The translations under genes were made by a program, and so were the position numbers. Below, one piece after another: positions 1 through 64,000 of a stretch of 64,000 nucleotides of DNA. Positions within the stretch are counted from its first letter, which is position 1. Each line of letters opens with the position of its first letter. The stretch covers positions 1 to 64,000 of the forward strand of contig NZ_PDWR01000007.1 in NCBI RefSeq assembly GCF_010211755.1. Direction: 5' to 3'. The DNA is from Pseudoxanthomonas sangjuensis. Its GTDB lineage: Bacteria > Pseudomonadota > Gammaproteobacteria > Xanthomonadales > Xanthomonadaceae. Below the pieces are notes generated by a model. The model was not told where the DNA came from. It saw only the letters and a list, made by a program, of their open reading frames with translations, and did not search any database.

Positions 1-690
1 AAAAGACACCCCCCGGGCACACCCGCCGTGGCGGCCACCGCGCCCCCGCTGCTGGAAGAACTGGCCCGCGCCGCGCCGGCGCTGGACCGGCAGGTGCTGT
101 CGCTGGCCACCCGCGCGATGTCCTGCGCGCTGCGCCGGCCGGACCCGCTGCGCCGCCCGGCCACGCTCAGCGTGATCGACTATTCGCGGCCCTCGACACA
201 GCCGCGGCTGTGGGTGTTCGATCTGGCCCGCAAGCGGCTGCTGTTCGAGGAACTGGTCGCGCATGGCCGCGGCACCGGCGAAAACCTGGCCCTGCGCTTC
301 TCCAACCGCAGCGGCAGCAACATGTCCAGCCTCGGCGGCTTCGAGACCGAGGAAACCTACGTCGGCCACAACGGCTATTCGCTGCGCCTGCGCGGGCTGG
401 AACCGGGCTACAACGACCAGGCCCGCGATCGCGCCATCGTCATCCATGGCGCACCGTACGTCAGCCCGGCGCTGATCAAGAGCGTGGGGCGGCTGGGGCG
501 CAGCCTGGGCTGTCCGGCCGTCCGCCCGGCCGTGGCCAAGCCGCTGATCGACAGCATCCGCGAAGGCTCGTTCGTGTTCGCCTACTACCCCGACGCCGAC
601 TGGCTGCGGCATTCGCGCCTGCTGCAACCCGGCTGCGGCGATGCCGTGGCGGCGCAACCGGACACCGCTACCGCCGCCGCGACCAACTGA
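1..690 (+). CDS. Murein L,D-transpeptidase catalytic-domain protein (5' end outside window)
   Basis: Probable periplasmic peptidoglycan L,D-transpeptidase of the YkuD_2 type (PF13645-like). The frame is open to base 1. The first in-window start is a GTG at 28 (220 codons), but no signal peptide precedes the mature-looking sequence, so the true start probably lies left of the window. The catalytic signature is clear: [11 protein letters not shown], followed by [14 protein letters not shown], which holds the nucleophilic Cys in the SxGCPAVR motif with an upstream His. The motif [17 protein letters not shown] is typical of the family. It is followed 70 bp later by ppa. The family assignment is firm; the physiological substrate is not known. 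Confidence 0.8.
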
Positions 691-760
691 GTCCTGCTGC
701 GCCGCAACAGACAAGCGCGTAAAATGGCGGCCCCTCACCGCACGCTACTGGAGCCGTTCC

Positions 761-1294
761 ATGGGCCTGGGCCATGTCCCCACCGGCAAGAACCCGCCGG
801 ACGAAATCAACGTCATCATCGAGATCCCCAAGGATTCCGAGCCGGTGAAGTACGAGGTGGACAAGGAAAGCGGCGCGATCTTCGTCGACCGCATCCTGTC
901 CACGCCGATGCGCTACCCGTGCAACTACGGCTACGTGCCGAACACCCTCGGCGGCGACGGCGACCCGGTCGACGTGCTGGTGGTGCTGCCGCTGCCGCTG
1001 ATCCCCGGCTCGGTGATCCGTTGCCGCCCGGTCGGCGTGCTGCGCATGACCGACGAAGCCGGCAGCGACGAGAAGCTGCTCGCCGTGCCCGCCAGCAAGG
1101 TCTTCAACGGCTATTCGCACATCGACGACATCGGCCAGGTCTCGCCGCACTGGCTGGAGCGCATCGGCCACTTCTTCGAGCACTACAAGGACCTGGAGAA
1201 GGGCAAGTGGGTCAAGGTGGACCGCTGGGGCGACGCCGCCGAAGCCAAGCGGATCATCGCCGAGGGCATCGACAGCTACAACGCCAAGGGCTGA
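761..1294 (+). CDS. ppa: Inorganic pyrophosphatase, family I
   Basis: Soluble cytoplasmic enzyme that hydrolyses PPi to phosphate and pulls biosynthetic reactions forward. The product has 177 residues, the normal length for bacterial family I PPases. It contains the signature DGDPVDV, with the metal-binding aspartates, preceded by [12 protein letters not shown]. The frame is open further upstream, but the ATG at 761 begins the conserved MGLGHVPTG sequence and has a weak TGGAG 7 bases upstream, so it was chosen. A TAAAAT hexamer at 720-725 is a possible -10 element. The gene ends before a strong hairpin shared with the convergent channel gene. Confidence 0.95.
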
Positions 1295-1314
1295 CCGGCC
1301 CGCCGCCGCGAACG

Positions 1315-1348
1315 GAAAACGCCGCTGCATTGCAGCGGCGTTTTTTTT
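1315..1348. terminator. Bidirectional intrinsic terminator between ppa and the channel gene
   Basis: A GC stem GCCGCTG/CAGCGGC with a 5-nt loop is flanked by AAAAC on the left and GTTTTTTTT on the right. It therefore forms a hairpin plus U-tract on both strands. It lies exactly between the convergent ppa and ion-channel genes. Confidence 0.85.
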
Positions 1349-2025
1349 CAGCTTCCCTGCCGCCGCGCCGCGGCCAGCGCGATCAGGCGCGATACCACCA
1401 AGGCGATGTACATCACCCCGGCGAACATCGCCAGCATGGTCAGGCCGCGCGCGACCGACGTCGCCGGGGCGATGTCGCTCAGGCCGACGCCGGACAGCAG
1501 GCTGAAGCTGAGGAACAGCAGTTCCAGCCAGCTGCGCGGATGGGCGGGATCGACACCGATGCCGAAGCTGCCCGGCAACCACGCCTGGCAGGCGGCGAAG
1601 GCGAAGGCGAAGGCCCACGCCAGCAGGGTGAAGGTCGCGCCGGCCGCGATCAGTTCGTCGGTGGTGACGTGGTGATCGCTGAGCATGTAGAACATCAGGC
1701 CGCCGGCCGCGTAGAAATACAGCAGCGATTCCAGCAACTGCGCGAACGGCAGCAGCGCCGGCAGGTGCAGGAAGTTCGCCGTCAGCGTCGCCAGCACCGC
1801 CGGCAGCGCCAATGCCCACGCGACCCAGTCCGTCGTGCGGCCGCGCCGGACCACCCAGATGACCAGCGACAGCACGCCGACGCCGAAGGCGTTGAACAGC
1901 GCGCGACCGGCCGGCGTGTCCTCCATGAACGGATACAGCAGCACGCCGAGCAGCTGCACCGCCAGCAGCAGGCCGGCCGGGTGCCGGCGCAAGGTGGCCA
2001 GCCAGCGGAATCCATTCGGCCGCAT
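1348..2025 (-). CDS. Ion-channel-like membrane protein with degenerate selectivity filter
   Basis: A 225-residue inner-membrane protein with about six hydrophobic segments. The last two flank a pore-loop-like sequence, LSGVGLSDIAP, which resembles the K+ channel filter TVGYGDITP with GLS in place of GYG, so ion selectivity cannot be assumed. The ATG at 2025 starts one base after the stop of the upstream 56-aa gene, suggesting translational coupling; the frame is open farther upstream but only as an overlap with that gene. It ends at the shared terminator. The fold assignment (two-TM pore, PF07885-like C-terminus) is inferred from the pore loop. Confidence 0.65.
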   Translation of the reverse strand: MRPNGFRWLATLRRHPAGLLLAVQLLGVLLYPFMEDTPAGRALFNAFGVGVLSLVIWVVRRGRTTDWVAWALALPAVLATLTANFLHLPALLPFAQLLESLLYFYAAGGLMFYMLSDHHVTTDELIAAGATFTLLAWAFAFAFAACQAWLPGSFGIGVDPAHPRSWLELLFLSFSLLSGVGLSDIAPATSVARGLTMLAMFAGVMYIALVVSRLIALAAARRQGS

Positions 2026-2026
2026 C

Positions 2027-2197
2027 TCAGCGGAAATGGTAGACCAGCGCGTAGTAGACCACGTAGATCCACGACAGCAGGCCGTGGATGATCGCCCACA
2101 GCAGCGACTTGTTCGCGCTCCAGGAAATGGCGATGGCCAGGGCGGAGCCGAAGCTGACGCCCGCCTTGACCACGGTGGTGGAAGTTCTTTCACCCAT
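2027..2197 (-). CDS. Small conserved-type membrane protein (56 aa)
   Basis: A 56-residue protein with two hydrophobic stretches, around residues 12-27 and 31-53. The second is rich in aromatics (WAIIHGLLSWIYVVYYAL). It sits 50 bp after thiC and 1 bp before the channel-like gene on the same strand, so its translation is probably coupled to that gene. The function is unknown. It could be a channel accessory subunit or simply an independent small membrane protein. The start is the only ATG that leaves the hydrophobic pattern intact. Confidence 0.65.
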   Translation of the reverse strand: MGERTSTTVVKAGVSFGSALAIAISWSANKSLLWAIIHGLLSWIYVVYYALVYHFR

Positions 2198-2247
2198 GCG
2201 ACGGCTCCCGCTCTGCGCGAATGCGCCCGAGTCTACCCCAGCAGGCT

Positions 2248-4290
<2,043 letters not shown>

Positions 4291-4352
4291 TGCGCGCAAT
4301 TAGACCACAAAAGCACGGCAGGCGACCGAGATACCCGCCGCGCACGACCGCA

Positions 4353-4874
4353 TCAGGACTGCGCGTCTTCGTCGGATCCGTCGGCCTTGCCGGCATTCGG
4401 ATCGATCGTCGGATTCTCCAGCCAATCGACGATATCGCCCGACAGCGCCTCGGCGACCTTGTCCAGCGGACCGCAGACCGAGAAGGTAAAGGGCCGCGCC
4501 GTCGCTCGCTTGATACTGAAGTTGCCCAGCAGCTTGTCCCCGTCGCGCAATTCGCCCCTGACCCGACCGAATTTCGGACCCGATATCCCGCCGCCGCCGG
4601 CGGTATGCGCCATGGTGATGACCAGTTCGAGCGTCTTCCCACCCACCGAAGCCAGCTCGGCGTCGACGGCCTCGACCCGACCGCGGGACTTCTTCACGAT
4701 CAACTGGCTCAGTTTCCGGTTCCAGTCGCACTTGGACAGGTTGGTGGATTCAACCGCTTTCACGTCCTGGTACGGAACGACTTTGGCAATCTTGATCGTG
4801 TCGGCAGCCATCGCGGTGGCCGGCACGACGAAGAAAGCGGCCACCCACAGCCCGTATCCCGGGAACTTCTCCAT
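4353..4874 (-). CDS. Secreted protein of unknown function after the pigment operon
   Basis: A 173-residue protein with a clear signal peptide (about residues 1-23, ending AMA-A) and two cysteines in the mature part (C49, C134) that could form a disulfide. No family is recognised. The C-terminus is acidic (KADGSDEDAQS). Two in-frame ATGs exist, at 4880 and 4874. The second was chosen because the GGGAG ribosome site sits six bases before it but directly abuts the first. It starts 41 bp after the last ketosynthase gene of the aryl-polyene operon, on the same strand, so it could be the final gene of that transcript, although known ape clusters lack it. Confidence 0.7.
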   Translation of the reverse strand: MEKFPGYGLWVAAFFVVPATAMAADTIKIAKVVPYQDVKAVESTNLSKCDWNRKLSQLIVKKSRGRVEAVDAELASVGGKTLELVITMAHTAGGGGISGPKFGRVRGELRDGDKLLGNFSIKRATARPFTFSVCGPLDKVAEALSGDIVDWLENPTIDPNAGKADGSDEDAQS

Positions 4875-4915
4875 TTTCATCTCCCTTTTCCTGTTTGGCA
4901 CGAAAGAAGCGCGCT

Positions 4916-6175
4916 TCAATCCCGCCAGCGGCGGAACACCAGCGAGGTATTGATCCCGCCGAAGGCGAAGTTGTTGCTCACCGCGTATTCGGTCTGCAAT
5001 TCGCGGCCGCCACCGACGATGTAGTCGAGTTCCGCGCAACGCGGATCGCGCTCGACCAGGTTCAGGTTCGGCGCGAACCAGCCTTCGTTCATCATCATGA
5101 TCGTCGCCCACGCCTCGAACGAGCCGCACGCGCCGAGCATGTGGCCGACGTAGCTCTTCAGCGTGCCGACCGGCACCTTCGCGCCGAACACCTGCGCGGT
5201 GGCCTGCGATTCGGCGATGTCGCCATGCTCGGTGGCGGTGCCGTGCGCGTTGACGTAGCCGACCTGCGCCGCGTCCACGCCCGCGTCCTCCAGCGCCAGG
5301 CGCATCGCCTGCGCCATCGTCGCGCTGCTCGGTTGGGTCACGTGCTGGCCGTCGCTGTTGCTGCCGTAGCCGACGATCTCGGCGAGGATGTTCGCGCCGC
5401 GCGCCCGCGCGTGCCCGAGCTCTTCCAGCACCAGCGTGCACGCGCCTTCGCCCAGCACCAGGCCGTCGCGGCGCGCATCGAACGGACGCGGCGTGGTTTC
5501 CGGCGCATCGTTCTGCACGCTGGTCGCGAACAGGGTGTCGAACACCGCCGCGGCGGTGGCGTCGAGCTGCTCCGAACCGCCGGCCAGCATCGCCACCTGC
5601 CTGCCCGCGCGGATCAGTTCGTAGGCCGAGCCGATGCCCTGGCTGCCCGAGGTGCAGGCGCTGGACGTGGTGACGACGCGCCCGGTCAGGCCGAAGAACA
5701 CGCCGATGTTGACCGGCGCGGTGTGGCTCATCATCTTCAGGTAGGTGGTCGCGTTGATGCCTTCGGTGGTGTGCTCGTTGAGCATGCGGCCGAACTCGGC
5801 GATCGCCTCGTGGCTGCCGGCCGACGAGCCGTAGGACACGCCGACCTTGCCGCTGCCCAGCAACGGGTCGCCGAGCAGGCCGGCCTGCTGCAACGCCAGC
5901 TCGGTCGCGCGCACCGACATCAATGCCACCCGCCCCATGCTGCGGGTGTTCTTGCGGTTGTAGGCGGGCGACAGCTCGAACGCAGGCGCGGGTGCCGCCA
6001 GGCGCGTGTTCAGGCCAGTGTACCGATCCCACGCCGGCATGTGCCGCACCGCGTTGCGGCACTCGCGCAGGCGCGCGCCGATGCTGGCCCAGTCGTGGCC
6101 GAGCGGGGTGATGCCGCCGATGCCGGTGACGACGACGCGCCTGCCTTCGCGCGGATGTCCTTCTTTGTTGCTCAA
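4916..6175 (-). CDS. Beta-ketoacyl-ACP synthase (ApeR position of aryl-polyene operon)
   Basis: Condensing enzyme of the FabF type, 419 residues, expected to extend the aryl-polyene chain with malonyl-ACP. The Cys-His-His triad is visible: C174 in TTSSACTSGS, His in NAHGTATEHG, and His in KSYVGHMLGACG. Its start is a TTG at 6175 that overlaps the TGA of the ketoreductase gene (TTGA). No ATG exists between there and the conserved VVVTGIGG, which makes the TTG very likely. It is the last of the 18 co-oriented pathway genes. Confidence 0.88.
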   Translation of the reverse strand: MSNKEGHPREGRRVVVTGIGGITPLGHDWASIGARLRECRNAVRHMPAWDRYTGLNTRLAAPAPAFELSPAYNRKNTRSMGRVALMSVRATELALQQAGLLGDPLLGSGKVGVSYGSSAGSHEAIAEFGRMLNEHTTEGINATTYLKMMSHTAPVNIGVFFGLTGRVVTTSSACTSGSQGIGSAYELIRAGRQVAMLAGGSEQLDATAAAVFDTLFATSVQNDAPETTPRPFDARRDGLVLGEGACTLVLEELGHARARGANILAEIVGYGSNSDGQHVTQPSSATMAQAMRLALEDAGVDAAQVGYVNAHGTATEHGDIAESQATAQVFGAKVPVGTLKSYVGHMLGACGSFEAWATIMMMNEGWFAPNLNLVERDPRCAELDYIVGGGRELQTEYAVSNNFAFGGINTSLVFRRWRD

Positions 6176-6903
6176 GCCATTCCCCCATTGACCGAAATCA
6201 CCTGCCGGGTCACGTACGCGGCCTGCTCCGACAACAGGAACGATGCGACCGCCGCGACTTCCTCGGGTTTGCCCAGGCGCGCGGCCGGAATCAGCTTCAG
6301 CGCGTGCTCGATCACTTCGTCGCTGAGCATTTCGGTTTCGATCAGCCCCGGCGCGATGCAGTTGACGGTGATTTTCCGGCTGGCCAGCTCGATGGCCAGC
6401 GCCTTGGTCGCGCCGATGATCCCGGCCTTGGCCGCGCTGTAGTTCGCCTGCCCGCGGTTGCCGACCAGCCCGGACACCGAGGCGATGGTGACGATGCGCC
6501 CCGGCGCGCGCCGGCGCACCATCGGCATCACCAGCGGGTTGAGCACGTTGTAGAACGCATCGAGGTTGGTGTGCACCACCGCGTCCCAGTCGTCGCCCGT
6601 CATCGCCGGGAACGCGGCGTCGCGGGCGATGCCGGCGTTGCAGACCACGCCGTAGTAGGCGCCGTGCGCCTCGATGTCCGCGACGATCGCCTGCGCGCTG
6701 ACGGCACGGTCGGCGACGTCGAACCGCAGCACGCGCGCCTGCCGGCCCAGCGCGCGGATCTGCCCGGCGACGCTTTCCGCTTCGTCGACCCGGCTGCGGC
6801 AATGCACGGCCACGTCGTAGCCGTCCTGCGCCGCACGCAAGGCGATCGCCCGGCCGATGCCGCGGCTGGCGCCGGTGACCAGGACGCTCGGGTTCCCGCT
6901 CAT
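6172..6903 (-). CDS. 3-ketoacyl-ACP reductase, SDR family (ApeQ position)
   Basis: FabG-type NADPH-dependent reductase, 243 residues, reducing the 3-keto group formed in each elongation cycle of the polyene. The Rossmann motif TGASRGIGRA is at the N-terminus. The catalytic Ser (IASVSGLVGNRG) and YxxxK (YSAAKAG) are present, and the C-terminus ends VISVNGGMA. The ATG at 6903 overlaps the stop of the upstream dehydratase (ATGA), and the stop overlaps the TTG of the next ketosynthase, so translation is probably coupled on both sides. Confidence 0.92.
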   Translation of the reverse strand: MSGNPSVLVTGASRGIGRAIALRAAQDGYDVAVHCRSRVDEAESVAGQIRALGRQARVLRFDVADRAVSAQAIVADIEAHGAYYGVVCNAGIARDAAFPAMTGDDWDAVVHTNLDAFYNVLNPLVMPMVRRRAPGRIVTIASVSGLVGNRGQANYSAAKAGIIGATKALAIELASRKITVNCIAPGLIETEMLSDEVIEHALKLIPAARLGKPEEVAAVASFLLSEQAAYVTRQVISVNGGMA

Positions 6904-7358
6904 GTTGGCTTGTTCTCCAGATAGGCCCGTGCGTCCGCCGGCTGGAACACCGAGACGTTGGCGCTGGCCAATACGCGTTCGCCGTCCAGGATCCGGCAGG
7001 CGAACATCCCCAGGCCATTGTCGCCGAACAGCTCGCGTTCCGCCTCCACCCGCAGCACGCTGCCGGCGGCGAAGTGGCCAATATCGGTCACGTAGCGGCG
7101 GCTGCCGAGCAGGAAGCCGATCTTCGGCGCTTCCCCGCGCGCGCGCGCCTGGCATCCCGCCCAGGCAGCGATGGCCTGGGCCATGTACTCGATGCCGACC
7201 CAGGCCGGCACGCCGCCGGCTTCGTGGAAGGGACCATCGACCGGCACGGTCAGCCCGACCACGGCGCGATCCTCGTCCCAGTCGAGCAGGCGGTCGACCA
7301 GGCGCATCGCCCCGCGATGCGGGACGACCTGCTCGATGTCGTAAAGGGGCCTGTTCAT
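6900..7358 (-). CDS. Hotdog-fold 3-hydroxyacyl-ACP dehydratase (ApeP position)
   Basis: A 152-residue FabZ/ApeP-like hotdog protein expected to dehydrate the 3-hydroxyacyl-ACP intermediate to the trans-2-enoyl product; repeated cycles without enoyl reduction give the conjugated polyene. The N-terminal VPHRGAMRLVDRLLDW block and GIEYMAQAIAAWAG match the family. In E. coli, ApeP acts with ApeI as a heterodimer; here the ApeI-like domain is fused to the AMP-ligase of this operon. It begins 14 bases after the upstream ketosynthase stop and overlaps the reductase start by four bases. Confidence 0.85.
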   Translation of the reverse strand: MNRPLYDIEQVVPHRGAMRLVDRLLDWDEDRAVVGLTVPVDGPFHEAGGVPAWVGIEYMAQAIAAWAGCQARARGEAPKIGFLLGSRRYVTDIGHFAAGSVLRVEAERELFGDNGLGMFACRILDGERVLASANVSVFQPADARAYLENKPT

Positions 7359-7372
7359 TGCGTCCTCTGGAA

Positions 7373-8563
7373 TCATTCCCTCGAAAGCACCAGCGCCGCG
7401 TTGCTGCCACCGAAAGCGAACGACTGGCTCAGCGCGTGGCGCAACGGCGCAATGGCGCGTTCGCCCGGCGCGACCAGCCGCAGCGGCGGCAATTCCGGAT
7501 CGGCCGCGCCGTCCCACCAGTGCGGCGGCAGCAGGCCCGCCGCATTGTCGTGCATCGACAGCCAGCACAGCGCGGCCTCGATCGCGCCGGCCGCGCCGAG
7601 CGCGTGCCCGGTCAGCGGCTTGGTCGAACTGGCCGGGACCTCGCGGCCCAGCGTTTCCGCGACCGCGCGGCTTTCCATCGCATCGTTGTGCGGCGTGGCG
7701 GTGCCGTGCAGATTGACGTAACCGATCTGCGCCGGCAGCAGTTGCGCGCGCGCCAGCGCCTCGCGGATCGCCGCAGCCGCGCCGGCGCCTTCCGGGTCCG
7801 GCGCCGACATGTGATGGGCGTCGGAGCTTTCGCCCCAGCCCGACAGGCGCACCGGGCCGGGCTCGCGGCTCATCACGAACAGCGCCGCGCCCTCGCCGAT
7901 GTTGATGCCAGCGCGGTTGCGCGAGAACGGATTGCAGCGCTTCGCCGACACCGCCTCGAGCGCGCCGAAGCCGGCGACGGTGAAGCGGCACAGCGAATCG
8001 ACGCCGCCCGCGACCACCACGTCGACGATGCCGGCGCGCAGCAGGCGCGCCGCCGAGGCCATCGCCTTGGCGCTGGACGAGCACGCGGTGGACACCGTCC
8101 ACGCCGGACCGCGCGCGCCGGATTCGCGGGCGAGGAAATGCGACGGCGCCGCCATCTCCATCTGGGCGTAGTGGAATCCGCCGGGGAACACCTCGCTTTC
8201 GCGCCGGTGCAGGAAGGCCCGTTCGGCTTCCCCGATCCCCGAGGTGCTGGTGCCGAGCACGATGGCGACGCGCTGCGCGCCGAAGCGCGAGATCGCGTCT
8301 TGCACCGCGGCGCGGACCTGCAGCCAGGCCAGCCGCAGCAGCGCGTTGTTGCGGCTGCGCAGGATCGGGGCGCAATCGGACAGGTCGGGCAGCGTCGCGC
8401 CGGCGGAACCGAGCGCGAGGTTGCGGCCCGGGACCAGCGTGTCGTCGTCGGCCACGCCGCGCGGCGCATCGGCGGCGAACAGGTTCGCGCGGACCGCGTC
8501 GGCGCCGTTGCCGAGCGCGCAGACGATGCCCAGTTCGTTGAGATAGACCGGCGCGGGGTTCAC
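7373..8563 (-). CDS. Beta-ketoacyl synthase (ApeO position)
   Basis: The second complete ketosynthase of the pathway, 396 residues. The nucleophile is C161 in TVSTACSSS, with the two histidines in NLHGTATPHND and KPLTGHALGAAG. ApeO-type enzymes elongate together with the chain-length factor, so this is the likely partner of the gene at 20543-21280. The start is a GTG at 8563 overlapping the TGA of the DUF3261 lipoprotein gene (GTGA). The frame stays open upstream only across that gene. Confidence 0.88.
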   Translation of the reverse strand: MNPAPVYLNELGIVCALGNGADAVRANLFAADAPRGVADDDTLVPGRNLALGSAGATLPDLSDCAPILRSRNNALLRLAWLQVRAAVQDAISRFGAQRVAIVLGTSTSGIGEAERAFLHRRESEVFPGGFHYAQMEMAAPSHFLARESGARGPAWTVSTACSSSAKAMASAARLLRAGIVDVVVAGGVDSLCRFTVAGFGALEAVSAKRCNPFSRNRAGINIGEGAALFVMSREPGPVRLSGWGESSDAHHMSAPDPEGAGAAAAIREALARAQLLPAQIGYVNLHGTATPHNDAMESRAVAETLGREVPASSTKPLTGHALGAAGAIEAALCWLSMHDNAAGLLPPHWWDGAADPELPPLRLVAPGERAIAPLRHALSQSFAFGGSNAALVLSRE

Positions 8564-9135
8564 GGCGACGCTTCCGGCATGGGCGGGAGGTCGGTGCGCG
8601 GAAAGTGAACTATAAGCTCGTAGTCTTCCGCCCGGTTGTCCAACACTATCCATCCCAAAGAACTTTCGAGCTTCGATGTCAGCCAGACATTGGATTCGGC
8701 ATCGGACAGACGGCGCTCCCCATCGATCTCCTCGACATGCCATCCCGCCGGCAGTGCCTTGCGAATGGAATCCAGCGGCCATAACGCGAACTGCAGGTCG
8801 TCCAGCACGCGTCCACCGCGCACGGCCGGCGGCAACCACGGCGCGCGCTGCTCGGCCAGTTTCTTCCCGTCCCAGCTCAACCTGACGCCAGACTGGCCCA
8901 TTGCCTGCACCAGCAGTCGCACTTCGCCGGCATCCACTTCGAGCAATGCATCGAGTTCTCGCTCTTTTGTTCCATGCCTGAATGTCAATTGCTGCTGTTC
9001 GGAAATCTCGCGACCCAACGCCGCCGGCGCGAGATGCAGCCTCGGCAATTCGACCGGCGGCTTCGCCGCCGGCCCGCGCGATGCGCAGGCGGCGAGCAGC
9101 AAGCCGGCGAACGCGATGGCGATCAGGCGCCGCAC
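8560..9135 (-). CDS. DUF3261 lipoprotein (ApeN position)
   Basis: A 191-residue lipoprotein of the DUF3261 family. The signal sequence MRRLIAIAFAGLLLAACAS contains the lipobox LAAC, giving a lipid-anchored N-terminal Cys. ApeN-type proteins accompany the LolA-like carrier and the MMPL exporter and are thought to help place the aryl-polyene lipid in the outer membrane; that role is inferred from synteny. It starts with a GTG at 9135, overlapping the 3' end of the flavoprotein gene by 13 bases. The next gene starts inside its stop codon. Confidence 0.82.
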   Translation of the reverse strand: MRRLIAIAFAGLLLAACASRGPAAKPPVELPRLHLAPAALGREISEQQQLTFRHGTKERELDALLEVDAGEVRLLVQAMGQSGVRLSWDGKKLAEQRAPWLPPAVRGGRVLDDLQFALWPLDSIRKALPAGWHVEEIDGERRLSDAESNVWLTSKLESSLGWIVLDNRAEDYELIVHFPRTDLPPMPEASP

Positions 9136-10358
9136 AGTTCCTCCAGCGCGCGCATGCGCCGGCCGCTCGGGTCGTTGACGTACGGGTTCTTCTCGTCCCA
9201 TGCGTAGCCGGCGAGGATCGAGCAGATCATCCGCCGGACCTCGGGCTGCTGGTCCCGGTGGAAGATGACCCGCTGGAAGCCGCCTTCGTACCACGCCTCG
9301 ACGAAGCGGCGGAACGCCTTCACCCCGTAGCGCAGCGGCGCGGCGAACCCGGTTTCCCAGTCCACGCTTTCGCCGGCATACCGGCGCGCGAGGCAGTCGC
9401 TGGCCAGCTGCGCCGACTTGAACGCGATGGTCACGCCGGAAGAGAACACCGGATCGAGGAATTCGCCGGCGTTGCCGAGCAGCGCGTAGCCCGGCCCCCA
9501 CAGCGACGACACGTTGGCCGAATAGCCGACGATCTGCCGCGCCGGCATGATTTCCCACTCGGCGTCCTTCAGCAGTTCGCGCAGGTTCGGCACTTCGCCG
9601 ACGATGGCCTGCAGGCGCTCGAGGCCGCTGCCCGGGTAGCGATCGAGGAATTCGCGCCCTGCGACCACCCCGAGCGAGCAGCAGCCGTTCGAGAACGGGA
9701 TGGTCCAGAACCATACGTCGATGTGCTGCGGATGCGTGGTGATCAGGATCTTGTCGCGGTCGAAGCCGCTGCCCGTCGCGATATGGTCGCGCACGTGGGT
9801 GAAGATGGCGCCGCGCACCGGGAAGTCCGATGGCGACTCGAGGCCGAGCATCCGCGGCAACAGGCGCGCGAAGCCGCTGGCGTCGAGGATGAAGTCGGCC
9901 TCGATCGCGTACTCCCCGCCTTCCGGCGCGCGCGCGACCACCCGCGGCGTCGCGCCCGGTTCGACCGACAGCACTTCGTGGCGGTAGCGCACTTCCGCGC
10001 CCATTCGCTCGGCACCCTTCGCCAGCACGTGGTCGAAGTCGGCGCGCTGTACCTGGTAGGTCGTGCCCCAGCCCGGCGAGAACTTGTCGCGGAAGTCGAA
10101 TTGCGTGCGCCGGCCGTTCCATTCGAAGGCGGCGCCGTTCTTGTACTGGAAGCCGGCCTCGACCACGTCCTGCATCAGTCCGGCGGCCTCGATGTATTCC
10201 ATGCTCTGCGGCAGCAGGCTCTCGCCGATCGAGAAGCGCGGGAACTGCTCGCGTTCCAGCATCAGCACCTTGCGTCCCTGCTTGCGCAGCAGCGCCGCAG
10301 CGATCGAACCGGCGGGGCCGGCGCCAACGATCAGTATTTCCGTGCGTTCGGTTTTCAT
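9123..10358 (-). CDS. Flavin-dependent halogenase-like protein in the pigment operon
   Basis: FAD-binding protein of 411 residues, related to flavin-dependent (tryptophan-type) halogenases. The dinucleotide motif GAGPAGS is at 12-18, and a candidate catalytic Lys (K73) lies in QYKNGAAF. The halogenase hallmark WxWxIP is present as WFWTIP (216-221), and the F-x-x-P-x-x-S-x-G motif as FLDPVFSSG (300-308). Xanthomonadins are known to be brominated aryl polyenes, so halogenation of the aryl ring is the natural inference. A simple oxidoreductase remains possible. It has no counterpart in the E. coli ape operon. It lies between the MMPL exporter (4-base overlap) and the DUF3261 gene. Confidence 0.8.
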   Translation of the reverse strand: MKTERTEILIVGAGPAGSIAAALLRKQGRKVLMLEREQFPRFSIGESLLPQSMEYIEAAGLMQDVVEAGFQYKNGAAFEWNGRRTQFDFRDKFSPGWGTTYQVQRADFDHVLAKGAERMGAEVRYRHEVLSVEPGATPRVVARAPEGGEYAIEADFILDASGFARLLPRMLGLESPSDFPVRGAIFTHVRDHIATGSGFDRDKILITTHPQHIDVWFWTIPFSNGCCSLGVVAGREFLDRYPGSGLERLQAIVGEVPNLRELLKDAEWEIMPARQIVGYSANVSSLWGPGYALLGNAGEFLDPVFSSGVTIAFKSAQLASDCLARRYAGESVDWETGFAAPLRYGVKAFRRFVEAWYEGGFQRVIFHRDQQPEVRRMICSILAGYAWDEKNPYVNDPSGRRMRALEELCGA

Positions 10359-12751
10359 CGCGTACTGCCTTGGTTTTCGGATTGGGGATGCGCGGCCTGC
10401 CCGGGCCGGAACAGCGGCGAGAGCAGCCACACCGCGCCGATGCCGAACAGCAGGGTCAGGCCGAAGGCGCGCAGCGCCGGCGTCGCCGACAGGCCGAGCA
10501 GGCCGAACGACAGCCAGGTGCTGGCCGCACCGACGCAGACCGCCATCCATGCGCCGGCGTCGCCCCGGTGTTCGAGCAGGAAGATGCCGTAGTCGATGCC
10601 CATGCCGAGCAGCAGCAGCAGCGCCAGCACGTTGAACAGCTGCAGCGGCAGGCCGAGCCAGCCGAGCAAGGCGACGGCGAGCAGGCCGGCGAGCAGCGTC
10701 GGCAGCAGCACGCGCCACGCATCGCGGCGATAGCGCCAGTACAGCAGCGCGAACACCAGCGCCGCGCCGACCCCGAGCAGGCCGGTCATCAGCCGGCGGT
10801 AGTGGCGCAGCAGGCGCGAGAAGTCGGCGGTGCGGTCGACCCAGCGCACGCCGGGCAGGCCTTCGGCCTGCGCCGGCATGGCGCCTACTGCCTCCTTCGA
10901 CAGACCATCGATCATCACCACCGTGGCCACGCCATCGCCGAGCCGGCCGAGCCACAACTGGCGGAACGGTTGCGATACCGGCGAGTCGAGGACGGCCCGG
11001 AGTTCCAGCGGCCGCGTGGAGAATTCGCCGCGCCGCGGCGTTTCGCCGAGCGCGGCGCCGACCTTCGCCAGCACTTCGTTCTCGATGCGCGCGCTCAGCG
11101 CCGCATCCTCCGCCTGCCGCTTGCGCGACGGGATCCAGTCGGAGAGCGCACGATGGCCGGCGATGCGTCGCTGGTGTTCGAGCCCGCGCAGGCGTTCGAG
11201 CAGGGCTTCCTCGCGCCGCAGCGTCTGCTCGGCGTCGGCGCCGCGCACCAGGTAGAACTGCGCGGGGCTCGGCAGGCCCATCAACTTGCCGATTCCAGCC
11301 TGTTGTTCGAGCAGCGCGCGCGGCGACGATTGCAGGCTGCGCAGGTCGTCGTCGCTCTGCAACCGCCACAGGCCGCCGGCGACGACGAAAGCGAAGAAGG
11401 CGGCGGCGACCCACCACTTCCCGTTCGCCAGCGCGCGCGGCCAGCGCCGCAGCGTTGCGCCGAGCCACCGCGAGAACCTCGTTGCGCGCAATTCGCCGCG
11501 ATCCAGCCACGGGAACCAGCACACCACGGTCAGGAACGCCGCGGCCAGGCCGACCACCGAGAACAGCGCCATCTGCCGCAGGCCGGGGAACGGCGCGAGG
11601 CCGAGCGCCAGGTAGGCCGCCGCGCTGGTCGCCAGCGCCAGCCACAGGCCGGGAAGCAGGTGGCGCAACAGCTTCCAGCGCGCGTCCGCCGCCTGCCCCT
11701 GCCGCGACGCGAACCAGTGGATGCCGTAGTCCTCGGCCACGCCGACCAGGCTGGCGCCGAAGATCAGCGTCAGCAGGTGCACCTTGCCGAACACGACGAC
11801 GGTGGCCGACAGCGCGGTCGCGACGCCGATCAACAACGATGCGGCGACCAGCACGATCGGCCGCAACGAACGGAACGCCAGCCACACCAGCAGCAGCACC
11901 GCCGCCAGCGAGCCCCAGCCGATGGTGTTGATTTCGCGGTTGGCCTGCGCCGCCGCGGCTTCCGCATGCAGCGGCACGCCGGCGCGCAGTTCGCGCAATC
12001 CCGGCACTTCGCCGCGGGCCGCCGCCGTCGCGGCATCGAGCGCATCGGCGATGCGGCGCGTGCCGTCCAGGCGGAACGCCGAGGCCTGCGTGCCGAATTG
12101 CAGTACCGCCCAGTAATGGCCTTCGCCCTGCAGCAATCCATCCTCGCCCATGCGCAGACCGGACCCGGCGGCGCGCTGCTGCCACCACTGCGGCCACAGG
12201 TTGAGCGGGTCGGCTTGCCATGCGGTCAGCCTCGGCGCGCCGATCGGCCCGTACAGCGCGGCGAGCGCCTGTTCGGCGAGCGCATCGGTCGATTCCCGTT
12301 GCAGCGTTTCGCGCTGCGCATCGGTCAGCAGGCGGTCGCGGTACGGCGCGTAGAAGGCTTGCGCCTGCGCGAACCAGTCGCGCGCCGACCCGTTCGCCGC
12401 GAACGGAACGGCGGTCGCATCCGCCTCGCGAAGCCGCTGCAGCTCGGCGACGAAGGCCGCCTCGGCCCGCTGCGCCTGTTCCGGCGCCGGCGCGCCGAGC
12501 AGCACGACCATCTGCCGCGCGCTGGCGTCGGCGATGCGCCGCGCGACTTCCGACAGTTCGCGCTCGCCGGCTTCCTGCGGCAGCAACGCGAGCACGTCGC
12601 TGTCGATCCGCGGCGCGTGCCAGAAGCGCCACTGGTGCCAGCCGACCGCGGCGACGGCAAGCAGCCACGCCAGCGCCAGCCAGCGCCAGCCGCGTTCCGG
12701 CTTGCCGTCGCTGGCCGGCGAATCAGTCAAGCTTCCTCGCCTCGTCCGCAT
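10355..12751 (-). CDS. MMPL/RND-family lipid exporter (ApeM position)
   Basis: A 798-residue inner-membrane transporter with two repeats, each made of one TM helix, a large periplasmic domain and about five clustered TM helices. The second-half TM motif GMGIDYGIFLLEHRGD and the first-half GVAEDYGIHWF are the paired polar segments typical of MMPL proteins. It is expected to move the aryl-polyene lipid out of the inner membrane toward the LolA-like carrier. The ATG at 12751 overlaps the lolA-like gene by 29 bases. A TTG at 12730 would shorten the overlap and is an alternative start. Confidence 0.87.
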   Translation of the reverse strand: MRTRRGSLTDSPASDGKPERGWRWLALAWLLAVAAVGWHQWRFWHAPRIDSDVLALLPQEAGERELSEVARRIADASARQMVVLLGAPAPEQAQRAEAAFVAELQRLREADATAVPFAANGSARDWFAQAQAFYAPYRDRLLTDAQRETLQRESTDALAEQALAALYGPIGAPRLTAWQADPLNLWPQWWQQRAAGSGLRMGEDGLLQGEGHYWAVLQFGTQASAFRLDGTRRIADALDAATAAARGEVPGLRELRAGVPLHAEAAAAQANREINTIGWGSLAAVLLLVWLAFRSLRPIVLVAASLLIGVATALSATVVVFGKVHLLTLIFGASLVGVAEDYGIHWFASRQGQAADARWKLLRHLLPGLWLALATSAAAYLALGLAPFPGLRQMALFSVVGLAAAFLTVVCWFPWLDRGELRATRFSRWLGATLRRWPRALANGKWWVAAAFFAFVVAGGLWRLQSDDDLRSLQSSPRALLEQQAGIGKLMGLPSPAQFYLVRGADAEQTLRREEALLERLRGLEHQRRIAGHRALSDWIPSRKRQAEDAALSARIENEVLAKVGAALGETPRRGEFSTRPLELRAVLDSPVSQPFRQLWLGRLGDGVATVVMIDGLSKEAVGAMPAQAEGLPGVRWVDRTADFSRLLRHYRRLMTGLLGVGAALVFALLYWRYRRDAWRVLLPTLLAGLLAVALLGWLGLPLQLFNVLALLLLLGMGIDYGIFLLEHRGDAGAWMAVCVGAASTWLSFGLLGLSATPALRAFGLTLLFGIGAVWLLSPLFRPGQAAHPQSENQGSTR

Positions 12752-13346
12752 CGAGCTGCGCCGGGGTTTCGCTCAGTTCGACGAACCTGAGCCGGGTACG
12801 GTCGCCGTTGCCTTCGACGACGCCGACCTCGCGCACGTAGCGGTCGCCCTGCAGTTCGATGCTGGCGAAGGACCGGGCCAGCGCCGCCGATTTCGGCTTC
12901 AGGGTCAGTTTCCATGCATCGCCCGGCAGCGCCTGCGCCTGGAGGTCGAAGCGCGAGGCCAGCGCGCCGACGTCGCCGCTCATCAGCGAGAACATCACCG
13001 CGTTGACCGAGCGCATCGCCGGCTGCTGGCGCGCGTCGACCTCGACGCGCAGGCTGCCGTCGCGCTGGCGGCTGAGGATGCGGTCGCGGGTGACGACCAG
13101 TTCGGACGGGAACGGCTGCAGCGTGGTCCAGACCACGCCCTTGCCGCGGGCGAGCACGAAGCGGCCCTGCGAGCGCAGCGGGTTCCTGAATCCGGCGACC
13201 TGTTTCTCCTGCTCGAAGCCGCCGCGCAGCACCGCGACCTGCGCGACGCGCTGGCGGACGATGTCCAGCCCGTCGGCGGCGAACGCCGGAGCGGGGCCGA
13301 GCAGGCACGCCGCGACGATCGCGAATTTCGCCATCCGCTTCCTCAT
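12723..13346 (-). CDS. LolA-like outer-membrane carrier (ApeL position)
   Basis: A 207-residue periplasmic protein with a signal peptide (MRKRMAKFAIVAACLLG..., ending AFA-A) and a LolA-type beta-sandwich pattern (FEQEKQVAGFRNPLRSQG, GVVWTTLQPFPSELVVT). It probably carries the hydrophobic pigment lipid across the periplasm between the MMPL exporter and the outer membrane. It is distinct from housekeeping LolA because it sits inside the pigment operon, overlapping the thioesterase stop by ATGA and followed by the overlapping MMPL gene. Confidence 0.83.
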   Translation of the reverse strand: MRKRMAKFAIVAACLLGPAPAFAADGLDIVRQRVAQVAVLRGGFEQEKQVAGFRNPLRSQGRFVLARGKGVVWTTLQPFPSELVVTRDRILSRQRDGSLRVEVDARQQPAMRSVNAVMFSLMSGDVGALASRFDLQAQALPGDAWKLTLKPKSAALARSFASIELQGDRYVREVGVVEGNGDRTRLRFVELSETPAQLDADEARKLD

Positions 13347-13762
13347 GCCGGCTTCACTCCCAATCTTTCCCACAGTACCGGCGGCGATACGTACTGCATC
13401 TCGCCCGAAGCGGCGTCGACCGCGACCTGCACCGTGCACGCGCTGGTCAGCTTCTCGCCGCTGCCGGCGTCGTGGATCCGGTATTCCAGGCGCAGCCGGT
13501 TCTCCCATTCGACGATTTCCGCGCGCACCCGCAGCTTTTGCCCGTAACGCAGCGGGCGCAGGTACTTGATCCGCGCGTCGACCACCGGCCACAGCCAGCC
13601 GGAGGCCTGCATCTGCGGATAGTCGTAGTCGAAGCGCTGCAGCAGCGCGCAACGCGCCAGCTCCAGGTAGCGGAAATAGTTGCCGTGCCAGACCACCTGC
13701 ATCGGGTCGCAGTCGTGGAAGGCCGGGCTCAGCTCGATCTCGATGGAAAGATCAGTCGGCAT
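13343..13762 (-). CDS. Acyl-CoA/ACP thioesterase, 4HBT hotdog (ApeK position)
   Basis: A 139-residue YbgC/4HBT-type thioesterase. The family motif HDCDPMQVVWHGNYFRYLE contains the catalytic Asp region (D-x-x-x-x-x-W-H-x-x-Y). In aryl-polyene systems the thioesterase is considered an editing or release enzyme. The ATG at 13762 lies within the last codons of the ammonia-lyase gene (11-base overlap), and its stop overlaps the ATG of the LolA-like gene. Confidence 0.86.
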   Translation of the reverse strand: MPTDLSIEIELSPAFHDCDPMQVVWHGNYFRYLELARCALLQRFDYDYPQMQASGWLWPVVDARIKYLRPLRYGQKLRVRAEIVEWENRLRLEYRIHDAGSGEKLTSACTVQVAVDAASGEMQYVSPPVLWERLGVKPA

Positions 13763-15305
13763 ACAGCACCCACTCTTCGGCGCGGATCGCATCGACCAGC
13801 GCGCGCAGCTCGCCGTCCAGCGCGCGGTCCTCGCCGACCAGGGCGATGCGTCCGCACAGGTCCGCATGCATCCGCGCCGGCGCGCCGGTCAGCTGCGCCT
13901 GCGGGTCGGCGCGCCGGCGCAGTTCGACGCCCTGGCGCGCGGCGACCAGCATCGCCGCGGCGACCTGTTCGGCGAGCTCGAGCACGCGCAGGCAGTCGCG
14001 CGCGGCGATCGTGCCCATGCTGACCTTGTCCTGGTTGTGGCACTCGGTCGAGCGCGAGAATACCGATGCCGGCATGGTCTGCTTCAGCGCCTCGGCGGTC
14101 CACGCCGACACGCTGATCTGCAGCGCCTTCAGCCCGTGGTTGATCGCCGCGCGCGGGCCGTCGGCGCCGGACAGGTTGGCCGGCAGGCCGTGGTTGTAAC
14201 GGGTATCGACCAGCAGCGCGAGCTGGCGGTCGAGCAGGTCGGCGACGTTGGCCACCGCGTTCTTCAGCGTGTCCATCGCCAGTGCGATATGGCCGCCGTA
14301 GAAATGCCCGCCGTGCAGGATCTTTTCCTGCTCCGGGTCGATCAACGGATTGTCGTTGGCGCTGTTGAGCTCGGTTTCGATCAGCTGGCGCAGGAACGGA
14401 AGGGCGTCCTCGAGCACGCCGATCACGTGCGGCGCGCAGCGCAGCGAATAGCGGTCCTGCAGGCGCTGCTCGTTGCGCGGCGGGCGGTCGCTGTGCAGGT
14501 CCTCGCGCAGGCGCCGCGCGATCCGGCCCTGCCCCGGGTGCGGCTTGGCCGCGAACAGCACCTCGTCGAAGTGGTGCGCGTTGCCGGCGCTGGCCAGCAC
14601 GTTGTACGCCGTCACCCGCGTCGCCAGCCGCGACAGGTAGTCGGCGCGCTTCCACGCCAGGCAGGCGAGGCCGGTCATCACCGCGGTGCCGTTCATGATC
14701 GCCAGGCCTTCCTTCGGCCGCAGCCGCAGCGGCGCCATGCCGATTTCGGCGAGCGCGGCGCCGGCCGGGCGGCGCACGCCGCCGTGCAGCACTTCGCGCT
14801 CGCCGCACAGCACCGCGGCGACGTAGGACAGCGGCGTGAGGTCGCCGCTGGCGCCGACCGAACCCTCGGCCGGGATCAGCGGCAGCACGTCGTGGCGCAG
14901 CAGTCGCTCGAGGCCTTCGAGCAACGCCAGGCTGACCCCGGACATGCCCAGCGACAGCGAAGCGAGGCGGGCGGCGAGCACCGCGCGGGTTTCCTCCGCA
15001 TCGAGGAAGCGGCCGAGGCCGCAGCCGTGGTAGGCGAACAGGTGGTGCGGCAGCTCGCGCACCAGCTCCGCCGGAATGCTGGTGGTGCACGAATCGCCGT
15101 AGCCGGTGGTGACGCCGTAGATCACCCCGTCCTCGCCGAGCACGCGATCGAGGAAGGCGGCGCCCTTGTCGATGCGCGCGCGGAACCCCGCATCGGCGGA
15201 CAGCCGCGCCTCGGTCCGGCGCCGCGACAGCGCGACCACGTCCTCGATGCGCAACGGGGCCGCGCCGAACACGGCCGCGGGCGGGTCATGGGGAATTGCG
15301 GACAT
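13752..15305 (-). CDS. MIO-type aromatic amino acid ammonia-lyase
   Basis: A 517-residue HAL/PAL/TAL-family lyase. The self-cyclising MIO triad is A152-S153-G154 in EGSVGASGDLTPLS. The lid tyrosine region YGVTTGYG starts at 63, and NSANDNPL is also present. It would release an aryl-acrylic acid from Phe, Tyr or a related amino acid, or may act on another substrate. Placed in the pigment operon, it may supply or modify the aryl starter. Substrate specificity cannot be read with confidence: the selectivity region (PHHLFAYHGCG) does not match the usual HAL or TAL pairs. It is not part of the E. coli ape operon. Confidence 0.82.
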   Translation of the reverse strand: MSAIPHDPPAAVFGAAPLRIEDVVALSRRRTEARLSADAGFRARIDKGAAFLDRVLGEDGVIYGVTTGYGDSCTTSIPAELVRELPHHLFAYHGCGLGRFLDAEETRAVLAARLASLSLGMSGVSLALLEGLERLLRHDVLPLIPAEGSVGASGDLTPLSYVAAVLCGEREVLHGGVRRPAGAALAEIGMAPLRLRPKEGLAIMNGTAVMTGLACLAWKRADYLSRLATRVTAYNVLASAGNAHHFDEVLFAAKPHPGQGRIARRLREDLHSDRPPRNEQRLQDRYSLRCAPHVIGVLEDALPFLRQLIETELNSANDNPLIDPEQEKILHGGHFYGGHIALAMDTLKNAVANVADLLDRQLALLVDTRYNHGLPANLSGADGPRAAINHGLKALQISVSAWTAEALKQTMPASVFSRSTECHNQDKVSMGTIAARDCLRVLELAEQVAAAMLVAARQGVELRRRADPQAQLTGAPARMHADLCGRIALVGEDRALDGELRALVDAIRAEEWVLYAD

Positions 15306-16233
15306 CGGCCACCTGGTCCCAGAAGGGGAAGAAATTGAACCAATCGTAGGGCGAGGCGCGCAGTTGCGCCTCGAGCCATTGCGCGAAGCGCGCGGCATGG
15401 CCGGCCAGCGCGGCATCGCGCGTGCGGCGCGGCAACTCGACGCGGGCGGCGAATTCGTCGAAACGCACTTCGTAGCCGTCGCCGGCATGCAGGCACGACA
15501 TCGTGAACAACGGGCAATGCAGCGCTGCGGCGAGCACGTAGGCGCCGATCGGGAACGGCGCCGGGCAGCCGAGGAAGTCGACGACGGCGTGCCGGCCGCC
15601 GCGCACCGGCACGCGGTCGCCGGCGATGGCGACGAACTCGCCGCGCGCGACCCGTTCGCCGAGCCGCGCCGCGGTCGCCGGGTCGATCTCGTCGACCTGC
15701 AGCAGGCGGATGCGCCCGTGGCCGTCGAGCCGGTTCAGCAGGCGATTGAAGCGCTCGGCGTGGCGCGTGTGCACCAGCGCGGTCATGCGGAAACCCGGCA
15801 CTTCGTCGGCCAACGCCTGGCACAGCTCGAGGCAACCGATGTGCGCGGTCACGATCACGCCGCCGCGGCCGGCGGCGAGCAGTTCCAGCACGCCCTGCCG
15901 GTGCACGCGGACCCGGTGCAGCGGATATTCGCCGCCGAGCGCGAGGATCTTGTCGAGCAGGGTTTCGGCGAACACGCGGAAATGGCGCAGGCTTTCCCGC
16001 CATCCGGGCGCCTTCGCGAACGCGCCCGCGTGCCCGTGGAGGCGGCGCAGGTATTGCAGCGACGCGCGGCGCGCTTCGCCGTTGAGCAGCCAGTGCACGA
16101 GCACCACCGGCGACAGGCAGAAACGGAACACGCCACGGCCGAGCAGGCGCCGCACCGCGCACAGCAGGCGGATGCCGGCGACCGAGGTGGTCTCGCCGAT
16201 CTCGGCCCAGTGCCGTGCCGTCGCGCCGCTCAT
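15286..16233 (-). CDS. LpxL-type lysophospholipid acyltransferase-like protein
   Basis: A 315-residue acyltransferase of the LpxL/LpxM superfamily. The conserved H-x4-D/E catalytic motif appears as HIGCLE in VIVTAHIGCLELCQ, and the family tail YDWFNFFPFWD is present. In E. coli, ApeJ combines glycosyltransferase and acyltransferase parts; here they are separate, with this gene directly after the GT2 gene (ATGA overlap). It probably transfers an acyl or aryl-polyene chain to the lipid anchor built with the glycosyltransferase; that substrate is inferred. Its stop overlaps the start of the lyase gene by 20 bases. Confidence 0.82.
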   Translation of the reverse strand: MSGATARHWAEIGETTSVAGIRLLCAVRRLLGRGVFRFCLSPVVLVHWLLNGEARRASLQYLRRLHGHAGAFAKAPGWRESLRHFRVFAETLLDKILALGGEYPLHRVRVHRQGVLELLAAGRGGVIVTAHIGCLELCQALADEVPGFRMTALVHTRHAERFNRLLNRLDGHGRIRLLQVDEIDPATAARLGERVARGEFVAIAGDRVPVRGGRHAVVDFLGCPAPFPIGAYVLAAALHCPLFTMSCLHAGDGYEVRFDEFAARVELPRRTRDAALAGHAARFAQWLEAQLRASPYDWFNFFPFWDQVADVRNSP

Positions 16234-17003
16234 CGCGCGCCTCCGCGCCAGCGCCGCGCGAGCAGCCGCGGCGCGCGCCGCAGCATGCCGAAGAACAGCT
16301 TCGCGTGCATGCGGCTGATATGCAGGTTGTCGCGCCACACATCGAAGTGCGAGACGCCGTCGGCCGGATAGGTCACCCGCGTCCCGCGTTCGACGATGCG
16401 CACGTCGCGCCAGTACAGCCGCACGAGGATCTCGGTGTCGAAGTCCATGCGGCTGCCGGGCCGTTCCGCGTCGAGCAGCGCCAGTACCGGCGCCAGCGGG
16501 TACACGCGGAAGCCGCACATCGTGTCGCGGATGTCCAGCGACAGCGTGTTGATCCAGACCCAGACGTGGGTCAGGTAGCGACCGTACAGCCGCGACTTCG
16601 GCACGCTCGCGTCGTAGCGCGGCACGCCGCAGACCACCGCGTCCGGGTTGCGCCGCGCGTCGTCGAGGAAGGCGGGAATGTCGCCGGCGTCGTGCTGGCC
16701 GTCGGCGTCGATCTGCAATGCATGGGTCGCGCCGAGCCGCGCGGCCTCGCGAAAGCCGGCCATCACCGCCCCGCCCTTGCCGAGGTTCCGCGGCAGACGC
16801 AGCAGCTGCACGCCGGGCAGGCGCGCGAGTTCGTCGAGCACGGCGGCGCAGGCCGCGTGCGAGCCGTCGTCGACCAGCAGGCAGCGCCGGCCGTGGGCGA
16901 GCACGCGCCCCACCACCCCGCCGATCGCGTGCTCGTGGTCGTAGACCGGGATCAGCACCAGCGGGTCGAATCCGGGTATCCGACGGGCGGCTTCCTTATC
17001 CAT
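16230..17003 (-). CDS. Family 2 glycosyltransferase of pigment operon
   Basis: A 257-residue GT-A fold glycosyltransferase. The nucleotide-sugar motifs LLVDDGS and QIDADGQHD (DxD-like) are clear, preceded by VLIPVYDHE. It resembles dolichol-phosphate-mannose-synthase-like GT2 enzymes. Together with the adjacent LpxL-like gene it corresponds to the two halves of ApeJ and may build the lipid head to which the aryl polyene is attached. The ATG at 17003 overlaps the preceding gene by eight bases. Confidence 0.83.
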   Translation of the reverse strand: MDKEAARRIPGFDPLVLIPVYDHEHAIGGVVGRVLAHGRRCLLVDDGSHAACAAVLDELARLPGVQLLRLPRNLGKGGAVMAGFREAARLGATHALQIDADGQHDAGDIPAFLDDARRNPDAVVCGVPRYDASVPKSRLYGRYLTHVWVWINTLSLDIRDTMCGFRVYPLAPVLALLDAERPGSRMDFDTEILVRLYWRDVRIVERGTRVTYPADGVSHFDVWRDNLHISRMHAKLFFGMLRRAPRLLARRWRGGAR

Positions 17004-18657
17004 CGCCGAACACCGCGCGTCCGCCGGCGTGCGCGCCGGCTTCCGAATCGTAGCGGAACGACAGCACGCCGCCTTCCGGGTTCCAGTCCAGGCGCAGGCG
17101 CAGGACCTGACCCGGCCGCGCGACCTGCTGGAACTTCAGCGCCTCCAGCCGCAGGAAGCGCGGCGGCAGCGCGAAGGCCTCGCGGCCGAAGCGGATCGCC
17201 CAGTCGGTTTGCACCACGCCGGGCAGGATCGGCGCCTGCGGGAAGTGCCCATCGAACGCCAGCAGCCGCGGATCGAGTTCGAGCGCGAGTTCGGCCGACC
17301 GCGCATCGCGCTGCAGCCAACGCGGCTGCGGCTGCGCCGGCCGGAACAGCGCAAGCAGCGCCGCCTGCGTGGTCTTGCCCTGCGCGTCGACCGGCAGCCC
17401 GTCGACGAAGCGCCAGCGCCGCGGCCGCGTGACCGCGTCCTGGCTGTCCGACAGGTGCGCGTCGAGCTGCTTCGCGAACCCGCGGCGACCGAGCGCCTGC
17501 AATTGCGCCTTGCCTTCGTCGCTGGTCGCGACCGCCGCGGCGAGCACGCTGCGCGCGCCCTCGAGCACCACCACGCGCGCCTCGCGCACGAACGGATGCG
17601 TGGCGAGCGCGCGCTCGAGTGCGTCGAGCGAAACGCGGCGCTCCTCGATCTTGGCGATGCGGTCGGCGCGGCCGAGCAGGCGGAAGCCACCATGGCCATC
17701 GCTTTCGGCGCGGTCCGTCGTCCGCCACCAGCCCGTGGCCGGCGGCAGGTACGGCGAATCGACCTCGAGTGCGTCGCCGGCGAGCCGCCATTGCACGCCG
17801 GGCAGCGCGCGCCACGCCGGCACGTCGTCGTCCCAGCGCCGCCAGGCGATGCCCCCGGTCTCGCTGCTGCCGAAGATCTCGGTCGGCGCCACGCCGAACA
17901 CGCGCCGCGCCTCGATCGCGGCCTGCGCCGGCAGCGCGCCGCCGGACGAGAACACCGCGCGCAGGCGGCCATGCAGCGGCGTTGCGTCGAAGCGTTCCGG
18001 CAGGCGCTTCAGGTGCGCGGGGCTGCTGACCAGCAGCAGCGGACCGTCGCCGGGAATTGCCAGCAGTTCTTCGTGGAAGAAGCTGCGTGGCGCCACTTCG
18101 CGCCCCGCCGCCAGCGGCCACAGCACGCGGAACAGCAGGCCGTAGATGTGCTGGTGCGAGACCGTGCCGTGCACGACCGCGCCGTCGAGGCCGTCGCCGA
18201 ACGCCGATTGCAGCGCCTCGACCTCGCGTTCGAGCTGGCACAGCTGTTTCTCCAGCGCGGCCGGCGTGCCGGTGCTGCCGGAGGTGAACACGACCAGTCG
18301 CGTCGCACGGCTGTCCAGCGCCTGCATGCCGCGGCCGTCGCCGCTGCTTCCGGGTGCGGCCAGCGGCGCATGCGCTGCGGGGATGTCGCCGGCGAAGCCC
18401 TGCGCCTGCGTTGCGATGCTTTCCAGCGTGGCCGGCAGCGCGTCGCCGGGCAGGAACACGCGCTTGCCCGCATGCCAGGCGCCGAACAGCGCGGCGGCGA
18501 ACTCGCCCGCGTCTTCGAAGAACAGCGCCCAATCGCTTTCCGCGCGCGCGGCGAAGGCCGCGTGCCAATCGCGGGCGCGCTGCACGAATCGCGCGTGCCC
18601 GGCGCGCTCGCGGTGCGGCGCCAACGCGATCCGCTCCAGGCCGATCCACTCAGCCAT
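16996..18657 (-). CDS. Aryl-ACP ligase fused to ApeI-like dehydratase domain
   Basis: A 553-residue two-domain protein. Residues 1 to about 440 form an AMP-dependent ligase: P-loop VVFTSGSTGTPAALEK (122-137), TEIFGSSETGGIAW, the hinge GRADRIAKIEE, and a candidate catalytic Lys in DAQGKTTQAAL. Residues about 455-553 form a hotdog dehydratase with the FabA/FabZ-type motif GHFPQAPILPGVVQ. In E. coli these are separate proteins, ApeH (loads the aryl acid on ACP) and ApeI (dehydratase). The fusion would place starter loading and dehydration on one chain. It overlaps its upstream neighbour by eight bases. Confidence 0.88.
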   Translation of the reverse strand: MAEWIGLERIALAPHRERAGHARFVQRARDWHAAFAARAESDWALFFEDAGEFAAALFGAWHAGKRVFLPGDALPATLESIATQAQGFAGDIPAAHAPLAAPGSSGDGRGMQALDSRATRLVVFTSGSTGTPAALEKQLCQLEREVEALQSAFGDGLDGAVVHGTVSHQHIYGLLFRVLWPLAAGREVAPRSFFHEELLAIPGDGPLLLVSSPAHLKRLPERFDATPLHGRLRAVFSSGGALPAQAAIEARRVFGVAPTEIFGSSETGGIAWRRWDDDVPAWRALPGVQWRLAGDALEVDSPYLPPATGWWRTTDRAESDGHGGFRLLGRADRIAKIEERRVSLDALERALATHPFVREARVVVLEGARSVLAAAVATSDEGKAQLQALGRRGFAKQLDAHLSDSQDAVTRPRRWRFVDGLPVDAQGKTTQAALLALFRPAQPQPRWLQRDARSAELALELDPRLLAFDGHFPQAPILPGVVQTDWAIRFGREAFALPPRFLRLEALKFQQVARPGQVLRLRLDWNPEGGVLSFRYDSEAGAHAGGRAVFGDG

Positions 18658-19216
18658 GCGCCCCGCTCCCTGTCGGCGCGCCCCGCATAACGCGCTGGCG
18701 CACCCACCATTCGCCGGCGAACAGCAGGCCGATCAGCACGTAGGCGACCAGGCCGTTGTACAGCGCCCAGACACGCTCGCCGGCCCACAGCGCGGTGGCC
18801 AGTGCGATCGATCCGTTGAGCGCGAAGAAACCGCACCACGTCCATGTCACCTTGCGCGTGTAGGCCACGCCGCGCGGCGGCAGGTCGGGATGGCGGATCC
18901 GCGCGATGCGCTCGATCGCGCTCGGCGGCCAGCGCAGGCTGGCGGCGAACACAGCCAGCAGGGTCGCGTTAACCAGCACCGGGTACAGCTTCAACGGCAA
19001 TGCCGCATTGAACGCCGTGGACAGCAGCGCCAGCACCGCGGCGCAGGCGGCGACCACCCACCACCACGACTGCCGCGCCGTCGCCGCGCGCAGCAACGCC
19101 ACGCCGAGCAGCAACAGCGAAAGCCAGCGCGGCTCGAACCTGCCCAATGCGGCGTAGACCAGCAGCGGGTACGCGACGGTGACGGCCGCGAGCAGGAAAG
19201 CCCAGGCACGCTTCAT
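18650..19216 (-). CDS. COG4648-type membrane protein (ApeG position)
   Basis: A 188-residue membrane protein with about six TM segments, matching in size and place the uncharacterised COG4648/ApeG protein of aryl-polyene clusters. It contains a conserved-looking polar stretch around VAYTRKVTWTWCGFFALNG. The biochemical role is unknown. The start was set at the ATG 19216 (MKRAWAFLL); a GTG nine bases upstream is an alternative. It lies 19 bases after the first ACP gene and overlaps the AMP-ligase gene by eight bases. Confidence 0.78.
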   Translation of the reverse strand: MKRAWAFLLAAVTVAYPLLVYAALGRFEPRWLSLLLLGVALLRAATARQSWWWVVAACAAVLALLSTAFNAALPLKLYPVLVNATLLAVFAASLRWPPSAIERIARIRHPDLPPRGVAYTRKVTWTWCGFFALNGSIALATALWAGERVWALYNGLVAYVLIGLLFAGEWWVRQRVMRGAPTGSGAHG

Positions 19217-19235
19217 CGTGCGCACCGCATGGGGC

Positions 19236-19490
19236 TCAGGCGTTCTGCGCGACGGTCAGCCCGTGCAGCACATCGACCACGTCCTGCACCGTGCGCACCG
19301 ACTTGAACGCGTCCGGCTGCAGGCCGCGGCCGAGCAGCGGCTTCAGCTGCACGATCAGGTCGACCGCATCGATGCTGTCGATGTCGAGGTCGTCGTACAG
19401 CTTCGCCTCGGGCACGATCCGCGCCCGCTCGATCTCGAAACTCTCGTTCAGGATCGTCGCGATCCGTTCGAACAACTCGTCTTTCGTCAT
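19236..19490 (-). CDS. Acyl carrier protein 1 (ApeF position)
   Basis: An 84-residue acyl carrier protein. The phosphopantetheine attachment Ser is S39 in DLDIDSIDAVDL. It carries starter or extender intermediates for the polyene synthase. The ATG at 19490 was preferred over the GTG at 19496 because AAGGGT lies eight bases before the ATG but only two before the GTG. It follows the other ACP gene with only six bases between. Confidence 0.87.
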   Translation of the reverse strand: MTKDELFERIATILNESFEIERARIVPEAKLYDDLDIDSIDAVDLIVQLKPLLGRGLQPDAFKSVRTVQDVVDVLHGLTVAQNA

Positions 19491-19496
19491 TTCCAC

Positions 19497-19775
19497 TTAC
19501 CCTTGCTGCGCGGCCGCCGCACCGGCGTGCGCGGACACGTATGCCACCAATGCGTTGACGCTGGCGAAATGCCGCTTCGGATCGTCCGCCTCGGCCGCGA
19601 AACTGACCCCGTAGCGCTTCTGCAGCGCCAGGCCCAGCTCCAGCGCGTCGATCGAATCCAGGCCCAACCCCTCGACGAACAGCGGCGCGGCGCTGTCGAT
19701 GTCGTCCGGGGCGATGTCCTCCAGCGACAGCGACGAAATGATCAGTTCCTTGATTTCAAGCTCGAGTGCCTGCAC
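19497..19775 (-). CDS. Acyl carrier protein 2 (ApeE position)
   Basis: A 92-residue acyl carrier protein with the prosthetic-group Ser S41 in GLGLDSIDALEL. The paired carriers are typical of aryl-polyene systems, one usually serving the starter and the other elongation; which does which cannot be read here. The start is a GTG at 19775 that lies inside the 3' end of the acyltransferase gene (20-base overlap). No 4'-phosphopantetheinyl transferase is encoded in the window, so one must be supplied from elsewhere. Confidence 0.86.
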   Translation of the reverse strand: MQALELEIKELIISSLSLEDIAPDDIDSAAPLFVEGLGLDSIDALELGLALQKRYGVSFAAEADDPKRHFASVNALVAYVSAHAGAAAAQQG

Positions 19776-20550
19776 GCATCGCCCCTTCGGAAAAATAACC
19801 CGCCAGATGTTCCGTCAAACGCCGCGCCGCCAGGTTCTCCCGGCCCGTCGCGTCGTCGTGTTCCCCCAGGAACGGCCGCACCGGCAGATCCTCGCCCACC
19901 TCGATCTTCACGTGGAAGCGGCGTTCCGGCACACAGTACCATTTCTGCCCCTTGATCAGCGTGGGCGGCGTGCACGAAATGCGGACCGGCGTGACGTCCA
20001 GCCCGCCGCGCACGGCGATGTAGGCCGCGCCGCGCTGCAGCCGCGGCGGCCGCCCCGGCACCGTGCGCGTGCCCTCGGGGAAGATCACCAGGTCGCCGCC
20101 GGCACGGACCGCGGCGATGCAGTCGTCGACCAGGCCGGCGCCGTCGTCGTTGGCGATGTAGCCGCAGGCGCGGACCGGCCCGCGCATGAACGGATTGCGA
20201 GCCACTGCCGACTTCACCACGCAGTCGGCGTTGGGCAGCAGCGACACCAGGAACACCACGTCGATCAGGGTCGGATGGTTGGCCAGCACCAGCAGCCCGT
20301 CGCGTTGCAGCCGCTCGCGGCCGTGGATTTCGTAAGTCAGCACGCCGAGGCGGCGCATCAGTTCGATGTGCGCGGCGAAGCCGCACTGCACCCAGCGCCG
20401 GGCGATGCGCCGGCGCCGGCGCGGGTCGCGCACGCACCACTGCAGCGGCGGGAACGCGAGCACGCGCAGCAACAGCCCGCCGATGCCGAACGCAGCGAAG
20501 CTGATCCCGGTCGCGAGCACGCGCCAGGCGCGGTCGAAGCGGCTACGCAT
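19756..20550 (-). CDS. PlsC-type lysophospholipid acyltransferase (ApeD position)
   Basis: A 264-residue acyltransferase of the 1-acylglycerol-3-phosphate (PlsC) superfamily. The catalytic HX4D motif is seen in VLANHPTLIDVVF, and the substrate motif FPEGTR in DLVIFPEGTRTVPG. One N-terminal membrane segment is likely. ApeD-type enzymes are thought to act in attaching the polyene to its lipid. The ATG at 20550 overlaps the end of the chain-length-factor gene by eight bases, and the stop overlaps the following ACP gene. Confidence 0.87.
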   Translation of the reverse strand: MRSRFDRAWRVLATGISFAAFGIGGLLLRVLAFPPLQWCVRDPRRRRRIARRWVQCGFAAHIELMRRLGVLTYEIHGRERLQRDGLLVLANHPTLIDVVFLVSLLPNADCVVKSAVARNPFMRGPVRACGYIANDDGAGLVDDCIAAVRAGGDLVIFPEGTRTVPGRPPRLQRGAAYIAVRGGLDVTPVRISCTPPTLIKGQKWYCVPERRFHVKIEVGEDLPVRPFLGEHDDATGRENLAARRLTEHLAGYFSEGAMRAGTRA

Positions 20551-21280
20551 GGCGTCGCCAGCGCCAGCGGCGATCGCCGTCGCCGAAACGCAGTTCGGCG
20601 TCGCCCGACAGCAGGAAGCGATGCACGTCCAGCGCGTGCGGCAATGCGGCAGCGCCGGCATCCGTCGCGATGCCGGCATCCCAGTCGAGTTCGATGCGGA
20701 TGCCGTCGCGCGCGGCCGGGACGATCCGCCAGCACCACGCAAACGGCACCTCGGCCTCGTCGGCGAAACCGGCGTATTCGGCGGGCGGCGGCGCCTCGTA
20801 GCAGACCACCCGCACCTCCGTCGCGCCGTCGGCGAGCAGGCCGGCCGCTTCCACGCACGCGGCCTCGGCGGTGCCGCGCCCGCCGGCGATGGCCAGGTAG
20901 TTGCCGTGCCCGCCGGTAGCGATGGAATGGAACGCGGCGATGGCGTTGTGCACGGACAGGCCGAACGAGGTCGGCGACAGCGCCTCGTCGGCCGCCAGCG
21001 ACTTCAGCAGCACCACCGAGCGCGCCACGTCGCCGTGCCGCGAGGCGAACACCAGCGGCGCCGAGGCATCGGCACCCTGCGCATCGCACCAGCACGCGGC
21101 CTGGATCGCCATGCGTCCGAGCCGTTCGATGCGCCGCCGCTGCATCGCCGGCACTTCGGCCAGCGCGGGAACCTCGTCGCCCCGTGGCGCCCACGGCGCG
21201 CGCGCCCAGGCTTCCCAGGCCGTGCGTTCCTGCAGGCCCGGCGCCCATGCCGCCCAATCCACTACCGAAAAACCGACCAC
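20543..21280 (-). CDS. Beta-ketoacyl synthase chain-length factor (ApeC position), first gene of operon
   Basis: A 245-residue protein of the Ketoacyl-synt_2 type (PF13723-like), shorter than a full ketosynthase and without a Cys-His-His triad. Typical pieces are SVHNAIAAFHSIATGG and the N-terminal VVDWAAWAPG. It is expected to pair with a ketosynthase and set polyene length. The start is a GTG at 21280, directly preceded by C then a run of eight G on the coding strand (21289-21282). This run may act as the ribosome site and could slip. It is the first of 18 co-oriented genes extending to 4916. Confidence 0.82.
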   Translation of the reverse strand: MVGFSVVDWAAWAPGLQERTAWEAWARAPWAPRGDEVPALAEVPAMQRRRIERLGRMAIQAACWCDAQGADASAPLVFASRHGDVARSVVLLKSLAADEALSPTSFGLSVHNAIAAFHSIATGGHGNYLAIAGGRGTAEAACVEAAGLLADGATEVRVVCYEAPPPAEYAGFADEAEVPFAWCWRIVPAARDGIRIELDWDAGIATDAGAAALPHALDVHRFLLSGDAELRFGDGDRRWRWRRHA

Positions 21281-21406
21281 GCCCCCCCCAGAACCGCCAT
21301 CCGTTAGCCGTCCCGAGGGACAGTGCGGCCATTTTCGCCCATGCCATGCCGCGCCGGAACACCCATCCGCCCGGCACGGGGCCCCTGAGGGGGAGGCCGG
21401 AAACGG

Positions 21407-21431
21407 AAACGGCGGGCAAGGCCCGCCGTTT
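21407..21431 (-). terminator. Perfect 11-bp hairpin at the 3' end of tolC
   Basis: AAACGGCGGGC (21407-21417) and GCCCGCCGTTT (21421-21431) form a perfect stem with a 3-nt loop. On the minus strand it is followed by TCCGTTTCC, a weak T-tract, so it looks like the tolC terminator. The tolC reading frame passes straight through it without a stop codon. Confidence 0.7.
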
Positions 21432-22823
21432 CCCGGTCGCACGTTCCGGTTCGGGGTACGGCGTCATCACGCCGCTCGACAGCTTGGCGTCGGCGGCGAC
21501 GGTCAGCAGGCGGTTGACGTCCTGCACGTCCTGCACGTCGAGCGAGCCGGCGGCCTGTTCCAGCAGCAGGCGGTTCTGCAGGTACTGGTACTTGGCCTGC
21601 GCGTATTCGACCTGCGCCTGGAACAGCGTGCGCTGGTTCTGCAGCACGTCGAGCACGGTGCGGGTGCCGACCTCGAGGCCGACCTGCGAGGCGTCGTACG
21701 CGCTCTGCGCCGAGACCACCGCCAGGCGGCGCGCCTCGACCTCGCTGACGCCGGCGACCAGCGCCTGGTAGGCGTTGCTGGTGTTGCGCATCAGCGCGCG
21801 CTTGGTCGCTTCCAGCTGGTCCTGGGCGATGTCGCGGCGGGAAATGGCCTGGCGCACCCTGGACTGGGTAGCGCCGCCGGAGAAGATCGGCACGGTCAGG
21901 GTGAGGCCCCAGCTGTAGCCTTCGCTGTCGCTGGAAATGCCGGGCGACAGCGGGCCGTGCACGGAATCCCAGGCGGTGCCGTTGCTGTAGCCGCCGCTGA
22001 AACCGAGGCGCGGATAGTGCCCGGCGCGGGCGCCGGACACGCCGAACTCGGCCGACTTCAGGCCCAGTTCGGCCGACTTCAGGTCGGGGTTCTGCTCCAG
22101 CGCGCGGTCCACCCAGGCCTGTGCCGACTGTTCCGGCGGCAGTTCCGGACGGAAGTCGTCGGGCAGGCCCTGCAGGTTGGCCACCGGCTGGCCGGTCAGT
22201 TCGGTCAGCGCGCGGTAGGCGTCGTCCAGCGCGTTGCGGGCGAGGATGGTGTTGGCGCGTGCGCTGTCGTACTGGGCGCGCGCTTCGTGCACGTCGGTGA
22301 TCGGCGCCAGGCCGACGTCGAGGCGCTTCTGCGCGTAGTCGTACTGCTTCTTCGACGCGGCTTCGTTGGTCTCGGCCGCGGCCAGCGACTCGATGCCGAT
22401 CAGCACGTCGAAATACGCCGCCGAGGTGCGCACGATCAGGCTGCTGTTGGCCGAGGCCAGGTCGTAGTCGGCGGCCCGGGCGACGGCCTGGCTGGCGCGC
22501 AGGTTGGCGATGCTGCTCCAGTCGAACAGGGTCTGGTTGACGTTGACGCCGTAGCCGCGGCTCTTGGTGTTGCCGACCGGACTGCCCGGGCGGCTGCTGT
22601 GGTTGAGGTCGTAGCTGGCGCTGCCGTTGATCGACGGCAACAGCGCGGCGCGCGCCTGCACCTTGCCTTCCTTGTCGATCGCGGCGTTGGATTCGCTGAT
22701 CGACAGGGTGGTGTCGCCGGTGCGGGCCAGCTCGTAGGTCTGCAGCAGGTCGGTGGCGCCGGCGTTGGCTGCGAGCAGCGACAGCGGCAGGGCAAGCGCG
22801 AGGACGAGGGGACGGCGGCTCAT
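21432..22823 (-). CDS. tolC: TolC-family outer-membrane channel, no stop codon before its terminator hairpin
   Basis: Outer-membrane efflux protein with a signal peptide (MSRRPLVLALALPLSLLAA..., cleavage near NAGA). It contains the repeated helical TolC halves, with pieces such as YFDVLIGIESL, QKRLDVGLAPITDVHEA and VGTRTVLDVLQNQRTLFQAQ. Full family length (about 455-460 residues) is reached at MTPYPEPER near 21440, but no stop follows. The frame remains open through the hairpin at 21407-21431, past the start of the chain-length-factor gene, to a TGA at 20358 (821 codons in all). The coordinates given cover only the TolC-like part. The ATG at 22823 has AAGGAAA eight bases upstream. It lies 29 bases after the methyltransferase gene. 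Confidence 0.82.
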
Positions 22824-22852
22824 GCGGTCTGTTTCCTTGGGGGGCTTTTCGT

Positions 22853-23509
22853 TCAGAACACGAATTGCGGCGCGGGGGCGGCACCGGCCAGGTACGGCAG
22901 GTCGGTTTCGAACAACGACTCCAGGCGCAGTCCGTTGACATCGTTGTGCGCCAGCACCGCTTCCATCACCGGCGAATGGCCGTGCACGGCGAACAGGCGG
23001 CCGCCCGGGCGCAGCCAGCGCGCGAACCGCACCGGCAGTTCGGCGCACGCGCCGGTCACGACCACCGCGTCGAAACGGCGCTCGGTGTCCCAGGCGAAGG
23101 CGTCGGCGGTTTCGATGCGCACGTTGCTGCCGAGGCCGGCGGCGTCGAGGCTGGCGCGCGCGCCTGCGGCCAGTTCGGGCACGATCTCGAGGCTGAGCAC
23201 TTCGCGCGCCAGCGCGCCGAGGCAGGCGGACAGGAAGCCGCTGCCGGTGCCGATCTCCAGCACTTCCTCGCCCGGCTGCAGCGCCAGCGCCTGCAGGGTG
23301 CGGCCCTCGATGACCGGCTTCATCATCTTCTGCCCGTGGCCCAGCGGCAGTTCGATGTCGGCGTAGGCCAGGGCGCGGTGCGCCGGCGGCACGAAGGCCT
23401 CGCGCGGCAGCGCGGACAGGGTTTCGAGCACGCGCAGGTCGAGCACGTCCCACGGGCGGACCTGCTGCTCGACCATCTTTTCGCGGGCACTGGGGTAATC
23501 GATCGTCAT
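22853..23509 (-). CDS. PCMT-family methyltransferase, divergent
   Basis: A 218-residue SAM-dependent methyltransferase of the protein-L-isoaspartate O-methyltransferase family. The SAM loop EEVLEIGTGSGFLSA and the N-terminal MVEQQVRPWDV match the family. The usual substrate loop (GQTISQP type) is replaced by GHGQKMMKPV, so repair of isoaspartate is not assured. It is the first gene of a unit with tolC (29-base gap). A TAGAAT hexamer on the minus strand (23549-23544) is a possible -10 element about 35 bases upstream of the ATG. Confidence 0.8.
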   Translation of the reverse strand: MTIDYPSAREKMVEQQVRPWDVLDLRVLETLSALPREAFVPPAHRALAYADIELPLGHGQKMMKPVIEGRTLQALALQPGEEVLEIGTGSGFLSACLGALAREVLSLEIVPELAAGARASLDAAGLGSNVRIETADAFAWDTERRFDAVVVTGACAELPVRFARWLRPGGRLFAVHGHSPVMEAVLAHNDVNGLRLESLFETDLPYLAGAAPAPQFVF

Positions 23510-23660
23510 GGCGGGGGGTATCGGCAAGGAACGCGGGGTCGCTATTCTAGCGACGAACGACGGGTCCGCAGGCCGACAGGATCGCCGCCGCGGGGCGATT
23601 TTCCTCAGTGCCGGAAGTCACCGACACCTTGGTCACGCCGTGTTTCACCGGGATCCCCCC

Positions 23661-24311
23661 TCAGCGCGGCGCATAACCGCGCAGGAAGAAATCCACGGTG
23701 GACTGCAAATGGACGTTTATTTCGGCCCGGCCGGGCCTGCCGCCCAGCCCGCACATCAGCCGGTTGTGCAGCTCGCCCTTGGTCAGGCAGAAGAACTGGT
23801 GCGCGGCGCGGTCGATGTCGTCGATCGCCAGTTCGCCGGCCTCGACCCGCGCGCGCAGGAACGCGACCAGCGCGTCGATGGTCGGCTGCGGCCCGGCGTT
23901 CCAGAACATCTCGCGCAGGGGCGCGTCGGTCTGCGCCGACGACAGCATCATCCGGTGCATCGACAGGGCCTCGTCGCTGCTGACCAGGGCGAAGAACGCG
24001 CGGGCGATGGCCAGCAGCTGCTCGCGCAGCGGCCCCTTCAGGTCGGGCTGGAACAGGTCCTTCGGCAGCATCTCGTCGCACTTGCTGCGGATCGCCGCCG
24101 AAAACAGCGCTTCCTTGTCGCCGAAATGGCTGTACACGGTCAGCTTGGACACGCCGGCGGCGGCGGCGATCTGGTCCATGCTGACCCCATAGCCCTCGTT
24201 GACGAAGAGGTTCTTGGCCGCCTCGAGGATCGCGGTGCGCTTGCCCAGGTCCTTGGGCCGGCCGGGACCGGCGGCGGGTTTGCGGCTGGTGGGTGCGGGA
24301 ATACTGCTCAT
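23661..24311 (-). CDS. TetR/AcrR-family repressor of the adjacent RND pump
   Basis: A 216-residue regulator. The N-terminal helix-turn-helix is VSMDQIAAAAGVSKLTVYSH, followed by FGDKEALF. The basic N-terminus (SRKPAAGPGRPKDLGKR) is common in TetR pump regulators. The C-terminal ligand domain resembles the AefR-type group. It is divergent from, and 76 bp away from, the RND adaptor gene, the standard arrangement for an autoregulated repressor of an efflux pump. The inducer is unknown. Confidence 0.88.
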   Translation of the reverse strand: MSSIPAPTSRKPAAGPGRPKDLGKRTAILEAAKNLFVNEGYGVSMDQIAAAAGVSKLTVYSHFGDKEALFSAAIRSKCDEMLPKDLFQPDLKGPLREQLLAIARAFFALVSSDEALSMHRMMLSSAQTDAPLREMFWNAGPQPTIDALVAFLRARVEAGELAIDDIDRAAHQFFCLTKGELHNRLMCGLGGRPGRAEINVHLQSTVDFFLRGYAPR

Positions 24312-24387
24312 GTTTCGAATACTAGACCAACCGGTTCGATAAATATACTATACCGGAAAGTCCATTTATTCGACGGCGGAGTCGGGC
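24312..24387. promoter_or_regulatory. AT-rich divergent promoter and operator region, tetR / RND pump
   Basis: This 76-bp gap between two divergent genes is far richer in A+T than its surroundings. It holds TATACT (24344-24349) on the plus strand, a possible -10 box for the pump, and TATAGT on the minus strand for the repressor gene. The centre carries ACCAACCGGTTCGAT, an imperfect dyad around CCGG that could be the TetR operator. Confidence 0.5.
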
Positions 24388-25470
24388 ATGCGCGGCGCAT
24401 ACGCGGGATGGGTTCTGACGGTGTTGTGTGCGGCGCTGGCCGCCTGCGGCGGCGAACAGGCGGCCGAGGCGCCGCGGCCGGTACTGGTGGCGCATCCGGG
24501 CGGCGGCGAACAGGCCGCGCTGGCCACCTTCGCCGGCGAAGTGCATGCCCGCGAGGAAAGCCCGCTGTCGTTCCGCATCGGCGGCAACCTGGTCCGCCGC
24601 GACGTCGACGCCGGCGCGCGGGTCCACCGCGGCGACGTGCTCGCAGTGCTCGACCCGGGCGACGCCAGCCTGCAGGCGCGGGCCGCGCGGGCCGAGCTGG
24701 TCCGCCTGCAGGGCGACCTGGACCGCTACCGCAAGCTGGTCGCGCAGAAGCTGGTCAGCCAGTCGGCGTTCGACGCCCAGCAGGCGGCCTACGAATCCGC
24801 GCGCGCGCAGTACGAGGTCGCCCGCAACCAGACCGCATACACGCAGCTGCGCGCGCCGCGCGACGGCGTCATCGCCAGCCGCCTGGCCGAGGCCGGCCAG
24901 GTGGTAGCCGCCGGGCAGACCGTGTTCACCCTCGCCGCCGACGGCGGCCGCGAGGTCGTCATCGCCCTGCCCGAGGCGCATATCCGCGAATTCGGCGTCG
25001 GCCAGCCGGCGCAGGTCGAACTGTGGAGCGCGCCCGGCCGGCGCCTGCCCGGCCCCATCCGCGAGATCGCCCCCGCCGCCGACGCGCAGACCCGCACCTA
25101 CCTGGCGCGGGTCGCGCTCGACGGCGACGCCGCGCAGGCGGTCGACCTGGGCCAGAGCGCGCGCGTGTTCGTGCAGCGCAACGGCCTGTCCGCCGCGCTG
25201 GGCGTGCCGCTGTCGGCGGTGCAGCGCGGCGACGGCGGCGCGACCTCGGTATGGGTGGTCGACGCGAAGACCCGCCGGCTGCGCGCGCAACCGGTGCAAC
25301 TGGGGCCGTACGGCGAAACCGAAGCGCCGGTGCTGAAGGGCCTGACCGCCGCCGACTGGGTCGTCGCCGCCGGCGGCCACCTGTTGCGCGAAGGCCAGCA
25401 GGTGGTCGCGGTCGACCGCAGCAACAAGCCGGTACTACCAGCGCCCGCCGCCGTCGCGAAGGCGGAGTGA
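24388..25470 (+). CDS. RND efflux periplasmic adaptor (membrane fusion lipoprotein)
   Basis: A 360-residue adaptor that would link the RND permease to a TolC channel. The signal peptide ends in the lipobox LAAC (LCAALAACGG), so the protein is a lipoprotein in the inner-membrane leaflet. The lipoyl-like halves (SFRIGGNLVRRDVDAGARV and YTQLRAPRDGVIASRLAEAG) flank a short helical hairpin, followed by beta-barrel and membrane-proximal domains. It is followed four bases later by the permease. tolC lies in the adjacent operon on the other side of the regulator. Confidence 0.9.
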   Translation: MRGAYAGWVLTVLCAALAACGGEQAAEAPRPVLVAHPGGGEQAALATFAGEVHAREESPLSFRIGGNLVRRDVDAGARVHRGDVLAVLDPGDASLQARAARAELVRLQGDLDRYRKLVAQKLVSQSAFDAQQAAYESARAQYEVARNQTAYTQLRAPRDGVIASRLAEAGQVVAAGQTVFTLAADGGREVVIALPEAHIREFGVGQPAQVELWSAPGRRLPGPIREIAPAADAQTRTYLARVALDGDAAQAVDLGQSARVFVQRNGLSAALGVPLSAVQRGDGGATSVWVVDAKTRRLRAQPVQLGPYGETEAPVLKGLTAADWVVAAGGHLLREGQQVVAVDRSNKPVLPAPAAVAKAE

Positions 25471-25474
25471 CGCC

Positions 25475-28400
25475 ATGCGCCGCTTCAATCTCTCCGAATG
25501 GGCGCTGACCCACCGCAGCCTGGTGCTGTACGCGATGATCGTGCTGGCGCTGATCGGCGCCTGGTCGTACCGCCACCTCGGCCAGTCCGAGGACCCGCCG
25601 TTCACCTTCAAGGCGATGGTGGTGCGCACCGTGTGGCCGGGCGCGACCGCGCAGGAAGTGTCGAAGCAGGTCACCGAACGCATCGAGAAGGCGCTGATGA
25701 CCACCGGCAAGTACGAGTTCATCCGCTCGTACTCGCGCCCCGGCGAATCGCAGGTGATCTTCATGGCGCGCGATTCGATGCGCTCGAAGGAGGTCCCCGA
25801 CCTGTGGTACCAGGTGCGCAAGAAGGTCGGCGACATCCGCGCGACGTTGCCGGAGGGCGTGGTCGGGCCGTTCTTCAACGACGAGTTCGGCGACACCTTC
25901 GGCAACATCTACGCGCTGACCGCGCCGGGCTTCGACTACGCGGTGATGAAGGACTACGCCGAACGCATCCAGCTGGCGCTGCAGCGCGTGCCCGACGTCG
26001 GCAAGGTCGAGCTGGTCGGCCTGCAGGACGAGAAGATCTGGATCGAGGTGTCGAACACCAAGCTGGCCACGCTCGGCATCCCGCTGGCCGCGGTGCAGCA
26101 GGCGCTGGAGGCGCAGAACGCGGTGGCGTCGGCCGGCTTCTTCGAGACCGCGACCGACCGCGTGCAGTTGCGGGTCAGCGGCAAGCTCGACTCGGTCGAG
26201 GCGATCCGCGACTTCCCGATCCGCGCCGGCGGGCGCAGCTTCCGCATCGCCGACATCGGCGAGGTCAAGCGCGGCTTCTCCGACCCGGCGCAGCCGAAGA
26301 TGCGCTTCATGGGCGAGGACGCGATCGGCATAGCGGTGTCGATGAAGGATGGCGGCGACATCATCCGCCTCGGCGACACCCTGGAAGGCGAATTTCAGCG
26401 CCTGCAGCGCACGCTGCCGGCCGGCATGCAACTGCGCAAGGTTTCCGACCAGCCGCACGCGGTGCGCGAATCGGTCGGCGAGTTCGTGCGCGTGCTGGCC
26501 GAGGCGGTCAGCATCGTGCTGCTGGTCAGCTTCTTCTCGCTCGGCCTGCGCACCGGCCTGGTGGTCGCGGTCAGCATCCCGCTGGTGCTGGCGATGACCT
26601 TCGCGGTGATGCACTACTTCGGCATCGGCCTGCACAAGATTTCGCTGGGCGCGCTGGTGCTGGCGCTGGGCCTGCTGGTCGACGACGCGATCATCGCGGT
26701 GGAGATGATGGCGATCAAGATGGAACAGGGCTTCGACCGGATGAAGGCGGCCAGCTTCGCCTACCGGACAACCGCGTTCCCGATGCTGACCGGCACCCTG
26801 GTCACCGCCGCCGGCTTCCTGCCGATCGCGACCGCGGCGTCGAGCACCGGCGAATACACCCGCTCGCTGTTCCAGGTGGTGACGATCGCGCTGGTGGTGT
26901 CGTGGATCGCCGCGGTGCTGTTCATCCCCTACCTCGGCGACAAGATGCTGCCCGACCTGCACCTGACGCCGCAGGCGCCGAAGCCGGGCTCGCCGGCGGC
27001 ACGCTGGCGCGCGTTCCGGCAAGGCCTCGCCGACCGCTTCCCCGCCTTCGCCGGCTGGATCGCGCCGGCTTCGCACCCCGCGCACGACCACGATCCGTAC
27101 CAGCGGCCGTTCTACCGGCGCTTCCGCGTGCTGCTCGACGCCTGCCTGCGCCGGCGCTGGCTGGTGATCGGCATCACCATCGCCGCCTTCGTCGCGTCGA
27201 TCGCGCTGTTCCGCTTCGTGCCGCAGCAATTCTTCCCGGATTCGACCCGCCCCGAGCTGATGGTCGACATGGAGCTGGCCGAGGGCTCGTCGCTGAAGTC
27301 GACCGACGCGCAGGCGCGCAAGCTCGAGGCGCTGCTGGCGAAGCGGGAGGGCATCGACAACTACGTCGCCTACGTCGGCACCGGTTCGCCGCGCTTCTAC
27401 CTGCCGCTGGACCAGCAGTTGCCGCAGACCCACTTCAGCCAGTTCGTGGTGCTGGCGGAGGACATCGAATCGCGCGAGGCGCTGCGCAGCTGGCTGATCG
27501 ACGAAGTCGCGCCGCAATTCCCCGAACTGCAGCTGCGCGTGACCCGGCTGGAGAACGGCCCGCCGGTCGGCTACCCGGTGCAGTTCCGCGTGTCCGGCGA
27601 GCACATCGACCGCGTGCAGGCGATCGCGCGGCAGGTCGCCGACAAGGTCCGCGCCAACCCGCACGTGGCCAACGTCAACCTGGACTGGGACGAGCCAAGC
27701 AAGGTGGTCAGGCTGGACATCGACCAGGAACGCGCGCGCGCGCTCGGGGTCAGCAGCAGCGACGTCGCGCATTTCCTCGCCGGCTCGCTGTCCGGCCTGC
27801 ACGTCAGCACCTACCGCGAGGACAACGAACTGATCGAGATGCTGCTGCGCGGTCCGGAACAGGAACGCCTGCAGCTGGGCCTGCTCGGCAGCCTGGCGGT
27901 GCCGACCCCGAACGGCAGCGTGCCGCTGTCGCAGGTCGCGCGGCTGGAATACGCGTTCGAGGACGGCGTGATCTGGCACCGCGACCGCCTACCGACGGTC
28001 ACCGTGCGCGCCGACATCCGCGACGAACTGACCCCGCCGACGGTGGCCGCGCAGATCCTGCCGACGCTGGACGGCATCCGCGCCGCGCTGCCGGAAGGCT
28101 ACCTGCTGGAAACCGGCGGCACGGTCGAGGACTCGGCGCGCGGGCAGAATTCGATCAAGGCCGGCCTGCCGCTGTTCGTGCTGGTGGTGACCACGCTGCT
28201 GATGCTGCAGCTGCGCGGCTTCTCGCGGGTGGCGCTGGTGCTGCTGACCGCGCCGCTGGGCCTGATCGGCGTGACCCTGGCGCTGCTGGTGTTCCGCGTG
28301 CCGTTCGGTTTCGTGGCGATGCTCGGCACGATCGCGCTGGCCGGCATGATCATGCGCAACTCGGTGATCCTGGTCGACCAGATCCAGCAGGACATCGACG

Positions 28401-28639
28401 CCGGCCACGACCGCTGGCACGCGATCATCGAGGCGACCGTGCGCCGCTTCCGCCCGATCGTGCTGACCGCGCTCGCCGCGATCCTGGCGATGATCCCGCT
28501 GTCGCGCAGCGCGTTCTTCGGGCCGATGGCGGTGGCGATCATGGGCGGCCTGACCGTGGCGACCCTGCTGACCCTGCTGTTCCTGCCGGCGCTGTACGCG
28601 GCGTGGTTCAGGGTGAAGCCGGAAGAGCGCGGCGGTTGA
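25475..28639 (+). CDS. RND efflux permease (AcrB/TriC-like)
   Basis: A 1054-residue inner-membrane proton antiporter, the normal size for AcrB-type pumps, with twelve TM helices and two large periplasmic loops. The proton-relay Asp pair is in LLVDDAIIAVEMM in TM4. The N-terminal segment (SEWALTHRSLVLYAMIVLALIG) and GVTLALLVFRVPFGFVAMLG are typical. The substrate range cannot be inferred. It forms an operon with the adaptor gene, controlled by the divergent TetR gene. It is followed by a dispersed repeat that may also terminate transcription. Confidence 0.92.
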   Translation: MRRFNLSEWALTHRSLVLYAMIVLALIGAWSYRHLGQSEDPPFTFKAMVVRTVWPGATAQEVSKQVTERIEKALMTTGKYEFIRSYSRPGESQVIFMARDSMRSKEVPDLWYQVRKKVGDIRATLPEGVVGPFFNDEFGDTFGNIYALTAPGFDYAVMKDYAERIQLALQRVPDVGKVELVGLQDEKIWIEVSNTKLATLGIPLAAVQQALEAQNAVASAGFFETATDRVQLRVSGKLDSVEAIRDFPIRAGGRSFRIADIGEVKRGFSDPAQPKMRFMGEDAIGIAVSMKDGGDIIRLGDTLEGEFQRLQRTLPAGMQLRKVSDQPHAVRESVGEFVRVLAEAVSIVLLVSFFSLGLRTGLVVAVSIPLVLAMTFAVMHYFGIGLHKISLGALVLALGLLVDDAIIAVEMMAIKMEQGFDRMKAASFAYRTTAFPMLTGTLVTAAGFLPIATAASSTGEYTRSLFQVVTIALVVSWIAAVLFIPYLGDKMLPDLHLTPQAPKPGSPAARWRAFRQGLADRFPAFAGWIAPASHPAHDHDPYQRPFYRRFRVLLDACLRRRWLVIGITIAAFVASIALFRFVPQQFFPDSTRPELMVDMELAEGSSLKSTDAQARKLEALLAKREGIDNYVAYVGTGSPRFYLPLDQQLPQTHFSQFVVLAEDIESREALRSWLIDEVAPQFPELQLRVTRLENGPPVGYPVQFRVSGEHIDRVQAIARQVADKVRANPHVANVNLDWDEPSKVVRLDIDQERARALGVSSSDVAHFLAGSLSGLHVSTYREDNELIEMLLRGPEQERLQLGLLGSLAVPTPNGSVPLSQVARLEYAFEDGVIWHRDRLPTVTVRADIRDELTPPTVAAQILPTLDGIRAALPEGYLLETGGTVEDSARGQNSIKAGLPLFVLVVTTLLMLQLRGFSRVALVLLTAPLGLIGVTLALLVFRVPFGFVAMLGTIALAGMIMRNSVILVDQIQQDIDAGHDRWHAIIEATVRRFRPIVLTALAAILAMIPLSRSAFFGPMAVAIMGGLTVATLLTLLFLPALYAAWFRVKPEERGG

Positions 28640-28643
28640 TTTT

Positions 28644-28780
28644 CCCCTTCTCCCCCTGCGGGAGAAGGTGGCGCGTAGCGCCGGATGGGGGGACGCGAAC
28701 GCAGTGAGCTTCGCGTGAGAAGCCGTCCCCTCTTCCTCGTATGCCGCGCGCTTTCCCTCTCCCGCAAAGGGGAGAGGAAG
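28644..28780. repeat. Dispersed palindromic intergenic repeats between RND pump and glpK
   Basis: Two elements lie between convergent genes. The first (28644-28690) reads CCCCTTCTCCCCCTGCGGGA then GAAGGTGGCGCGTAGCGCCG then GATGGGG. The second (28751-28780) is a hairpin, CCCTCTCCCGC AAA GGGGAGAGG. The first matches, in reverse orientation, the element at 62060-62103. They look like REP-type repeats and may act as terminators or mRNA stabilisers for the convergent genes. Confidence 0.65.
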
Positions 28781-28794
28781 AACGGCGGCACGGA

Positions 28795-30318
<1,524 letters not shown>

Positions 30319-30361
30319 TCATCGCATACGCGACACCGTGGGGCGCGACGCGCCCCCGCGG

Positions 30362-31408
30362 TTACAGGCGCTGCAGCACCGCCTGCGTCGCCTCGGCGGT
30401 ACCGAGCCTGCCGCCGAGGTCGGCGGTGAACTGCCGATCGTCCAGCGCCTTGCCCACCGCGTCCTCGACCTGCCCGGCTTCGTCGTGCAGGTCGAGCGAA
30501 TGCCGCAGCAGCAGCGCCGCGCTGAGGATCGTCGCGTAGGGATTCGCCACGCCCTTGCCGGCGATGTCCGGCGCCGAGCCGTGGATCGGCTCGTACACGC
30601 CGATGCTGCCGTCGCCGAGCGAGGCCGACGGCAGCAGGCCGAGCGAGCCGGCCAGCATCGAAGCCTCGTCGGTCAGGATGTCGCCGAACATGTTCTCGGT
30701 GACGATCACGTCGTACTCGCGCGGCTTGGCCAGCAGGTGCATCGCCATCGAATCGACCAGCTGGTGCTCCAGCTCCACGCCCGGGAATTCCACGCGGCCG
30801 ATCCGCGCGGCGACGTCGCGCCAAAGCCGCGAGGTTTCCAGCACGTTGGCCTTGTCGACCGAGGTGACGCGGCCCTTGCGCCGTTCCGCGAGGCGGAACG
30901 AACTGCGCACCACGCGCTCGATCTCGGCGACCGAGTACGCGCACAGGTCGCTGGCGGCGGTCGCGGTGCGGGTCTTGTCGCCGAAGTAGATGCCGCCGGT
31001 CAGTTCGCGGACGACGACGATGTCGACGCCCTGCAGCAGTTCGGCCTTGATCGGCGAGGCGCCGAGCGCGGCCGGGTGCGGCCTGACCGGACGCAGGTTG
31101 GCGTACAGGCCCAGGCCCTTGCGCAGCGCGAGCAGGCCCTGTTCCGGGCGAACCTTCGCGTTCGGGTCCGACCACTTCGGCCCGCCGACCGCGCCGAGCA
31201 GCACCGCGTCGGCGCGCTTGCACGCTTCCAGCGTCGCGGCCGGCAGCGGATCGTCGTGGCGGTCGATGGCGATGCCGCCGATGTCGTGTTCGGCGAAGGC
31301 GAACCCGTGGCCGCGGCGCCTGGCGACTTCGTTGAGGACGGCGATCGCGGCAGCGGTGACTTCCGGACCGATGCCGTCGCCGGGCAGTACGACGATGTTG
31401 GCTTGCAT
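30362..31408 (-). CDS. leuB: 3-isopropylmalate dehydrogenase
   Basis: NAD-dependent oxidative decarboxylase of leucine biosynthesis, 348 residues, cytoplasmic. Family blocks include [11 protein letters not shown], the adenine/NAD loop [26 protein letters not shown] and ELTGGIYFG. It is the last gene of the ilvC-to-leuB run, 50 bp after leuD. That gap holds a CCCCTGC-GGAT-GCAGGGG hairpin. Confidence 0.96.
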
Positions 31409-31431
31409 GTGGCTTCCCGTTCTTGCCTCCT

Positions 31432-31451
31432 CCCCTGCGGATGCAGGGGGG
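31432..31451. repeat. Hairpin between leuD and leuB
   Basis: CCCCTGC GGAT GCAGGGG forms a seven-base-pair stem in the 50-bp leuD-leuB gap, followed on the minus strand by pyrimidine-poor sequence without a T-tract. It is more likely an mRNA processing or stability element than a full terminator. Confidence 0.4.
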
Positions 31452-31458
31452 GAGCCGG

Positions 31459-32034
31459 TTATTGGCGTTGTTGTTCGTATTGCGAAATCGCGTCGGCGCG
31501 CGCGAGCAGGTAGCCCAGTTCGTCGACGCCTTCCAGCAGGCAGGTCTGCGAGAAGCTGTCGAGCGGGAACGAATACACGCGGCCATCAGGCGTGCGCAGT
31601 TCGCGCGCGGCCACGTCCACGGTCAGCTCGTCGTCGGGACGCCGCATCAGCGCCTGCACGTCGGCCTCGTCGAGCACGATCGGCAGCAGGCCGTTCTTCA
31701 GCGAGTTGCTGCGGAAGATGTCGGCGATCTCGCTGGACACGATCGCGCGCAGGCCGAGGTCGGTCAGCGCCCACGGCGCGTGCTCGCGCGAGGAACCGCA
31801 ACCGAAGTTGCGGCCGGCGAGCAGGATCGAGCGGCCCCGGTTCTGCGGCTGGTTGAACGGGAAGTCGGGGTTCGGCGAGCCGTCGGCCTGCCAGCGCCAG
31901 TCGTTGAACGCGTTCTTGCCCAGGCCGGCGCGTTCGGTCGTCGACAGGAAGCGCGCGGGGATGATCTGGTCGGTGTCGATGTTGGTCTGCGCCAGCACGA
32001 CGCTCTTCGATTTCAGTTCGCGGAAGCCGCTCAT
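31459..32034 (-). CDS. leuD: 3-isopropylmalate dehydratase small subunit
   Basis: Small subunit (191 residues) of the isomerase converting 2- to 3-isopropylmalate, working with LeuC. The signature [16 protein letters not shown] and [13 protein letters not shown] are present. Its ATG overlaps the stop of a 57-codon ORF (ATGA), which itself overlaps the stop of leuC. LeuD therefore appears translationally coupled to that ORF rather than directly to leuC. Confidence 0.95.
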
Positions 32035-32204
32035 TTAACCTTTCCTTTGGCCTTTTTCTTCTTCGGCGGAACGGATGCCGAACCGCCCTTATTCGCCTGC
32101 ACCTGCGAATGCAGCGGCATGTCGGCGGCGCGGCGCGACAGCGCGCGGGCGATGTCGGACTGGAAGGCCACCGCGGCGGCCGTATCGCTGTGGTGCTGGG
32201 CCAT
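32031..32204 (-). CDS. 57-aa lysine-tailed ORF between leuC and leuD
   Basis: A small protein starting [17 protein letters not shown] and ending with the highly basic tail [12 protein letters not shown]. Its ATG overlaps the leuC stop and its TGA overlaps the leuD ATG, both as ATGA. Such exact placement would be unlikely for a chance frame and implies it is translated with its neighbours. No family is recognised. The middle (IARALSRRAADMPLHSQVQ) looks helical. It might be a small regulator or chaperone for isopropylmalate isomerase, or a coupling peptide; there is no direct evidence for either. Confidence 0.65.
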   Translation of the reverse strand: MAQHHSDTAAAVAFQSDIARALSRRAADMPLHSQVQANKGGSASVPPKKKKAKGKVK

Positions 32205-33622
32205 CACGCCACCGCCTTCTTTCCGGCGAACAACTCGCGCGGATCGCTGACCTTGCCATTGACCGCCGCCCACGCCGCGCTCAGCGGCGAGGCCAGCAGC
32301 GTGCGCGAACCGGGGCCCTGGCGCCCCTCGAAATTGCGGTTGCTGGTGCTGACCGCCAGCTGCCCCGGCGCAACCAGGTCGCCGTTCATCGCGATGCACA
32401 TCGAGCAGCCCGGCTCACGCCATTCGGCGCCGGCTTCGCGGACGATGCGGTCGATGCCCTCGGCCTCGGCCTCGCGCTTGACGATCTCCGAGCCCGGCAC
32501 GACCAGCATGCGCACGTTCGGCGCGACCTTGCGGCCCTTCAGCACCACCGCGACCTCGCGCATGTCGCGCAGGCGGCCGTTGGTGCAGGAGCCGACGAAG
32601 ACCACGTCGACCGGGGTGCCTTCGAGCGGATGCCCCGCGTCGAAATGCATGTAGTCCAGGCCCTTCTTCGCCGCCGCGTCGCTGGCCGCGGGAATCGGCT
32701 CGTCCACCGCGATCGCGGTACCCGGGTGCGTACCCCAGGTCAGGGTCGGGCGGATGTCCTTCGCGTCGATGACGACTTCGGCATCGAACTTCGCGCCATC
32801 GTCCGTGCGCAGCCGCCTCCACCCCGCCACCGCCGCGTCGAAATCCGCCGGCGCGTGCGGGGTGCGGCGGACGTATTCGAAGGGGGTTTCGTCCGGCGCG
32901 CCCATGCCGGCGCGGGCGCCGGCCTCGATCGACATGTTGCACAGGGTCATGCGCTGTTCCATGTCCATCGCGCGGATCGTCGAGCCGCGGTACTCGATGA
33001 CGTGGCCGGTGCCGCCGTTGACGCCGATGGCGCCGATGACGTGCAGGATCACGTCCTTGGCGCCGACGCCCGGGGCCAGCTCGCCTTCGACGGTGATCGA
33101 CATCGATTTCGGCTTGCGTTGCAGCAGGCATTGCGTGGCCAGCACGTGGCCGACCTCGCTGGTGCCGATGCCGAACGCGAGCGAACCGAACGCACCGTGC
33201 GTGCTGGTGTGGCTGTCGCCGCAGACGATGGTCATGCCCGGCCGGGTGAAGCCCTGCTCCGGCGCAATCACGTGGACGATGCCGCGGCCGGCCGAGCCCA
33301 TGTCGAACAGCTCGATGCCGAACTCGGCGCAATTCCGCGCCAGCGTCTCGACCTGCGTCTCCGACGCCTTGGTGTAGTACGGCAGCCGGCCGTCCGGGCC
33401 GGCCGGCAGCGTCGGCGTCGAGTGGTCCATCGTCGCCTTGGTGCGGTCCGGGCGGCGCGGCTTCAGCCCGCGCGCGCGCAGCTCGGCGAAGGCCTGCGGC
33501 GAGGTGACCTCGTGGATCAGGTGCAGGTCGATGTACAGCACCGCCGGGGCGGAGTCGGTTTCGGGGACGACGACGTGGGCGTCCCAGAGTTTGTCGAACA
33601 GGGTGCGTGGGGCGGAAGTCAT
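32204..33622 (-). CDS. leuC: 3-isopropylmalate dehydratase large subunit
   Basis: Aconitase-family catalytic subunit (472 residues) with a 4Fe-4S cluster. Cluster cysteines are seen in [11 protein letters not shown] and REPGCSMC, and the substrate motif [12 protein letters not shown] is present. Together with LeuD it isomerises isopropylmalate in leucine synthesis. The ATG at 33622 begins the conserved [12 protein letters not shown] region. A 149-bp gap separates it from leuA, and its stop overlaps the 57-codon ORF. Confidence 0.96.
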
Positions 33623-33771
33623 GGAAAAGGTCTGGATGGGTGATGGTTTACGTCGCTTCCCGCGCTTGCGGGGGAAGGCCGGGACGGGGACAGGCGGGGA
33701 CGATGGTTTCCATCGCCGGCCACGCACCCCCAACCCCTGCCCTCCCCGCGGAACGGAGGAGGGAGCGGAAG
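33623..33771. repeat. leuA-leuC intergenic hairpin region
   Basis: A 149-bp non-coding gap inside the branched-chain operon. It holds CTTCCCGCGCTTGCGGGGGAAG (33656-33677), an inverted repeat of the same general type as the other intergenic elements, and pyrimidine/purine-rich flanks (CCTGCCCTCCCCGC, GGAGGAGGGAGC). No promoter is obvious. It may attenuate or stabilise the leuC-leuD-leuB part of the message. Confidence 0.4.
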
Positions 33772-35339
<1,568 letters not shown>

Positions 35340-35343
<4 letters not shown>

Positions 35344-36473
35344 CAGACGGGTTCCTCGGTTACTGCAGCGGCGCGCGCTTGGCGTTCATTTTCGCGCACG
35401 GCGGGGGTGATGGGGGGAGTGGCGGAAGTCGCGGCATCCGGCGGATTCGCGACGGAGCGCGTAAGTCGGCCCGGCTCCGGTTCCGGCGCGCGCCGGCGCG
35501 GCTTGCGCGGCGCGGCGGGGCGCACCTCGGACAACAGTTGCGCCAGCACGCCGGCATCGATGTTGCCGCCGGAAACCACCGCGCACTTGCGCTTGCCGGC
35601 GACGCGGCGGCCGGCGGCCAGCGCCAGCGCGCCGGCGCCTTCGGCGATCAGGTTTTCCTCCAGCGCCAGCCGCACCAGGGTTTCGCGCAGTTCGGCCTCG
35701 CGCACGATGACCACGTCGTCGAGCAGCGAGGCGCACAGCCGGCGGGTGATGAACCCCGGCACCTTGACCTTGACCCCGTCGGCCAGCGTCGGCGCCGGCG
35801 GGATCGGCGTGGCGTCGCCCTTCAGCGCGCGCGCCATCGCGTCGACACCCTCGACCTGCGCGCCGACCACGCGCACGCCCTGCGACTTCAACGCCAGCGC
35901 GACGCCGGAAGCGAGCCCGCCGCCGCCGATCGGCACGATCACCACGTCCGGCGCATGCGGGGCGATTTCGATGCCGATGGTGCCCTGCCCCGCGATCACG
36001 TCCGGGTCGTCGAACGCGGACAGGAAGCGGTAGCCGTTCTGCGCGGCCAGCTCCTTCGCGAACGCGAACGCCTCGTCGTAGCTGTCGCCGTGCTGGCGCA
36101 CCGCCGCGCCCCAATGGGCGACGCCGGCGACCTTGTTCCGCGGCGCGCCGTGCGGCATCACCGTGATCGCGGGCACGCCGAGCCGGTACGCGGCCCAGGC
36201 CACGCCCTGCGCGTGGTTGCCGGCCGAAGCGCAGATCACCGGGCGGCGGTCGCCGCGCTCGCGCGCGGCCAGCAACGCGTTCAACGCGCCGCGCACCTTG
36301 TACGAGCCGGTGCGCTGCAGGTTTTCCAGCTTCAGCATCGTGCCGAAACGTTCGGCGCGGTGCATCGGCGTCACCGGCAGGTAGCGGCGCAGCCGCGCCT
36401 GCGCGGCCAGCACGTCGGCGACGCCGACGCCTACGTCGCCTTCGACGCTGGAGCTGGCGCGGGAATCAGGCAT
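35340..36473 (-). CDS. ilvA: Threonine dehydratase, short form without regulatory domain
   Basis: PLP enzyme that deaminates threonine to 2-ketobutyrate for isoleucine synthesis. The product has 377 residues. The PLP lysine is in [13 protein letters not shown], and the phosphate loop is IGGGGLASG. About 320 residues cover the catalytic fold, and the tail ([14 protein letters not shown] onward) is low-complexity. The ACT-like domain that makes long IlvA sensitive to isoleucine is missing, as in TdcB-type enzymes. Its place between ilvM and leuA argues for a biosynthetic role, so control probably comes mainly from the operon attenuator. Confidence 0.9.
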
Positions 36474-36545
36474 GGCGGCCGGCGAACGTCCCAGCTGGAA
36501 GAAGACGCCTCCGAACAGCGGATCCGATGGCGGTCCGGGCGGCGA

Positions 36546-36809
36546 TCACGCGACCGCCTCCAGCGTGGCGGTTTCGTCCAGCGGCGTGACCTCGACCGAC
36601 TCGCAGTCGTAGACCTTCTGCATCTGCAGGCGCAGGGTTTCCGCCGGGCGCTGGCCGTCGACGACCAGCTGCAGCCGCCACGGGCCGCCGCTGCCGTCGG
36701 GCCGGCCGCTGATCTCGCACGGGGTGAAGCCGCGGCGCTCGGCCATGCCGATCACGCGCACCAGCGCGCCTTCGGCGGGCTTCAGCACCAGGTCAAGCCG
36801 GTATCGCAT
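36546..36809 (-). CDS. ilvM: Acetolactate synthase small subunit, IlvM type
   Basis: An 87-residue ACT-domain protein (LVRVIGMAERRGFTPCEIS) of IlvM size. It is predicted to activate or regulate the IlvG catalytic subunit. The ATG at 36809 lies 17 bases inside the 3' end of ilvG, so translation is coupled. It is followed by a 72-base gap before ilvA. Confidence 0.85.
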   Translation of the reverse strand: MRYRLDLVLKPAEGALVRVIGMAERRGFTPCEISGRPDGSGGPWRLQLVVDGQRPAETLRLQMQKVYDCESVEVTPLDETATLEAVA

Positions 36810-38517
36810 GGTTCGAGGGCTCCGGGTTCGGTTTGGCCGGGTTGGATTCCAGCATCGAACTGTTGGCGCTGTTCGGCGGCACCAGCGGCCACACGTTCGC
36901 CTTCACGTCGATCGCCACGTGCAGCAGCGCCGGGCCGGGCTGGGCCAGCAGCGCGGCCAGCGCGTCGTCGACCTCGCTGCGCCGCTCGATGCGCCGGGCC
37001 GGGATGCCGAACACCTGCGCCAGCGCGGCGAAGTCGGGGTTGTCGGACAGGTCGATCTCGCTGTAGCGCTCGGCGAAGAACAGCTCCTGCCACTGCCGCA
37101 CCATGCCCAGCGCGTTGTTGTCCAGCAGCACGATCTTCACCGGCATGCGCGTGCGCGCGATCGTCGCCAGCTCCTGCACGTTCATCATGAAGCTGCCGTC
37201 GCCGCTGACCAGGACCACCGTGCGCTCCGGGCAGGCGAACTGCGCGCCCATCGCCGCCGGCAGGCCGAAGCCCATCGTGCCCAGCGCGCCGCTGGTCAGG
37301 TGGTTGCGCGGATGGTCGAACTTGCAATGCTGCGCCACCCACATCTGGTGCTGGCCGACGTCGCAGGCGATGATCGCGTCGTCCGGCGCGACTTCGCTCA
37401 ACCGCTTCAGCAGCGCCGGTGCGTAGATGTCGCCGCCCGGCGCGTCGTAGCGCGCGGCGAAGCGCTCGCGGCGCTGCTGGCAGGTCTGCCGCCAGTCGTC
37501 GCAGGTGGCGCGCGCGCCGCCCAGCGCCCGCAGGCCCGCGGCGACGTCCCCGGGGATCGCGATGTCGGCGGTGCGCAGCTTGGATATCTCGTACGCATCG
37601 GCATCGAGGTGGACGACGCGCGCGAACGGCGCGAACTCGGCCAGCTTGCCGGTGGCGCGGTCGTCGAAGCGCGCGCCGACCACGACCAGCAGGTCGCATT
37701 CCTGCACCGCCATGTTCGCCGCGCGCGTGCCGTGCATGCCGAGCATGCCGAGGAACTGCGGATGGTTGCCGGGCAGCGCGCCCAGCCCGCGCAGGGTCAG
37801 CACGGTCGGGATGCGCGTGGCCTCGACGAACTGGCGGAACGCGTCGACCGCGTCGGCCAGGGCGATGCCGCCGCCGCCGTAGACCACCGGCTTCTCCGCG
37901 CCGGCGATCGCGGCCAGCGCCTCGGCCAGCCTCGCCGCGTCGGGCGCCGGCGGCGCTTCGACCGCGGCGGGGACGTGGTCCGGCAGGTGCGAGGCATCGG
38001 CCATCTGCACGTCCTTCGGCAGGTCGACCAGCACCGGGCCGGGACGGCCTTCGCGGGCGATGCGGAAGGCTTCGCGCAGCACTTCGGGCAGGTCGCCGAC
38101 CTTCCTGACCAGGAAGCTGTGCTTGACGATCGGCATCGTCAGACCGAACACGTCCAGTTCCTGGAACGCGTCGGTGCCCATCAGCGGCGTCGCCACCTGC
38201 CCGGTCAGGCAGACCATCGGCACCGAGTCGAGCATCGCGTCGGCGATGCCGGTGACCAGGTTGGACGCGCCGGGGCCCGAGGTGGCGACGCAGACGCCGA
38301 CCTTGCCGCTGGCGCGCGCGTAGCCGTTCGCCGCCAGCGCCGCGCCCTGCTCGTGGCGGACGAGGATGTGCTTGAGTTTCGAATCCACCAGCGCGTCGTA
38401 GAACGGCATGATGGTGCCGCCGGGATAACCGAACAGCGTGTCCACGCCCTCGGCTTCGAGGGCATGGGCGATCCAGCGGGCGCCATTGCGTGGGGCAGTG
38501 GCGGCGGTTGCGTTCAT
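36793..38517 (-). CDS. ilvG: Acetolactate synthase large subunit
   Basis: ThDP- and FAD-dependent synthase forming acetolactate or acetohydroxybutyrate. The product has 574 residues. The catalytic Glu is in [18 protein letters not shown], the Gly-rich [14 protein letters not shown] is at the N-terminus, and the ThDP motif is [13 protein letters not shown]. The ATG at 38517 overlaps the ilvC stop (ATGA). Together with IlvM it forms the second step of the pathway encoded by this operon. Confidence 0.96.
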
Positions 38518-39536
38518 GCGGCGGCCTGCTTCTCGGAAGGTTGCTCGTCCGTGTCGGGTTGCGAAGCGCCGGCCTGCAGCCACACCATCTTCGCGCGCAG
38601 CTGCTTGCCGACCTGCTCGATCGGGTGGTCGAGGTCGGCCTGCTTGAACTTCTTGTAGTTCGGCAGGCCGGCTTCGTACTCGGCGACCCAGTTCTTGGTG
38701 AAGGTGCCGTCCTGGATGTCGGTCAGCACGTCCTTCATCCGCGCCTTCACCGAGGCATCGATCACGCGCGGGCCGCTGACGTAGTCGCCGTACTGCGCGG
38801 TCTCGGAAACGAACTCGAGCATGCGGGTGATGCCGCCCTCGTAGAACAGGTCGACGATCAGCTTCAGTTCGTGCAGCACTTCGTAGTAGGCGATCTCCGG
38901 CTGGTAGCCGGCCTCGACCAGCGTTTCGAAACCGGCCTGCACCAGCGACGAGGCGCCGCCGCACAGCACCGCCTGCTCGCCGAACAGGTCGGTCTCGGTC
39001 TCCTCCTTGAACGTGGTCTCGATCAGGTTGGCGCGCGCGCCGCCGAGGCCGGCGGCGTAGGCCAGCGCCAGCTCCCTGGCCTTGCCGCTGCGGTCCTGGT
39101 ACACCGCCCAGATGCACGGCACGCCGCGGCCGATCTCGTATTCGCGGCGGACCAGCGCGCCCGGGCCCTTCGGCGCGACGAGGACGACGTCGAGATCGTC
39201 GCGCGGCACGATCATGCCGAAGTGCACGTTCAGGCCATGCGCGAACAGCAGGCACGCGCCCTGCTTCATGTTCGGCGCCAGCACCTCGTTGTACAGCTTC
39301 TTCTGCACCATGTCGGGGGTCAGCACCGCGACCAGGTCGGCGTCCTTCACCGCGTCGGCCGGCGGCTTCACCACGAAACCATCCGCCTGCGCCTTGGCCT
39401 CGGTGGGGCCGCCCGGGCGCAGGCCCACGGTCACGTCGAAACCGGATTCGCGCAGGTTCAGCGCGTGCGCGCGGCCCTGGCTGCCGTAACCGACGATGGC
39501 GATCTTGATGTTGGGAAGATTCTGCTGCTGGGTCAT
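38514..39536 (-). CDS. ilvC: Ketol-acid reductoisomerase
   Basis: NADPH- and Mg-dependent class I enzyme (340 residues) that isomerises and reduces acetohydroxy acids in valine and isoleucine synthesis. The Rossmann motif [19 protein letters not shown] is at the N-terminus, and the metal ligands lie in the knotted C-terminal domain ([25 protein letters not shown]). It is the first enzyme gene of the operon and follows an attenuator. The start is an ATG at 39536. Confidence 0.97.
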
Positions 39537-39596
39537 GGTGCGAAGGTTCCAGTTTCGGAGGGAGGTCGGGGAGTGAGTGGTGTCGGGAAGTCTTCA

Positions 39597-39630
39597 AACA
39601 AAAAACCCCGCGCCTTGCGGTGCGGGGTTT
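39597..39630 (-). terminator. Transcription attenuator of the ilv-leu operon
   Basis: On the minus strand AAACCCCGC and GCGGGGTTTTTTG form a strong hairpin with a U-tract, 61 bases upstream of ilvC and 24 bases after the leader peptide stop. An upstream segment GGTGCGGG (39677-39670) is exactly complementary to CCCGCACC (39626-39619) in the left arm of the terminator, giving a mutually exclusive antiterminator. Confidence 0.88.
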
Positions 39631-39653
39631 CGAGAATCTGGCGTGTTTTGCAG

Positions 39654-39770
39654 TTACGCGCCGGTCCGTCCCGCACCTGTGGGCTTGGTAATAAGGACGA
39701 GTACGAGCGCAAGCGACGCGGCTTCGGCCGCGGTCGGAACGTTCGCGAGTGGCGTGTGGCGTTGCAGCAT
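39654..39770 (-). CDS. ilvL: ilv leader peptide (38 aa) with regulatory Leu/Val/Ile/Thr codons
   Basis: A short ORF starting MLQRHTPLANV with the codon run for Leu-Ala-Leu-Val-Leu-Val-Leu-Ile-Thr (LALVLVLIT, residues 20-28) and stopping with TAA at 39654. It lies between a consensus-like promoter and the attenuator of the ilvC operon. The four amino acids are those that report on branched-chain supply (Thr being the Ile precursor), as in the E. coli ilv leader. A ribosome stalled on the run would leave GGTGCGGG free to form the antiterminator. Its ATG is only about two bases after the predicted transcript start, so it may be read as a leaderless message. Confidence 0.85.
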   Translation of the reverse strand: MLQRHTPLANVPTAAEAASLALVLVLITKPTGAGRTGA

Positions 39771-39778
39771 TAGGGCAA

Positions 39779-39806
39779 ACTAAACCCGCGTCGTCGGCGT
39801 TGTCAA
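39779..39806 (-). promoter_or_regulatory. Predicted sigma70 promoter of the ilv-leu operon
   Basis: On the minus strand the -35 box is a perfect TTGACA (39806-39801). After a 16-base spacer comes TTTAGT (39784-39779), a four-of-six -10 box. The expected transcript start near 39772 would place the leader peptide ATG at the extreme 5' end. Confidence 0.7.
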
Positions 39807-39942
39807 GCGCGTTCCGACGAAATGCGACGAACGTCGGTTGCCGGCGAAATGGTTTCCACTGAAACCGAGAAAACCCCGCAAAATTCCGGCCCTTTCCAGA
39901 CAAGCTGCAATGCGCGGCACGTGCCCGCGCATTCCTCGCCCG

Positions 39943-41781
39943 ATGCCCGAATACCGCTCGAAGACTTCCACCCACGGCCGCAACATGGCCGGCGCCCGCG
40001 CGCTGTGGCGCGCCACCGGCCTCAAGGATGGCGACTTCGGCAAGCCCATCGTCGCCATCGCCAACTCGTTCACCCAGTTCGTGCCCGGCCACGTGCACCT
40101 GAAGGACCTGGGCCAGCTGGTCGCGCGCGAAATCGAGCGCGTCGGCGGCGTCGCCCGCGAGTTCGACACCATCGCCGTCGACGACGGCATCGCGATGGGC
40201 CACGACGGCATGCTGTATTCGCTGCCGAGCCGCGAGCTGATCGCCGACTCGGTGGAATACATGGTCAACGCGCACTGCGCCGACGCGCTGGTGTGCATCT
40301 CCAACTGCGACAAGATCACCCCGGGCATGCTGATGGCCGCGCTGCGGCTGAACATCCCCACCGTGTTCGTTTCCGGCGGGCCGATGGAAGCCGGCAAGAC
40401 CAAACTCGCCGAGCACAACCTCGACCTGATCGACGCGATGGTGATCGCCGCCGACGACAAGGCCCCGGACGAGAAGGTCGCCGAGTTCGAACGCAGCGCC
40501 TGCCCGACCTGCGGTTCGTGCAGCGGCATGTTCACCGCCAACTCGATGAACTGCCTGACCGAGGCGCTGGGCCTGTCGCTGCCGGGCAACGGCACCGTGG
40601 TCGCGACGCACGCCGACCGCGAGCAGCTGTTCCTGCGCGCCGGGCGCACCGCGGTCGAACTGTGCCACCGCTGGTACGGCGCCGGCGACGCGAGCGCGCT
40701 GCCGCGCGGCATCGCGACGTTCGAGGCGTTCGAGAACGCGATGGCGCTGGACATCGCGATGGGCGGCTCGACCAACACGATCCTGCACCTGTTGGCCGCG
40801 GCGCAGGAGGCGGGGGTGCCGTTCACGATGCGCGACATCGACCGCCTGTCGAAGCGCGTGCCGCAGCTGTGCAAGGTCGCGCCGAACACGCCGAAGTACC
40901 ACGTCGAGGACGTGCACCGCGCCGGCGGCGTGGTCGCGATCCTCGGCGAACTGGCGCGCGGCGGCTTGTTGCACACGAACGTGCCGACCGTGCACGCGAA
41001 GACGATGGGCGAGGCCATCGCCAGGTGGGACGCGGCGACGACGACCGACGAAGCGGTCCATGCCTTCTACAAGGCCGGACCGGCCGGCATTCCCACGCAG
41101 GTCGCCTTCAGCCAGTCGACGCGCTGGCCGACGCTGGACCTGGACCGTGGCGAGGGCTGCATCCGCGACGTGGCGCATGCGTATTCGCAGGAAGGCGGGC
41201 TGGCGGTGCTCCACGGCAACATCGCGCTCGACGGCTGCGTGGTGAAGACCGCGGGCGTCGACGAGTCGATCCACGTGTTCGAGGGCCCCGCGCGCGTGTA
41301 CGAGAGCCAGGACGCGGCGGTGCGCGGCATCCTCGGCGACGAAGTGCGGCCCGGCGACGTGGTGGTGATCCGCTACGAGGGCCCGAAGGGCGGACCCGGC
41401 ATGCAGGAGATGCTGTACCCGACGTCGTACCTGAAGTCGAAAGGGCTCGGCAAGCAATGCGCGCTGCTGACCGACGGCCGTTTCTCCGGCGGCACGTCGG
41501 GGCTGTCGATCGGCCATGTCTCGCCGGAGGCGGCCAGCGGCGGCGCGATCGGGCTGGTCCGCGACGGCGACCGCATCCGCATCGACATTCCCAACCGTTC
41601 GATCGACCTGCTGGTCTCCGCCGACGAACTCGCCGCGCGCCGCGCCGCGCAGGACCAGCGCGGCTGGAAGCCGGCGCAGCCGCGCCCGCGCAAGGTCAGC
41701 ACCGCGCTGAAGGCCTACGCGCTGCTCGCGACCAGCGCCGACAAGGGTGCGGTGCGCGACAAGGCGCTGCTGGAAGGCTGA
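39943..41781 (+). CDS. ilvD: Dihydroxy-acid dehydratase
   Basis: Fe-S dehydratase (612 residues) for the third step of valine and isoleucine synthesis. Cluster cysteines occur in [12 protein letters not shown] and in [11 protein letters not shown]. The ATG at 39943 begins the conserved [20 protein letters not shown] sequence. Longer in-frame starts exist but overlap the divergent ilv promoter region. It is divergent from the ilvC operon with 172 bases between the leader ATG and this start, so both could share regulators. Confidence 0.96.
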
Positions 41782-41866
41782 GTCCCCTGCCGGCCGCACT
41801 TTTCTCGGCGGAGGATGCGAAGGGCAAACGCCTCCGGCGCTTCGGCATAATCGCCGGCATCTTCCG

Positions 41867-43261
41867 ATGAGCCGCCTCGCCATGCGCCGCTACCTGCCCG
41901 CCCTCCTGGCCCTGCCCATTGCCGCCGCCGCGGCGCAAACCCCGCCACCGGCCTACAACCCCCGGTTGCAGGCCATCGGCACCGCGCCGCAGGCTTCGCG
42001 GATCGAGGCCGACATCCGCAAGCTGGTGTCGTTCGGAACGCGGCACACGCTGTCGGACACGAAATCGGACACCCGCGGCATCGGCGCCGCGCGACGCTGG
42101 ATCTTCGACGAGTTCCAGCGCATCTCGAAGGACTGCGGCGGCTGCCTGGAAGTGCGCTACTCCAGCGACATCGTTTCCGGCGAGAAACGCATCCCCGAGC
42201 CGACCGAAGTGGTCAGCGTGATCGCGATCCAACGCGGCACCAGCGACCCGAACCGCTACGCCATCATGAGCGGCGACATCGACTCGCGCGTGTCCGACGT
42301 GATGAATGCGACATCCGATTCGCCCGGCGCCAACGACAACGCCTCGGGCATCGCCGGCACGCTGGAGGCCGCGCGGGTGCTGACGAAGTACAGGTTCCCC
42401 GGCAGCATCGTCTACGCCGCGCTGTCCGGCGAGGAGCAGGGCCTGTTCGGCGGCAAGATCCTCGCGGCCGAAGCGAAGAAGGACGGCTGGCGCATCGAGG
42501 CCGTGCTCAACAACGACATGATCGGCAACAGCTGCGGCATCGACGGCATCTGCGACAACCGCACCGCGCGGGTGTTCTCCGAAGGCACGCGCGCGGTCGA
42601 GACCGCCGAGGAGGCGAACGCGCGCCGCTTCACCGGCGGCGAGCTGGATTCGCCGTCGCGCAACCTCGGCCGCTACATCGCGAAGATGGGCGAATACGTG
42701 CCGAACCTGGAAGTGATGCAGGTCTACCGGCTCGACCGCTTCGGCCGCGGCGGCCACCACCGCCCGTTCAACGAGGCCGGCTTCCCGGCGGTGCGGGTGA
42801 TGGAAACGCACGAGCACTACGACCGCCAGCACCAGGACCTGCGCACCGAAACGGACGCGCACGGGCGCCGCCGCGTCTACGGCGACACCATCGACGGCGT
42901 CGATTTCGCCTTCGCCGCCAGGCTGACCGCGCTCAACGCGGTCGCGCTCGCCGCGCTGGCCTCGGCGCCGCCGCCGCCGGCGCAGGTGAAGATCGAAGGC
43001 GCGGTCGGCCCCGACACCACGTTGCGCTGGCAGCGCCCGACCGGCAGGCAGGCCTCGAACCTGGCCGGGTACAAGGTCTACTGGCGCCTCACCACCGATC
43101 CGCAGTGGACGCATTCCGCCTATGTCGGCGACGTCGACAGCCACACGCTGGAGAACGTCGTGATCGACAACTGGTTCTTCGGCGTCGCCGCGGTGGCGAA
43201 GGACGGCAGCGAAAGCCCGGTGGTGTTCCCCGGCGCGGCCGGCAGTTTCGGCGGCTACTGA
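41867..43261 (+). CDS. Secreted M28-family metallopeptidase-like protein with C-terminal FN3-like domain
   Basis: A 464-residue exported protein. The signal peptide is MRRYLPALLALPIAAAAA from the second ATG (41882); the ATG at 41867 is the longer option used here. The M28 fold is shown by PGANDNASGIAG (metal Asp), LSGEEQGLFGG (catalytic Glu), NNDMIGN and ETHEHYDRQHQ. The first metal ligand, normally His in GHxDS, is Asp in MSGDIDSR (D137). The C-terminal 90 residues resemble a fibronectin III domain (LAGYKVYWRLTTD). It is probably an extracellular or periplasmic aminopeptidase-type enzyme; activity with the altered ligand is uncertain. Confidence 0.82.
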   Translation: MSRLAMRRYLPALLALPIAAAAAQTPPPAYNPRLQAIGTAPQASRIEADIRKLVSFGTRHTLSDTKSDTRGIGAARRWIFDEFQRISKDCGGCLEVRYSSDIVSGEKRIPEPTEVVSVIAIQRGTSDPNRYAIMSGDIDSRVSDVMNATSDSPGANDNASGIAGTLEAARVLTKYRFPGSIVYAALSGEEQGLFGGKILAAEAKKDGWRIEAVLNNDMIGNSCGIDGICDNRTARVFSEGTRAVETAEEANARRFTGGELDSPSRNLGRYIAKMGEYVPNLEVMQVYRLDRFGRGGHHRPFNEAGFPAVRVMETHEHYDRQHQDLRTETDAHGRRRVYGDTIDGVDFAFAARLTALNAVALAALASAPPPPAQVKIEGAVGPDTTLRWQRPTGRQASNLAGYKVYWRLTTDPQWTHSAYVGDVDSHTLENVVIDNWFFGVAAVAKDGSESPVVFPGAAGSFGGY

Positions 43262-43262
43262 A

Positions 43263-44150
43263 TCAGACGCGCTCGCGCAGGAAAGCCTCGACCTCATCGC
43301 GCGCGGGGATGCTGGCCTGCGCGCCGAGCCGGGTGCAGGCCAGCGCGGCGGCGGCGCTTGCCTCGCGCAAGGCATCGGCCATCGATGCGGCGCGGTTCAG
43401 CGCCGCGACCAGCGTGCCGCAGAAGGTGTCGCCGGCCGCGGTGGTGTCGACCGCATCGACCGGAAACGCCGGCTGTTCGAGGAAACCGCCTTCGTGCTTC
43501 GCGAGGCAGCCCCGCGAACCGAGGGTGACGACGACCGAGGGCACGCGCAGGCGCGAGAGTTTTTCGCGGATGCCGTCCTCGCCGCCCGCGATCGCGAGGA
43601 GCTCGCCTTCGTTGACGACCAGCAGGTCGAGCGCATCGAGCAGTTCGTCGGGCAGCGCCCGCGCGGGCGCGGCGTTGAGCGCGACCCGCACGCCGGCCGC
43701 GCGCGCGCGCATGGCGTAGGCGGCGACCGACGCCAGCGGCGTCTCGAGTTGCAGCAACAGCCAGCCGACGCCCTCGAGCGACGGCAGGTGTTCGGGCGCG
43801 AGCGTGGCGTTCGCGCCGGGCGCGACGGTGATCGCGTTCTCGGCGCTGTCGGCCACGCAGATGAAGGCGGCGCCGGTGGGTTTCGCGCTGCGGACGATGC
43901 GCAGTTCCACGCCGGCCTCGCGCAGCGACCGTTCCAGCGGCCTGGCGAAGTCGTCGTCGCCCAGCGCCAGCAGCATCCGCGTGCCGGCGCCGCCGGCCTT
44001 CGCGCAGGCCACCGCCTGGTTGGCGCCCTTGCCGCCGGGGAAGGTGGCGAAGTCGCGGCCGAGCACGGTTTCGCCCGGTGCCGGCACGTGCGCCGCGCGC
44101 ACCACGAAGTCGAGGTTGGCCGAACCGGCGACGAGGACGATCGTGTCCAT
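43263..44150 (-). CDS. rbsK: Ribokinase-like PfkB-family sugar kinase
   Basis: A 295-residue PfkB kinase. The N-terminal VAGSANLDFVVRAAHVPAPGE and FPGGKGANQAVACAKAGG match ribokinase, and the C-terminal anion-hole motif is VDTTAAGDTFCG with the catalytic Asp. It presumably phosphorylates a pentose or related sugar. No ribose transport genes are nearby, and it follows the KdgK-like gene by ten bases on the same strand, so its real substrate may be a pectin-derived sugar. It converges with the M28 gene, whose stop ends one base before. Confidence 0.82.
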   Translation of the reverse strand: MDTIVLVAGSANLDFVVRAAHVPAPGETVLGRDFATFPGGKGANQAVACAKAGGAGTRMLLALGDDDFARPLERSLREAGVELRIVRSAKPTGAAFICVADSAENAITVAPGANATLAPEHLPSLEGVGWLLLQLETPLASVAAYAMRARAAGVRVALNAAPARALPDELLDALDLLVVNEGELLAIAGGEDGIREKLSRLRVPSVVVTLGSRGCLAKHEGGFLEQPAFPVDAVDTTAAGDTFCGTLVAALNRAASMADALREASAAAALACTRLGAQASIPARDEVEAFLRERV

Positions 44151-44160
44151 GCCGCGAACC

Positions 44161-45180
44161 TCAGCGACGCACGCCGAAGCCTTCGCCGGCGGCGTAGGCG
44201 CGGATGTCGGCTTCGCCGAGCGGACTGAAGTCGCCGGGCACCGAATGCTTCAGGCACGCCGCGGCGAGGCCGAATTCGAGGCCCGCGCCGTCGTCCATGC
44301 CGGCGAGGACGCCGTGCAGCACGCCGGCGGCGAAGGCGTCGCCGGTGCCGATGCGGTCGACGATCGGCCCGACTTCGTGGCGCGGCGTCTCGTGCCCGGC
44401 GCCATCGCGGGAAGCGTCGAGCGCCGACAACACGTGGTGGTCGACGTTGACCTGCCCGCGCACGGTCGCGGCCATGCGCCGGAGGTTCGGGAACGCGGCG
44501 AAAGCCGCTTCGGCCGCGGCGCGGAAGCGCTGCTTCGCATCGCCCTGCCCGAAACGCCGCCCGAGCACGATTTCGATGTCGCGTTCGTTGGCGAAGGCGA
44601 GGTCGGCTTCGGCGAACAGGCCGCGCAGGATGCCGGCCGCATCGCCCGCCCAGGCCTGCCACAGCTTCGGGCGGAAGTTGCCGTCGAACGAGACCTTCGC
44701 GCCGGCCGCCCGCGCCGCGCGCATCGCCGCGAGCGTCGCGTCCGCCGTGTTCCGCCCGAGCGCGGGGGTCACGCCGGACACGTGCAGCCAGCCGGCGCCG
44801 CGCAGCAGCGCCGGCCAGTCGTGTTCGCCGCCGCCGGCGACGACGAAGGCCGATGCGGCGCGGTCGTACAGCACTTCGCTCGGCCGCTGCCCCGCGCCGG
44901 GGGTCAGGAAATACAGGCCCATGCGCCCGTCGGCCTTCTGCACGCCGCGCGTGTCGACGCCATGGCGGCGCAATTCGCCCAGCGCCGCCTCGCCGAGCGC
45001 GTTGTCGGCGACCGCGCCGACCATCGCCGCGTCGTGGCCGAGCTTCGCCAGCGACACCGCGACGTTGGCCTCGGCACCGCCGACGTGCACTTCCAGTTGC
45101 GGCGACTGCAGCAAGAGCTGCCGGCCCGGCGCGCCCAGGCGCAGCAGCAGTTCCCCGAAACAGACCACCCGTCCCGCCAT
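44161..45180 (-). CDS. kdgK: 2-keto-3-deoxygluconate kinase-like PfkB kinase
   Basis: A 339-residue PfkB kinase expected to phosphorylate 2-keto-3-deoxygluconate to KDPG, the product stream of kduI and kduD in this locus. Motifs are VCFGELLLRLGAPG, HVGGAEANVAVSLAKLG and the C-terminal VDRIGTGDAFAAGVLHG with the catalytic Asp. The ATG at 45180 begins the conserved sequence. It is divergent from the TonB receptor gene across a 240-bp region that contains an operator-like dyad. The KDPG aldolase needed next is not in the window. Confidence 0.85.
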   Translation of the reverse strand: MAGRVVCFGELLLRLGAPGRQLLLQSPQLEVHVGGAEANVAVSLAKLGHDAAMVGAVADNALGEAALGELRRHGVDTRGVQKADGRMGLYFLTPGAGQRPSEVLYDRAASAFVVAGGGEHDWPALLRGAGWLHVSGVTPALGRNTADATLAAMRAARAAGAKVSFDGNFRPKLWQAWAGDAAGILRGLFAEADLAFANERDIEIVLGRRFGQGDAKQRFRAAAEAAFAAFPNLRRMAATVRGQVNVDHHVLSALDASRDGAGHETPRHEVGPIVDRIGTGDAFAAGVLHGVLAGMDDGAGLEFGLAAACLKHSVPGDFSPLGEADIRAYAAGEGFGVRR

Positions 45181-45307
45181 CGTTGCTTCCCCTTCGAATT
45201 CGTCTATCCGGACCCGGCATCCGTGGGCCGCAAGCTTGTCCCGGGACAAGAAAATAATCGTCCAAGGATAGTTGTTGTTGCAGCGCACACTCTGTTAGCT
45301 TTGCGTT

Positions 45308-45322
45308 TGACCAGCGGTGTCA
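45308..45322. promoter_or_regulatory. Operator-like dyad between kdgK and the TonB receptor
   Basis: TGACCAGCGGTGTCA has perfect outer arms (TGAC...GTCA). Its reverse complement TGACACCGCTGGTCA shares the TGACACCG core with the sites at 52758 and 57678. It is placed in the 240-bp divergent region of kdgK and the receptor and is a probable binding site of the locus LacI protein. Confidence 0.55.
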
Positions 45323-45420
45323 TTTTACCAGCTGGAACCTTGCAACGGTGATCCGAGTCGACGAAAACCGCTAGAAATCCGTCATCACAGAGCAACCATG
45401 CGCCCTTGGGAGGGGAAGAC

Positions 45421-48189
45421 ATGCACACTCGCAACAACCGCAGGAAGACACCGGTTACCACGCTCGCCCTGTGCATCGGCCTGGCCCTGCAAGCCAACGC
45501 CCAGGCGCAGGAACAGGCGGCCGCGCAGGACCAGACGACCGCGCCGGCCGCCGGGCAGGCGACCGAGCTGGACACCATCACCGTCACCGGCTATCGCGCC
45601 AGCCTGGAGAAGGCGATCGACATCAAGCGCGGCGAGGCCGGCATCGTCGATGCCATCGTCGCCGAGGACATCGCCGACTTCCCCGACCTGAACCTGGCCG
45701 AATCGCTGCAGCGCATCCCCGGCGTGTCGATCACCCGCGATGGCGGCGAGGGCCGCAACATCTCGGTGCGCGGCCTCGGCCCGCAGTTCACCCGCGTGCG
45801 CATCAACGGCATCGAGGCGCTGGCCACCGGCGGCGGCACCGACACTTCCGGCGGCGTCAACCGCGGCCGCAGCTTCGACTTCAACACCTTCGCCTCGGAA
45901 CTGTTCAGCCAGTTGCTGGTGCGCAAGACCTCGTCGGCGGAAATCGAGGAAGGCTCGCTCGGCGCCACCGTCGACCTGCGCACCGCGCGCCCGTTCGACT
46001 ACGACGGCTTCACCTTCGCCGCCGGCGCGCAGGCCAGCTACAACGACCTGCTGGAGGAAACCAAGCCGCGCGCCACCGCGCTGATCGCCAATACCTTCGC
46101 CGACGGCAGGTTCGGCGCGCTGCTGTCGGTGGCCTACACCGACCGCAAGATCATCGAGGAAGGCTCGGACTCGGTGCGCTGGTGGACCGCGCAGAACAGC
46201 ACGACCAACTTCTTCGACCAGAGCTCGCCGTTCCAGGCGGCGCTGGATCCGGACGTCTACCATCCGCGCATCCCGCGCTACAACGTGTTCACCCACGAGC
46301 AGAAGCGCCTGGGCGTGACCGGCGCGCTGCAGTTCAAGGCCAGCGACCGCACCAACATCAACCTGGACGCGCTGTACGCCAAGTTCGACGCCAACCGCGT
46401 GCAGGACAACATCAACGCGGTGTCGTTCAGCCGCACCAACGCCAGCGGCAAGCAGGCGACCCAGGTGCTGGACGGCGAAATCGACGCCAACGGCAACCTG
46501 GTCTACGGCGTGTTCGACAACGTCGACATCCGTTCCGAGGGCCGCTACGACGAACAGACCACCGAATTCACCCAGCTCGGCCTGTCGATGGACCACGAGT
46601 TCAGCGACACGTTCAGGATGAGCGCGCTGGTCGGCAACGTGCGCTCGACCTACGACAACCCGGTGCAGACCACGATCATCATGGACAAGTTCGACGTCGA
46701 TGGCTATTCGTGGGACTACCGCGGCAACAGCCGGCTGCCGGTGTTCAATTACGGCAACATGGACCCGCTGGACCCGAACGGCTGGACCCTGGCCGAGGTC
46801 CGCCTGCGCCCGCAATGGGTGCGCAACGAATACGACGCCGGCCAGGTCGACTTCGCCTGGAACGTCGACGAATACCTGACCCTGAAGTTCGGCGCGCACC
46901 ACAAGGATTACACCTACACCAGCAAGGAATGGCGGCGCGTGTCCGAGACCGCCGTACCGGAGATGGACAGCGCGACGCTGGCCACGCTGCTGCGCCAGTT
47001 CAGCTTCTACGGCGTCGATGCCGCGAGCGCGCTGGTGCCCGACGTCGGCGCGTTCGACGACCTGCTCGACATCTACAGCAACAGCGGCATCTACGAGGTC
47101 CGCAACGACCTGACCAACCTGATCGCCAACAACCGCACGATCAACGAGAAGAGCAACGGCCTGTACCTGCAGGGCGACTTCAACTTCGACCTGGGCAACG
47201 TGCCGGTGCGCGGCAACTTCGGCGTGCGCCGGGTGGAAACCGAACTGGTCAGCGACGGCTGGTCCTCGCTGGGCGGCGTCGCGGTGCGCACCGTGGTCAC
47301 CCACGATTACGCCGATACCCTGCCCTCGCTGAACCTGACCTTCGAACTGACCCCGGACCTGCTGCTGCGCGCCGCCGCGGCCAAGGTGATGACCCGGCCG
47401 AACCTGGGCTTCCTCGCCCCGGGCGCCACGGTCTCGGTCAGCGGCGGTTCGCGCACGGTCAACACCGGCAACCCGAAGCTGGAGCCGTTCCGCGCCGACA
47501 CCTTCGACCTGGGCCTGGAGTGGTACTTCAGCGAAGGCGCGCTGCTGTCGCTGGGCCTGTTCCAGAAGAACATCGACAGCTACATCCAGACCTCGCGCGA
47601 AAGCCGCCCGTACTACACCTCCGGCCTGCCCGCCTCGCTGATCCCGGCCGGCACCGGCGTCACCGTCAACGACAACTTCGACTTCACCCAGCCGCTCAAC
47701 ACCCCCGGCGGCAAGCTCAAGGGCTACGAGGTCAACTACCAGCAGCCGTTCTCGTTCCTGCCCGGCCTCTGGAAGAACTTCGGCGTGCAACTGAACTACA
47801 CCTACGCCGATTCGGACATCCAGTACCTGAGCTCGTCCGGCGCGCCGTCGGCGAAAGGCCCGATGGTCGGCCTGTCGAAGAACGCGTGGAACGCCACGCT
47901 CTACTACGACGACCAGAAGTTCTCGGCGCGGGTCTCCGCCGCCTATCGCGACGAGTACGTCGACACCATCCCGGGCCGCGAGGGCAGCGACGTCGAGGCG
48001 ACCAGCGACAGCACCACGATCGACGCATCGGTGTCGTACAAGATCAACGACCACTGGGAAATGTCGCTGGAAGGCCTGAACCTGACCGACGAGTGGAAGG
48101 ACATGTGGATGGACACCGCCCGCGACAATTCGATCTCGTACACCCACACCGGCCGCCAGATCATGCTCGGCGCACGCTTCAAGTTCTGA
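45421..48189 (+). CDS. TonB-dependent receptor of the pectin locus
   Basis: Outer-membrane active transporter, 922 residues, of the large oligosaccharide-type TonB receptor group common in Xanthomonadaceae. The signal peptide covers about residues 1-30 (ending NAQAQ). The TonB-box-like segment is TELDTITVTGYRASLEKAI, the plug is ESLQRIPGVSITRDGG, and the barrel ends with the aromatic TGRQIMLGARFKF. The ATG at 45421 has GGAGGGGAAG just upstream. Its neighbours point to import of oligogalacturonides. Codons 9-13 contain a 14-of-15 match to the locus operator motif. A strong terminator follows. Confidence 0.9.
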   Translation: MHTRNNRRKTPVTTLALCIGLALQANAQAQEQAAAQDQTTAPAAGQATELDTITVTGYRASLEKAIDIKRGEAGIVDAIVAEDIADFPDLNLAESLQRIPGVSITRDGGEGRNISVRGLGPQFTRVRINGIEALATGGGTDTSGGVNRGRSFDFNTFASELFSQLLVRKTSSAEIEEGSLGATVDLRTARPFDYDGFTFAAGAQASYNDLLEETKPRATALIANTFADGRFGALLSVAYTDRKIIEEGSDSVRWWTAQNSTTNFFDQSSPFQAALDPDVYHPRIPRYNVFTHEQKRLGVTGALQFKASDRTNINLDALYAKFDANRVQDNINAVSFSRTNASGKQATQVLDGEIDANGNLVYGVFDNVDIRSEGRYDEQTTEFTQLGLSMDHEFSDTFRMSALVGNVRSTYDNPVQTTIIMDKFDVDGYSWDYRGNSRLPVFNYGNMDPLDPNGWTLAEVRLRPQWVRNEYDAGQVDFAWNVDEYLTLKFGAHHKDYTYTSKEWRRVSETAVPEMDSATLATLLRQFSFYGVDAASALVPDVGAFDDLLDIYSNSGIYEVRNDLTNLIANNRTINEKSNGLYLQGDFNFDLGNVPVRGNFGVRRVETELVSDGWSSLGGVAVRTVVTHDYADTLPSLNLTFELTPDLLLRAAAAKVMTRPNLGFLAPGATVSVSGGSRTVNTGNPKLEPFRADTFDLGLEWYFSEGALLSLGLFQKNIDSYIQTSRESRPYYTSGLPASLIPAGTGVTVNDNFDFTQPLNTPGGKLKGYEVNYQQPFSFLPGLWKNFGVQLNYTYADSDIQYLSSSGAPSAKGPMVGLSKNAWNATLYYDDQKFSARVSAAYRDEYVDTIPGREGSDVEATSDSTTIDASVSYKINDHWEMSLEGLNLTDEWKDMWMDTARDNSISYTHTGRQIMLGARFKF
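45446..45460. promoter_or_regulatory. Operator-like motif inside the TonB receptor reading frame
   Basis: AGACACCGGTTACCA differs at one position from the promoter site TGACACCGGTTACCA upstream of kduI. It lies 25-39 bases after the receptor start codon, where a bound repressor could block early elongation. Confidence 0.45.
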
Positions 48190-48200
48190 TTTTTCCCTCT

Positions 48201-48234
48201 GGCCCGGGCGGCGCGTCCGCCCGGGCCCTTTTTT
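48201..48234 (+). terminator. Intrinsic terminator after the TonB receptor
   Basis: GGCCCGGGCGG (48201-48211) and CCGCCCGGGCC (48217-48227) form an 11-bp GC stem with a CGCGT loop, followed by CTTTTTT. It separates the receptor from the pectate lyase gene. Confidence 0.9.
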
Positions 48235-48362
48235 CCCCGATCTTCTCCGCGCCGCGCGCAGATGCGACCGATGCGGCAAGCCTTCCCCGCGCCGCGGTTT
48301 GCGATCCGTCTGGCCACCCTTCCGCCCGGCTTCGCGCCGCGCCCTACCAGAAGGAGCATCCC

Positions 48363-49709
48363 ATGCAACGCCTGCATTACCGCGTCCTTCCCGTTCTCGT
48401 CGCCTGCGCGCTGCCGCTGCCCGCCGCCGCCGCCGACCTGGGCCGCGAACCCCTGCCCGCCAACGACGGCTGGGCTTCGTTGCCCACGACCGCGCTGCCG
48501 GACGGCACCACCGGCGGTTCCGCCGCCACCGCCGACCGCGTGCATCGCGTCCGCGACCGCAACGGGCTGGTCGCCGCGCTCGCCTTCCCCGACGCCACGC
48601 CGAAGATCATCGAGATCGAGGGCGTGATCGACGCCAACGTCGACGCCGACGGCCATCCGCTGGCCTGCGCCGACTACGCGCGACCCGACCCGCAGACCGG
48701 CGAGATCTACTCACTCGACGCCTACCTCGCCGCCTACGACCCGGCCACCTGGGGCCGCGCCGATCCGAGCGGCCCGCAGGAACGCGCGCGCGCCGCGTCG
48801 GCCAGCGCGCAACAGTCGCGGGTGCGCATCCGCATTCCCGCCAACACCACCATCGTCGGGGTCGGCCGCGGCGCGACCGTGCGCGGCGCCTGGTTCGACA
48901 TCCGCCCGAGCAGCACCAGCGGCAACACGCCGATGAACGTGATCGTGCGCAACCTGAATTTCGAGGACACCTTCGACTGCTTCCCGCAGTGGGATCCGAC
49001 CGACGGCGCGCTGGGCAACTGGAATTCGCAGTACGACGCGATCTCGGTGCGCAACGCCACCCACGTGTGGATCGACCACAACCGCTTCGCCGACGTCGCC
49101 ACCGCCGACGGGACCCTGCCGACGCTTTTCGGCCGCCACTACCAGGTGCACGACGGACTGCTCGACGTCACCAACGCCTCGGACCTGGTGACGATCTCGT
49201 GGAACCGCTTCGAGCACCACGACAAGACCATGCTGGTCGGATCGTCCGACAGCGCCAGCGCCGACCGCGACAAGCTGCGCATCACCCTGCACCACAACCT
49301 GTTCGAGGACCTCGGCCAGCGCGCGCCGCGGGTGCGCTACGGCCGCGTGCACGTGTACAACAACCACTACAAGGTGACCGGCCCGGAAGCCGCCGCCGGC
49401 TACGGCTACAGCTGGGGCGTCGGCGTGGAGTCGCAGATCGTCGCCCGGAACAACCACTTCCGCGTCGACGGGCTGGTGCCGCCGGAGTTCTTCATCGATC
49501 GCTTCAACGGCAGCCGCATCCACGTCGAGGGCACCCTGCTCGACGGCGTCTCGCCGAACAGCGCGGTGGATCCGGTCGCGGCGTTCAACGCGGCCAACGG
49601 CGACGCGCTGGTCGACGACGTGGACTGGGCACCGACCCTGCACGGCCCGATCGAGCCGACGAAAGACGTCCCGGTGTCGGTGATCCGGGGCGCCGGGCCG
49701 TTCAAGTAA
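48363..49709 (+). CDS. Secreted pectate lyase, PL1-type
   Basis: A 448-residue exported lyase; the signal peptide ends PAAAA-D (about residue 24). It would cleave polygalacturonate by beta-elimination, releasing unsaturated oligomers. PL1 parallel-beta-helix motifs are NATHVWIDHNRFADV (Ca-binding region), SWNRFEHHDKTMLVGSSD and APRVRYGRVHVYNNHY. The start has AGAAGGAG seven bases upstream. It stands alone between the receptor terminator and the convergent esterase gene, only 20 bp apart. No LacI-type motif was found in front of it. Confidence 0.9.
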   Translation: MQRLHYRVLPVLVACALPLPAAAADLGREPLPANDGWASLPTTALPDGTTGGSAATADRVHRVRDRNGLVAALAFPDATPKIIEIEGVIDANVDADGHPLACADYARPDPQTGEIYSLDAYLAAYDPATWGRADPSGPQERARAASASAQQSRVRIRIPANTTIVGVGRGATVRGAWFDIRPSSTSGNTPMNVIVRNLNFEDTFDCFPQWDPTDGALGNWNSQYDAISVRNATHVWIDHNRFADVATADGTLPTLFGRHYQVHDGLLDVTNASDLVTISWNRFEHHDKTMLVGSSDSASADRDKLRITLHHNLFEDLGQRAPRVRYGRVHVYNNHYKVTGPEAAAGYGYSWGVGVESQIVARNNHFRVDGLVPPEFFIDRFNGSRIHVEGTLLDGVSPNSAVDPVAAFNAANGDALVDDVDWAPTLHGPIEPTKDVPVSVIRGAGPFK

Positions 49710-49729
49710 GCCGGCTGCGGCGCGGGACG

Positions 49730-51319
49730 CTAGAACGTCCCGCGCTGCACGAACGGCACGCGCTCGTACAGGCGGCGCTCGCCGCCGCGCGGATCGTCCT
49801 CCAGGCGGGTTGCGTCGTCGAAGACCATCGTCTCGCGGTTCCCGAGCGAGTACGGCGCCCACTGCGGGATGCCGGGGTGGTTCGGATCGCCGGTGCGGGC
49901 GAAGGCCAGCAGCGATGCGCTCATGCGATCGGCGATGCGCTGCGCTCGAGGCGAGTTCCCGGCCAGCGAGCCGGGTTGCGCGATGTTGTCGAACACCAGC
50001 GCGATGTCCAGCGTGTGCAGCGCGCGCAGCCTGCCGCCTTCGAGCGGCGAAGGCCAGTCGAGCTGGTAGGCCCAGGTGTTGTCGCCCTGCCTTGCCCGCG
50101 CCTCGCATTCGAGCACCGCGCCGCGCCACGAGCGCCCGGCGGTGGTCGCGGCGAAGAACACTTCCGATGGCGTGTAATCCGGGTAGAGCCGACGGTATTC
50201 GGCGACGACGATGCCTGGCGACAGGTCGGAATACTGCTGCTCGCGCAGCTTCGCCGGCAGCGTCTCCCAGGTGAGCGCGAAATTGGCCGCGTCCTTGCCG
50301 AGAAAGGCGCGGGTTTCGTCGCGGGTGTTGCCGATCACCATCGGGACCGACGCCGACTGCGGCGGCGCGTCCGGGTGGAACGGATGCCGCGGCAGGCTGC
50401 GCGAATCCATCACCGGGCCGAAGTAGAGCGAACTGTCCTCGACCCGCGACGGATCGCGGATGCGGATCGCCTCGAGGATCCGCTGCGCCGGCAACGCCGC
50501 CAGTTCCGCGAGGTCGTCGCCGACGCCGAGTTCGTCGAGCAGCAGCCGCGCGCGCTGCGTCGCCGCGCGCGGCCCGGCCGCGGTGACCTGCTGCCCGCTC
50601 ATCGTCCAGGCGCGATGGAACAGGCCGCGCGCCGCCGGCATCGCCATCAGCGTGGCGATCTTGGCGCCGCCGCCGGACTGGCCGAACACGGTGACGTTGC
50701 CGGCATTGCCGCCGAACTCCGCGGCGTGTTCGCGCACCCATTGCAGAGCGTCGACCAGGTCGAGCTGGCCGACGTTGCCCGAATCGGCGAATGCGCCGCC
50801 ACCGGGCAATTCGCCCAGGTACAGGTAGCCGAACGCGTTGAGCCGGTGGTTCAGCGTGACGACGACGACATCGCCGCGCCGGCACAGGCGCGTGCCGTCG
50901 TACAGCGGCGCGCTGCCGGAGCCGTTGTTGTAGCCGCCGCCGTGGATGTAGACCAGCACCGGGCGCCTGCCGCCGTCGCGCAGGCCCGGCGTCCACACGT
51001 TGAGGAACAGGCAATCCTCGCTGCCGGGGCGGTCTTCGCCGTTCTGCGGCGCGGCCGCGCCGTATTCCAGCGCCTCGCGCACGCCGCGCCACGCTGCCTC
51101 GCGCAGCGCGGGGCGGAAACGCCGCGGCGCGGTGTCGGCGCCGTAGCGGATGCCCTTGAACACATGCACGCCGTCGTGGCGCGCGCCGGCGATGCGGCCG
51201 CTGCGCGTGCGTGCGAACGACGCGGCCTCGCCGCTGGCCGCATGCGCGCCCGGGGCCAGCATGGCGGCGCCGAGCGCGACGCTGCCGCCCTTCAGCAAGC
51301 GGCGGCGCATGGCGTCCAT
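49730..51319 (-). CDS. Exported type-B carboxylesterase
   Basis: An alpha/beta-hydrolase of 529 residues in the carboxylesterase B family. It has an N-terminal RR-containing export signal (MRRRLLKGGSVALGAAML, possibly Tat) and the oxyanion motif YIHGGGYNNGSGS. The nucleophile Ser is in VFGQSGGGAK, and the His is probably in LHTLDIALVFDN. In this locus it may remove acyl or methyl groups from pectin or other plant esters; the substrate is inferred only from context. The ATG at 51319 overlaps the lyase-like gene stop (TGATG), so the two form an operon. Confidence 0.85.
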   Translation of the reverse strand: MDAMRRRLLKGGSVALGAAMLAPGAHAASGEAASFARTRSGRIAGARHDGVHVFKGIRYGADTAPRRFRPALREAAWRGVREALEYGAAAPQNGEDRPGSEDCLFLNVWTPGLRDGGRRPVLVYIHGGGYNNGSGSAPLYDGTRLCRRGDVVVVTLNHRLNAFGYLYLGELPGGGAFADSGNVGQLDLVDALQWVREHAAEFGGNAGNVTVFGQSGGGAKIATLMAMPAARGLFHRAWTMSGQQVTAAGPRAATQRARLLLDELGVGDDLAELAALPAQRILEAIRIRDPSRVEDSSLYFGPVMDSRSLPRHPFHPDAPPQSASVPMVIGNTRDETRAFLGKDAANFALTWETLPAKLREQQYSDLSPGIVVAEYRRLYPDYTPSEVFFAATTAGRSWRGAVLECEARARQGDNTWAYQLDWPSPLEGGRLRALHTLDIALVFDNIAQPGSLAGNSPRAQRIADRMSASLLAFARTGDPNHPGIPQWAPYSLGNRETMVFDDATRLEDDPRGGERRLYERVPFVQRGTF

Positions 51320-52680
51320 CAGCGCAGCGGCTCGCCGCGCGGATACACGCCCGACTTCGGCTCCATCGTCTCGAGGTTCCATTCGGCCTCGACGAAGGCC
51401 TTGCGGGTCGGCTCGTACTTCGGATAGCCGCCGACTTCGTCCTGGCTGTCGATGATCTCGCCGCGACCCTCGATCACGTCGGCGACGATGCGGCGATCGA
51501 CCGGGTCGCGGTCCCACGGCGTGGCGCCGGCCTCGGCGACCACCGCGTCCTGCACCCGCGCCGACGGCAGCAGCTTCACCCCGAACGGCAGCGTTGGCGC
51601 CTGCTTCAACTCGGTGACCTTGATCGGCGCGGTGGTGTAGCGGCCGACCATCGGGATGGTCTGCTCGCCCAGCAGGTCCACGGCGAGGTTGTCCTGCATG
51701 AACACGTCGAGGTCGCCGGAACCGCCGACCATCAGCAGGGCGAGCTTGCGGGTGTCCTTGCCGGCGCGCAGCACGTTGCCGCGGATGACCATCTCGCCCT
51801 TCTCGTAGTCGTGGCCGATCCACTCCTCCGCGATCAGGTTGTAGTGCATCGCCCGCGCGCCGGGGTCGTAGATCAGGTTGTTGACGACCTGGCCGCGCAC
51901 GCCGCCCTTGAACAGCGGATTGCGCTCGTAGTTGTGCGCGTACAGGTTGCCGACGATCAGCACGTCCTGCACGTGGTCGTGGATCAGCGAGCCCTTCGAG
52001 TGCTCGCCCTTGGCGTGGTTGGCGTAGGCCAGGCCCTCGGCGACCAGGTTGTTGCTGAACGTGATGCGGCGCGACGTGCCGTTGCGGAAATTCTCCGCCG
52101 TGTTCGGCCCTTCGGCGAAGCGCGTGCCCGAGGCGGACAGGCCTTCGTCGGTGCCCCAGGTCAGCGAACAGTGGTCGACGATCACGTCGTGCGCGCGCAC
52201 GGTCGAGATGGCGTCGAAATCGTGGCCGGCGAAGCGGCCCAGGCCGCCGTCGCCGGGGCGGACGCGGACGTGGCGCACGATCACGTCGTGGGTGGCGATG
52301 TCGATGCCGCCGCGGATCAGGGTCACCCCCGGGTGCGGCGCGGTCTGTCCGGCGATGGTCAGGAACGGTTCCCTGATGGTGATCGTCTTCAGGCCGAGGT
52401 CGATCACGCCGCCGACCTCGAACACGACGGTGCGCGGCCCCCCGGCGTTGACCGCCTCGGCGAACGAGCCGGGGCCGTCGGCCGCCAGCGTGGTGACGCG
52501 GATGATCCGTCCGCCACGGCCGCCCGGCGTATGCGCGGCCCAGCCCTGCGCGCCGGGGAAGGCCAGCGCCTGCGCGTCCTGCGCCGCCGCGGGCCGGAGC
52601 GGGACCGCCAGCAGCAGGCCGGCGGCGGCGAATGCGGACAGCAGGCGGCCAAGGCCGCGGATCGAACGGGTGATTCGCAT
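51319..52680 (-). CDS. Secreted pectate-lyase-family protein (second lyase)
   Basis: A 453-residue exported right-handed beta-helix protein; the signal peptide ends PAAAQ near residue 34. The N-terminal ALAFPGAQGWAAHTPGGRGG and the helix region VIVDHCSLTWGTDEGLS match the pectate lyase superfamily and differ from the PL1 enzyme at 48363. It is probably a lyase or related polysaccharide-binding enzyme acting on pectin. It is divergent from the FAH-TRAP operon across 154 bases that carry the operator-promoter at 52751-52779. Confidence 0.84.
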   Translation of the reverse strand: MRITRSIRGLGRLLSAFAAAGLLLAVPLRPAAAQDAQALAFPGAQGWAAHTPGGRGGRIIRVTTLAADGPGSFAEAVNAGGPRTVVFEVGGVIDLGLKTITIREPFLTIAGQTAPHPGVTLIRGGIDIATHDVIVRHVRVRPGDGGLGRFAGHDFDAISTVRAHDVIVDHCSLTWGTDEGLSASGTRFAEGPNTAENFRNGTSRRITFSNNLVAEGLAYANHAKGEHSKGSLIHDHVQDVLIVGNLYAHNYERNPLFKGGVRGQVVNNLIYDPGARAMHYNLIAEEWIGHDYEKGEMVIRGNVLRAGKDTRKLALLMVGGSGDLDVFMQDNLAVDLLGEQTIPMVGRYTTAPIKVTELKQAPTLPFGVKLLPSARVQDAVVAEAGATPWDRDPVDRRIVADVIEGRGEIIDSQDEVGGYPKYEPTRKAFVEAEWNLETMEPKSGVYPRGEPLR

Positions 52681-52750
52681 GCGTCTCCCTCCCAGGAGCG
52701 GATTTTCGACGGTGGAGGCCGTGCCGGCGGGTTTTTTGCGGCGGCGCGTA

Positions 52751-52779
52751 TTGCCAATGACACCGGTTTACCATATACA
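52751..52779 (+). promoter_or_regulatory. Promoter with embedded LacI-type operator, FAH-TRAP operon
   Basis: TTGCCA (52751-52756) and TATACA (52774-52779) are separated by exactly 17 bases. That spacer is TGACACCGGTTTACCA (52758-52773) plus one base, so a bound repressor would cover the promoter. The same motif recurs before kduI. Confidence 0.7.
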
Positions 52780-52834
52780 GATCGCCACGCCGGTGTCCAT
52801 CGGCGCCGCAGCAAAAAGAACCGGGAGAAACCGT

Positions 52835-53659
52835 TTGAGCATCCGCGACGGCGCTGCGCAGGCAGCACAGACCGCAAAGGAACGGCACGCCATCGCCGAG
52901 CGCTTCGTACAGGCGCGCCTGCGCGGCGAAGCGCTGCCGGATTTCCCCGGTGCGATCCCGCCGGACCTGGTTTCCGCGTACGCGGTGCAGGACATCGCCA
53001 TCGCGCAGTGGCCGGACGCGGTGGTCGGCTGGAAGGTCGGCTACATCGCGCCGGAACGCCGCGACGCGTCCGGCGACGAGCGCCTGCTCGGCCCGGTGTT
53101 CGCCAAGGCGCTGTGGCCGGCCGCGCCCGGGCTCGAATTCCCGGTCTACGTCGGCGGCTTCGGCGCGGTCGAGGCCGAATACGTGCTGCGCCTCGACGCC
53201 GACGCGCCGGCCGACAAGCTCGACTGGAGCGACGACGAGGCCGGCGCCTTCCCGTCCACGCTGTTCACCGGCATCGAGATCGCCAGCAGCCCGCTGGCCA
53301 CGATCAACCGGCTGGGGCCGTGCGTGGTGGTCTCGGATTTCGGCAACCACAACGGCCTGGTCCTCGGCAGCGAGATCCCGGGCTGGCAGGCGATCCCGGA
53401 AACCGCGCTGACCTGCCGGACCTTCATCGACGGCGTCGAAGTCGGCAGCGGCGGCGCCACCACCCTGCCCGGCGGGCTGCGCGCGGCGTTCGCGTTCGCG
53501 CTGGCGCGTTCGGCCCGGCGCGGGCGCCCGCTGAAGGCCGGCGACCTGGTCGCCACCGGCAACGCCACCGGCATCCACGACATCGCGGTCGGGCAGACCG
53601 CGACCGTCCGCTTCGACGGCCATGGCGAAATTTCCTGCACCGCGGCCGCCGCGCCCTGA
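52835..53659 (+). CDS. FAH-family hydratase/hydrolase (2-keto-4-pentenoate hydratase-like)
   Basis: A 274-residue protein of the fumarylacetoacetate hydrolase/MhpD superfamily. Blocks such as AERFVQARLRGEALP, VVGWKVGYIAPE, FGAVEAEYVLRL (acidic metal ligands) and GDLVATGNATGIHDI are visible. The start is a TTG at 52835 with CGGGAG eight bases upstream; no ATG or GTG lies near. It is the first gene of an operon with the TRAP transporter, so it may act on an unsaturated keto acid from pectin or another imported acid. The exact reaction cannot be assigned. Confidence 0.78.
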   Translation: MSIRDGAAQAAQTAKERHAIAERFVQARLRGEALPDFPGAIPPDLVSAYAVQDIAIAQWPDAVVGWKVGYIAPERRDASGDERLLGPVFAKALWPAAPGLEFPVYVGGFGAVEAEYVLRLDADAPADKLDWSDDEAGAFPSTLFTGIEIASSPLATINRLGPCVVVSDFGNHNGLVLGSEIPGWQAIPETALTCRTFIDGVEVGSGGATTLPGGLRAAFAFALARSARRGRPLKAGDLVATGNATGIHDIAVGQTATVRFDGHGEISCTAAAAP

Positions 53660-53693
53660 CGCGGCGACGGAAAGGAACGCGCGGGAGGGCGCG

Positions 53694-54695
53694 ATGATCA
53701 CTCGCAGGCACTTCCTCGGCGCCGCGGTCGGCGCCGCCGCAACGACCGCGCTGGCGGCGTGCGCGCGCGGCGCGGCGCAGGCCGGCGGCGCGCGCGTGCT
53801 GACCGCCACCGACGTGCACGTCAGCGACTACCCGACCGTCGCCGCGGTGCGCTGGATCGGCGAGACGCTGCAGCGCGAAACCGGCGGCGCGCTGGGCATC
53901 AGGCTGTACCACTCCGGCCAGCTGGGGCGCGAATCCGAGGCCATCGACATGGCCCGCTTCGGCGCCATCGACATCACCCGGGTCTATTCCGGCGCGCTGA
54001 ACAACGCCTTCCCGCTGACCCGGGCGCTGTGCCTGCCGTACGCGTTCGACTCGGTCGCGCACATGCGCCGGGCGATGGACGAAGGCGTGGGCGACGCGGT
54101 GCTGCGCGGCTTCGAGCAACGCGGCCTGGTCGGCCTGGCGATCTACGACTCCGGCGCGCGCTGCTTCTACAACACCCGGCGCCCGATCGTGGAGCCGCAC
54201 GACCTGCACGGGCTGAAGATCCGCGTGCCGGTCTCGGACATCTTCATCCGCATGCTGCGCGACTTCGGCGCCAATCCGACCCCGCTGTCGCTGGGCGAGG
54301 TGTTCAGCGGCATGGAGACGCACATGATCGACGGCGCCGAGAACAACATCCGCAGCTTCCATTCCAGCCGCCACTTCGAGGCCGCGCACTACTGGTCGCG
54401 CAGCGAGCATTCCTACGCGCCGGACGTGCTGCTGGTGTCGCGGCGCAGCTTCGATGCGCTCTCGCCGCGCGAGCGCGGGTTGCTGGTGGAAACCGCGCGC
54501 GAGTCGGTCAAGGTGATGCGCGGGCTGTGGGACGAATCGGAAAGCAAGGCGCTGCAGGCGGTGCGGGAGCACGGCGTGGAATTCAACGACGTCGACCTCG
54601 CCGCGTTCCGCGCGGCCGCGCGGCCGCTGCTGGACGAATACCGCCGCGATGCCGCCATCGACGCGCTGTACCGGCGCATCCGCGAACTGGCCTGA
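53694..54695 (+). CDS. TRAP transporter substrate-binding protein, DctP type, Tat-lipoprotein signal
   Basis: Solute receptor of a TRAP transporter, 333 residues. The N-terminus combines a twin-arginine motif (R4-R5-H-F-L-G) with a lipobox L20-A-A-C23, predicting Tat export and lipid anchoring. The carboxylate-binding Arg is in GLKIRVPVSD, and the DctP signature region is LSLGEVFSGMETHMIDGAENN. The ATG at 53694 has GGGAGGG upstream. It is followed eight bases later by dctQ. Context with kduI and kduD suggests a uronate-type substrate. Confidence 0.87.
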   Translation: MITRRHFLGAAVGAAATTALAACARGAAQAGGARVLTATDVHVSDYPTVAAVRWIGETLQRETGGALGIRLYHSGQLGRESEAIDMARFGAIDITRVYSGALNNAFPLTRALCLPYAFDSVAHMRRAMDEGVGDAVLRGFEQRGLVGLAIYDSGARCFYNTRRPIVEPHDLHGLKIRVPVSDIFIRMLRDFGANPTPLSLGEVFSGMETHMIDGAENNIRSFHSSRHFEAAHYWSRSEHSYAPDVLLVSRRSFDALSPRERGLLVETARESVKVMRGLWDESESKALQAVREHGVEFNDVDLAAFRAAARPLLDEYRRDAAIDALYRRIRELA

Positions 54696-54703
54696 GGAAC
54701 CCC

Positions 54704-55219
54704 ATGTCGGACGCCACCACGCCCACGGCCCCGGCTTCGTCGCTGCAAGGCGCGATGGACCGGCTTTCCCGCATCGTCGTCGGCCTCGCCGCGGCCGCGC
54801 TGCTCGGCCTGGTGCTGGTGCAGGGCTGGCAGGTGATCGCGCGCTACGTGCTCAACGATTCGCCGAGCTGGACCGAGCCGGTCACCGTGCTGCTGCTGAG
54901 CACGACGATGAGCCTGGGCGCCGCCGCGGGCGTGCACGAGCGCCGCCACTTCAGCTTCGCGCTGCTCGCCGAAGCGCTGTCGCCCGGCCTGCGCCACGCG
55001 ATGCACCTGCTGGCGCAGCTGGCCGTGGTGCTGATCGGCGCGGTGCTCGCCTGGTGGGGCACGGTGCTGTTCGCCGACGGCCTCGGCATCCGCGCCGCCG
55101 GCGCGGCGCTGCCGCAGAGCGCGAACTACCTGCCGATGGCGGTCGGCGGCGCGCTGATGGCGCTGTTCGCCGCCGTGCAGCTGGCGGGCGAATTTCGCGG
55201 CGACGGGGGCGCGCACTGA
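54704..55219 (+). CDS. TRAP transporter small membrane subunit, DctQ type
   Basis: A 171-residue integral membrane protein with four TM helices, the typical DctQ topology. The motif QVIARYVLNDSPSWTEPV is characteristic of the family. It pairs with the large subunit encoded two bases downstream and with the DctP receptor upstream to form a sodium-driven importer in the inner membrane. Confidence 0.88.
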   Translation: MSDATTPTAPASSLQGAMDRLSRIVVGLAAAALLGLVLVQGWQVIARYVLNDSPSWTEPVTVLLLSTTMSLGAAAGVHERRHFSFALLAEALSPGLRHAMHLLAQLAVVLIGAVLAWWGTVLFADGLGIRAAGAALPQSANYLPMAVGGALMALFAAVQLAGEFRGDGGAH

Positions 55220-55220
55220 C

Positions 55221-56504
55221 ATGGGCATCGCGATCCTGTTCCTCGTCTTCGCGGTCCTGCTGGCGATCGGCGTGCCGGTCGCGTTCGCGCTGGCCGCGGC
55301 GGCGCTGGCCACGCTGTTCTACCTCGACCTGCCGCCGGTGGTGCTGGTGCAGCAGCTCGCGGCCGGCACCGGCTCGGCTTCGCTGATTGCGATTCCGCTG
55401 TTCGTGTTCGCCGGCGAACTGATGCTGCGCGGCGGCATCTCCGAACGCCTGATCGCGCTCGCCGCGTCGCTGGTCGGCCGCCTGCGCGGCGGCCTCGGCC
55501 AGGTCAGCATCCTGTCGTCGCTGTTCTTCGGCGGCGTGTCGGGTTCGGCCATCGCCGACGTGTCCGCGGTCGGCGGCACGATGATCCCGCAGATGGTCAA
55601 GCGCGGCTACGACCGCGACTTCGCCGTCAACGTCAGCATCACCGCGGCGCTGGTCGCCCTGCTGGTGCCGCCCTCGCACAACCTGATCCTGTACTCAGCC
55701 GCGGCCGGCGGCGGCCTGTCGATCGCCGACCTGTTCGCCGCCGGCATCGTGCCGGCGCTGCTGATGACCGTGGTGCTGATGCTCACCGGCTACCTGGTCG
55801 CGCGCCGCCGCGGCTATGGCGTCGAACCCTTTCCCGGCATGCGCGCGCTGCTGTTGCGCCTGGTGTCGGCGCTGCCCGGCCTGGGCCTGGTCGCGCTGAT
55901 CTTCGTCGGCATCCGCGCCGGCATCTTCACCGCGGTGGAAAGCGCGGCGATCGCCGTGGTCTACGCGCTCGCCGTCACCGGTCTGCTGTACCGGCAACTG
56001 CGCGGCGCCGAATTCATCGCCGCGGTAACCCACGCCGCGCGCACCTCCGGCGCGATCCTGTTCGTGATCGCGGCGGCGGCGGCGTTCGGCTGGCTGCTGG
56101 CCTACCTTCAGGTGCCGGCGGCGACGGTGCAGGCGCTGCAGTCGGTCGCCGACGACAAGGCCGCCGTGCTGCTGCTGATCGTGGTCTCGCTGCTGCTGCT
56201 GGGCACCTTCATGGACCTGGCGCCGCTGATCCTGATCTGCACGCCGATCTTCCTGCCGGTGGCGAAGGCCTACGGCATCGACCCGATCCACTTCGGCCTG
56301 GTGCTGGTGCTGGCCGGCGGCCTCGGCCTGGTCACGCCGCCGGTGGGCAGCGTGCTGTTCATCGGCGCCGCGATCGGCAAGATCGGCATCGGCCAGGCCT
56401 TGCGCACGATCTGGCCATTCTGGCTGGCCGGCCTGGCCGTGCTACTGGTCGTGGCGTTCTTCCCGCAGCTGTCGCTGTGGCTGCCGGCGCTGCTGAAGTC
56501 GTAG
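55221..56504 (+). CDS. TRAP transporter large permease subunit, DctM type
   Basis: A 427-residue permease with about twelve TM helices. The family segments FAGELMLRGGISERLIALA, FFGGVSGSAIADVSAVG and LVPPSHNLILYS are plainly present. It transports the solute captured by DctP, using an ion gradient. It starts one base after the dctQ stop and is followed 73 bases later by the LacI regulator. Confidence 0.93.
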   Translation: MGIAILFLVFAVLLAIGVPVAFALAAAALATLFYLDLPPVVLVQQLAAGTGSASLIAIPLFVFAGELMLRGGISERLIALAASLVGRLRGGLGQVSILSSLFFGGVSGSAIADVSAVGGTMIPQMVKRGYDRDFAVNVSITAALVALLVPPSHNLILYSAAAGGGLSIADLFAAGIVPALLMTVVLMLTGYLVARRRGYGVEPFPGMRALLLRLVSALPGLGLVALIFVGIRAGIFTAVESAAIAVVYALAVTGLLYRQLRGAEFIAAVTHAARTSGAILFVIAAAAAFGWLLAYLQVPAATVQALQSVADDKAAVLLLIVVSLLLLGTFMDLAPLILICTPIFLPVAKAYGIDPIHFGLVLVLAGGLGLVTPPVGSVLFIGAAIGKIGIGQALRTIWPFWLAGLAVLLVVAFFPQLSLWLPALLKS

Positions 56505-56577
56505 GACGGGCGGGGCGGGTTGTCCCCCGGTAGGCCGCAGGCTCTAGAATCCCCCCCATACCCACGGCGCGACGACC

Positions 56578-57627
56578 ATGCCAGGACGCAAGAAGACCAC
56601 GACGCCCGCCACCGCCGCTTCCGGCAAGGCCGCCACGATCAACGACATCGCGCGCCTGTCCGGGGTGTCGAAGAAGACCGTCTCGCGGATCATCAACAAC
56701 TCGCCGCTGGTGCGGAAGGACACCCGCGAGCGGGTCGAGGCGCTGATGCGCGAGGTCGGCTACGCGCCCGACCCGATGGCGCGCGCGCTGGCGTTCCGCA
56801 AGTCGTTCCTGATCGGCATGGTCTACGACAACCCGACCGCGCAGTTCATCGTCGACATGCAGTACGGCGCGCTCGACCACCTGCGCGGCTCCGGCTTCGA
56901 GCTGGTGGTGCACCCCTGCGACAGCCGCGACCCCGCCTACATCGACGGCGTGCGCCGCTTCGTGCAGCAGCAGAAACTGTACGGGGTGATGCTGGTGCCG
57001 CGCGTGTCCGAGGATCCCGCGCTGGCCGAGATGCTCGGCGAGATCGGCTGCCGCTATGTGCGCATCGCCGCGGTTTCGATGGACCGGCCCGAGCGCATGC
57101 TGGTCACCCACGACCACGACGGCGCGGCGGAAGTCGCCAACTACCTGACCTCGCTCGGCCACCGCGACATCGCGGTGATCGCCGGCCCGCGCGGCTACCG
57201 TTCCGCAGTGGAGCGCACCAACGGCCTGGTCGAAGGCCTGCGCAAGCGCGGCATCGACCTGCCGAAGCAGCGCGTGGTCGAGGCCGGCTACACCTTCGAA
57301 TCCGGCGTCGCCGCGGCCGAGAAGCTGCTGTCGGCGAAGCCGCGGCCCAGCGCGATCTTCTGCGAGAACGACGAGATGGCCGCCGGCGTGTACCGCGTCG
57401 CGCTGCGCGCGGGGATCAGCATCCCGCGCGAGTTGTCGGTGGTCGGCTACGACGACAGCCCGCTGGCCTCGCGGCTGTGGCCGCCGCTGACCTCGGTGCG
57501 CCGCGACACCCGCGACACCGGCCGCCTCGCCGCGGCCATGCTGACCCGGCCCGAGGACGCGCCGGTGCAGACCGCCAGCGTGCGCCCGCACCTGGTCATC
57601 CGCGATTCCTGCCAGCCACCGGAATAA
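56578..57627 (+). CDS. LacI-family regulator of the pectin/uronate locus
   Basis: A 349-residue repressor. The HTH TINDIARLSGVSKKTVSRII is followed by the hinge, and then the periplasmic-binding-like ligand domain (GMVYDNPTAQFIVDMQYGAL, DGAAEVANYLTSLGHRDIAV, SVVGYDDSPLASRLWPPLTS). It lies between the TRAP genes and kduI. Operator-like copies with an ACCGGT-type centre, as LacI proteins prefer, sit on promoters on both sides, so it is the likely local repressor. The inducer is probably a pectin breakdown intermediate. TAGAAT at 56545-56550 may be its -10 box. Confidence 0.88.
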   Translation: MPGRKKTTTPATAASGKAATINDIARLSGVSKKTVSRIINNSPLVRKDTRERVEALMREVGYAPDPMARALAFRKSFLIGMVYDNPTAQFIVDMQYGALDHLRGSGFELVVHPCDSRDPAYIDGVRRFVQQQKLYGVMLVPRVSEDPALAEMLGEIGCRYVRIAAVSMDRPERMLVTHDHDGAAEVANYLTSLGHRDIAVIAGPRGYRSAVERTNGLVEGLRKRGIDLPKQRVVEAGYTFESGVAAAEKLLSAKPRPSAIFCENDEMAAGVYRVALRAGISIPRELSVVGYDDSPLASRLWPPLTSVRRDTRDTGRLAAAMLTRPEDAPVQTASVRPHLVIRDSCQPPE

Positions 57628-57676
57628 CCGCGCCGCCGCGCCCCTGCGCGATGCGCGGCCGTTTCCGCATCGCGCA

Positions 57677-57706
57677 ATGACACCGGTTACCATGACCCGC
57701 TAGAAT
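57677..57706 (+). promoter_or_regulatory. Promoter and LacI-type operator upstream of kduI
   Basis: ATGACA (57677-57682, five of six to the -35 consensus) and TAGAAT (57701-57706, -10) are 18 bases apart. The operator TGACACCGGTTACCA (57678-57692) covers the -35 and part of the spacer. It matches the site at 52758 except for one extra T there. Confidence 0.72.
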
Positions 57707-57739
57707 CCACGCAACCGCAGCTCCCCCCGGAGAAAGTCC

Positions 57740-58585
57740 ATGTTCCGCAAGACCTACCACGCCACCCATCCCGACATGATGGCCGGGGCCAGCAACGACC
57801 AGCTGCGCGACCGCTACCTGGTCCCGGACCTGTTCGTCGCCGACTCGGTGCAGCTGAACTATTCGCACAACGAGCGCTTCGTGATCGGCGGCGCCGCGCC
57901 GGTGAACGGACCGGTCGAACTGCCGAAACAGGCCGAGCCCGCCTCGGCCGCCGGCAAGCCCTTCCTCGAGCGCCGCGAACTGGGCGTGGTCAACGTCGGC
58001 GCCGGCAGCGGCACCGTCAGCGTCGACGGCACCGCGTTCAAGCTGGCGCCGAAGGACGGCCTGTACGTGCCGATGGGCAGCGAAGTGAGCTTCGCCTCCG
58101 ACGACGCGGCGAACCCGGCGAAGTACTACCTCGCCTCGACCCCGGCGCACGCGCGCCACGAGGCGAAGCAGATCTCGATCAAGGACGCGGTGCCGCTGGA
58201 GCGCGGCGCGCTGGAGACCAGCAACGAACGCACCATCTACCAGTACATCGTCCCGGCCACGGTGAAGTCGTGCCAGCTGCTGCTCGGCCTGACCATCCTC
58301 AAGCCGGGCAGCGTCTGGAACACCATGCCGCCGCACCTGCACGACCGCCGCAGCGAGGTCTACTTCTACTTCGACCTCGGCGACAACGACCGCGTCTACC
58401 ACTTCATGGGCGAGCCGGACGCGCAGCGCCACATCGTCGTCGCCAACGACGAGGCGGTGGTGTCGCCGCCGTGGTCGATCCACATGGGCTCGGGCACCAG
58501 CAACTACTGCTTCATCTGGGCGATGGGCGGCGAGAACCTCGACTACACCGACATGCACGTGCTGGACATCTGCCAGCTGAAGTGA
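57740..58585 (+). CDS. kduI: 5-keto-4-deoxyuronate isomerase
   Basis: A 281-residue Zn-dependent cupin isomerase converting 5-keto-4-deoxyuronate to 2,5-diketo-3-deoxygluconate in the pectin pathway. The metal site is [17 protein letters not shown], and the N-terminus ([20 protein letters not shown]) is diagnostic for KduI. The ATG at 57740 follows GGAGAAAG. It is the first gene of the kduI-kduD unit, under the operator-promoter at 57677-57706. Confidence 0.95.
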
Positions 58586-58625
58586 CCGAAACGCCCACCG
58601 CACCCACGAACCGAGGGAATCGAAG

Positions 58626-59384
58626 ATGGCAAGCAACCCGTTCAGTCTGGAAGGCAAGGTCGCGCTGGTCACCGGCGCCAACACCGGCCTCGGCCAGGGC
58701 ATCGCGCTGGCGCTGGCCGAAGCCGGCGCCGACATCGCCGGCGCCGGCATCGTGCCGGCCGACGAAACCGGCGAGAAGGTGCGCGCGCTTGGCCGCCGCT
58801 TCGTCAACATCCAGGCCAACCTGATCACGATCGAACCGGTCGGGCGCATCGTCGAGGAAACCGTGGCCGGCCTCGGCCGCCTCGACATCCTGGTCAACAA
58901 CGCCGGCCTGATCCGCCGCGCCGACGCGGTGGATTTCAGTGAGAAGGACTGGGACGACGTCATGAACGTCAACATCAAGTCCGCGTTCTTCATGGCCCAG
59001 GCCGCAGGCCGGCATTTCATCGCCAACGGCGGCGGCAAGATCGTCAACATCGCCTCGATGCTGTCGTTCCAGGGCGGCATCCGCGTGCCTTCGTACACCG
59101 CCAGCAAGAGCGGCATCGCCGGCATCACCCGCCTGCTGGCCAACGAATGGGCCAGCAAGGGCATCAACATCAACGCGATCGCGCCCGGCTACATGGCCAC
59201 CGACAACACCGCGCAGCTGCGCGCCGACGAGGAACGCAGCAAGGCGATCCTCGACCGCATCCCCGCGGGGCGCTGGGGCATCCCGGCCGACCTCGGCGGC
59301 GCGGCGGTGTTCCTCGCCTCGCGCGCGTCGGACTACGTCAACGGCGCGATCATTCCCGTCGACGGCGGCTGGCTGGCGCGCTGA
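58626..59384 (+). CDS. kduD: 2-keto-3-deoxygluconate dehydrogenase
   Basis: SDR-family enzyme (252 residues) that reduces 2,5-diketo-3-deoxygluconate to 2-keto-3-deoxygluconate, the substrate of KdgK. The Rossmann motif ALVTGANTGLGQGIALALAE, NNAGLIRRAD, the catalytic Ser in IASMLSFQGG and YTASKSG are present. It is 40 bases after kduI and is followed by the acetylesterase-cupin gene 62 bases downstream. Confidence 0.94.
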   Translation: MASNPFSLEGKVALVTGANTGLGQGIALALAEAGADIAGAGIVPADETGEKVRALGRRFVNIQANLITIEPVGRIVEETVAGLGRLDILVNNAGLIRRADAVDFSEKDWDDVMNVNIKSAFFMAQAAGRHFIANGGGKIVNIASMLSFQGGIRVPSYTASKSGIAGITRLLANEWASKGININAIAPGYMATDNTAQLRADEERSKAILDRIPAGRWGIPADLGGAAVFLASRASDYVNGAIIPVDGGWLAR

Positions 59385-59446
59385 CCGTTCGCGCCGCGGC
59401 CACGCCCCCGCGGGGAAAAGGCCTGCGGCAATTTCCGGAGATCGTC

Positions 59447-60577
59447 GTGGCCGCAAAGATCCTCCCTGCCATTGCCCTCCTGATACTGGCGGCCGCCGCC
59501 AACGCCGCATCGCCGCACCGGGTCTTCATCGTCGGCGATTCCACCGCCAGCCAGTACGGCCCCGAGCGCGCCCCGCGCGAAGGCTGGGGCATGCGCCTGC
59601 AGTCGTACCTCGACCCGCGGGCCTGGGAAGTGCGCAACCACGCGCAGAGCGGGCGCAGTTCGCGCAGCTTCATCGAGGAAGGCTGGCTGGCGCCGGTGGA
59701 GGAAGCGCTGCGCCGCGGCGACGTGCTGCTGGTCCAGTTCGGCCACAACGACGAGAAACGGGAAGACCCGTCGCGCTACGACGAACCGGCGCAGGCCTTC
59801 CCGCAATGGCTGATGCGCTACGTCGCGCTGGCGCGCGCCAGGGGCGCGACGCCGATCCTGGTCACGCCGCTGGCGCGGCGCAAGTTCGAGCGCGGCAGCA
59901 AGATCGACCAGCTGCTCGACACGCATGGCGCGTACGCGCAGGCGGTGCGCGACCTCGCGGCCCACGAGCGCGTCGGGCTGATCGACCTCGATGCGATGAG
60001 CATGGACTGGCTGCGCGCGCTCGGCGACGAGCCGTCGAAGGCGTTCTACATGCACGTGCCGGAACTGGGGCAGGCCGACGATACCCACCTGCGCGACCAT
60101 GGCGCCTACGCGGTCGCGTGCATGGTCGTGCGCGGCTGGAAGCGGCTCGACGCGGGACTGGCGGAGCACGTGGTGCGCGACACCGATTGCGGCGCGCGGC
60201 CGACCTCGCTGGCGGACCGCGCCGCGCAGCCGAACCCGTCGCTGGTCGCGCATAGAGCCGACATCGCGATGCGGCAACCCGGCCCGCACGGCGGCGCCGG
60301 CGCGACCACCGCATATCCGTTCTTCGCCGACGCGCCCGGCCTGGGCTTCTTCTTCCGCAAGCGCGTGCTGCACAAGGGCGCGGGCATCGGCCCGCACCCG
60401 CACGACCACGACGAGGTCTATTACGTGGTCAGCGGCAGGGGCCTGTACCTGCTGGACGGGAAGTCCTACGAAGTCGCCGCCGGCGACGCCATGCTGACCC
60501 GCCCCGGCAGCATCCACGGCATCCAGCAACGCGGCGACGAGGACCTGGTGCTGCTGATCACCTATCCGAAGCAATAG
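59447..60577 (+). CDS. Rhamnogalacturonan acetylesterase fused to a cupin domain
   Basis: A 376-residue exported protein made of two parts. Residues 1-21 form a signal peptide. Residues about 24-255 form an SGNH/GDSL esterase: nucleophile S32 in FIVGDSTASQYG, block II Gly in HAQSGRSSRS, block III VQFGHNDEK, and the DxxH pair in ADDTHLRDHGAY. Residues about 262-376 form a cupin with motif 1 (GIGPHPHDHDEVYYVVSG) and motif 2 (GDAMLTRPGSIHG). The first part should deacetylate rhamnogalacturonan; the cupin may bind a sugar or metal. The start is a GTG at 59447 with CCGGAG upstream. It probably belongs to the kdu operon. Confidence 0.87.
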   Translation: MAAKILPAIALLILAAAANAASPHRVFIVGDSTASQYGPERAPREGWGMRLQSYLDPRAWEVRNHAQSGRSSRSFIEEGWLAPVEEALRRGDVLLVQFGHNDEKREDPSRYDEPAQAFPQWLMRYVALARARGATPILVTPLARRKFERGSKIDQLLDTHGAYAQAVRDLAAHERVGLIDLDAMSMDWLRALGDEPSKAFYMHVPELGQADDTHLRDHGAYAVACMVVRGWKRLDAGLAEHVVRDTDCGARPTSLADRAAQPNPSLVAHRADIAMRQPGPHGGAGATTAYPFFADAPGLGFFFRKRVLHKGAGIGPHPHDHDEVYYVVSGRGLYLLDGKSYEVAAGDAMLTRPGSIHGIQQRGDEDLVLLITYPKQ

Positions 60578-60637
60578 CCCCGGCCCTGCATCTCCGGCGG
60601 GCTTCGTGCGACCATGCCCGCCACGACGGAGACGCGG

Positions 60638-61951
60638 ATGGGCGACCCCCACAACCAGGCCGAACGAAAGATCGGCTTCTGGATCTGCACCGCGCTGGTG
60701 GTGGGCAACACCATCGGCATCGGCATCTTCGTGCTGCCGGCCTCGCTGGCGCCGTACGGCTGGAACGCCTTGCTCGGCTGGGTCGTCACCGCGGCGGGGT
60801 GCCTGGTGCTGGCGTGGGTGATCGCGCGGCTGGCGAAGCGGATGCCGCTGGCCGACGGCCCCTACGCCTACATCCGCGAATCCCTCGGCGATTTCCCCGC
60901 CTTCGTCGCGCTGTGGTCGTACTGGGTATCGATCTGGATCACCAACGCCGCGCTCGCCACCGGCGTGGTCGGCTACCTGCAGGCCGCGTTGCCGGCGCTG
61001 GCGGGCGTCCCGCCGTCGCTGCTCGCGCTCGGCCTGGTGTGGCTGTTCGTCGCGATCAACCTGTCCGGCGTGCGCGCGGGCGGCGACGTGCAGGTGGCCA
61101 CCACGATCCTGAAACTGCTGCCGCTGCTCGCGGTGATCGGGCTGGGCGCATGGGTGCTGCTGCAGCCGGATTCGCGGCAAGCGATCTACGTGCCGGCGGA
61201 ACCGCTCGATTTCGGCGGCACCCTGGCCGCCTCGACGATCGCGCTGTTCGCGATGCTCGGCCTCGAATCGGCGGCGATGCCCGCCGCGCAGGTACGCGAC
61301 CCCGAACGCACCATCCCGCGCGCGACCGTCGCCGGCACCGCACTGGTCGCCGCGATCTGCATCGCGATCTCCGCGACGGCGATGCTGCTGTTGCCGCAGG
61401 ACGAACTGGCGAAGTCGAGCGTGCCGCTCAGCGCGCTGATGGACCGCCACACCGGCCACGCGGCGAGCCGCACGCTGGCGCTGTTCGTGGTGGTCAGCGG
61501 GCTCGGCGCGCTGAACGGCTGGACCCTGCTGGCCGGCGAAGTCACCCGCAGCATGGCCGTGCAGCGCGCGCTGCCGGCATGGCTGGCGCGCGCCAATGCG
61601 CGTGGCGTCGCCTCGGCCGCGTTATGGACGACCGGCGGGCTGGCCAGTGCGATGGTGCTGATGAGCTACAGCCGCTCGCTGGTCGAGGGCTTTACTTTCC
61701 TGACCAAGGTCGTCACCGCCGCCGCGCTGCCGCTGTACCTTTGCTGCTCGCTGGCGTTGCTGGTGCTGGCACGGCGCTGGAAAGTATCCGGCGCGCTGCT
61801 GGCCGCGCTCGGCGCGGCCTATTCGGTGTTTGCCTTCATCGGCCTGGGCAGCGAACCGTTCTGGCTGGCGCTGCTGCTCACCGTCGCCGGTTTGCCGCTG
61901 TATTTCCTGCTGCGCCGCCGAGCCGGCAACCAAGGCGCCTCTACGCTTTGA
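60638..61951 (+). CDS. APC-family amino acid permease
   Basis: A 437-residue inner-membrane transporter with about twelve TM helices. The unwound-helix motif VGNTIGIGIFVLPASLAPYG and the TM6-like ALFAMLGLESAAMPAAQVRDP are typical of the arginine/agmatine and basic amino acid APC groups. The substrate is not certain. The ATG at 60638 was chosen because GGAG lies six bases before it; an ATG at 60614 is possible. It is 60 bases after the esterase-cupin gene and may be a separate unit. Confidence 0.82.
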   Translation: MGDPHNQAERKIGFWICTALVVGNTIGIGIFVLPASLAPYGWNALLGWVVTAAGCLVLAWVIARLAKRMPLADGPYAYIRESLGDFPAFVALWSYWVSIWITNAALATGVVGYLQAALPALAGVPPSLLALGLVWLFVAINLSGVRAGGDVQVATTILKLLPLLAVIGLGAWVLLQPDSRQAIYVPAEPLDFGGTLAASTIALFAMLGLESAAMPAAQVRDPERTIPRATVAGTALVAAICIAISATAMLLLPQDELAKSSVPLSALMDRHTGHAASRTLALFVVVSGLGALNGWTLLAGEVTRSMAVQRALPAWLARANARGVASAALWTTGGLASAMVLMSYSRSLVEGFTFLTKVVTAAALPLYLCCSLALLVLARRWKVSGALLAALGAAYSVFAFIGLGSEPFWLALLLTVAGLPLYFLLRRRAGNQGASTL

Positions 61952-62103
61952 CCCCCTCCCCGCATGCGGGATAGGGAAAGACGCGCAGCGCCGAGGGTGA
62001 GGGGTCGGCTTTTGACTTTCGTGGAAGCGACTGCAAGAGCATCGCTCGCTATGCTCGCGCCCTCATCCGCCTTCGGCACTTTCTCCCGCGCGCGGGAGAA
62101 GGG
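61952..62103. repeat. Dispersed intergenic repeats between the permease and Rieske genes
   Basis: A 162-bp gap between convergent genes. It carries CCCCCTCCCCGCATGCGGGA from 61952 followed by a GCGCAGCGCCG segment to 62004, and CCCTCATCCGCCTTCGGCAC to GCGCGGGAGAAGGG at 62060-62103. The second is the reverse-orientation relative of the element at 28644-28690, and the first is a degenerate copy. Their stems could terminate transcription from either side. Confidence 0.65.
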
Positions 62104-62113
62104 TTCCTGCCGC

Positions 62114-63244
62114 TCATCCGGCGAGTCCTGCGCTCAGGTCCGCATGCAGCAGCCGGTGGAACAGGTGCTCGCCGGCCTCGCGCCGCGCCGACAGGCGGCC
62201 GGTGTCGTAACTGCGCGACTTCAGGCCCTGCTGCACCGACTTGCAGATGCCCATGTCCTCGTCCTGCACGATGTTCGCCACGTCGATGCTGCGCCGGTTG
62301 CGCGCTTCGGCCTGCGGCGACACGTCGGCGAACCAGAAGTCGAAGATCACCTCGGTGCGGTCCGGGCCCAGCGGGAACACCAGGTTGGTGTCCATCTGCC
62401 CTTCGTACCAGTTGATCATGAAATTGGGATGCAGCCAGTAGTACAGCGCACGTTCGCCCTTGCGCACCGCGGCGAAGTCCGCGATCTCGCCCTGGACCAT
62501 CGGGCTGGATTGCAGGCAATGGCGCGGGCCGTTCTCGATGGCGTAGTGCTTGAAGTCGAGCACGCTGTTCAGGCCCTTGTGCAGGTGCGGGACGTGGTAG
62601 CCGCCGTCGAGGTAGTTGTCGACGAACACCTTCCAGTTGCAGTCGAACAGGTAGTGCTGGCGGGCGAACCAGTGCAGCTTGCCGAGTTGCAGCGCGGCGA
62701 TTTCGTCGACGAGCCGCTGGCCGAAGAATTCCTCGATGCCGGATTCCTTGCCTTTGTCGGGCGCGTCGTCGAGGCGGACGAAGACCCAGTTTTCCCACTC
62801 GGCGATGCCGCCGACCGGCACCAGTCCGTGCGCGCCACGGTCGAAGTTGCATTCGTTGACGAAGCTGGGCGTGCCTTTCAGCGCGCCTTCGAGGGTGTAG
62901 GTCCAGCCGTGGTACGGGCAGCGCAGGTTCTTCGCGCAGCCTTCGGCTTCGGTCATCACCGCGGCGGCGTGGTGGCGGCAGACATTGAAGAAGCCGCGCA
63001 ACACGCCATCGTCGCCGCGCACGACGAGGATGCGCTCGCCGGCGATTTCGCAGGTGAGGTACCGGCCGGGTTCGCGGACCTGGTCGACGCGACCGGCGTA
63101 CTGCCAGGTGCGGGAGAAGGTGGTGCGCCGCTCCAGCTCGTGGATGCGCGGGTCGAGGTACCACGATGCCGGCGGCGTGCTCGCCTCATCCAGCGGCAGG
63201 CTGGGGTCGTACTGGCGGATCAGGTCGGCGACGGACGGCTGCAT
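62114..63244 (-). CDS. Rieske non-heme iron oxygenase, alpha-subunit type
   Basis: A 376-residue oxygenase. The Rieske 2Fe-2S ligands are in CRHHAAAV and CPYHGWTY (CxH...CxxH). The catalytic mononuclear iron site is in NYLDGGYHVPHLHKG, with the bridging Asp just before it (VDNYLDGG). Overall it resembles choline/carnitine monooxygenase-like and aromatic-ring-hydroxylating alpha subunits. No reductase, ferredoxin or beta subunit lies in the window, so the electron partner and substrate are unknown. The ATG at 63244 begins the conserved region. Confidence 0.87.
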   Translation of the reverse strand: MQPSVADLIRQYDPSLPLDEASTPPASWYLDPRIHELERRTTFSRTWQYAGRVDQVREPGRYLTCEIAGERILVVRGDDGVLRGFFNVCRHHAAAVMTEAEGCAKNLRCPYHGWTYTLEGALKGTPSFVNECNFDRGAHGLVPVGGIAEWENWVFVRLDDAPDKGKESGIEEFFGQRLVDEIAALQLGKLHWFARQHYLFDCNWKVFVDNYLDGGYHVPHLHKGLNSVLDFKHYAIENGPRHCLQSSPMVQGEIADFAAVRKGERALYYWLHPNFMINWYEGQMDTNLVFPLGPDRTEVIFDFWFADVSPQAEARNRRSIDVANIVQDEDMGICKSVQQGLKSRSYDTGRLSARREAGEHLFHRLLHADLSAGLAG

Positions 63245-63320
63245 CGGAACCTCGCGAATCGGCTCGATCCATTCTGCCACTCCCTCTTTCCCCTGCGGGC
63301 GGAAGAAAGAACCGGCAGAG

Positions 63321-63394
63321 CCGGTAGGGCGGGTCCTGACCCGCCATGAAGCGCTTCGCGAGGCGGCGGCGGGGCGAGAGACCCGCCCTACCGG
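63321..63394. repeat. Long inverted repeat before the M3 peptidase stop
   Basis: CCGGTAGGGCGGGT (63321-63334) and ACCCGCCCTACCGG (63381-63394) are perfect 14-base arms around a 46-base centre. The centre has its own inverted pair, GGCGGGTCCTGACCCGCC. It ends two bases before the stop of the downstream peptidase gene and could form a long mRNA hairpin; it looks like a small mobile or REP-type element. Confidence 0.7.
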
Positions 63395-63396
63395 AC

Positions 63397-64000
63397 TCAA
63401 CCCGCCATGCCGCCGTGGCGCAGCAACGCATCGATCTTCGGCGCCCTGCCGCGGAACGCACGGAAGTTGTCCAGCGCGTCGCGGCTGCCGCCGCGCGACA
63501 GCACTTCGCGGCGAAAACGCGCGCCGGTTTCGGCGACCTGGTCCGGCGCTTCCTCGAACGCCGCATAGGCGTCGGCGCTGAGCACTTCCGCCCACTTGTA
63601 GCTGTAGTAGCCCGCCGCGTAGCCGCCGGCGAAGATGTGGCTGAAGCTCTGCGGGAAGCGGTGCCAGGCCGGCGCGCGGTTCACCGCCACCTCGTCGCGC
63701 ACCTGCTCCAGCAGCGCCATGAAATCGTCGCGCGCCGGGTCGAAGCCGCCCCCGTGCAGCAGCATGTCGAACAGCGCGAACTCCAGCTGGCGCACGGTGA
63801 ACATGCCGCTCTGGAAATTCTTCGCCGCGAGCATGCGGTCGTACAGCGCGCGCGGCAGCGGCTCGCCGGTGTCGACGTGCGCGGTCATCGCCTGCAGGCG
63901 CTCCCATTCCCAGCAGAAGTTCTCCATGAACTGGCTGGGCAGCTCCACCGCGTCCCACTCCACGCCGTTGATGCCGGCCACGCCCAGCTCGCCGACCTGC
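63397..64000 (-). CDS. prlC: Oligopeptidase A-like M3 metallopeptidase, C-terminal part (cut by window edge)
   Basis: The last 200 codons of an M3-family oligopeptidase; the frame is open to base 64000, and the 5' part with the HExxH zinc site lies outside. Visible family blocks are GVEWDAVELPSQFMENFCWE, SHIFAGGYAAGYYSYKWAEV (substrate-binding His and Tyr region) and DALDNFRAFRGRAPKIDALL. It is a cytoplasmic enzyme that degrades oligopeptides and cleaved signal peptides. The assignment to PrlC rather than Dcp rests on the VELPSQFMENF segment. Confidence 0.87.
   Translation of the reverse strand, partial: QVGELGVAGINGVEWDAVELPSQFMENFCWEWERLQAMTAHVDTGEPLPRALYDRMLAAKNFQSGMFTVRQLEFALFDMLLHGGGFDPARDDFMALLEQVRDEVAVNRAPAWHRFPQSFSHIFAGGYAAGYYSYKWAEVLSADAYAAFEEAPDQVAETGARFRREVLSRGGSRDALDNFRAFRGRAPKIDALLRHGGMAG

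Follow-up and report, generated by a model that had tools for sequence, protein, structure and literature searches.

The ilvGMEDA, ilvBN, and leu attenuators of Escherichia coli and Salmonella combine a leader hairpin, an antiterminator, and a terminator. Predicted ilv attenuators have reportedly been described in proteobacteria including Xanthomonas, where Vitreschak et al. (2004) are said to have placed a leader with its hairpins ahead of an operon of the form ilvCGM-tdcB-leuA. We take that Xanthomonas prediction to be, very likely, the same element as the one described here.

In Sinorhizobium meliloti, the trpL attenuator RNA (rnTrpL) starts with the AUG of its leader ORF, according to PMC10117765, and the same arrangement is predicted here; unlike our element, rnTrpL belongs to a tryptophan operon of another bacterial class and has a described trans-acting role. 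The ilvBNC operon of Corynebacterium glutamicum likewise has a branched-chain leader, a terminator, an antiterminator, and an anti-antiterminator, and PMC11857589 discusses this attenuator as leaderless mRNA; unlike ours, it comes from an actinobacterium, has another hairpin geometry, and has ilvB as its first gene. Thus, because leaderless attenuators are known elsewhere, as in S. meliloti trpL, a leaderless start here is not a new principle, and because the type of switch is classical, the element alone is ordinary. According to a survey of regulatory RNAs (PMC3766115), isoleucine/valine attenuator motifs were then absent from Rfam. A literature search limited to openly licensed papers, some available in part, returned no published description of this element.

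The locus and its downstream genes

The window analyzed here is a 64,000-nucleotide stretch of Pseudoxanthomonas sangjuensis DNA, in which a leader region lies on the minus strand between the divergent genes ilvD and ilvC. Like the attenuators of E. coli and Salmonella, whose operons appear among the attenuated ones listed in PMC1183508, it places a branched-chain leader ORF before a branched-chain operon. Unlike them, it is predicted to be leaderless, it is followed first by ilvC (by an ilvD-like or leuA-like gene in some relatives), its stop codon sits in the apical loop of the antiterminator, and the Rfam family Leu_leader does not match it. The genes of the locus are as follows.

39943-41781, plus strand: ilvD, divergent from ilvC
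38514-39536, minus strand: ilvC, ketol-acid reductoisomerase (NF004017, 513.6 bits; TIGR00465, 413.3 bits)
36793-38523, minus strand: ilvG, acetolactate synthase large subunit, start approximate (NF006524, 939.9 bits)
36546-36809, minus strand: ilvM-like small subunit (NF008362, E 5e-9, under the curated cut-off)
35340-36473, minus strand: threonine dehydratase, ilvA/tdcB-like (NF006455, 663.5 bits)
33772-35343, minus strand: leuA (NF002086, 744.7 bits)
32204-33622, minus strand: leuC (TIGR00170, 643.8 bits)
32031-32204, minus strand: small 57-aa ORF, between leuC and leuD (from sequence)
31459-32034, minus strand: leuD (TIGR00171, 200.3 bits)
30362-31408, minus strand: leuB (TIGR00169, 477 bits)

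The original prediction had placed nine genes, down to leuB, under one leader. Nine genes do follow one another on the minus strand, in the order ilvC, ilvG, ilvM-like gene, threonine dehydratase, leuA, leuC, 57-aa ORF, leuD, and leuB; the claim of a single transcript was overstated, since leuA and leuC are 149 bases apart. A scan of 30200-39560 found no promoter-like site and a single terminator-like one. This site is on the plus strand, and shuffled sequences average 5.1 there. Co-transcription of all nine genes is best described as plausible. The 57-aa ORF has a Lys-rich end, and a longer version of it in the same frame has no NCBIfam match. Opposite the leader, on the plus strand, is an ORF of 68 aa (39577-39783) that is probably incidental.

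Conservation of the leader and its predicted start

The elements of the leader region, all on the minus strand, are listed below in the order of transcription; "carriers" and "representatives" are defined in the paragraphs that follow.

39801-39806, minus strand: -35 hexamer TTGACA, perfect in 95/95 carriers, 35-39 nt before the leader ATG (sequence)
39777-39784, minus strand: -10 region, either TTTAGT (16-nt spacer) or TAGTTT (18-nt spacer)
39654-39770, minus strand: ilvL-like leader ORF of 38 codons including the stop, from ATG at 39770 to TAA at 39654
39690-39707, minus strand: control codons Leu22-Val-Leu-Val-Leu-Ile27 (CTC GTA CTC GTC CTT ATT), conserved in 52 representatives
39689-39687, minus strand: Thr28, directly after the control codons
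39666-39700, minus strand: leader hairpin 1:2, pairing the control codons with region 2 (anti-antiterminator; fold)
39670-39677, minus strand: region 2, GGTGCGGG, the 5' arm of the antiterminator and an exact 8-bp complement of 39626-39619
39631-39669 (bounds approximate), minus strand: inner hairpin of the antiterminator, with the stop codon of the leader (39656-39654) inside it
39619-39626, minus strand: region 3, CCCGCACC, within the 5' arm of the terminator
about 39600-39631, minus strand: intrinsic terminator with U-tract, GAAACCCCGCACC-GCAA-GGCGCGGGGTTTTTT (sequence and fold)

The original prediction had named a TTGACA promoter element, a 38-codon ORF with the run LALVLVLIT, a terminator hairpin with a U-tract, and an 8-base antiterminator match. 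The ORF, which reads MLQRHTPLANVPTAAEAASLALVLVLITKPTGAGRTGA, was confirmed, the coordinates of the match are exact, and the hexamer and the hairpin are present where listed; a promoter role for the former and terminator activity for the latter are predicted. It had also counted an absence of conserved leader codons and hairpins among relatives as grounds for abandoning the idea; we looked for such conservation and found it, and this comparison among relatives lends good support to its core reading, in which a ribosome stalling on a leader with a near-leaderless start governs attenuation.

The comparison covered 114 ilvC loci: that of the window itself, 24 from named relatives (taken from the top of a set of 80 loci), and 89 further loci of the same family, in two lots of 29 and 60. 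Some genomes are represented twice in this total. An ILV-rich leader with TTGACA 35-39 nt before its ATG was present in 95/114 upstream regions (92 distinct, three genomes being counted twice), and this fixed criterion, applied alike to real and shuffled regions, was satisfied by 0/5700 block-shuffled regions. When the promoter was dropped from the criterion, the ORF was found in 92/114 real regions vs. 7/2280 shuffled ones. An earlier ORF filter had caught 63/114, compared with the 95/114 of the final filter. All 95 carriers have a terminator-like hairpin 19-37 nt past the stop codon, with a U-tract that is interrupted in some, and 67/95 have an antiterminator score of at least 20, as against 1.2% of shuffles. 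Counts out of 52 refer to representatives with <85% mutual identity. These figures bear on the idea that an ORF with an ILV-rich stretch lies by chance beside an ordinary terminator. What speaks for coincidence is the fold of the leader by itself, which has a z-score of -2.1, with 5/200 shuffles as good, and is weak alone. Given the 0/5700 shuffles set against 95/114 relatives' regions, and the matches of a covariance model across the order (below), we give coincidence practically no credence.

Six of the 19 noncarrier regions (L009, L010, L016, L022, L024, and L158) were recovered by the covariance model, most of them with elements that lie beyond the 800 upstream bases first read. In L022 the order, judged by eye, is leader, ilvD-like gene, ilvC. 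The 13 regions in which no element was found are L011, with 133 bases of upstream sequence, L162 and L164, with ∼800 bases, and, with ∼2.5 kb of flank each, nine regions of Rhodanobacteraceae (family by name; L012-L015, L018-L021, and L023) and one from a gammaproteobacterial MAG (L025). The contig of L164 is as long as the contig of L010, a locus whose leader is farther away. The g17 leaders resemble those of the Xanthomonas loci L007 and L008.

The distance between promoter and start codon is the best available evidence for how the leader is translated. Among the 95 carriers, TTGACA lies 36 nt before the ATG in 50 and 37 nt before it in 33; the quality of the -35 match was one factor in picking the start codon, and this favors the spacing result. 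The -10 alternatives, at 39784-39779 or 39782-39777, are poor, with no TATAAT, and a simple scanner run over 38400-40100 reported neither a promoter nor a terminator. Because of this, the promoter assignment rests on the perfect -35 hexamer and on conservation, which includes a T-rich stretch 19-24 nt past the -35 in the 52 representatives. The scanner's blank result at the leader was not counted as evidence of absence; the terminator stem has an A-C mismatch near its loop, which probably makes it fail the scanner's rule. From the promoter spacing, transcription should start at 39771/39770, and such a start would leave no room for a ribosome-binding site. We therefore infer that the leader is translated without a Shine-Dalgarno sequence; the spacing stays within 35-39 nt in the loci sampled from the family and within 35-38 nt in those sampled from the order.

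An attenuator that is real but transcribed from farther upstream, with its leader translated from a normal ribosome-binding site, would account for the poor -10 that the scanner missed. It would not account for a hexamer that lies 35-39 nt before the ATG in all carriers and leaves no room for a 5' UTR, for a -35 placed 35-38 nt before the ATG in 19/20 loci across the order, or for a T-rich -10 conserved at the matching place. An upstream start is, in our judgment, quite improbable.

Within the leader, the stretch from the start codon to the control run varies in length and sequence, while the ORF and the Leu/Val/Ile run are kept. The six control positions are mainly L-V-L-V-L-I, in 42, 45, 41, 46, 49, and 50 of the 52 representatives, respectively. 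The position after the last Ile is Thr in 41/52 and Ser, Pro, His, or Ala in 11. The original prediction had one leader sensing Leu, Val, Ile, and Thr. The conserved Leu, Val, and Ile codons uphold the first three, whereas Thr, with only 41/52, was overstated: Its partial conservation has another explanation because the bases of Thr28 also pair in the leader hairpin, and Thr as a control residue is unproven from these comparisons.

Codon choice in the run is strongly skewed. The three Leu positions hold 132 Leu codons across the representatives, of which 72 are CTC, 59 are CTT, and none is CTG, the codon that makes up 79.7% of the 291 Leu codons in seven window genes. The control Ile codon is ATT in 48/50, vs. 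2.9% of 140 Ile codons in the same seven genes. This bias must partly reflect RNA pairing because these bases are also part of the leader hairpin. The lack of CTG would, in addition, be compatible with sensing of the tRNA that decodes CTC and CTT, as framed by selective-charging theory. According to PMC1183508, that theory holds that attenuators use the codons whose isoacceptor charging is most sensitive, and it does not call rare codons sensitive as such. Avoidance of the common Leu synonym in these control codons offers a natural test of the theory.

Leader codons 1-7 (39770-39750, MLQRHTP) are conserved, including several third positions, above codons 9-13. The conservation of codons 2-7 (MLQRHTP-like), which the switch does not obviously need, could be read to mean that, like rnTrpL/peTrpL, the short RNA left by termination, or the peptide it encodes, has a further role in trans, with cis attenuation only part of the function; PMC10117765 describes such a trans-acting leaderless attenuator RNA for S. 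meliloti. The same pattern may reflect the context of a leaderless start, common descent, or pairing with the stop-codon region, which is seen in the full fold. We regard an added trans role as unlikely, while giving it some weight, and cis attenuation remains the reading pursued here.

Competing hairpins and the modeled position of the ribosome

The leader RNA can form three competing pairings. Region 2 can pair either with the control codons or with region 3, and region 3 can pair instead with region 4. Regions 2 and 4 compete for region 3, so that the antiterminator excludes the terminator. In the 52 representatives, the two helices of the leader hairpin are paired in 90.7% and 89.8%, regions 2 and 3 in 97.1%, and regions 3 and 4, which form the terminator, in 94.4%. 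The leader hairpin is weaker than the antiterminator (-14.7 vs. -22.7 kcal/mol) and loses to it at equilibrium in the window RNA. The antiterminator match of the window was equaled in 4/5000 shuffles of region 2, and when the stretch from region 2 to region 3 is folded, the helix between the two has at least five pairs in 51/52 representatives.

A feature beyond those of the original prediction is the inner hairpin around the stop codon, which in the same folds has at least four pairs in 50/52 representatives (exceptions, L004 and L165). Its arms fit their own partner better than the median foreign one in 43/52, and the own-partner total was reached by 0/20000 permutations, a test that leaves shared ancestry in and that included the too-short cut-outs of L004 and L123. 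The corresponding comparison for regions 2 and 3 gives similar scores for own and foreign partners (20.7 vs. 20.1) and is uninformative because the sequence hardly varies. Compensatory changes occur in the terminator, where the closing pair changes from C-G to U-A in 11/52, and in the antiterminator, where a U-A pair becomes C-G in 3/52. Alignment A1, in which the 3' arms are partly misaligned, has helix 2 paired in 60.8% of cells and helix 3 in 74.6%. Its doubly changed cells number 22, above all 500 shuffles (mean 13.3), whereas 25 such cells arise when the alignment is slid by two columns, and its pairs changed on both sides do not exceed the shuffles (53/500).

How a stalled ribosome would bear on these pairings was modeled with an assumed footprint that, relative to the first base of the A-site codon, reaches 15 nt upstream and 12 nt downstream. 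With the footprint masked, the window RNA was folded only as far as the terminator loop, so that region 4 was excluded. In this model, regions 2 and 3 pair at 0.98 when the ribosome stalls at Leu22, Leu24, Leu26, or Ile27; the value falls to 0.85 at Thr28 and 0.11 at Lys29, and it is 0 for stalls at codon 31 or 33. The pairing drops past the control codons; thus, the control run ends where a stalled ribosome would begin to cover region 2. Across the representatives, at least five pairs between regions 2 and 3 are expected in 48 of the 52 sequences with the ribosome at the last Ile and in 41 with it two codons earlier, compared with 11 with it at the stop codon and 21 with no ribosome. In the window RNA itself, the model prefers the antiterminator without a ribosome (0.95) and still gives it 0.67 with the ribosome at the stop codon. 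Because the ribosome-free RNA prefers the antiterminator, repression needs either the leader hairpin to form first, a matter of kinetics, or wider masking than assumed. When the entire leader was folded at equilibrium with the ribosome masked, each of the states tried yielded the terminator, and the informative modeling is confined to RNA cut before region 4.

Taken with the comparison among relatives, this modeling points, on purely computational evidence, to ribosome-mediated transcription attenuation with a leaderless leader responding to Leu, Val, and Ile, a reading to which we assign a probability of about 0.9. RNA polymerase would start at, or one base before, the leader ATG, and translation of the leader would do without a Shine-Dalgarno sequence. 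With ample charged Leu-, Val-, and Ile-tRNA, the ribosome would reach the stop codon, open the inner hairpin, and cover part of region 2; region 3 would then pair with region 4, and the terminator would halt transcription ahead of ilvC. Scarcity of any one of these charged tRNAs would stall the ribosome at codons 22-27, breaking the leader hairpin and leaving region 2 free just past the edge of the ribosome. Regions 2 and 3, together with the inner hairpin at the stop codon, could then fold into the antiterminator while region 4 has yet to be synthesized, allowing transcription of the operon.

Terminators and alternative pairings are also common to metabolite riboswitches, T-boxes, and protein-binding leaders, in which case the small ORF would be incidental. 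At gathering score, the only Rfam match in the window is a TPP riboswitch elsewhere, and no family reaches that score at the leader, where the sub-threshold matches include PyrR (19.6 bits) and Leu_leader (RF00512; 17.6 bits against a gathering cut-off of 50). Conservation extends to the ORF and to its Leu/Val/Ile run, with variation in the stretch between the start codon and that run, and the modeled fit to ribosome position is sharp. We consider a leader of these other kinds very improbable and retain ribosome-mediated attenuation. The TPP riboswitch (4198-4295, minus strand, 62.8 bits) lies upstream of an ORF at 2248-4182 that looks thiC-like by eye.

Distribution across the order and a putative asparagine-rich counterpart

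A covariance model, R1, was built from the 52 representatives. It matches 298/395 genomes of the family (E 1e-4), and ilvC is present in 299 of the same 395 (E 1e-60). In a set of 200 genomes of the order, R1 matches 106 (E 0.001), 32 inside the family and 74 outside. Twenty of the 74 outside matches were inspected as loci (L218-L237). In 19 of these, the ATG of a leader is preceded at 35-38 nt by a -35 hexamer, which is TTGACA in 18 and TTGACT in one. The next gene at these 19 loci, judged by eye from its N terminus, is ilvD-like in 11, leuA-like in seven, and not assigned in one. The remaining locus, L231, has TTGACG and a Leu-rich ORF outside the filter, before a leuA-like gene. Sequence comparison indicates that a branched-chain leader precedes an ilvC, ilvD-like, or leuA-like gene in different families of the order. 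Relatives across the order appear leaderless at the attenuator, and if so, attenuation there must work with leaderless initiation.

R1 also has a weak second match in the P. sangjuensis genome (contig C11, 63855-63934, 26.7 bits). The surrounding region has the following layout.

contig C11, about 63783-63934 (locus L173, 1429-1580): asnB-like leader with the ORF MKSFAANVANPNNRNNLRANDRARPVRGRD and a terminator, followed by an asnB-like gene (by eye)

An AsnB search gave a match in 106 of 119 genomes searched, and the 30 loci nearest in AsnB sequence were sampled, with the genome of the window first. With a leader filter of 24-36 codons and at least three Asn, every one of the 30 loci shows a terminator and a leader that is 27-32 codons long and contains 4-10 Asn (mean 6.8), and TTGC lies 35-37 nt ahead of the leader ATG. 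In 27/30, region 2 has a complement with a score of at least 20, vs. 1.8% in shuffles run for this complement. The weak cases are L201 and L207. These features suggest a putative attenuator of the leaderless type, rich in Asn codons, upstream of asnB.

Considering both leaders together, we think it rather likely that Lysobacterales have a conserved class of leaderless attenuators in which one module has been tuned to branched-chain amino acids, moving among ilvC, ilvD-like, and leuA-like genes, and to asparagine at asnB. A literature search at the level of titles turned up no publication about attenuators of this type that act on asnB or respond to asparagine. We know of no description of a ribosome-mediated attenuator with asparagine specificity, and if the reading is true, the version controlling asnB would be one of a specificity without a known description. 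A model of the asnB leader matches 47/250 genomes of the order (E 1e-4), 43 of them in Xanthomonadaceae, with some of its matches being opposite-strand matches to terminators or the ilv element itself.
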